From a virus, in the IMG/VR virus record IMGVR_UViG_3300001344_000023, positions 1 to 25,378 of that record: a DNA stretch of 25,378 nucleotides. The stretch is one strand, 5' to 3'. This document shows positions 1 to 25,378 of this stretch, piece by piece. The first letter of the stretch is position 1. Every line of letters begins with the position of its first letter. The translations under genes were made by a program, and so were the position numbers. The notes under the pieces are model-generated. The model did not search any database. It was not told the DNA's origin and was given only the letters and a program-made list of their open reading frames with translations.

Positions 1-85
1 GGCGGCCGGAAGTTGGGAAAAGTTGGTGAAAAGGTGGCCAGCAGGCGGCCGGAAGTTGGGAAAAGTTGGGAAAAAGGTGGCCAGC
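1..85. repeat. Imperfect tandem repeat, two 43-base periods with 10-base sub-repeats
   Basis: Unit one (1-42) and unit two (44-85) differ at only two bases. Each unit contains two consecutive 10-base blocks of the form AGTTGGGAAA (11-20, 21-30 and 54-63, 64-73), so the sub-repeats follow the helical turn. The array may continue left of the window. It lies beyond the last minus-strand gene and does not look coding. Phased repeats of this kind can be protein-binding arrays (origin, packaging or partition), but nothing here identifies the binding protein. Confidence 0.8.
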
Positions 86-221
86 TGCTTAACTTTCACC
101 GGCTGCGCTCGGCTAATCGGTGCCCGCTGCGCTCGGTCCAGTGCCCGGGGATCCCGGGCCGGTACGTTTCGCCCATGGGGCGCGGGCCTTGGCCCGGCAA
201 GTTTAACTGGTTAACTCTACG
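86..221. other. GC-rich non-coding stretch with short repeats and hairpins
   Basis: This stretch is clearly more GC-rich than the rest of the window. It has two copies of GCTGCGCTCGG (about 102-112 and 127-137), a near-palindrome around CCCGGGGATCCCGGG (about 147-161) and a CGGGCC-TT-GGCCCG hairpin (about 183-196). A plus-strand reading frame crosses it, but it runs antisense through the next gene and its composition is unconvincing. I see no gene here. Together with the adjoining tandem repeat it could be a replication, packaging or genome-end region. Confidence 0.5.
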
Positions 222-251
222 CAAAAGAAAAGGGCCGCACGATGGCGGCCC
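222..251 (-). terminator. Intrinsic terminator after the 280-687 gene
   Basis: The arms GGGCCGC (232-238) and GCGGCCC (245-251) form a 7-bp stem with a 6-base loop, followed on the minus strand by a T-rich tract (TTTTCTTTT). It lies just downstream of the stop of the 280-687 gene. Confidence 0.85.
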
Positions 252-279
252 TCGCTGGGTGGGTGGGGTTGCTGGGAGA

Positions 280-687
280 TTACATCACGTCAACGGTGAC
301 AACGATTTCACCATCCCGGATCATGTCTTTGACTTCATCGCGCACGGTCTCGCCGTTATCCTCCATACGTTCCAATCGGTCCTCATAATCGTTCAAGCGC
401 TCGTTCACGTTGTCCATCCCGGCGGAAGCCTCCAGCTCCAGAGCTATCATGTTTTCAAGTTCCGGGCGGATGATGGCCAGCAAGGCGGCGGCGGCTTCGT
501 CGCGCTGGGTGCGTATGCTCTGAATTTCCCCGCTCATCTGCTGGGTGTTGCGTTCCAGCCCTTCCGCATAGTCGCGCAGGTTTTTGAGATCATGCGCGGC
601 GTTTAAAACGTCCGCCTTTATGCGGTCCGCCATAACTTCGGTTGCCATTGCGTGTAAAGTGTCGGGGTTTGTTTTTAGTTCAATCAT
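280..687 (-). CDS. Small coiled-coil phage protein of unknown function
   Basis: This encodes a 135-residue acidic protein starting MIELKTNPD. An upstream in-frame ATG at 732 exists, but 687 is preferred because GGAG sits 8 bases before it, as in other genes here, and the longer form would run through the promoter and leader. About residues 25-120 are rich in Leu, Glu, Arg and Asn with heptad-like spacing (for example NVNERLNDYEDRLERME), suggesting a long coiled coil. There is no signal peptide, membrane segment or cysteine motif. It is transcribed alone, with its own promoter (738-768) and terminator (222-251). I do not recognise a family; a structural or scaffolding role would be a guess. 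Confidence 0.7.
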   Translation of the reverse strand: MIELKTNPDTLHAMATEVMADRIKADVLNAAHDLKNLRDYAEGLERNTQQMSGEIQSIRTQRDEAAAALLAIIRPELENMIALELEASAGMDNVNERLNDYEDRLERMEDNGETVRDEVKDMIRDGEIVVTVDVM

Positions 688-714
688 GTTTTCTACTCCA
701 TAGAAAAGGTTAAC

Positions 715-730
715 GCGGCTTGCCCGCCGC
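715..730 (-). promoter_or_regulatory. 5' leader hairpin with GGGCAA loop, copy A
   Basis: On the minus strand the hairpin is GCGGC-GGGCAA-GCCGC, between the promoter and the ribosome-binding site of the 280-687 gene. The same loop recurs at 1388-1403 (same stem) and at 5884-5899, where the stem is GGGGC/GCCCC. The stem therefore varies by paired changes while the loop is constant. Confidence 0.6.
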
Positions 731-734
731 ATGT

Positions 735-768
735 GGGATAATATGCGATTAATTTAATATAAAGTAAA
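735..768 (-). promoter_or_regulatory. Promoter with operator-like motif for the 280-687 gene
   Basis: On the minus strand there is TTTACT (763-768), a 19-base spacer, then TATTAT (738-743). The -10 lies inside the recurrent motif CGCATATTATCCC (735-747). The arrangement is identical at 1408-1441. The -35 is weak and the spacing is long, so the motif may need an activator or may be an operator. Confidence 0.55.
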
Positions 769-775
769 GAGGGCA

Positions 776-802
776 CAAAAAAGGCCCGCACAATGGCGGG
801 CC
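776..802 (-). terminator. Intrinsic terminator after the 827-937 gene
   Basis: A perfect 7-bp stem, GGCCCGC (783-789) and GCGGGCC (796-802), is followed on the minus strand by TTTTTT. It ends the transcript carrying the 937-1365 and 827-937 genes. Confidence 0.9.
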
Positions 803-826
803 GGTGTCTTATTATATAGCGGCGGT

Positions 827-937
827 TTATTTGTGGCGGATGCCTTTAAACCGGCGAAAAGCAATGGATGCGCGCAACGCCGCAATGGAAGGCGCGGGGG
901 AAACGTCGGCCCAGACCCAGTAAAGAAAACTAAACAT
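827..937 (-). CDS. Possible 36-residue small hydrophobic/basic protein
   Basis: A 36-codon frame starts MFSFLYWVWADV and ends RRFKGIRHK. Its ATG shares a base with the preceding stop (TGATG at 941-935), an arrangement typical of translational coupling, and it fits exactly between that stop and the terminator at 776-802. The N-terminus is hydrophobic and aromatic and the C-terminus basic, so it could be membrane associated. It has no recognised family and no ribosome-binding site of its own. Such a short frame could arise by chance; the coupling and fit are the only support. Confidence 0.4.
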   Translation of the reverse strand: MFSFLYWVWADVSPAPSIAALRASIAFRRFKGIRHK

Positions 938-1365
938 CAATCAAAACGCGCGATTTTATAAGGCCCATCTAATCCGATGCGGACCGCCGCAACGCCGTAG
1001 TCGTAAACATAACAAAAAACGCGGCTTTCAAAACCAAACCGGGCCAGCGGTGCAAGTGGTGCATCTTCGTCATTGGCCGCCTGATATGTCCCGTTGTGGT
1101 CTAAGGTGCCTTTCCAAGGATAGGAACCAAAACCGCCGAATTGATATGCGTTATCCATACCGGCGCAAACGGTGTCCAGCGTCAAACCGGTTTCGCTATC
1201 TTTTGCAAAATGGCAGGCCTCAAGGAAAAAGTCGGGGATGATCCCGCAAGCTTCAACTAAATCCTCGGGCCGGTTGCGGCCGGTGTCCTGATCTTTGGCC
1301 GGATTTAAAACGCGATCTAAAAGAATGTCAGACGCCCGGAAATTTACTTCAAAAATGTTCTGCAT
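937..1365 (-). CDS. Hypothetical phage protein, 142 residues
   Basis: The start MQNIFEVNFRASD is supported by GGAG about 9 bases upstream. It is a soluble acidic protein with many aromatics and no membrane segment. Only three cysteines are present (CGIIPDFFLEAC and a later one), with no metal-binding spacing. I do not recognise a family. Its promoter region (1408-1441) and leader hairpin are near-copies of those before the 280-687 gene, so the two genes are probably co-regulated although their proteins are unrelated. It is probably followed by the coupled 36-residue frame at 827-937. Confidence 0.7.
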   Translation of the reverse strand: MQNIFEVNFRASDILLDRVLNPAKDQDTGRNRPEDLVEACGIIPDFFLEACHFAKDSETGLTLDTVCAGMDNAYQFGGFGSYPWKGTLDHNGTYQAANDEDAPLAPLARFGFESRVFCYVYDYGVAAVRIGLDGPYKIARFD

Positions 1366-1387
1366 GTTATTTACTCCATAAGTTAAC

Positions 1388-1403
1388 GCGGCTTGCCCGC
1401 CGC
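1388..1403 (-). promoter_or_regulatory. 5' leader hairpin with GGGCAA loop, copy B
   Basis: GCGGC-GGGCAA-GCCGC on the minus strand, between promoter and ribosome-binding site of the 937-1365 gene; identical to copy A at 715-730. Confidence 0.6.
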
Positions 1404-1407
1404 ATGT

Positions 1408-1441
1408 GGGATAATATGCGATTAATTTAAATAAAAGTAAA
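1408..1441 (-). promoter_or_regulatory. Promoter with operator-like motif for the 937-1365 gene
   Basis: On the minus strand there is TTTACT (1436-1441), a 19-base spacer and TATTAT (1411-1416), overlapping the motif CGCATATTATCCC (1408-1420). The architecture matches that of the 280-687 gene. Confidence 0.55.
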
Positions 1442-1447
1442 CCCCCA

Positions 1448-1474
1448 CAAAAAAGGGCCGCCCAATGGCGGCCC
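1448..1474 (-). terminator. Intrinsic terminator after the DUF932 gene
   Basis: A perfect 8-bp stem, GGGCCGCC (1455-1462) and GGCGGCCC (1467-1474), with loop CAAT is followed on the minus strand by TTTTTTG. Confidence 0.9.
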
Positions 1475-1498
1475 CGGGTCTTATTATATAGCGGCGGT

Positions 1499-2689
1499 TT
1501 ATGCGGTCACTTTGTCCAGCAACGCGCCCGCCTTCCGTTCAACTTCAATTCTCGCATCTTGATGGGGAACGTCACGGGCAATTGCGGTTATTGCCTGCGC
1601 AGCATCCCAAACGGTCTCCACTGGGCGGCCCTCTTCGGTCAAGTGGCGGGCGTTTGCGGCTCGCGCCATGCGTCCAGACAGCCCGGCGCGTTTTGTTAAA
1701 AAGTCTAAACGGTCTTCATCCGTTTTAGCAATGCGGGCATCTTTAGCGGCTTGCACCCCTTCGACAAAAGAATGCGTTGAACCGTTCGCAAAGGATTGCA
1801 ACGCGGGGCGGGCCTCCATTGCAAACCGATCCGGTGCAAATTTAGTATGACGTATTTTAATCTCATGAAAGTTTTCCACGCCCCACAAATTTCGATTCAT
1901 GCAAACGCCGCGCAAATACATTGCAGCGATCCCGGCGGTTTTGCTGCCGGTTTCACTATTCCACGCATAAAACCCGCGAAACATCAAATCAGGTTCACCA
2001 TTTGGAAGCTTGCCCACTTCAATCGGGTTGCGGTCATCCACAAGAAAAACAAAAACATCACGATCCGACGCATAAAGAGTTGTTGTGTCCATAGTGACGG
2101 GCACTTCCGGATCATATACGGCCAAGCCATTGCGGCTGCCGGTCATCATCCCGGGCACTTTCCAACGGCCGCCACTTTCATCGATCAAGTTTTTAATGGG
2201 CTCTAATATTTCCCAGTCAAAAATCCGGCCATAATCTGGACCGGTTGCGGCTCGCAATTCCCCGCCATTTGCCTGATGCCCGTAAACCTTAATTAAATCT
2301 CTACTACGGTTATATTTCAAACCCCATTGGATACAGTCCGCCGCAATGGGTGCGGGCAAATCGCGCAAATATCCCGCGGGTGCGCCCGCTAATTGGGATA
2401 GCTGGCCGAAACTCCAATTGGTGGGGGTGTTGTAGTGTTCTTGGTTCCTGTCATCAGTATATTCAACAAATACGTTTCCCCGGCTGGGGTTTGTATCGTC
2501 TAAATCTCCGATGATTTTCATCTTATGGGTATCAACCACGCGGCTTGTCATGCGCTGCGAATCAATCTTTTTGTGCGCCAGCATATCATCCAGCGTCAAA
2601 AACTTTTGATCGTCGGGGCGATTAAACCATTGTGATGAAACTGCACTGTTTCCGATACCGTGCGCAAATGCGTTTGTTGTGTAAGTCAT
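1499..2689 (-). CDS. DUF932 family phage/plasmid-like protein
   Basis: The 396-residue protein has the features I associate with DUF932: an N-terminal stretch around TNWSFGQLSQLAGAPAGYL (about residues 92-110), a central LYASDRDVFVFLVDD, then FRGFYAWNSETGSKT and YLRGVCMNRNLWG. The family occurs on phages and plasmids; its biochemical role is not established, and DNA metabolism or immunity roles have only been suggested. The length is typical. The start has CGGAG about 9 bases upstream. The gene is preceded by a terminator-like hairpin (2722-2739) only about 30 bases before the start, leaving no room for a promoter, so expression probably depends on read-through from the 2795-3505 gene. It ends at its own terminator. 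Confidence 0.85.
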   Translation of the reverse strand: MTYTTNAFAHGIGNSAVSSQWFNRPDDQKFLTLDDMLAHKKIDSQRMTSRVVDTHKMKIIGDLDDTNPSRGNVFVEYTDDRNQEHYNTPTNWSFGQLSQLAGAPAGYLRDLPAPIAADCIQWGLKYNRSRDLIKVYGHQANGGELRAATGPDYGRIFDWEILEPIKNLIDESGGRWKVPGMMTGSRNGLAVYDPEVPVTMDTTTLYASDRDVFVFLVDDRNPIEVGKLPNGEPDLMFRGFYAWNSETGSKTAGIAAMYLRGVCMNRNLWGVENFHEIKIRHTKFAPDRFAMEARPALQSFANGSTHSFVEGVQAAKDARIAKTDEDRLDFLTKRAGLSGRMARAANARHLTEEGRPVETVWDAAQAITAIARDVPHQDARIEVERKAGALLDKVTA

Positions 2690-2712
2690 GTCTAAATTCT
2701 CCGTAGTTAAGA

Positions 2713-2739
2713 CAAAAAAAACGGGGCGGAAATGCCCCG
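2713..2739 (-). terminator. Intrinsic terminator or leader attenuator before the DUF932 gene
   Basis: The stem CGGGGC (2722-2727) and GCCCCG (2734-2739) is followed on the minus strand by eight Ts (2713-2721). It lies after the 2795-3505 gene and about 30 bases before the start of the DUF932 gene, with no visible promoter between, so it probably lets part of the transcript through. Confidence 0.8.
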
Positions 2740-2759
2740 CCCCTATAAACTCGCATAAA

Positions 2760-2777
2760 CTTGCATATTAATGCAAG
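2760..2777. promoter_or_regulatory. Palindrome CTTGCAT-ATTA-ATGCAAG, operator candidate
   Basis: Perfect 7-base arms flank a 4-base centre in the gap between the 2795-3505 stop and the terminator. A shorter related palindrome (AATGC-AA-GCATT) lies at 8010-8021, upstream of the ribbon-helix-helix gene, so both could be sites for the same dimeric repressor. Confidence 0.5.
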
Positions 2778-2794
2778 CTTTATTCTATAAAAAG

Positions 2795-3505
2795 TTATTC
2801 GGCCCCGATATCCCCCGCCACGTGATGTCGCACAATAGACCGTGGTGGTAGGCCTTTAACAAACCGCAAAAGCTTTTCCCCGTCGGTTTCATCCGACTGC
2901 GCACCGTTCGCAGTATTATCCCACCATATGCGGCAATTACCTGCGTCTGCATAACATCCGCCTCGCACGTTTAAATCCGCGGCTTTTCTTTTGCTGGGAC
3001 CATGCGCAGTAAAACCAATAATAAAATTACGATCTAATCGGGCGCAAAGTGGATCACCGTTTCCACAATCTGCGCAGGATATGTCCCGAATTTCTGCCGG
3101 ACACCGCACAACGTTAATATTATGCGGGGCCGGTTGCGTCTTCTTTCCCTGCCATGATTTCTCACTTACCACCGCAACAGAAGGAACGCCGTTATGAATC
3201 GACGCGGCTGCCGCGCCTAGGTTTTCGGTGCTGTAATTAATAACGGTTTTATCTGCCCGCAATTTGCAACCCCAATTAAAAACGTTCGGATCAAAATGCG
3301 AGTAAGTAAATGAAACACCTTTGGCCGGTTTTGCATCTAACAACGCGTCAAGGTAATCAGCGTCGATCTTTTCGGTGCCTTTCCCGCTGCAATTCATTTT
3401 GCAGGTGGTCGGGCAAGTCCCGTACTTTTCCCCGGTGCCCGCTCTATATGTTACCGCAATGCCTTTTGTTTTTTTGGCGCGGCTTAGTTCAACAGTCTTT
3501 AACAT
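2795..3505 (-). CDS. Cysteine-rich conserved phage protein, probably metal binding
   Basis: This 236-residue protein has an N-terminal cysteine group (CPTTCKMNCSGKG, about residues 31-43). A second group follows around residues 133-155 (RCPAEIRDISCADCGN, then DPLCARLDRNF), and a late GGCYADAGNCRIWW. The CxxxC and CxxC spacings suggest zinc or another metal site. I recall a similar layout in uncharacterised proteins of other tailed phages, but no function is known to me. The start codon overlaps the stop of the 3499-3711 gene by 7 bases, so the two are probably translated from one message. The next gene downstream is DUF932, separated by a leaky terminator. Confidence 0.75.
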   Translation of the reverse strand: MLKTVELSRAKKTKGIAVTYRAGTGEKYGTCPTTCKMNCSGKGTEKIDADYLDALLDAKPAKGVSFTYSHFDPNVFNWGCKLRADKTVINYSTENLGAAAASIHNGVPSVAVVSEKSWQGKKTQPAPHNINVVRCPAEIRDISCADCGNGDPLCARLDRNFIIGFTAHGPSKRKAADLNVRGGCYADAGNCRIWWDNTANGAQSDETDGEKLLRFVKGLPPRSIVRHHVAGDIGAE

Positions 3506-3711
3506 GGTAACTTCATCCCTTTAATCTGGGAATATATATTCCAATGCACCGCCCATAAATCACGAAGCCCTTGCTCCGTATCTAAAACAATTGATTGGAT
3601 ACGTCCGCCCGTTAATGAAACGTTGTTATTAGCATATTGATAAGCTTGCGGCGCGTTTAAAAAATCTTTTTTTAAAACGTGGCCATTGTTAAACTTAATT
3701 AATAGTCTCAT
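3499..3711 (-). CDS. Small hypothetical protein, 70 residues
   Basis: It starts MRLLIKFNNGHVLKKDF, with ACTACGGAGG about 8 bases upstream, the leader motif shared by several genes here. The composition suggests a small alpha/beta fold; no membrane segment or metal motif is seen and I do not recognise it. It is the first gene of a two-gene unit with the cysteine-rich protein, driven by a promoter whose -35 lies inside the preceding terminator hairpin. Confidence 0.65.
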   Translation of the reverse strand: MRLLIKFNNGHVLKKDFLNAPQAYQYANNNVSLTGGRIQSIVLDTEQGLRDLWAVHWNIYSQIKGMKLPC

Positions 3712-3746
3712 GGTTTGCCCTCCGTAGTGTATAAGATATATCGCAT

Positions 3747-3776
3747 ACTATAGCGCAATAAAAAACCCGGCGTCAA
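3747..3776 (-). promoter_or_regulatory. Promoter for the 3499-3711 gene, embedded in a terminator
   Basis: On the minus strand there is TTGACG (3771-3776), an 18-base spacer and TATAGT (3747-3752), followed by a GCGATATATC version of the recurrent operator-like motif. The -35 occupies the loop of the terminator hairpin at 3764-3783. Confidence 0.6.
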
Positions 3777-3783
3777 CCGGGTT
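3757..3783. terminator. Intrinsic terminator after the 3792-3911 gene
   Basis: Stem AACCCGG (3764-3770) and CCGGGTT (3777-3783) with loop CGTCAA. The minus-strand side is followed by TTTTTTATT; the plus-strand side has a T-rich tail too, so it could act both ways. Confidence 0.85.
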
Positions 3784-3791
3784 TAATTTTA

Positions 3792-3911
3792 TTATTTTTT
3801 ACGTCGTTTGGGCTTTTGTTTTATCGGCCTCCGCCGCGCCTTTTCGCGATCCTGTTTTTCCCACGCCTCTTTGCCATATAATAATTTTCCAAGCCAATTA
3901 AATAAAAACAT
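3792..3911 (-). CDS. 39-residue basic small protein
   Basis: The ATG follows directly after the stop of the 3912-4121 gene (TAAATG), and the frame ends just before the terminator at 3757-3783. The sequence begins MFLFNWLGKLLYG and continues into a strongly basic tail (EKARRRPIKQKPKRRKK). The hydrophobic amphipathic start plus lysine/arginine tail could bind membrane or nucleic acid. It has no family I recognise and no strong ribosome-binding site, so coupled translation is assumed. The clear compositional design and the exact fit argue for a real gene. Confidence 0.55.
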   Translation of the reverse strand: MFLFNWLGKLLYGKEAWEKQDREKARRRPIKQKPKRRKK

Positions 3912-4121
3912 TTAACCCCAATCCTTTTTCACGCCATCGGATTCCCCATCGCGATAACCGTCTGCATATGCTTTCAACTGCGCCTTTGTCATATCGGGCT
4001 GTTCAATCTTATCGGACGTATATGTCGAGCCCACAAAATAATGTGGAGCCCACGCCCTATTATAAAAATAATCCGCTCGCCCGCGGTCATAAGGGCCGCC
4101 GTGTCTTGCATCGTGTTCCAT
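3912..4121 (-). CDS. Conserved small phage protein with GGPYDRG and KDW motifs
   Basis: This 69-residue protein starts MEHDARHGGPYDRGRADYFY and ends DGVKKDWG. The HDxRHGGPYDRG-xAD-Y start and the acidic C-terminal part with a final KDW are features I remember from short uncharacterised proteins of marine phages; no function is known to me. The start is supported by ACTACGGAG about 7 bases upstream. Its promoter (4151-4179) overlaps the end of the VRR-NUC gene. It is followed directly by the 39-residue basic protein and then a terminator. Confidence 0.75.
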   Translation of the reverse strand: MEHDARHGGPYDRGRADYFYNRAWAPHYFVGSTYTSDKIEQPDMTKAQLKAYADGYRDGESDGVKKDWG

Positions 4122-4149
4122 AATAATCTCCGTAGTTAGTTAGGTCTAA

Positions 4150-4179
4150 GATATTATGCGATTATATCGGAGATATCAA
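4150..4179 (-). promoter_or_regulatory. Promoter with operator-like motif for the 3912-4121 gene
   Basis: On the minus strand there is TTGATA (4174-4179), a 17-base spacer and TAATAT (4151-4156). The -10 lies within TCGCATAATATC (4150-4161), the recurrent motif. The -35 lies in the last codons of the upstream gene. Confidence 0.65.
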
Positions 4180-4623
4180 GCTCATTATCTTACCCCAGTC
4201 AAAATCACCATTGGAAGAATAAACAGGCGTAACTTTCAGGCCTTCCATCTTTAAGTCCATGGCGTCCTTGCCGGGGTACAAATAGATCATTTGAGGCTTT
4301 GTTTTGGTTTGCAGCTTACGGACCAAAACCCAAACGCTGGCATGACTGTGCGTTGTAAGCCACGCAACTTGGTGGGGCCGTAAGTCCACTGCGTTTCCAG
4401 AGGTCGCCTTTAATTCTACAAAATGAAACTTACCATTTTCATCGCAGCATAAAACATCCGGAATGCCCGGCATGGCCCACGTTTCAATTCGGGTATTTTT
4501 CCATGTTCTCGGGCTCTTCTGCATCCCAGTCTTCATCAGCCTCCAAAAGTCTGCCTCTCGCTTTGTCGCGGTTCTGGGGATTGCTCTCTCCTTCGGGAGT
4601 AACGTCGATAGTGATCGGGGCAT
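4162..4623 (-). CDS. VRR-NUC domain nuclease (PD-(D/E)XK fold)
   Basis: The core is clear: RIETWAMPGIPDVLCC (about residues 45-60), then FHFVELKATSG with the catalytic E-x-K, then DLRPHQVAWL. GIPD supplies the first acidic residue. VRR-NUC proteins are nucleases found in many phages beside replication genes, and some prefer branched DNA. The frame from 4623 overlaps the terminase-like gene by 140 bases, with AAGGAG 13 bases upstream. A start at 4536 (MKTGMQK) would shorten the overlap, but would drop READFWRL, which looks like part of the fold. It lies directly after the terminase-like gene, and no terminator is seen downstream. Confidence 0.8.
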   Translation of the reverse strand: MPRSLSTLLPKERAIPRTATKREADFWRLMKTGMQKSPRTWKNTRIETWAMPGIPDVLCCDENGKFHFVELKATSGNAVDLRPHQVAWLTTHSHASVWVLVRKLQTKTKPQMIYLYPGKDAMDLKMEGLKVTPVYSSNGDFDWGKIMSLISPI

Positions 4624-5113
4624 AACTTTGTTTAATCTCCTTCAGAGCATTCAGCACTTCGTCCTTGCTCATCGAATCGATGCTACCATGACGGATTTCT
4701 GATTTGCTCACATAAATATCGCCTTGCGCTTGCCCCCGCCGATATTCTGCTTGAACGGCTGCCGAGTAGGCTCCGTTGGTTAATGCTGCATCGCGGATGG
4801 TTTGAAGGTCGCGCAGATGCCGCTGGTAATTCACGCCAAACTTTTCATCAAGCTCGGCGCGATATGATTGTATGGCTGCCACCACATGCGGACAGATATT
4901 AGGGTTGGTCATCTCGTACGCTCGGGTATGCGCTGATCCTGCCGGATATCCTGCATTAACCGCAGCTTCCCGCATAGTGATTTGGCCATCCTTAGAAACA
5001 AGCTCTTTTACAAAAAGCTCTTGCCGCCTAGTCAGGACCGCAGCTTTTGTTGATTTAGGTCTCCCGCGTTTTTTAGTTTTAGCAGGAGGGTTTGATTTAG
5101 CTTTCGATGCCAT
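4484..5113 (-). CDS. terS: Terminase small subunit-like protein
   Basis: This 209-residue protein has a lysine/arginine-rich start (residues 1-28). A terminase-small-subunit-type HTH follows: LTRRQELFVKELV then MREAAVNAGYPAGSAHTRAYEM. Next is a helical stretch (FGVNYQRHLRDLQTIRDAAL) and an acidic tail. Such proteins bind the packaging site and load the large terminase ATPase/nuclease. That large subunit would normally follow, but here a VRR-NUC gene does, so it must be outside the window or elsewhere. ATG at 5113 has AGGA about 8 bases upstream. The intergenic region upstream carries GTTAC repeats that could be its target. Another small HTH role is possible. Confidence 0.7.
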   Translation of the reverse strand: MASKAKSNPPAKTKKRGRPKSTKAAVLTRRQELFVKELVSKDGQITMREAAVNAGYPAGSAHTRAYEMTNPNICPHVVAAIQSYRAELDEKFGVNYQRHLRDLQTIRDAALTNGAYSAAVQAEYRRGQAQGDIYVSKSEIRHGSIDSMSKDEVLNALKEIKQSYAPITIDVTPEGESNPQNRDKARGRLLEADEDWDAEEPENMEKYPN

Positions 5114-5429
5114 AAGAGTATCCTAGTTATTTGCAGATACTTTACCCTTAAAACAGCCCTCTTGTATATATAGCTACAGAAATAAAAAAAAATAAAAAAC
5201 TTTTCAGACCCCCTTAACGCACTTCTGACCCAAAGGTTACACAAACTCTGGTTACGTTACATTTTTGAAAACTACTTTGTGTTACTTCTAAGTCCCTATA
5301 TATAAAGAACAAAACACCCAAAGTTACACGGTTACACCGGTTACGCCTATTTTTACAAAAAATATTTATTTTTATTTCTGGCTGTATATATAAGGGAACG
5401 CGTTTATTTGTAACCGCTCCATAAAAAAA
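5114..5429. other. AT-rich intergenic region upstream of the terminase small subunit
   Basis: About 315 bases separate two minus-strand genes. The region is AT-rich, holds the GTTAC repeat cluster and has three TATATATA-like tracts (about 5164-5172, 5295-5303, 5383-5391). I see no convincing gene in it. A short minus-strand frame enters the terminase-like gene out of frame and is rejected. Candidate roles are promoter region, packaging site or replication origin. Confidence 0.6.
5235..5344. repeat. Cluster of GTTAC repeats
   Basis: GTTAC occurs in the same orientation at 5236, 5251, 5256, 5281, 5323, 5331 and 5340, with one inverted copy at 5410. The tightest part (5323-5344) has three copies spaced 8-9 bases apart with the core GGTTACACC. 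This density in 110 AT-rich bases is unlikely to be chance and resembles iterons or a terminase-binding site. Confidence 0.65.
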
Positions 5430-5451
5430 CCCGCGATCCGTGGACCGCGGG
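5423..5451 (-). terminator. Intrinsic terminator after the 5458-5919 gene
   Basis: A 10-bp stem with one mismatch, CCCGCGATCC (5430-5439) and GGACCGCGGG (5442-5451), is followed on the minus strand by seven Ts (5423-5429). Confidence 0.9.
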
Positions 5452-5457
5452 CTGTGG

Positions 5458-5919
5458 TTATGCGTCTTCCATACAGTATTCTTCCATAAACTCTGCCATG
5501 GCTTCGAACCTATCTACGATTTCTTTTTGATCGTAGCATCCGTGTTCATCTCTGAGGTGATGATTTATGTCCCATGCTAAGTCTTCTGCATGTTGGGGCA
5601 TTTCAACCCAGTAAGTTTGAGTACGTCTTTCATATTCGACGTTAAACCCATACTTTCTTTTCATCTTAGTTATGTAACTCCGATGTTGGTTTACGGGTTG
5701 TTTAGGCTTTCGGGCTTGATCTGGTATTTTAATTTTGCCTTCGGCACATAATTCATAAACCTCTTCGACACGGCATCTGCGTTTAACCTGTTTGTCTTTT
5801 ATGCTCACGATATCTTTAGTGCGTCCGCAAACATATCGACGGCCTTCGACTAATTGGAAGTGGTGACCAGCAACGACAAGAAAGGGGCTTGCCCGCCCCC
5901 GATGTTTCACGTGGAACAC
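5458..5919 (-). CDS. Hypothetical phage protein, start overlapping a parS-like site
   Basis: This 153-residue frame reads from a GTG at 5919 (MFHVKHRGRAS). The first codons are formed by the parS-like sequence and have no ribosome-binding site. A GGGCAA-loop hairpin (5884-5899) also lies inside these codons, whereas the two other copies lie in untranslated leaders. The true start may therefore be downstream, but no ATG, GTG or TTG occurs in frame until about residue 38. From HHFQLVEGRRYVCGRTKDIV on, it looks like a genuine protein. A basic segment (SYITKMKRKYGFNVEYERRTQTYWVEM) could be a winged-helix DNA-binding unit, and the C-terminus is acidic. I do not recognise the family. Confidence 0.65.
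   Translation of the reverse strand: MFHVKHRGRASPFLVVAGHHFQLVEGRRYVCGRTKDIVSIKDKQVKRRCRVEEVYELCAEGKIKIPDQARKPKQPVNQHRSYITKMKRKYGFNVEYERRTQTYWVEMPQHAEDLAWDINHHLRDEHGCYDQKEIVDRFEAMAEFMEEYCMEDA
5884..5899 (-). promoter_or_regulatory. Hairpin with GGGCAA loop, copy C
   Basis: GGGGC-GGGCAA-GCCCC on the minus strand. The loop is identical to those at 715-730 and 1388-1403, with a different but fully paired stem. Here it lies at the very start of the 5458-5919 gene. Confidence 0.5.
5903..5918. other. parS: parS-like partition site
   Basis: On the minus strand the 16 bases read TGTTCCACGTGAAACA, an exact match to the bacterial parS consensus TGTTNCACGTGAAACA that ParB clamps onto. A chance match to 15 fixed bases in 25 kb is very unlikely. 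No parA or parB gene is visible in the window, so the site would work with a ParB encoded elsewhere on this genome or by the host. Confidence 0.75.
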
Positions 5920-5925
5920 CGGCTG

Positions 5926-5942
5926 GTAAGTTCATCTTACCA
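5926..5942. repeat. Inverted repeat GGTAAG-TTCAT-CTTACC
   Basis: Perfect 6-base arms lie 8 bases from the parS-like site, in the gap before the 5458-5919 gene. It could be an operator or a short leader hairpin. Confidence 0.45.
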
Positions 5943-5978
5943 ACAAACTACCCTACCACGGATATGCGATAATGACAA

Positions 5979-5997
5979 GTGCGACACGTTGTCGCAC
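5979..5997. promoter_or_regulatory. Inverted repeat GTGCGACA-CGT-TGTCGCAC
   Basis: Perfect 8-base arms around a 3-base centre make this the strongest palindrome in the intergenic region. Downstream on the minus strand come TTGTCA (-35 candidate), an ATTATCGCAT version of the recurrent motif and TAGGGT at 17 bases. It is probably an operator for the 5458-5919 gene, or a hairpin in the preceding message. Confidence 0.6.
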
Positions 5998-6009
5998 CTA
6001 AATACTCCT

Positions 6010-6153
6010 TTAGAACGGCGGCTCTTCCCCACCATGTTTTGGTTTCCATGGCTCGTGGGCCGTGGGCTTTGAGGAGGATAAGGGGTTCTCTGGTTTTGAT
6101 TCGAGGACGCCGATACGTTTAAGCTCGGCGTCCAAGTGTAGTGGTAAGTTCAC
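6010..6153 (-). CDS. 47-residue small protein with SSB-like acidic PPF tail
   Basis: The frame starts at a GTG that overlaps the stop of the 22-residue frame (GTGA), an arrangement typical of coupled translation. It reads MNLPLHLDAELKRIGVLESK, continues through a Pro/Ser/Lys-rich middle and ends GGEEPPF. The acidic residues plus terminal Pro-Phe resemble the C-terminal tip of bacterial SSB (DDDIPF), which recruits partner proteins. The SSB-like protein at 15793-16584 ends DKDIPF. The N-terminal half (HLDAELKRIGVLE) is a plausible helix. I do not recognise the family. It is the last gene of the unit beginning at 6592. Confidence 0.5.
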   Translation of the reverse strand: MNLPLHLDAELKRIGVLESKPENPLSSSKPTAHEPWKPKHGGEEPPF

Positions 6154-6218
6154 CAGTCGGGTCCGAAGACTTTGGCGAACACTTCGTTGAGCATGATTTC
6201 AATTTCGAGGTTAGTCAT
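6150..6218 (-). CDS. 22-residue micro-protein, coupled to both neighbours
   Basis: The frame MTNLEIEIMLNEVFAKVFG plus three residues starts within the stop of the membrane-anchored HTH gene (ATGA) and ends within the start of the 47-residue gene (GTGA). The double overlap suggests a translated link in a chain of coupled genes. The peptide is an acidic amphipathic helix. Alternatively this and the 47-residue frame were once one gene split by a frameshift; the two frames join smoothly at the overlap. Confidence 0.4.
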   Translation of the reverse strand: MTNLEIEIMLNEVFAKVFGPDW

Positions 6219-6592
6219 ACTAAGATGCCTACGATTGCGGCGGTCACTCCGCCTACGACGGCCCAGAGGACGTATTTATGTCGGACGTGCCAAGGTTCGG
6301 GGGCCACGGCTTCCCACATTTTGTTTTCGAATTGTGTATCGTGGGTTGTGGTAAAGTCCGCAGCTTCGGCCATCCCAAGTTCTTTGTGGGACGGTTTGCT
6401 AAACGTTTTGTTTGAGGCGGCGTACTTTTCTACTTCTGATTCTTTAAAGTGACGAATGCCTTTAATCGTTGTGCCTTTTGGAAACGGCATAGGGTTTCGT
6501 TTGGTCACTACTTTTTTAATATGGTATTCCAATTTTTGTGCCTTTATGCCGTATTTCAAGCATATATCTTTTTTGGTTAGTGTCTTTGACAT
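6215..6592 (-). CDS. Membrane-anchored HTH protein
   Basis: The start at 6592 (MSKTLTKKDICLKYG) is preferred over the ATG at 6604, because that ATG lies in the ATGGAG ribosome-binding motif 8 bases upstream. The 125-residue protein opens with a MerR/excisionase-like HTH (LTKKDICLKYGIKAQKLEYHIKK, about residues 5-27). A wing-like segment and a hydrophilic linker follow. It ends in one hydrophobic helix (YVLWAVVGGVTAAIVGILV, about residues 107-125) that reaches the C-terminus. This is a tail-anchored layout, with the DNA-binding part in the cytoplasm. The promoter is the 6619-6648 element. It could tether DNA to the membrane or act as a membrane-linked regulator; I know no close family. Confidence 0.75.
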   Translation of the reverse strand: MSKTLTKKDICLKYGIKAQKLEYHIKKVVTKRNPMPFPKGTTIKGIRHFKESEVEKYAASNKTFSKPSHKELGMAEAADFTTTHDTQFENKMWEAVAPEPWHVRHKYVLWAVVGGVTAAIVGILV

Positions 6593-6618
6593 GATTATCT
6601 CCATAGTTAGGTGGGGTA

Positions 6619-6648
6619 ATAATATGGGATATTATGCGCTGTTGTCAA
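6619..6648 (-). promoter_or_regulatory. Promoter with operator-like motif for the 6215-6592 gene
   Basis: On the minus strand there is a consensus TTGACA (6643-6648), an 18-base spacer and TATTAT (6619-6624). The spacer holds CGCATAATATCCC (6626-6638), the recurrent motif, so a bound protein would block or remodel polymerase contact. Confidence 0.75.
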
Positions 6649-6651
6649 GCT

Positions 6652-6939
6652 TCAGTGTATTTTGGTAGAACCTCTATGGTTTTGGGGTTTAACTTTCATA
6701 TCAATAATATTGACAGTTGCATTTTGAATACACGAAGACAGGACTTGCATGGCTGTTTCATTATCTGGTGCGAAAGCCATGAGTGCAGTGAGGGTTTGCG
6801 TGAGCATTCCCCCGATTGCTGCGCCCATGTTCATGTCGCTTGCGGTCATTTCTTGTATTAGTTCGTGAGCGCATTCCATAGACCACATGAAGTCTTCTTT
6901 TACTTCTTCTTCGACTTCATTTAGCGTGGATGGGGTCAT
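6652..6939 (-). CDS. Hypothetical phage protein, 95 residues
   Basis: It starts MTPSTLNEVEEEVKEDFMWS directly after the stop of the 6940-7263 gene (TAAATG), with no strong ribosome-binding site, so translation is probably coupled. It is methionine-rich and mostly helical. A mildly hydrophobic, glycine-containing centre (MNMGAAIGGMLTQTLTALMAF, about residues 37-57) could be amphipathic rather than truly transmembrane. No family is recognised. It is the last gene of the unit starting at 7466. Confidence 0.65.
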   Translation of the reverse strand: MTPSTLNEVEEEVKEDFMWSMECAHELIQEMTASDMNMGAAIGGMLTQTLTALMAFAPDNETAMQVLSSCIQNATVNIIDMKVKPQNHRGSTKIH

Positions 6940-7263
6940 TTATTCTGTCCGAGGGAGATGGTATCTTTCGACAAACTCAAGGATTACGCGTTTAGAAAAG
7001 CCTGTCATGCCCGCTATTTCCTCGTTTGTTATGTTTTGTAACTTCATATTATTTATTATCTTAACTTTGTCCGGCATATTTTTAAAGGTTGTTTTTGGTC
7101 GGCCCCCTTTTTTGGCGTTTTCGGGTATACGGTCTCGCAACAATTTTCGAGAAGAATACTCAGACCGCAACCGCGGGTTTTTGGCAAAATCAATTTTTAT
7201 TTGTTGGACCCACGCTTTGCGATAAAGGTCCTGATAAGTAGGGCAATCAGGCGTTAGCTTCAT
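6940..7263 (-). CDS. Small HTH-like phage protein, 107 residues
   Basis: The start is ATG 7263 (MKLTPDCPTYQDLYRKAW), because it overlaps the stop of the preceding gene as ATGA and has GGGAGG upstream. The frame also opens at 7299, but that would run deep into the neighbour. The middle is basic (ENAKKGGRPKTTFKNM). The C-terminal 40 residues, around MKLQNITNEEIAGMTGFSKR followed by VILEFVERYHLP, have the pattern of an HTH: a helix with NEEIAGMTG, a turn, then a recognition-like helix. It is probably a DNA-binding regulator. It forms a coupled unit with the genes on either side. Confidence 0.65.
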   Translation of the reverse strand: MKLTPDCPTYQDLYRKAWVQQIKIDFAKNPRLRSEYSSRKLLRDRIPENAKKGGRPKTTFKNMPDKVKIINNMKLQNITNEEIAGMTGFSKRVILEFVERYHLPRTE

Positions 7264-7466
7264 TTTTTTGCCTCCCATGTATTCACCTCCGCGTACCAAT
7301 TGAGGGTGCGGCCACTCTCTTTTATATCAACGTTTATCCAATCGCTGTCTTTTTCCGACAGCCACGCGATTAGTTCTTCGCGTTTTATGCTAAGATTGCA
7401 CTTAACGAAGTCAGGCGCTTTCTCATTTGGTTTCTTGGCCATCAGGCCATTAACAAAGTCTGGCAT
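7260..7466 (-). CDS. Small conserved-looking phage protein, 68 residues
   Basis: It starts MPDFVNGLMAKKPNEKAPDF with a strong AGGAGG 7 bases upstream. The part from KCNLSIKREELIAWLSE to NWYAEVNTWEAKK resembles a compact alpha/beta unit of the kind seen in small phage proteins. No known function. A terminator-like hairpin ends only a few bases before its ribosome-binding site, so its expression may be controlled by termination in the leader. It is the first gene of the 7466-6652 unit. Confidence 0.65.
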   Translation of the reverse strand: MPDFVNGLMAKKPNEKAPDFVKCNLSIKREELIAWLSEKDSDWINVDIKESGRTLNWYAEVNTWEAKK

Positions 7467-7476
7467 TTTTTCCTCC

Positions 7477-7516
7477 TAAAAAAGATGCCCCTAGCCTCGG
7501 GCAAGAGACTAGGGGC
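7477..7516 (-). terminator. Terminator or leader attenuator before the 7260-7466 gene
   Basis: A perfect 8-bp stem, GCCCCTAG (7509-7516 strand complement) with CTAGGGGC (7487-7494 complement), is followed on the minus strand by ATCTTTTTT and then directly by AGGAGG, the ribosome-binding site of the next gene. An upstream GTGCAG/CTGCAC inverted repeat (about 7529-7560) could form an alternative structure. Confidence 0.8.
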
Positions 7517-7586
7517 GGTTTTACTACGGAGTGCAGATTTTTTTTGAACAAATATGACCTGCACAAGTAATGTGGCACGTTTGTAT

Positions 7587-7612
7587 GGGATAATCAATAG
7601 TTAATCGCATAC
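7587..7612. promoter_or_regulatory. Inverted repeat related to the recurrent operator motif
   Basis: On the minus strand GTATGCGAT and ATTATCCCATAC flank TAACTATTG, overlapping the stop of the 7601-7747 gene. The halves resemble the GCGAT and ATCCC halves of the recurrent motif, spaced further apart. It is a candidate control site for the 7260-7466 unit; I could not define a confident -35/-10 pair. Confidence 0.4.
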
Positions 7613-7747
7613 TTCTTCTGGATATTCTGCGGTCTTCGGGTCGTCCACAATTGTCAGCTTGCATCGTACACACGTCCTTACAAGTTTTTCTTCAGTCTTT
7701 TCAATTACTTGCAAAGGTGTCATACATTTCGGGCATTCGTTTCGCAT
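7601..7747 (-). CDS. Small zinc-ribbon protein, 48 residues
   Basis: It reads MRNECPKCMTPLQVIEKTEE and continues LVRTCVRCKLTIVDD. Two CxxC knuckles (CPKC and CVRC) about 20 residues apart are the signature of a zinc ribbon. The frame is open further upstream, but those codons lie inside the ribbon-helix-helix gene in another phase and look non-coding. ATG 7747 lies 22 bases after that gene's stop, with GAAGG just upstream. A nucleic-acid or protein-interaction role is typical of such mini-ribbons. It probably shares the ribbon-helix-helix promoter. Confidence 0.6.
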   Translation of the reverse strand: MRNECPKCMTPLQVIEKTEEKLVRTCVRCKLTIVDDPKTAEYPEEVCD

Positions 7748-7769
7748 AAGCCTTCGGTGTATTGGATTA

Positions 7770-7958
7770 TCAATTGGTCTCGACAACGGAATCAACTGCT
7801 TCGTTAGATTTTTTGACGGGAGCCCGTTCGAATTTATACCAATCGAAAACCACCCGGAGTTGTCCCCCGATTGTTCTGCCCTCTGATTTGGACAGTTCTT
7901 TAATTTCTTCATAAACCTCGCGTGGTACGAGGACACTTTTCCAACGTGTGGTATCCAT
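7770..7958 (-). CDS. Ribbon-helix-helix DNA-binding protein, 62 residues
   Basis: The start at 7958 (MDTTRWKSVLVPREVYEEI) has TATGGAG 7 bases upstream, matching other leaders here; in-frame ATGs at 7970 and 7982 are less likely. The sequence TRWKSVLVPREVYEEIKELS then GRTIGGQLRVVFDWY has the expected strand-helix-helix pattern: alternating residues in the beta strand, an amphipathic helix, a short turn and a second helix. Such proteins usually act as dimeric repressors that bind inverted repeats near their own promoter. It is therefore a candidate reader of the recurrent motif, one copy of which overlaps its own -10. The C-terminal tail is short and acidic. Confidence 0.75.
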   Translation of the reverse strand: MDTTRWKSVLVPREVYEEIKELSKSEGRTIGGQLRVVFDWYKFERAPVKKSNEAVDSVVETN

Positions 7959-7985
7959 TGTTTTCTCCATACCTCGTTTCATCTA

Positions 7986-8016
7986 CGATATTATAGGAGA
8001 ATATACAAGAATGCAA
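7986..8016 (-). promoter_or_regulatory. Promoter of the ribbon-helix-helix gene
   Basis: A perfect TATAAT (7990-7995 on the minus strand) overlaps TATAATATCG, part of the recurrent motif, with TTGCAT (8011-8016) 15 bases upstream. The -35 lies in the palindrome AATGC-AA-GCATT (8010-8021). This layout is suggestive of autoregulation. Confidence 0.6.
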
Positions 8017-8024
8017 GCATTGTC

Positions 8025-8078
8025 CTATTCATCTCTCTTTATCTCAACGCTTTGGACAAGGCGGTTCAATTCCCCCAT
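8025..8078 (-). CDS. Possible 17-residue micro-protein
   Basis: The frame MGELNRLVQSVEIKRDE starts within the stop of the upstream gene (TGATG) and has a perfect AGGAGG 7 bases before its ATG. The signal is strong, but the peptide is so short that it could be a leader, or the ribosome-binding site could be coincidental within the Glu-Glu-Val codons. Confidence 0.3.
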   Translation of the reverse strand: MGELNRLVQSVEIKRDE

Positions 8079-8509
8079 CAGGCTACCTCCTCTTTCGGAT
8101 CCCAGCAATTGTCCTTGCCAAAAATATAGGCGCCCTTAAACATTCCACCCTCATCCTCATAAGAGGCCGAGATATCAAACCCCAACTCAGTCAAACGATC
8201 CCATGCAGGAACGGGTGGAGACCACGCAGTCCAGCATTTGAAAGCAAAGGTGCCCTTCGTCTCATCGTCAGACCTCTTAAACGGCTCAGTAATCTCAACC
8301 TCGCAGACATCCCATTTTGTGCCCCAGTGTGTAATGCGCCAGTCCATGGGTCCGTCCGGATATTGGTCGATCCGCGAGAACGAGGCCAACGGTTGCGGCA
8401 CAACAGCGTCACAGAACCTCGGGTACGCGAGGTCAACGTTAAAAAATAGTTCGTGCGCCATGGCCCGCGGACCTTGGACATTCACCTCTTGGTAGCAATG
8501 ATTAGGCAT
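8078..8509 (-). CDS. Api92/DUF1281-like protein with ferredoxin-like fold
   Basis: ATG 8509 (MPNHCYQEVNVQGPR) is chosen over the upstream ATG at 8569 because AAAGGGAGAGAG lies just before it and family members begin MPNWC/MPNHC. The 143-residue protein has the family marks I recall: an N-terminal CxxxVxVxGP strand, MDWRITHWGTKWDVCE (about residues 57-72) and FKCWTAWSPPVPAW (about residues 90-103). The family is widespread on phages and plasmids with no established activity. It has its own promoter (8540-8569) and follows the terminator of the DNA polymerase operon. Confidence 0.8.
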   Translation of the reverse strand: MPNHCYQEVNVQGPRAMAHELFFNVDLAYPRFCDAVVPQPLASFSRIDQYPDGPMDWRITHWGTKWDVCEVEITEPFKRSDDETKGTFAFKCWTAWSPPVPAWDRLTELGFDISASYEDEGGMFKGAYIFGKDNCWDPKEEVA

Positions 8510-8539
8510 ATTCTCTCTCCCTTTAAATAAGTAGAAAGT

Positions 8540-8569
8540 ACATGTCGCATAATATCGCATATGTGTCAA
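8540..8569 (-). promoter_or_regulatory. Promoter with a perfect palindromic operator-like motif
   Basis: On the minus strand TTGACA (8564-8569) is followed by GCGATATTATGCG (8546-8558). This symmetric form, CGCATAATATCGC on the other strand, is the best reference for the recurrent element. The -10 at 18 bases is poor (ACATGT), so this promoter may need activation. Confidence 0.65.
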
Positions 8570-8571
8570 AT

Positions 8572-8618
8572 AAAAAAACCCCCAACCGTTGCAGTGCGAG
8601 ACCTAGCCGGGCCGGGGG
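8572..8618 (-). terminator. Intrinsic terminator after the replication operon
   Basis: CCCCCGGCC pairs with GGTTGGGGG (9 bp with two G-T pairs) around a 29-base internal region, followed on the minus strand by TTTTTTT. It lies between the DNA polymerase stop and the promoter of the Api92-like gene. Confidence 0.7.
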
Positions 8619-8664
8619 TAGTTAAACAATAGCCACCTGCATAGCTATGTCAAGCAGAGAGGTA

Positions 8665-10560
8665 TTACATGGACTCACCCCAAGAAGGCCCCATTTCAAT
8701 GTCACATTTGCTAGGGACCTCCAGAGGGAGAACATTCTCCATTATGTTAGCTATTTCTTTTGCTTCGTCAACGCTTTTTACTGACATAGCAATTTCATCG
8801 TGGATTTGTACTAAGGGTAAGTTTCCACTTTTATGTAGGGCTACCATTGCTTTCTTTGTCATATCCGCGGCGGACGCTTGAATAAGCCTGTTCAGCGCTT
8901 TGTAGGTGAACGCCCTTTTAAGACGCGTAGTGGGCCCGTAGGTGGACACAGCTTCCCTGTAAGGCAGGGCTTTGTTCATTGCGAACGTGTCGGGTTCCCA
9001 CATGTCAAACCTGCACTTACGGCCTCCCAGTGAGCGCAGAGCGCCTGCCGACGATTTCTCGTTTAACCTGTTCATGACGCCAGTCATCAGGCCTTTTACG
9101 AACGGGACACGAGTATGGTACTGCTTGACCAGTTTTTTGGCTTCTTCGACAGGAATGTCCAAGCTCTCAGCCATCTTGTTTACGCCCATGCCATACATCA
9201 GACCGAGGTTAATGGTCTTAGCCTGCTTACGTGGAATGTTTGTCATCTCGGCAACCATGGTATGGAAGTCTGTTTCGGGGTCCGTGTTGTATGCTTCGAC
9301 AAACTCGGCCGCCCCTTCTAGAGGAATGCCGCGTGTTTTGCCATAAACATGTGCGTAGTGAACCAAGATGCGTGGTTCTTGCTGCGAGTAATCGATGGCC
9401 GCCCACTGGTCGCCTTCTTCTGGCAGGAACAGACTGCGGATCATGGGACCTAGTTCTGGATCGCGGGCCGGGATTTGTTGGAGGTTGGGGTTCGACATGG
9501 ATATGCGCCCCGATACTGTACCCCCATCGTCTGATCTGATCTGGTTTATGTGCGAATGTATGCGTCCATCTGCACGGCAATGCTTCATGATTGTGTTGAT
9601 AAAGGTGCCTGACGTTTTGTTCAGGTTCCGCGCTTCAACAATCAGCTTGGAAACGGGGTGCGAATGCTCCTGTAAGAAGTGTTTTGTAAACGAGGGCGCA
9701 CCTTTTTCTGTTTTTGGATAAGTTACGTTCAGCTTATCAAAAGCTTTTGAGAGGGACTGTGCCGCCCATATTTCTACGTCGCTTCCCGTGATGCGTTTTA
9801 TTTCTTTCATCACTTCCTTTTCGCGCTTGAGCAGCATGTCTTTTGTGCGTTCAACACGGTTCACGTCAATGCGGACACCCCGCATGGTCATATCAACGAG
9901 GCACGGCAGGAGGTCGAGTTCTGTGTTAGCTATGTCCCAGAGGTCTTCTTTACCTAACTTTGTGGAAAAGTAATTCCAAAGCTCCAGCGTAAGAACGGCA
10001 TCCACTTCGGCATACGGGCCAACATACATGGCGGGCATCTTCCACATCTCGGCTTTCGGATCGACACCAAACTCCCGAGCGGCTTCAACCAGCGCCTTTT
10101 CTGATTTGGTTTTGCCTAAATGCTCGTAAGCTAGAGCGTTAAGGCTGTAACTAAACCTGTTCTCATCAAGCAAGGAGGCTACAAGCATTGTATCGATTAT
10201 GCGGCCGTTGACCGTGAAGCCCATTTGTTTGATCCAGCCCAAGTCGTATTGAGCGTTGTGCATGATCTTATCGGCAGGGCATTCGAACACTTTGCGCAGC
10301 CATTTGTTGACTTGTTTTTCGTCCAGATTACCGCCGCCAAAGTGCCGTATCGGAATGTAACCTGACCACCCGTCAACTGCTACGGCATATCCTACGACTT
10401 CCCCGTCCCCGGTGGGCCACCCGGGCCCATTTCTTTTTAGGTTAGGGTCCCGGGTTTCGACATCAATTGCAATCTTTGATGTGCCCGTAATATCTGGAAG
10501 CTCAAGGGGCGGAACCCATTCACTTTTTGGAGCGAACATTGCCATTTGTAGATTTGCCAT
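8665..10560 (-). CDS. polA: Family A DNA polymerase with 3'-5' exonuclease domain
   Basis: The 631-residue enzyme synthesises phage DNA. The N-terminal DEDD exonuclease shows IAIDVETRDP (D33, E35), then HNAQYDLGWI and YAEVDAVLTLEL. Polymerase motifs are A, AAIDYSQQEPRIL (D390); B, RKQAKTINLGLMYGMG; and C, PLVQIHDEIAMSV (H587, D588, E589). No 5' nuclease domain is present, as usual for phage enzymes. The motif B residue matching Phe762 of E. coli Pol I is Leu452. The ATG at 10560 has GAGG 9 bases upstream and overlaps the preceding gene by 41 bases. It is the last gene of the replication operon. Confidence 0.97.
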   Translation of the reverse strand: MANLQMAMFAPKSEWVPPLELPDITGTSKIAIDVETRDPNLKRNGPGWPTGDGEVVGYAVAVDGWSGYIPIRHFGGGNLDEKQVNKWLRKVFECPADKIMHNAQYDLGWIKQMGFTVNGRIIDTMLVASLLDENRFSYSLNALAYEHLGKTKSEKALVEAAREFGVDPKAEMWKMPAMYVGPYAEVDAVLTLELWNYFSTKLGKEDLWDIANTELDLLPCLVDMTMRGVRIDVNRVERTKDMLLKREKEVMKEIKRITGSDVEIWAAQSLSKAFDKLNVTYPKTEKGAPSFTKHFLQEHSHPVSKLIVEARNLNKTSGTFINTIMKHCRADGRIHSHINQIRSDDGGTVSGRISMSNPNLQQIPARDPELGPMIRSLFLPEEGDQWAAIDYSQQEPRILVHYAHVYGKTRGIPLEGAAEFVEAYNTDPETDFHTMVAEMTNIPRKQAKTINLGLMYGMGVNKMAESLDIPVEEAKKLVKQYHTRVPFVKGLMTGVMNRLNEKSSAGALRSLGGRKCRFDMWEPDTFAMNKALPYREAVSTYGPTTRLKRAFTYKALNRLIQASAADMTKKAMVALHKSGNLPLVQIHDEIAMSVKSVDEAKEIANIMENVLPLEVPSKCDIEMGPSWGESM

Positions 10561-10879
10561 TATTTATTTCCTCAATGATTTTATTTACGGGGCGGGCATC
10601 TCGCTCGACGAATTCCGCTCCCAAACCGGTGTATCCGGCTTTATCTATCCATGAATCCTCATGGTCTATTGTTTCTAACAAACGACTTGTTTTAACCCAG
10701 TCCATCATCAACGTGACGTGGGACGGGGTTACATAACCGTGACTTGTAAGAGCCCCGCGTATGATGACGTTCCAACCATCCGCGATACGAGCATGATTAT
10801 CGTAAGCATCGCCGTAATCTTTGGCCCGGTCCCCGTTAATCAGGGATTTTGCTGCATCCAGCACTTCATCTCGTTTCAT
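10520..10879 (-). CDS. DUF6378-like small phage protein
   Basis: The 119-residue protein starts MKRDEVLDAAKSLINGDRAK, then DYGDAYDNHARIADGWNVII. It continues with a THVTLMM-type helix followed by DWVKTSRL and DSWIDKAGYTGLGAEF. The order GDRAxDYGDA, xxIAxxW, MMxxxKxxRL, DSWxDxAGYxxLG is what I recall for DUF6378, common in phages and near nucleotide or DNA metabolism genes; no activity is established to my knowledge. Its start overlaps the preceding stop (ATGA) and its end overlaps the polymerase start by 41 bases. Confidence 0.8.
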   Translation of the reverse strand: MKRDEVLDAAKSLINGDRAKDYGDAYDNHARIADGWNVIIRGALTSHGYVTPSHVTLMMDWVKTSRLLETIDHEDSWIDKAGYTGLGAEFVERDARPVNKIIEEINNGKSTNGNVRSKK

Positions 10880-11307
10880 GTTTTAAATACCCGGCCTTTT
10901 CTTTTTTTCCACGCCTTAATCTTATGCTCGGACACTCCCTTTTCACGAAGCGCCTTCAACAACTCCTCCGAGAAGGCGTGGCCTATGCCATACACCTCTC
11001 TGTACCATCGGGGGGTTGTTGTATCTATGAACTCCTCAAACGTCATGCTGTCGGCTCCGTAAGATTTTAACCCGCTACTGAGTTGTACCGACAACATTAA
11101 ATCTCCAATAGTTGTGGCGTTCTTATGACGATTCACCCGTCCTGCTTCCCTGCGCCCCGCGGCGACACGCTGTCTTGCACGTTCTAAAGAGACGCCTCCC
11201 AGCGCCTTTGCAACTTCTCGGTATTTTTTTCCGGACAACCGCAGATCAAGTGCATATTGATTCAGTTTAATCCTACGGACGGAGGGATTTCCTCTAACAC
11301 GTTTCAT
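10876..11307 (-). CDS. Sigma-4.2-like HTH fused to an RNA polymerase alpha-CTD-like domain
   Basis: This 143-residue protein has two recognisable parts. About residues 28-55, KKYREVAKALGG then VSLERARQRVAAGRRE, match the HTH of sigma region 4.2 (xxREVAxxLGVSRERVRQxxxxA). Residues about 67-125, from IGDLMLSVQLSSGLKSYG to YGIGHAFSEELLKAL, align with the bacterial RNA polymerase alpha C-terminal domain. The order DLxLxV-xxxxxLK, helix, GxxxxxEL, L-xxxG matches E. coli alpha about residues 258-315. That domain binds DNA and activators. The protein follows the sigma-4 gene directly (TAAATG) with GGAGG upstream. It is probably a transcription regulator acting on host RNA polymerase; the alpha-CTD reading rests on my alignment by eye. 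Confidence 0.65.
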   Translation of the reverse strand: MKRVRGNPSVRRIKLNQYALDLRLSGKKYREVAKALGGVSLERARQRVAAGRREAGRVNRHKNATTIGDLMLSVQLSSGLKSYGADSMTFEEFIDTTTPRWYREVYGIGHAFSEELLKALREKGVSEHKIKAWKKRKGRVFKT

Positions 11308-11982
11308 TTAATCCTCCAATAAATCTTGACCAAGAGGTTTAAGAGATAATTCAAGTTTCACGCCAAAATCCCGGTCCGACCCCCAGCGGAAACCCCTCTT
11401 CGTTTCCCAATTGTACGGCTCCCGTGTAGGGTTCTTAACATCCATATACCCAAGATCGGACGCAACCTTGCGCATTTTCCGAAGAGCCTTAGCCTCTATC
11501 TGACGAACCCTATCTCGGGAAACCCTCAAAGATGCAGCGCACTCTTCCAAACTCTGGTCATGCGCAAACCGCCGAGCTAAAACATCCCGCTCCCGAGGAG
11601 TCAGTTTCTGAGCAAAATGATTTATTGCACTCAACTGCGAAATAGTCTTTTCCGACGAACCCTCCTGAACCAACTTCTTCACGTCGTCCAAATCAAGATT
11701 AACCTCAGAGGTAGACTTCCGCAAAGAAAGCTCACGCATGTGATTCGGCCACAAATCCTCCGGATCCCGGCCAACCATCCCCGCAATGTCCAAAGCTAAA
11801 TCCGACCAACCCTTAGAATTATACGGAACCGCCTTCATCGTAATTAACTTATTTACCGTCTGTTGCGAACGACCCATCTTTCGGCACATGTCCGCAACAG
11901 AAGAATAACGCTCACGTATCGCACGAAGTAACCTCCCATTGCGAACAGTTACCTTTAAATTAAAATCTTCATCTCGTTTCAA
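11308..11982 (-). CDS. XRE-like HTH plus sigma-70 region 4 protein
   Basis: Start TTG 11982 overlaps the preceding stop (TTGA) and has GAGG 7 bases upstream. Residues about 14-80 form an XRE-type HTH (SSVADMCRKMGRSQQTVNKL, then LALDIAGMVGRDPEDLWP). Residues about 126-170 are a classic sigma-70 region 4: LTPRERDVLARRFA, then SLEECAASLRVSRDRVRQIE followed by AKALRKMRK. Region 2, which recognises -10 and melts DNA, is missing, so this is not a complete sigma factor. A region 4 module could contact the RNA polymerase beta flap, as phage co-activators do. It sits immediately before the HTH/alpha-CTD-like gene. Confidence 0.8.
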   Translation of the reverse strand: MKRDEDFNLKVTVRNGRLLRAIRERYSSVADMCRKMGRSQQTVNKLITMKAVPYNSKGWSDLALDIAGMVGRDPEDLWPNHMRELSLRKSTSEVNLDLDDVKKLVQEGSSEKTISQLSAINHFAQKLTPRERDVLARRFAHDQSLEECAASLRVSRDRVRQIEAKALRKMRKVASDLGYMDVKNPTREPYNWETKRGFRWGSDRDFGVKLELSLKPLGQDLLED

Positions 11983-12197
11983 TGTTTCACCTCATTACTG
12001 TAACCAACAAAAACCATTTCTTTTAATTCGGGATCGTATTCGAACCGAGCGGCAGGCAGGTCCTCATCTTTTACTGTGGGATCGTTCCACATCTTTTCTG
12101 CCCGCACTGCGTTAAGATCGGTCACGCCCATCTCTTCGTATTCCTTGCGTTTGGCTTCTTCGTGCGCTTTCCAGTCATCCCATGTCATCTTTTTCAA
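11979..12197 (-). CDS. Small acidic phage protein, 72 residues
   Basis: It starts at TTG 12197, overlapping the previous stop (TTGA), with GGAG 7 bases upstream; the ATG three codons later is less well placed. The sequence (MKKMTWDDWKAHEEAKRKEY) begins with a charged helix, continues through DLNAVRAEKMWNDPT and ends in a compact acidic region. No family or motif is recognised. Its tight coupling to the winged-helix-like gene before and the sigma-4 gene after suggests a role in replication or its regulation. Confidence 0.65.
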   Translation of the reverse strand: MKKMTWDDWKAHEEAKRKEYEEMGVTDLNAVRAEKMWNDPTVKDEDLPAARFEYDPELKEMVFVGYSNEVKH

Positions 12198-12538
12198 GAC
12201 TTCTCTCCTTTAAACAATTTACTTTCCCATTGGCACACTTCGTTAATGTGCGTGTGCCGTGTAGTAGGACGCACCATCCCAACCTTTTCAACCCACCCCA
12301 ACTTCCGAAGAGACGCCATCATTGCGCCCCAAACATTGTGATGGTGGGGGTCCGACATACCCTGCGCTCTACAAAAAGCACAGATTTTGCCACCTTCCAC
12401 GAACTGGTGTTCCGATAAATATTTGGCAGCGTTCTGGTAATATTCCTGCTTCCACTCATCATCCGCGTGGACATAGGCGCGGTCTATCTCAGCTTCGATA
12501 AATTCGAACCGCTGTTGTTCTGAAAGGGCTTCTGTCAT
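12194..12538 (-). CDS. Conserved phage protein, possible winged helix, 114 residues
   Basis: The N-terminal half is a helical acidic region (LSEQQRFEFIEAEIDRAYV). The second half carries CAFCRAQGMSDPHHHNVWGA, then LRKLGWVEKVG and MVRPTTRHTHINEV before CQWESKLF. The pattern of a helix, HHHNVWGA, xLxxLGWV, then a beta hairpin with RPTTRHTH and W-ES-LF is one I remember from small phage proteins encoded near replication genes. It reads as a winged helix. The CAFC pair and histidines might bind metal. Start ATG overlaps the helicase stop (ATGA). Confidence 0.7.
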   Translation of the reverse strand: MTEALSEQQRFEFIEAEIDRAYVHADDEWKQEYYQNAAKYLSEHQFVEGGKICAFCRAQGMSDPHHHNVWGAMMASLRKLGWVEKVGMVRPTTRHTHINEVCQWESKLFKGEKS

Positions 12539-14052
12539 AGGTCATAGCTCCTTGTCGCGTCTTCGGGTTCAACAATATACAAATTCTGCCGGGTACGCGT
12601 AACGCCGACATAAAAAACTCGGTGCATATCATCAGGGTTAATTTGCATATCATTATCGGCAGCCGCACTTAGGTCCGTGAACAGTACAACGTTGTCCGCC
12701 TCGCCGCCCTTTGATCCGTGGATCGTGGAGGCTGTAATACGGGGTATGCCGTTAAACTTCTCGCCCCGACGTAGCAGGGCCGTGACATATGCCCGGTCAG
12801 TCTCGGGCATCTTATCCATAGCTTCGGACCAAATCATGCTGTCATTGGCAAGTAGGCCGTGGTTACTGATTAACTCTTCTATGGTCACCATGTCTTGGTC
12901 ATCTAAGTCTCGAAGCTTTTTATATCCTCGCGTTATGCGGTTTCCGGTAGACATGTAGCTGTATATCTTGCGGGCTACCTCTCCAGAGATTTCTTTGCCT
13001 TTCCGCATTTGCTCCCAACCATTAACCGCATCAGATACTTTTTCGCTAATGGACCGATGGCCGCGATAAGTAAACAAATAACCGTTTGATTTCAGGTCAC
13101 TAGCAACAGGTTGCAGTTGATAACCGGCTTGAGAAAGAATTAGCCAAGAGCCTTGCGCCATGTCGAGCGAACTTATATGATTGATCCGCGCCACATTGCC
13201 TCGGTCGGGTTTTGGATCATATCTTTTCGGGAACCTCCGCGTGATGCGGCGCACGACATTCTCCGCCAGACTATGAACAGTTTTTGGAACGCGGTATGAC
13301 TGCGAAAGGGTTTCAGAGCCGCCGGGTAGGTTTATAAAGTGGTCTACGTCTGCGCCTGCCCAACGGTAAATGGCTTGGTCATCGTCTCCCGCGCAGTACA
13401 TGCGTTTAGAGTTTTCATCTAATATGTGGGCAATGTCCCATTGTAGGGGGGACAGGTCCTGCGCTTCATCTAAAAAGCACAGATCAAATTGCGGGCAGTA
13501 ATTGTTCTCACCTGATACAAACTGTTCTAGCATGTCCGTAAAATCGTAGACCCCGATTTTTTCCTTATATTCTTTCAAGCATTTATCGACATAGTTGACG
13601 GTATTCCAATCGGCTTCAAGGCTGCTGATGTTGTACTGATCCCGAAGCTTTACCTTGCGTAACCTTGCGAGGTTAATTATCCCCAAAATAGGATCGTTAC
13701 TCGAAACCATAGACGGCACGTCATCGTCAAAGCTGGTGTTCTTTGCCCCGCCCAGCGATATGCCAATCTTTTTACTAAGCTCTTTGTAATTATCCTCCTG
13801 CATTACCTGTTCTGGGCGTATGTCCGTCATCGTCAAAGCCAGCGAGTGTAGGGTGCGGAAGTGAACCAAGTCTTTCTTGGGGTCCAGACCGAAACGTTCT
13901 GCCGCCCGTTCTTTGGCTTCGTTTGCCGCCTTGCGAGTAAATGCTAGAAAAGCAATGCGGTGGGGAGATGTTCCGTTCTCCAAGGCCTCGTCAACCATGT
14001 TGAGAAGTGTGGTTGTTTTACCTGTTCCGGGCGGTCCAAATATTCTAAACAT
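12535..14052 (-). CDS. UvrD/PcrA-like superfamily 1 DNA helicase
   Basis: The 505-residue helicase has its motifs in order. Walker A is FGPPGTGKTTTL at the N-terminus (residues 5-16), Ia-like FLAFTRKAANEAKER, Walker B LCFLDEAQDLSP, and III AGDDDQAIYRWAG. Then come IV LSQSYRVPKTV, V ASTIHGSKGGEADNVVLF and VI RVFYVGVTRTRQNLYIV. It should unwind duplex DNA 3' to 5' using ATP. Start ATG 14052 is preferred to 14106, because the longer form would add residues that lie in the 50-residue HTH gene in another frame. It is shorter than UvrD (about 720), with reduced accessory domains, as usual in phages. No DnaB-type helicase is visible. Confidence 0.93.
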   Translation of the reverse strand: MFRIFGPPGTGKTTTLLNMVDEALENGTSPHRIAFLAFTRKAANEAKERAAERFGLDPKKDLVHFRTLHSLALTMTDIRPEQVMQEDNYKELSKKIGISLGGAKNTSFDDDVPSMVSSNDPILGIINLARLRKVKLRDQYNISSLEADWNTVNYVDKCLKEYKEKIGVYDFTDMLEQFVSGENNYCPQFDLCFLDEAQDLSPLQWDIAHILDENSKRMYCAGDDDQAIYRWAGADVDHFINLPGGSETLSQSYRVPKTVHSLAENVVRRITRRFPKRYDPKPDRGNVARINHISSLDMAQGSWLILSQAGYQLQPVASDLKSNGYLFTYRGHRSISEKVSDAVNGWEQMRKGKEISGEVARKIYSYMSTGNRITRGYKKLRDLDDQDMVTIEELISNHGLLANDSMIWSEAMDKMPETDRAYVTALLRRGEKFNGIPRITASTIHGSKGGEADNVVLFTDLSAAADNDMQINPDDMHRVFYVGVTRTRQNLYIVEPEDATRSYDL

Positions 14053-14197
14053 CTTCTGCTTTAGCCTTTTTGTAGATTTGTTGAACACGCTGCTTTGAAA
14101 TGCCAAACCACTTTGCGACAGCGGTCATGGTCACGTGTTGCTCGTCGATTAGACGAACTATCTCAGCGTTGCGGACGGCTTTAAGTACGTTTGACAT
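14045..14197 (-). CDS. 50-residue sigma-4.2-like HTH protein
   Basis: The frame reads MSNVLKAVRNAEIVRLIDEQ, continues HVTMTAVAKWFGISKQRVQQ and ends IYKKAKAEDV. The VAKWFGISKQRVQQIYKKA part is a clear HTH of the sigma region 4.2/RpoE type. The ATG shares a base with the primase stop (TAATG) and the stop overlaps the helicase start by 8 bases, so it is tightly coupled in the operon. It is easily missed because of its size and because the helicase frame can be extended through it. It is the third protein in this operon with a sigma-4.2-like HTH. It is probably a DNA-binding regulator or a replication accessory factor. Confidence 0.75.
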   Translation of the reverse strand: MSNVLKAVRNAEIVRLIDEQHVTMTAVAKWFGISKQRVQQIYKKAKAEDV

Positions 14198-15735
14198 TAG
14201 AATGGAGCCTCTTGCTGTGAACCAAACTTGGGTGGATCAATATCAATATCAACGTTGTCAAACGAAGGTATCTGCCATACGCGCACGGCACGTCCCTTTA
14301 TCTTCATGACAAGGCTGCTTCCGTTTATGTCGCGTAGGCGTTGAGCTATTCGGTGGGATTTATATTCAAAGAATTTATTCTTTTTCAGGAAGTTCTCAAA
14401 GTCTTTGAGCCGGAAGTAAGTGGTGTTTACCTCTTCATCTGTCCAAGGCTTACGAAGTAAGATTTCCTCTTTATCCTGCGCAACCTGTAGGTGGGCGCAA
14501 AACTCTTCCAAATAATCGTAGAACTGTCCGCTTATGCTGGCATCCTGCGCGACTTCAATGATAGCGCTCTCGTTATCCTTCATCTCGCTCAACAATGTGC
14601 TAATGCGGCTTTCCCATTGTTGCTTGGCAACGGAGCGTGGCATGAAGTTAAGTTGTTCCATGCAGGCTTTTTGAAAGGTGGGCTGGTTCATAAGAGCGTC
14701 TGTGTCCATTTCCAGAGGCTCGCCGTTAACGTCCATAAACCAGACCGGGGGAGTAGAGTTATACTTGCGGAGGTTTGCGATTGTGGCCCCGGCTACGGCG
14801 GCTCCTATGCCGAACTTACGTGTCCGACATAGGTCTTTGTTGCAGTGCGAATTGATCGGTGCATCAGAACATTTGTATGCATAATCTTTCCGCTCTACTT
14901 GTTTGGCAACAACGTTTACCTCCGACAGTGGTAGTGGCGGAGAAATGTACTCCATGTTGAAGCGGAGTATTTCGGACTCCCAGCTATCTGGATATGCCTT
15001 TCGTAAGTACACGCCAATGTTGAACAGACCATTATTACGTCCTCCTTCACTAATACCTGCTTTGCACAGTATCTGTAGACAAGGCGGACCGTCTTTTAGT
15101 AGGTCGGTTTCGCCGCCCCCTACTACTTGAAGCTTAACGATTTGTTCCGGAGTTTGTACATGTTTCTCGTATAGTTCTATAAATTCATCTAAGGTGGCAG
15201 ACGTGCCATCGTCCAAAAACGCGTAGCGCAATCCGTTCTCATGGTCGTAGTATGGTAGGTTTAAGAAGTTGCCTACGTCTCCACGATCAAGGTGCAGCTT
15301 TATTTGCTTTGGAAATATCTCGCTCTCGCCGTATCCGAGGGCCGCGGCTATTGATTGCAGGGCCTTCTGCATGTCCTTGGCCTCTGTCCAACCGCTGGAG
15401 AACAGGAAGCAGTGCGCTCCGCCCGACTTAGATCGGCAAACCACCATCGGTATTTTTAACCTGCGTATTTTATCGACAAGTATTTTATGATCCAAAGGGT
15501 ACTGATCGATATCAATGCAGCCCCATTTGCAACAGTTGTCTTCATTGATGGGGATGATACCTAGCCCGGCTCCTGCCCCTGAGAGGTGATTGTCCCAAAG
15601 TTTTTCGTCGCGTGGTTCTCTAAGAATGCCCGCTTTGCCCTTGGCCTTACCGTTTGCCCCTGTATTTTCTATTTTGAAGTAGCCGTATGCTTCCTTCAAA
15701 CCATCGAAGATGGCCATAAACTTTTCTGCTGACAT
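14197..15735 (-). CDS. AEP-superfamily DNA primase with C-terminal zinc motif
   Basis: ATG 15735 (MSAEKFMAIFDGLKEAYGYF) is chosen because GGGGG lies about 6 bases upstream; an open frame continues to 15771 through the hairpin before it. The 512-residue protein shows the archaeo-eukaryotic primase core: WGCIDIDQYP with the DxD pair (D75, D77), SKSGGAHCFLF with the catalytic His (H108), and a later strand EIFPKQIKLHLDRG. A PriCT-like helical region follows (RNNGLFNIGVYLRKAYPD). Then comes a cysteine group, KCSDAPINSHCNKDLCRTRK, fitting a zinc site. It makes RNA or DNA primers for the family A polymerase. The tail ends QQEAPF. Confidence 0.85.
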   Translation of the reverse strand: MSAEKFMAIFDGLKEAYGYFKIENTGANGKAKGKAGILREPRDEKLWDNHLSGAGAGLGIIPINEDNCCKWGCIDIDQYPLDHKILVDKIRRLKIPMVVCRSKSGGAHCFLFSSGWTEAKDMQKALQSIAAALGYGESEIFPKQIKLHLDRGDVGNFLNLPYYDHENGLRYAFLDDGTSATLDEFIELYEKHVQTPEQIVKLQVVGGGETDLLKDGPPCLQILCKAGISEGGRNNGLFNIGVYLRKAYPDSWESEILRFNMEYISPPLPLSEVNVVAKQVERKDYAYKCSDAPINSHCNKDLCRTRKFGIGAAVAGATIANLRKYNSTPPVWFMDVNGEPLEMDTDALMNQPTFQKACMEQLNFMPRSVAKQQWESRISTLLSEMKDNESAIIEVAQDASISGQFYDYLEEFCAHLQVAQDKEEILLRKPWTDEEVNTTYFRLKDFENFLKKNKFFEYKSHRIAQRLRDINGSSLVMKIKGRAVRVWQIPSFDNVDIDIDPPKFGSQQEAPF

Positions 15736-15750
15736 TATTGCCCCCACTCG

Positions 15751-15781
15751 AAAGAAAACGGCGGGGCACAATTACCCCGCC
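15751..15781 (-). terminator. Intrinsic terminator or attenuator between SSB-like and primase genes
   Basis: A perfect 7-bp stem, GGCGGGG (15775-15781 complement) with CCCCGCC (15760-15766 complement), is followed on the minus strand by GTTTTCTTT. It lies 15 bases before the primase start, leaving no room for a separate promoter. Partial termination would give more SSB-like protein than primase. Confidence 0.75.
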
Positions 15782-15792
15782 GCGAACACTAC

Positions 15793-16584
15793 TTAAAACG
15801 GTATGTCTTTATCGTTTTCCGTTTGTGCAGGTTCTTCTCCATCCGAGTGTTTCACAACAACGTCACCCGCGGTGATGCTTGTTGCAAAGTCTTTTGCGCG
15901 AGTGTACATATGTGCCTCTGACACAGGACCCTCGACAGACATTTCCCAACCATGCCACGAACCCTTGGAGTTTTCTTCCCCAACTGTTTTAAGGTCGTAG
16001 ATGTAAGCGAAACGCGGTGGTGTGAAGGGTCCTTTCGATCCCATCATTGATCGTGACGCCATGATGCTGTTCCATTTACGCGACTTTTTAAGCTGCGTAG
16101 ATTTCATTGCAATCAAGGCTGTTTCCATTGAGCCGTCTTCCGCGAGCAAGATAACAAAGTGCTGGTGCGTTTCTTCGATGTATTCACCGGAGCCATCCAT
16201 CACATAATCTTTGTTGTCATCTTTGGACCGCTCAACCTTTGGCCGCTCTTCGTGAGGTTCGTAGATCGCGGTCGGGGCACCGCTTCCCACGCCCCGTGGG
16301 GCCCACTGGATGAAGCGACGTTGATACGCGCACGGTATGACCCGAATACCCGTTTTGCCCTTGTAAAGGGCCCCTGTGACAGTGTTATAGATATCTCCTT
16401 TACGGGCATCTTCGTTCACGTCCAACACAGGATCGTTACCGGACAGGACTTTCAGAAACGGCAGGGCTAAATCTTCTTGCCCCAAATCCTGAAGACCGTC
16501 TCCGGCATCTTGTTCAAACATCGCAGGGTTGAACTCCGCAACACCTGTTTCTTCTTTTGTAGCCACTTGTTTTGACTGTGCCAT
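15793..16584 (-). CDS. ssb: Single-stranded DNA-binding-like protein with DIPF tail
   Basis: The 263-residue protein begins with an acidic linker. The central region GDIYNTVTGALYKGKTGIRV, then VIPCAYQRRFIQWAPRGVGS and later HQHFVILL, is beta-rich with basic and aromatic residues, as in OB folds. The C-terminus is acidic and ends ENDKDIPF, closely matching the protein-binding tip of bacterial SSB. This sequence style is common among phage SSB-like proteins next to primase and polymerase genes. It should coat single strands during replication and recruit partners by its tail. It follows the 16586-17167 gene by one base (TAATATG) with GAGAGGAAAA upstream and precedes a leaky terminator. Confidence 0.75.
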   Translation of the reverse strand: MAQSKQVATKEETGVAEFNPAMFEQDAGDGLQDLGQEDLALPFLKVLSGNDPVLDVNEDARKGDIYNTVTGALYKGKTGIRVIPCAYQRRFIQWAPRGVGSGAPTAIYEPHEERPKVERSKDDNKDYVMDGSGEYIEETHQHFVILLAEDGSMETALIAMKSTQLKKSRKWNSIMASRSMMGSKGPFTPPRFAYIYDLKTVGEENSKGSWHGWEMSVEGPVSEAHMYTRAKDFATSITAGDVVVKHSDGEEPAQTENDKDIPF

Positions 16585-16585
16585 A

Positions 16586-17167
16586 TTATTTTCCTCTCTT
16601 TATGACTGCACGTTGACCGACGTAAGCTCCGAATAATTCCATCGGAAACTCTTCTCCTGCCTCGCACCGCTCTTTAACAAACGCACGAAGCGTCTGCGGG
16701 TGAATTTCGGTTTTCTGCGTAGGCACAAAACCTTCTTGTTCAGCAAATGCTGAAAAAGCGTTGGCTTTATCGTCCTCACCACGGCCAAACTGGCACAAGA
16801 CAGTATTCTTAATAATGTCATCATACCCGTTATCGCGTAGCCAGTCGTAGGCTTGCGGACGATTGTTTACCAGTATGGAGGCTCCATACGTTTGTTTGAC
16901 CTCAACGGTAGAACCGTCATCTAAGGCAAACGAAGATATACCGACTTCGGCAAGCATTGCAGGCATGTCTTCATCCGTCATCTTCAGAAGTTTTTTCTTC
17001 GCACTCTTCAGATCGCTCTCAAGAGATGAAATATATTCTTCTTCATCGCGGATATGTCGAGCCAACTCAGCCACGGTTTTGAGGCCTTGTTGATCTATCT
17101 TTTCGACGGATGAGGCGATAGTGTCCTCAAAGTCTTCTTCCATCATTTTTAGTACGTCATTACTCAT
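16586..17167 (-). CDS. Conserved phage replication-module protein with coiled coil
   Basis: The 193-residue protein has an N-terminal coiled coil (ISSLESDLKSAKKKLLKM, about residues 45-62). A conserved-looking domain follows: SSFALDDGSTVEVKQTYGAS, YDWLRDNGYDDIIKNTVLCQFG, then KTEIHPQTLRAFVKERCEAG and MELFGAYVGQRAVIKRGK. I recall this domain pattern (GxxDIIKNxVxxxFGRGED, HPQTLxAFVxExxxxG, FGxYxGxxAxIK) from uncharacterised proteins beside SSB genes in many phages. Its exact role is unknown; it may work with the SSB-like protein. It is first in the replication operon and is driven by the divergent promoter. GAAGGAG lies upstream. Confidence 0.75.
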   Translation of the reverse strand: MSNDVLKMMEEDFEDTIASSVEKIDQQGLKTVAELARHIRDEEEYISSLESDLKSAKKKLLKMTDEDMPAMLAEVGISSFALDDGSTVEVKQTYGASILVNNRPQAYDWLRDNGYDDIIKNTVLCQFGRGEDDKANAFSAFAEQEGFVPTQKTEIHPQTLRAFVKERCEAGEEFPMELFGAYVGQRAVIKRGK

Positions 17168-17205
17168 TTCGAGTCTCCTTCGTGGTTAAAGGCACCTGTC
17201 GGGCC

Positions 17206-17233
17206 TTGACAAATACGGATAATATCGTATACT
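17206..17233 (+). promoter_or_regulatory. Promoter for the SNF2-like helicase gene
   Basis: TTGACA (17206-17211), a 16-base spacer and TATACT (17228-17233) drive the plus-strand gene starting at 17268. The spacer contains ACGGATAATATCGT, a copy of the recurrent operator-like motif. Confidence 0.8.
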
Positions 17234-17246
17234 CCGCTCTTGTCAA
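17219..17246 (-). promoter_or_regulatory. Divergent promoter for the replication operon
   Basis: On the minus strand TTGACA (17241-17246), a 16-base spacer and TATTAT (17219-17224) drive the operon that starts at 17167. Its -10 lies inside the operator-like motif and it shares about 15 bases with the plus-strand promoter, so polymerase can probably occupy only one at a time. Confidence 0.8.
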
Positions 17247-17267
17247 GCAGTATTTAGGGAATTTAAA

Positions 17268-18716
17268 ATGCGTGGATTTGAATACAAAACTAACCCTTAT
17301 GACCACCAAAGAACCGCCTTAGAAGCTTCGTGGGCCGAGGAGTATTATGCTCTGTTCATGGAGATGGGAACAGGAAAAACAAAAGTAGCCATAGATACCA
17401 TGGCGATTCTTTTTGAGGCTGGCAAGATAAATGCAGCGTTAGTTGTGGCCCCTAAAGGAGTTTATGACAACTGGGTTAAAAATGAAATACCTGCGCATTT
17501 ACCAGATCGAATCCAGCGCGATATAATGAGATGGTCTCCGGCCAGAACAAAAAACTTAGAAAAAAGATTAACCGATTTTATTGTTAGTGATTTTAACGGA
17601 ATTAAAGTGTTTGTTATGAACGTAGAAGCGTTTTCCACGAGCCGTGGGACGGAGGCCGCTCTCGCGTTTCTATATCAAAACCCGGACAACATCGTAATTG
17701 TAGACGAAAGTACCACAATCAAGAACCGCAAGGCGGCCCGGACAAAGAACATTGTAAAGCTACAAGAGTATTCTAAGTACCGACGCATCCTGACAGGTTC
17801 TCCTATTACTAAAAGCCCTATGGATTTATTTAGTCAGTGCGACTTCCTGCGTAACAAGGCTCTGGGTTTCAACAGCTACTTCGCGTTCCAATCGCGGTAC
17901 GCAAACATCCAACAACGCACAATGGGGCACCGCAGTTTTCAGCAAATCGTGGGTTACCGACGATTAGACGAACTTTCTGAAAAGTTAGACCTGTTTAGCA
18001 ATAGAGTTTTGAAGCAGGATTGTTTGGACCTTCCTGAGAAGGTTTATGTGCGGCGGGAGATAGAACTTACGCCAGAGCAAAAGAAACTGTACACCCAAAT
18101 GAAGAAGCTGGCTCTAGCTAAATTAGAAAGCGGGGAGCTTGCAACGACGGCGAGCGTTCTTACGCAGATAATGCGTCTTCAACAAATATGTTGCGGGTTT
18201 TTGCAGCCAGATGAGGGTGAGATAGAACCTGTGAAGAGTAACAGACTGAGAGAACTGTTAGACCTTACAGACGAGGTGCATGGCAAAGCCATAATCTGGG
18301 CCACTTACACGCATGACATATTGCGCATCGAAGAGGCCATAAAGGAGCGTTTTGGAGAAGACTCGGTTGCCACGTATTACGGAGGTACACCGCAGGACGA
18401 ACGACAAGATATTGTTACACGCTTCCAAGATAAGTCTGATCCGCTGCGCTTCTTTGTCGGTCAGCCGCGGACCGGGGGCTACGGGATTACGCTAACTGCC
18501 GCTAACACCGTAATTTACTTTTCAAACAGTTATGACTTAGAAATTAGACTGCAATCGGAGGACCGAGCGCATAGAATAGGACAAGGCAACAAGGTCACCT
18601 ATATTGACATGGTTTCGCCCGACACTATCGATGAGAAGATACTACAGGCCCTGCGAAGCAAGATCGATATTGCAGGTCAAGTTCTAGGGGAAGATGCTAA
18701 AGATTGGTTGCGGTGA
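17268..18716 (+). CDS. SNF2-family (superfamily 2) DNA helicase/translocase
   Basis: The 482-residue protein carries helicase motifs in order: Q-like PYDHQRTAL (residues 10-18), I MEMGTGKTK (about 31-39), Ia-like VVAPKGVYDNWV, II IVIVDESTTIKN (D146, E147), and III RRILTGSPI. Then come an IV region AIIWATYTHD, V GGYGITLTAANTVI and VI QSEDRAHRIGQ. The DRAHRIGQ signature is typical of SNF2 enzymes, which translocate along double-stranded DNA and are frequent in phage replication modules beside VRR-NUC and polymerase genes. AGGGA lies about 8 bases before the ATG. It is the only plus-strand gene and ends 6 bases from the convergent transglycosylase gene. Confidence 0.95.
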   Translation: MRGFEYKTNPYDHQRTALEASWAEEYYALFMEMGTGKTKVAIDTMAILFEAGKINAALVVAPKGVYDNWVKNEIPAHLPDRIQRDIMRWSPARTKNLEKRLTDFIVSDFNGIKVFVMNVEAFSTSRGTEAALAFLYQNPDNIVIVDESTTIKNRKAARTKNIVKLQEYSKYRRILTGSPITKSPMDLFSQCDFLRNKALGFNSYFAFQSRYANIQQRTMGHRSFQQIVGYRRLDELSEKLDLFSNRVLKQDCLDLPEKVYVRREIELTPEQKKLYTQMKKLALAKLESGELATTASVLTQIMRLQQICCGFLQPDEGEIEPVKSNRLRELLDLTDEVHGKAIIWATYTHDILRIEEAIKERFGEDSVATYYGGTPQDERQDIVTRFQDKSDPLRFFVGQPRTGGYGITLTAANTVIYFSNSYDLEIRLQSEDRAHRIGQGNKVTYIDMVSPDTIDEKILQALRSKIDIAGQVLGEDAKDWLR

Positions 18717-18722
18717 GGGTTT

Positions 18723-20216
18723 TTACGGAACTGCGCCACCTTCTGCGAAAGACTGGTTTTCCTCGCCCGTTGCAAACGGGCTGGGCAGCTCTTGTTCATA
18801 ATCATACGCCGCATACTGCTTAAAGACATTTTCGTTTGAAGCCTCTGGTCGCAGTCGTGGTTTTATTTTTGGCACGAGAACCTGCTCTACAACTTCAGGC
18901 TCTTGAGGCATCATAAGGTATTCACTTATTGTTTGTGCGGCAGGGGCAAACCCCGGTTGGTCAATACCCTCGGGCCGGACCCGTGGTTTTCCTACAGGGG
19001 CGGAGTTTTCTGTCAGTTGAAAGAAGTCTCCCATTGCGGGTAATATTTCATCCCTAGGCGCACCGTGAATAATTGAGACGTAATCACGGGTTTCCTCAAA
19101 AGGAGGTATTCCGTTGTATTTGCGCACACTTCCGGGGCCCGCGTTATATGCTGCAAGGGCCAAGGGCACCGTACCAAAGTCCTGTAGCTGTTGCTTGAGA
19201 TACCTAATCCCGCCAATCACGTTTTGTTTTGGATCGTTAGGGTCTACACCCAATTCTTTTGCCGTTCCGGGCATAAGCTGCATTAACCCTATTGCGCCTT
19301 TTTCACTAACGGGTCCCTGACGGCCTTTATTCTCTTGATATATGACACGCAGAACTAACTCTGGATCAACGTTTTGTTCAAGAGCTAGGTCTATGGGGTC
19401 AAACCCATAATCATTCATTATTTTTTGTCTTACGGCGATAAGCTGTTCAGAGGTAGCTGGTTTGGTTACGGCACCTCCTTCTTTAAAAAGTCTTTCACCA
19501 ACACCATAGGGCAGCGGCTCGTGAATAATTGAGACGTAATCACGGGTTTCCTCAAGTTGTCCCATAGTCTCAGGGTCCGTAAATTGAGACATGCTGTCAA
19601 GGTGCATCTGTCCACCACCAAAACCAAAGCTTTCTTCGGCCCCAAAATGAGCCCGCTCGGCTTCGTCAACCAACTGCACAAAATGCTCCACGTCCCTTTG
19701 CGCAGCTTCCTGCACGGTTTGCGCGGCTTTCTGTCCATAAGTACCCATTAAATAGTCTTGATAGTTTTGTAGGGGAGAACCCCGCAAGTCAGCCATTTCA
19801 CGGCCAAGCTGGTTTTGTTGCTGGAACAAACCCCCAACGCCTTGCATCGGGCGCTGTTGCGGTTCCGGATTCATAATTGAGGGGTCTTCCATCAATGGCA
19901 TCATTGGACCTGCGGTTGAAATATAATCAACTACAATTTTACCGCCTGCTTTTGGAGAAGGTTGAAGTCTATCTGGGGTTATTGAGTTGGCATAGGGGGT
20001 GGATATCATACCACCTTCCGCATAATTTCGAACTGCTGTACTATCGCCATGGCCCATAGCCGTAGAACTAAAACCTGCTCCCCCGGATAAACTAACATCC
20101 CCCGCTTGAAACCCGGACGATCCCGCGCCGTCTTTTATTAATTGCTCCCCTACACCACCACCGTAATATCCTCGGGGGTCGTATAAGACCGATTCCGCGT
20201 ATCGTACAATTGACAT
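18723..20216 (-). CDS. Virion-associated lytic transglycosylase (SLT domain), ejection-type protein
   Basis: Residues about 268-372 form an SLT lytic transglycosylase domain: [16 protein letters not shown] with the catalytic Glu295, [17 protein letters not shown], then [13 protein letters not shown] and [13 protein letters not shown]. It would cleave the peptidoglycan sugar backbone as DNA enters the cell. The N-terminal 220 residues are Gly, Gln and Met rich, and the C-terminal 120 are Pro/Glu rich, without known domains. The 11-residue sequence [11 protein letters not shown] occurs twice (222-232 and 374-384), exactly bracketing the domain and encoded by identical DNA. The start has AGGAG 8 bases upstream; the gap to the 1230-residue gene is 3 bases. 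No signal peptide is seen, fitting a virion role. Confidence 0.85.
19064..19555. repeat. 36-base exact direct repeat bracketing the SLT domain (copies 19064-19099 and 19520-19555)
   Basis: The copies at 19064-19099 and 19520-19555 are identical over 36 bases and lie 456 bases apart, a multiple of three. Both read in the same frame as [11 protein letters not shown]. The copy after the domain is probably the original, because IPPFxETRxYVxxI commonly ends SLT domains; the copy before it looks duplicated. Confidence 0.9.
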
Positions 20217-20219
20217 GTT

Positions 20220-23200
20220 TTACGCTCCTAAACTTCCAATACCACTTTTCATCAACTGTGTTGCCGAATCATTTGGAAACAAAGCGGCGTACCTAGTCCT
20301 ATCCACCGGGCCGGAGGTTTGTACAGGTGCCTGTTGAGGAGGCGCAACGGCCTGCCGGACAGGACTAGGCTGAGTAACCATACCGGTTTGTTGGGTGGGA
20401 GATCCCACCGGTACGGTATTCAAAGACCCTTGTTGGGTTGAAGGTGGTAAGGGTACTGTTTCTTTTTCCATTTCTTCATCTATTTCGCGAGGCACGGCGG
20501 GAAGTTCTCGACGTATCGGAGAGAAACCCAAGTCTTTTAACATATTGCCAATACGCTCGGCCACACGAATACGTTCCTTATCTCCCCGAGGCTTTCTCAT
20601 CATTGCAGCGAGAAGCGGCGGGTTGGACATAAGCTCAGACATAACATCTGTTTGAAGCGCGGCAGGAATGTCGTTGAAAATACGGCGCATGGTTTCAGCA
20701 CCTTGTCCGGCAGCGATAAGAGCGCCGGGGCCACTTTGACCACCAGTCACGAGCCGTTGTGCGCGAGTACCGAGCGCCGATCCAGTAATTCCTAAGTAGA
20801 AATCAAACAAAGGACCAGCCCGATCAACAAGCTCTCCAATGTCACCCGCTTTTTCCGACGCTTCAAAACGAACCATTTCAGATAAATAAGTTTTTAAGTT
20901 AGAAAGCTCGGCCTCGTTCATGACCTTGTTTTCTTTCATCCAGTCTACCAAAGATACGCGGCCAGAAGCCCCTTTGATAGGTCGGAACATGTCATCATAC
21001 AGAGAACTAGGGCTAAACGTTCCGGAGTGACTGCCGCCAGCTTTTGTTGCGGCCCATTCCAAAATAGAGGATTTAAGACCTGTCATCGCTTGTTCTTGCA
21101 TGTCTTCTGGAGCGTTTTTAACAACTTCCAAAAGTCTGTTTAATCCTTTGATAGGTGCCTTTGTGTTAATAGCTCGGGCTATGGCGGTAGTAGGACTTTC
21201 TGTACCGTAGACCCTGCGGCCCGTGTCGCTGACAACAGGGTTCATAAGGTCGTAGAAGCTAAGTTGTGCCAGTTCTTCCGCTTGTCGTTTCTGGTTAATT
21301 ACAGAGGTTTCTTTAAGAAGAACATTTGCACTTTCTGCGTTTTGAAGGTCAAATTTTAGTGCAGGGAACTGATCTAACACGTCTGAGTTTTTTGCTACCC
21401 ATTTAGCCAAAGCGTCTGGATTAACTTGACCCGTGTTAGGGTCAAAGGCTTCCGATCTAGCGTTACGAAGAATTTGCTCGGTAACTCCCCGAAGAGTACC
21501 AACGGTTGTTTCCGCGTCGGCTAAACCTTCTTCTACGGCAAACATGCCAATGTCATTGATTTGTTCTAACCGTAAGTATGCTGGATCGTTTCCACCCTGT
21601 AGAATACGACGAGCCAAAAGCTCTGGTCCCATGCTCGCGGCTCCCGAGCCTTTTGTTTTTGTAGCCTCGCCTGCAAAAGCACGAGTGAAGGTGTCGTTAA
21701 AAGCGCGAGAATAAGCTCTCGCGGTGTCATATTGAAAACGGTAATTGTCGGCAGAAGGGCCTAAGTCAACTCCGGTCAGATCATCGAACATCGCACCGGC
21801 CATATCAGAAGCAATTCGCGCCATGTTGTAGTCGGGGTTTTCTCCAGAGGAAAATTGACGAACGTATTTTAAGGCCATTCCGCGAAGTTCCGTAAGTTCT
21901 TTAGTAGTAAGTGGGGCGGTTACGACGCCAGAGCCATCAACTGTAGGCTGATTTCCCTGCATAACCATCAGGTCTGCGGTTTTATCCAGAGCATCCGCCA
22001 ATTGACGAGTGCGCGGTGTGGACATCCGCCCCCGAGACGCGCTTGCTTCTTGTCTAAGGCGAGTTAAAATCTCTTGTTGCGTTGCACCCTCGCCAGTCAT
22101 CGTGTCTACAATGCTACTTACCCGGTTTTCGTATGTTGTTCCGGCAAGTTTGTTTACCGCTTCTGTGGCTCGTTTCTGAGCCGTCCGTAATTCTGCAGAA
22201 ACCGGAGCGGGTCCGCCTAATCCTAATTCATCTGTTTTTCTTGTAACAAACTTTTGCAAAGCAGGCAGGTTGGCTTCAATCTCTTCCTGCATTTCTGGAG
22301 TTACACCGCGGAGCCGATTCCATGCTCGTATAAAACCGGGAACATTGGTAGATTCTCCGGCCTCGTCTGCAAAGGAGGTTATGTCAATTTCGGGAACGGC
22401 CTCCCATAGGATTTTTTCTTTAGTCCGAGCTTGATACAGTTGATTTGTAATTATGTCGAATAGTTTTTCTGAAAGCTGAATGTTGCTGGTTTCATCTCCA
22501 GAAACCTGCGAGAAAGCACTCATCACATTATCGGTTGCAAAGGCCATCCGTTCGTTTAGCTGGGCGCTAAATACGCCCTCGGCTAGATCAGCGGCGGTTT
22601 GAATAGCGTCTTGGTCACCTGTTTGTGCCATGGCTAAAATAACGTTTCTCAAAGCTTTTATAGACGCCTTTGAGCCTGCGGTTCTTTCCGCAGACAGGCC
22701 ACTACCTAATTGCTCTAGGGAAGCTTCGATAGCCAACAGTGCGGGAGAACCACCTTTGGCCCCCGCAGTCAAAGGAATCGGTTTACCATCTTCTCCAATG
22801 AGAAGTTCACCTAGATCATCTCCCGCCAATCTTGCGATTACGGCTTCTAAGTCTTCGCCCTCGGCCTCAAGAATATCTACAATCCGTTCCACAGCTTTTT
22901 GTTGGCGTTTAGCCTTTAAAGGGGACAAAACGGCACTTGCCCCTCCCTGTTCATAAGTTTGTTTTACTCTCTTCAAAGCTGGTAGAATTTTGTCATAATG
23001 TTTTACAACGGGAACCATTGGACTGGCCCCGACAGTTGCGCCTACGCCGCCCACGCCCTCAAAGAAAATACGAGCTAACGGGTTGCCCTGAAAATACGTT
23101 TCAGAAAAACTCGCGCCACCAACTTGACCGACGCCTGAGATCGCTTCCGCGGTAAGGAAAGGAATGGGTGCGGCGCGGGCCGTGGTGCCTGTTTTGGAAA

Positions 23201-23912
23201 GAAGGTTTTGCGCTCCTTGGAGCAGACGGGTTGACCGAGAAGGATTTAGACCTTTCTCGGTTAAATTTTTGACAAACTCAGCCGTTCCTACGCCTACGTT
23301 TTTAGAAATCATAAATGGGAATGGAAGCCATCCCAACACTCCGGCAGCCGTTTTTCCAGATTCATACGCCGCGGTTTGACTGGGGAGCATAGGGCTTTCA
23401 GGGCCAATTAGCTTATCCGTTAATAGTTCTCCGCCTTTGTAACCCGCCAAAGACCCCGCAATACCACCTAATAAGGCACTTCCCGCCTTTATATAGGGAT
23501 GGCCGGGGACTTTTGCACCAATTTTTGCTCCCGACATAAAACCGCCTAAAGATGTTGCGGCGGGCGCGATTTCACGTTCAAAGCCTTCTAAAAACGTTCC
23601 AGCTTCAATAGGGTTGCCCTCAGTGTCTACGGCCAAAAGATTAATTATTTGATCGTTAGTCAGCCCTCTTTCCGCAGGGGGCGTATCCTTCAATCCGGGG
23701 AAAGTATCAAACAAGGTGGATTGCCCACTTATTAACCCTTGGTATGATCCAGAGCCCAAAACTTCTTCGGCAAGCATTTCTGCAATCACCTGAGAAGGGT
23801 CTCGGCCTTCTCCGGAAAACCCTGCGACATACGCATCAAACTGCGGCTTGTCAAAAACCACAGGTTTACGATTAGGGGGGTTGCTGTCGGCTGTTACAAT
23901 TTCGGGTTCCAT
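20220..23912 (-). CDS. Very large internal virion / DNA-ejection-type protein, 1230 residues
   Basis: The protein starts MEPEIVTADSNPPNRKPVVF; its start overlaps the preceding stop by one base (TAATG). A glycine/alanine-rich hydrophobic segment lies at about residues 113-165 (FMSGAKIGAKV, SALLGGIAGSLAGYKGGELL), followed by other weakly hydrophobic patches, then long helical regions to about residue 1100. The C-terminus is a flexible Pro/Gln-rich linker and a short end motif (RYAALFPNDSATQLMKSG). I recognise no enzyme domain. Size, helical content and position between another large protein and a transglycosylase protein match podovirus-type ejection proteins such as T7 gp15 and gp16. A tail or baseplate role remains possible. 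Confidence 0.7.
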   Translation of the reverse strand: MEPEIVTADSNPPNRKPVVFDKPQFDAYVAGFSGEGRDPSQVIAEMLAEEVLGSGSYQGLISGQSTLFDTFPGLKDTPPAERGLTNDQIINLLAVDTEGNPIEAGTFLEGFEREIAPAATSLGGFMSGAKIGAKVPGHPYIKAGSALLGGIAGSLAGYKGGELLTDKLIGPESPMLPSQTAAYESGKTAAGVLGWLPFPFMISKNVGVGTAEFVKNLTEKGLNPSRSTRLLQGAQNLLSKTGTTARAAPIPFLTAEAISGVGQVGGASFSETYFQGNPLARIFFEGVGGVGATVGASPMVPVVKHYDKILPALKRVKQTYEQGGASAVLSPLKAKRQQKAVERIVDILEAEGEDLEAVIARLAGDDLGELLIGEDGKPIPLTAGAKGGSPALLAIEASLEQLGSGLSAERTAGSKASIKALRNVILAMAQTGDQDAIQTAADLAEGVFSAQLNERMAFATDNVMSAFSQVSGDETSNIQLSEKLFDIITNQLYQARTKEKILWEAVPEIDITSFADEAGESTNVPGFIRAWNRLRGVTPEMQEEIEANLPALQKFVTRKTDELGLGGPAPVSAELRTAQKRATEAVNKLAGTTYENRVSSIVDTMTGEGATQQEILTRLRQEASASRGRMSTPRTRQLADALDKTADLMVMQGNQPTVDGSGVVTAPLTTKELTELRGMALKYVRQFSSGENPDYNMARIASDMAGAMFDDLTGVDLGPSADNYRFQYDTARAYSRAFNDTFTRAFAGEATKTKGSGAASMGPELLARRILQGGNDPAYLRLEQINDIGMFAVEEGLADAETTVGTLRGVTEQILRNARSEAFDPNTGQVNPDALAKWVAKNSDVLDQFPALKFDLQNAESANVLLKETSVINQKRQAEELAQLSFYDLMNPVVSDTGRRVYGTESPTTAIARAINTKAPIKGLNRLLEVVKNAPEDMQEQAMTGLKSSILEWAATKAGGSHSGTFSPSSLYDDMFRPIKGASGRVSLVDWMKENKVMNEAELSNLKTYLSEMVRFEASEKAGDIGELVDRAGPLFDFYLGITGSALGTRAQRLVTGGQSGPGALIAAGQGAETMRRIFNDIPAALQTDVMSELMSNPPLLAAMMRKPRGDKERIRVAERIGNMLKDLGFSPIRRELPAVPREIDEEMEKETVPLPPSTQQGSLNTVPVGSPTQQTGMVTQPSPVRQAVAPPQQAPVQTSGPVDRTRYAALFPNDSATQLMKSGIGSLGA

Positions 23913-25378
23913 TAATTTGTGACCCCTTGTTGATTTGTGCCCTCTCGTTGATTAAAGATATGCTGGCGCAGGGCATTGGTAGTATCGCCATCTACTTTTT
24001 GTCCGGACTGCAAAGGCACCGTTGAAAGCATGTTCAATAACCGGTCTATTTCGAAGTTGTTTGACAAAACGGCCTGTCGTGTTTTGTCATCCTGAAGGCC
24101 GCCGCTTAAAGCTTGAAGGTTAGCTCTTTTCTGAGTAGTAGCTAAACGTTTTAATTCAATAAGTTTATTGGCCTCTGTTTCCGGGTTGGCCCAAAACCTG
24201 TCCGGGTCTGCAAATAGGACTGCAACTTTTTCCATCTCCGCAACCGGGAATCGCGGGTTAACAACCAGCGCAGACCGCGTAAGAATAGTAAGCCCGCGCA
24301 AGAATTGACGATTTGACTGCGTATCTTGGAAAGCTTTACGAGCTTGCGGGATAAATCCGCCAAAAGTGTTATCCAAAAATACTGCAAATCCCGCATACGG
24401 GCCCGTACCATTACGGGCCGCTTCCATGGCGTCTTTCATCAACCCAGCTTCTTCGGAAGACAGTGCCTGCGGGTTATCCCGCGTACCGCCCTTGGCCACA
24501 ATCCCAAGTTGTTCATCCAAAGCTTCCAAGTCTCTACCCGATCTTAACGCAAGTCGTTGTTTGTCCGCAATGTCGACAGCAATCGTATCGCTTAGTGGGT
24601 TAACACCCGTGGTTGGCATACTTACAGATTGACCACCCGCATCTAAGTATGTTCTTCCACCATCGTAGCTTAGTACGTTTCCTAAACCTTGGATGGCGAA
24701 GGCTTTGGCTGTTGGAGCGGTGTCTGACCCCATGTTGGAAACAGTAAACTTTTGTGTTCCGCCCGCATTCGCGTTATTAGCGGCTTCAATTGCCGCTTTT
24801 CCCGGGGCTGTCGTAATATCTACCACGCGAGTAGTTTGATTGCTCATGTTACGAATAACCTTAAAGACAGGCTCGGTATCGGATTCCGCTTGGAATACCG
24901 ATACCGCCGAATTATCCTCGGGATTGAATAGCACCAAATCGTTGTCTATGACTTTAAGAGATGGAGCCAATCTGTCTGCTTTAGCTTCAGCCTCTGCAAA
25001 CGCTTGCTTGCGAACGGCCATGCTTTCGTTAGCAATCTGAGTAAGCAGCGCCAAATCAAGATTACCTTGCGAAATATCCAGACCGCGCTCTTTAAACCCA
25101 TTAAGAACGTCATTTTGAAGCCGTGTAAGCAACCTATCTTTTTCAGACTCGCTACCGGTAAAGTCCTGCATGTCCTCTTGCAACAAGGCTTTGAAGTTTT
25201 GCGCTGTAATCTGCAAGTTTTCGCGAGCCGCACGATCAAGTGCATTCTCGGCGGCCGTAGCAATTTGCTGACTTTGAGCGGCGGCGGCGGCAATTGTGCC
25301 TTTGTGATCTGCCAGCGCGAGGTTGAAGTCGTGCCCTTTGTCCATCTGAGCCAATTCGTAACCGTTCTTAACACCAGC
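23912..25378 (-). CDS. Large virion protein, N-terminus cut off by the window end
   Basis: The frame is open to the window edge: eight codons (AGVKNGYE) precede the TTG at 25354, which lacks a ribosome-binding site, so the true start lies beyond 25378. The visible 488 residues begin with alanine-rich helices (GTIAAAAAQSQQIATAAENA) with coiled-coil character. Then comes a beta-rich middle (LKVIDNDLVLFNPEDNSAV, TAKAFAIQGLGNVLSYDGGR) and a helical C-terminal part. No enzyme motif is seen. It overlaps the next gene by one base and is probably the first of three ejection-type proteins, but this is inferred from order and composition. Confidence 0.65.
   Translation of the reverse strand, partial: AGVKNGYELAQMDKGHDFNLALADHKGTIAAAAAQSQQIATAAENALDRAARENLQITAQNFKALLQEDMQDFTGSESEKDRLLTRLQNDVLNGFKERGLDISQGNLDLALLTQIANESMAVRKQAFAEAEAKADRLAPSLKVIDNDLVLFNPEDNSAVSVFQAESDTEPVFKVIRNMSNQTTRVVDITTAPGKAAIEAANNANAGGTQKFTVSNMGSDTAPTAKAFAIQGLGNVLSYDGGRTYLDAGGQSVSMPTTGVNPLSDTIAVDIADKQRLALRSGRDLEALDEQLGIVAKGGTRDNPQALSSEEAGLMKDAMEAARNGTGPYAGFAVFLDNTFGGFIPQARKAFQDTQSNRQFLRGLTILTRSALVVNPRFPVAEMEKVAVLFADPDRFWANPETEANKLIELKRLATTQKRANLQALSGGLQDDKTRQAVLSNNFEIDRLLNMLSTVPLQSGQKVDGDTTNALRQHIFNQREGTNQQGVTN

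Follow-up and report, generated by a model that had tools for sequence, protein, structure and literature searches.

Small proteins of uncultured phages that join a sigma 4.2-type helix-turn-helix to an alpha-CTD-like domain

The C-terminal domain of the alpha subunit of bacterial RNA polymerase (alpha-CTD) grips DNA upstream of the −35 box and touches region 4 of sigma; both parts are known targets of phages, by binding or by chemical modification. In phage T4, sigma is appropriated by AsiA and MotA, and alpha is modified by Alt and ModA (PMC2988021, PMC6755090). The T4 proteins concern the same two upstream promoter-reading parts as the proteins described here, but they bind or modify the parts of the host, whereas the phage group analyzed here encodes relatives of the parts themselves, i.e., of sigma region 4 and alpha-CTD, fused within about 120 residues.

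Domains resembling alpha-CTD, as in this fusion, also occur in proteins of Bacillus phage Goe8, Microbacterium phage Mazun (gp26) and Ruegeria phage V16 (gp23), which differ in having other partner sequences and, by eye, no sigma 4.2 helix-turn-helix (HTH); we found no characterization of these three proteins. The combination of a sigma region 4 with an alpha-CTD exists elsewhere too: the gut contig MT835636, which is labelled as a phage, encodes a 332-aa protein (P0001; L117, positions 928-1923) with HTH_17, Sigma70_r4 and RNA_pol_A_CTD domains, all over the Pfam cut-off. This protein is longer than the fusions and lies in another context, in a record that is unverified, and a search of GTDB genomes returned no relatives of it.

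The DNA analyzed here (the window) comprises 25,378 bases, a single phage record of IMG/VR. Its preliminary description had singled out two neighboring genes, one for a protein with sigma-70 region 4 and one for a sigma 4.2 HTH followed by an alpha-CTD-like segment, and had suggested that together they may rebuild promoter recognition on host polymerase. The domain combination proved true and unusual, while the two-gene system was left without support. Both genes are part of a leftward operon with the order gp33-like, gp34-like, AEP primase, 50-aa HTH, UvrD-like helicase, small genes, 224-aa gene, 143-aa gene, DUF6378 and PolA (Table 1), in which the gp33-like and gp34-like genes represent Pam3 phage families. 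The nearest named complete relative is Phage DSL-LC04, with 50% and 45% identity for primase and helicase in tblastn searches. Its 61.5-kb record has no RNA polymerase annotation, so phages of this type probably rely on the host polymerase.

Table 1. Features of the window with their positions, strand and supporting evidence.
Feature	Position	Strand	Evidence or remark
Family A DNA polymerase	8665..10560	-	downstream border of slot
DUF6378 gene	10520..10879	-	first gene downstream of cassette
143-aa HTH + alpha-CTD-like protein	10876..11307	-	divergent member of sigma 4.2/alpha-CTD family; profile, AlphaFold/Foldseek, hhalign
Alpha-CTD-like domain of 143-aa protein (residues 64-126)	10930..11118	-	R265, N268, C269, N294, K298, S299 equivalents replaced
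Sigma 4.2-type HTH of 143-aa protein (residues 27-57)	11137..11229	-	family HMM alignment from residue 27
224-aa HTH + sigma region 4 protein, without region 2	11308..11982	-	PF04545 2.4e-15; relatives
Sigma-70 region 4 of 224-aa protein (residues 125-172)	11467..11610	-	PF04545
UvrD-like helicase	12535..14106	-	upstream border of cassette slot
50-aa HTH in primase-helicase gap	14045..14197	-	HTH-only form of fusion family; PF04545 1e-5, over cut-off
AEP primase	14197..15771	-	upstream border of gap where fusion family is usually found
Palindromic bidirectional sigma-70-type promoter	17206..17246		upstream of operon; possible target

A fusion family in uncultured phages

To survey the phage group, 80 relatives fetched by their polymerase were searched with an HMM of bacterial and phage alpha-CTDs, which matched small ORFs with E-values from 6e-21 to 3e-4, several of them starting with a sigma 4.2-type HTH. 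Expansion from these ORFs led to a family of proteins of about 115-190 aa. Pfam itself assigns both domains over the cut-off in the 121-aa protein of L130 (RNA_pol_A_CTD 3.5e-9, Sigma70_r4 4.2e-7) and in L157 (6.2e-6 and 8.8e-8, respectively), and searches of whole records with PF03118 and PF04545 found both domains within the same open frame in six records. A profile made from the family alignment, window protein included, matches solved host alpha-CTD chains with its C-terminal half (from 8e-8) and region 4 chains of sigma factors with its N-terminal half (from 1.7e-5). With dN/dS values of 0.05-0.31, the family is under purifying selection. Thus, the sigma 4.2/alpha-CTD fusion is a real and recurrent family in uncultured phages, of which a full-length member was found in no phage of the annotated collection. 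The family appears to be undescribed; the literature searched, which covered few subscription journals and is therefore weak evidence of novelty, held no description of a phage alpha-CTD fusion.

Compared with bacterial alpha-CTD (PF03118), the family shares the fold, and R265, N268, N294, G296 and E302 are kept in most of its members, but it has no alpha-NTD, is fused to an HTH and carries an insertion of two to three residues. With sigma-70 region 4 (PF04545) it shares an HTH, in which SRERVRQ or TRERVRQ is the usual sequence of the recognition helix, as in sigma 4.2; it differs in having no region 2 and mainly the 4.2 part, the full region 4 being found in the 224-aa protein of the window.

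The usual position of the family, in nearly all members with visible context, is the gap between primase and helicase. Among 85 distinct gaps of this kind, 34 hold an HTH/alpha-CTD fusion, 21 an HTH only and 30 neither, counts that are inflated by targeted family searches; when only the polymerase was used to fetch loci, a minority of them had fusions (L052, L053, L054, L063, L086 and L093). In the window, the usual gap is occupied by the 50-aa HTH, and the fusion sits between helicase and polymerase instead.

The order of the two domains can also be reversed. In L091 (7495-8019, minus strand) the alpha-CTD comes first and is followed by the sigma 4.2 HTH, again with both Pfam matches over the cut-off (RNA_pol_A_CTD 3e-19, Sigma70_r4 4e-7); on the basis of this order the combination may have more than one origin.

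The divergent copy in the window

The 143-aa reading frame of the window is intact, and identical copies of its protein are present in three IMG/VR contigs, with no match elsewhere by direct search; two of these, L001 and L018 (L018 and L002 are one contig), match the window with a DNA identity of at least 99.9% and were counted as the same phage. Direct searches of phages, plasmids, GTDB genome contigs and PDB sequences with the protein gave nothing significant. Neither Pfam nor NCBIfam nor a direct PF03118 search detected an alpha-CTD (nothing matched at E≤1, and a single-record search with working controls stayed empty even at E≤10), because the domain is too divergent.

Evidence for its membership comes from the family profile. 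An HMM built without the window protein matches it over both domains with 27.3 bits (E-value 2.6e-6 among 15,207 ORFs), a score that none of 5000 shuffled sequences reached, the best shuffle having 9.5 bits. For the C-terminal half alone the score is 14.1 bits, against 9.2 for the best shuffle, and for the N-terminal half alone it is 6.7 bits, which 3 of 5000 shuffles reached; split sub-profiles give the protein weaker support (E-values 0.004 and 1.8). Likewise, hhalign with the single window sequence gave 93% for the whole family and 76% and 59% for either sub-family alone. The alignment of the protein to the family is collinear and contains the shared insertion of two to three residues missing from bacterial alpha-CTD. 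The resemblance between the C-terminus and alpha-CTD that had been noted at the outset is also real, with a z-score of 4.8 against a Bacillus reference sequence and of only 1.4 and 1.1 against the E. coli and M. tuberculosis references.

Structure prediction points the same way. An AlphaFold model made with the family alignment (pLDDT 79.3, pTM 0.55) has as its best natural PDB match the B. subtilis alpha-CTD 3gfk_B (probability 1.00, rmsd 2.4, 31% identity) with a poor Foldseek E-value of 0.22, and it also matches SigR region 4 (probability 0.90) with a likewise poor E-value of 2.9. Since the model was built on the family alignment, it is not independent evidence; without an alignment the prediction is uninformative (pLDDT 46). 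Taken with the profile match, the description of this protein as a sigma 4.2 HTH plus alpha-CTD-like protein is borne out, and we consider it very probably a member of the fusion family, albeit a divergent one.

The roles in E. coli of the alpha-CTD and sigma 4.2 residues that define the contacts are established. In the window protein, R265, N268, N294, G296 and E302 are represented by Q, S, G, G and E, and K298 and S299 by A and F. Thus, it has lost most of the alpha-CTD contact residues: the equivalents of R265, N268 and N294, which most of its relatives keep, and those of C269, K298 and S299 are replaced, with G296 and E302 kept; R265 is discussed in PMC2988021. Its recognition helix reads SLERARQ, in which the first arginine of the −35 reading helix is missing. 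With these losses the copy may no longer read the same DNA, and relative to its family it is a degenerate reader.

The neighboring sigma-like gene and a variable cassette slot

The adjoining reading frame is likewise intact and encodes, from a TTG start, a 224-aa protein. Sigma70_r4 matches it with 2.4e-15 over profile positions 3-50 of 50, and a region 2 model (core binding, −10 recognition) is not among its domain matches. The initial reading, a sigma-70 region 4 behind an XRE HTH and no region 2, therefore stands for region 4 and for the missing region 2; for the N-terminal HTH (residues 16-54), several HTH models match with E-values of 3e-4 to 0.03, all under the Pfam cut-offs, so that its XRE identity is no more than plausible. 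The gene is present in full in 14 other IMG/VR loci and as end-of-contig pieces in two more; two loci with the gene (L001 and L002) are the window's own phage and the others are relatives, among which its dN/dS is 0.21-0.33. The 224-aa protein (SRDRVRQIEAKALRKMR) is a better candidate for a −35 reader than the 143-aa protein of the window. The sigma matches inspected in the phage collection were full-length rpoD-type genes, one of them flanked by host housekeeping genes. In two contigs that also carry the sigma-like gene, a 309-aa protein (L012, 307-1233; L016, 1033-1959) has a sigma 4.2-like HTH followed by apparent further HTH segments.

A survey of related phages showed that the two genes occur together only in near-identical copies of the window's own phage. 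In thirteen relatives (L003-L015) the fusion gene is missing, and the sigma gene is followed by DUF6378, directly or past a short unrelated ORF, although some of these contigs end shortly after the sigma gene. Conversely, in L017 the gene preceding the fusion is a short cysteine-rich ORF, and no sigma gene is present in the 30.4-kb, perhaps incomplete, record of this phage; a second fusion protein of 187 aa is found in its primase-helicase gap. None of the sigma-gene contigs with a visible primase-helicase gap has a fusion in that gap. The fusion genes of L017 and the window's phage are identical in 428 of 430 bases, whereas the alignment block that holds this gene and the polymerase is 74% identical overall, indicating a recent cassette transfer.

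Across the relatives, the slot between helicase and polymerase (10876-12535 in the window) holds many different small genes and is thus a hypervariable cassette slot. The cassette starts with ATGAAACG, eight bases with which both the fusion gene and the next gene begin, and cassettes may thus be exchanged by way of short homology at gene starts. Thus, the pairing of the fusion gene with the sigma-like gene is a chance neighborhood and not a system, and we infer that the 224-aa protein is a regulator in its own right, of broadly the same kind, set beside the fusion by cassette shuffling.

These observations bear directly on a joint action of the 224-aa and 143-aa proteins on host polymerase for promoter recognition, the idea with which the locus had been introduced. 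Adjacency in one operon and the match to the two upstream DNA-reading parts of polymerase speak for it, but with 13 relatives having the sigma gene only and one the fusion gene only, with a fusion cassette that recently moved by itself, with no fusion in the gap of any sigma-gene contig where that gap is visible, and with the alpha-CTD DNA contacts of the window copy largely gone, we consider it very improbable. What remains of the claim that the phage codes for both promoter-reading parts is that relatives of both exist and are fused in one protein; a rebuilding of promoter recognition is weak for the window copy but may apply to its relatives.

A bidirectional promoter and the possible role of the family

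The gp33-like gene of the operon and a divergent SNF2 helicase gene are separated by a region with a 41-bp palindrome, TTGACA...TGTCAA, which consists of two interleaved near-consensus sigma-70 promoters reading outward, with 11/12 matches each. About 20 distinct relatives have this arrangement at the corresponding position, with a span of 40-41 bp; a loose form of the pattern arises by chance 0.37 times per shuffled window. In E. coli, bidirectional promoters have been studied as a class (PMC12825309). Since a sigma 4.2 HTH would be expected to recognize TTGACA boxes, autoregulation is an obvious possibility, and this promoter is possibly a target of the fusion proteins. The palindrome is also present in phages without a fusion in the gap, e.g., L048, L085 and L092, so that the promoter is independent of the fusion and the link between them is hypothetical.

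From the domain make-up of the family we favor small DNA-binding regulators of host-polymerase promoters as the best explanation, to which we give a probability of about one half. For DNA target, polymerase contact and direction of effect we infer the following. One small phage regulator would combine the −35 reader of sigma, a 4.2-type HTH, with an alpha-CTD; as it has neither an alpha-NTD nor a sigma region 2, it probably does not become a polymerase subunit, and the free protein would bind promoter DNA and help or block the host sigma-70 polymerase. Its natural target could be the conserved bidirectional TTGACA promoter, which apparently drives its own operon, and the outcome there might be autoregulation or a switch between directions. 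In line with a regulator, the operon promoter looks like a host sigma-70 promoter and DSL-LC04 has no annotated RNA polymerase. The full form of this proposal, in which a free fusion, in widespread uncultured phages, controls host sigma-70 polymerase at the bidirectional promoter by bridging DNA and sigma, is put forward tentatively.

The position among replication genes fits a role in replication too. Helix-hairpin-helix domains are common in replication proteins, and the fusion could be a DNA-binding accessory, e.g., an origin binder or a recruiter of primase and helicase to the origin, whose resemblance to sigma and alpha-CTD reflects generic HTH and helix-hairpin-helix DNA binding; this would fit the gene position, which in nearly all members with visible context is between the AEP primase and the UvrD-like helicase. 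However, Pfam specifically gives Sigma70_r4 and RNA_pol_A_CTD, both over the cut-off, the alpha-CTD contact residues are retained in most members, and many phages of the group have no fusion, which is therefore not an essential replication part, so that we regard this role as possible but doubtful. Alternatively, the proteins could be decoys that bind host sigma-70, the beta flap or host −35/UP sites and thereby block host transcription. T4 Alt, ModA and AsiA are well-known examples of phage proteins directed against region 4 and alpha-CTD (PMC2988021), and the lost DNA contacts of the window copy would suit a protein-binding role; since the DNA-contact residues are retained in most relatives, and the gene lies in the replication operon of most members and not among early host-takeover genes, shut-off of the host is rather unlikely.

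If the family is active on promoters as a regulator, it offers a minimal natural test of both modules detached from polymerase, in the form of a very small regulator. In addition, a recurrent class of small ORFs next to primase and helicase genes of phages, so far unnamed, gains a name and a testable role.

Some existing labels in and around these operons call for care. WJZ48105.1 of DSL-LC04 (L118, 9405-9662; OR003939), annotated as "RNA polymerase sigma-G factor", and a "DNA-directed RNA polymerase" near the primase-helicase gap of ct3Et533 were considered as fusion homologs and rejected by eye, as neither shows the HTH or the alpha-CTD. The former resembles by eye the 82-aa MLKADGYN-type small protein of the relatives and shows no sigma HTH, and its label is a probable misannotation. 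For the 119-aa DUF6378 protein, two matching families are called "phosphofructokinase" in PHROGs, a label that looks doubtful at this length.
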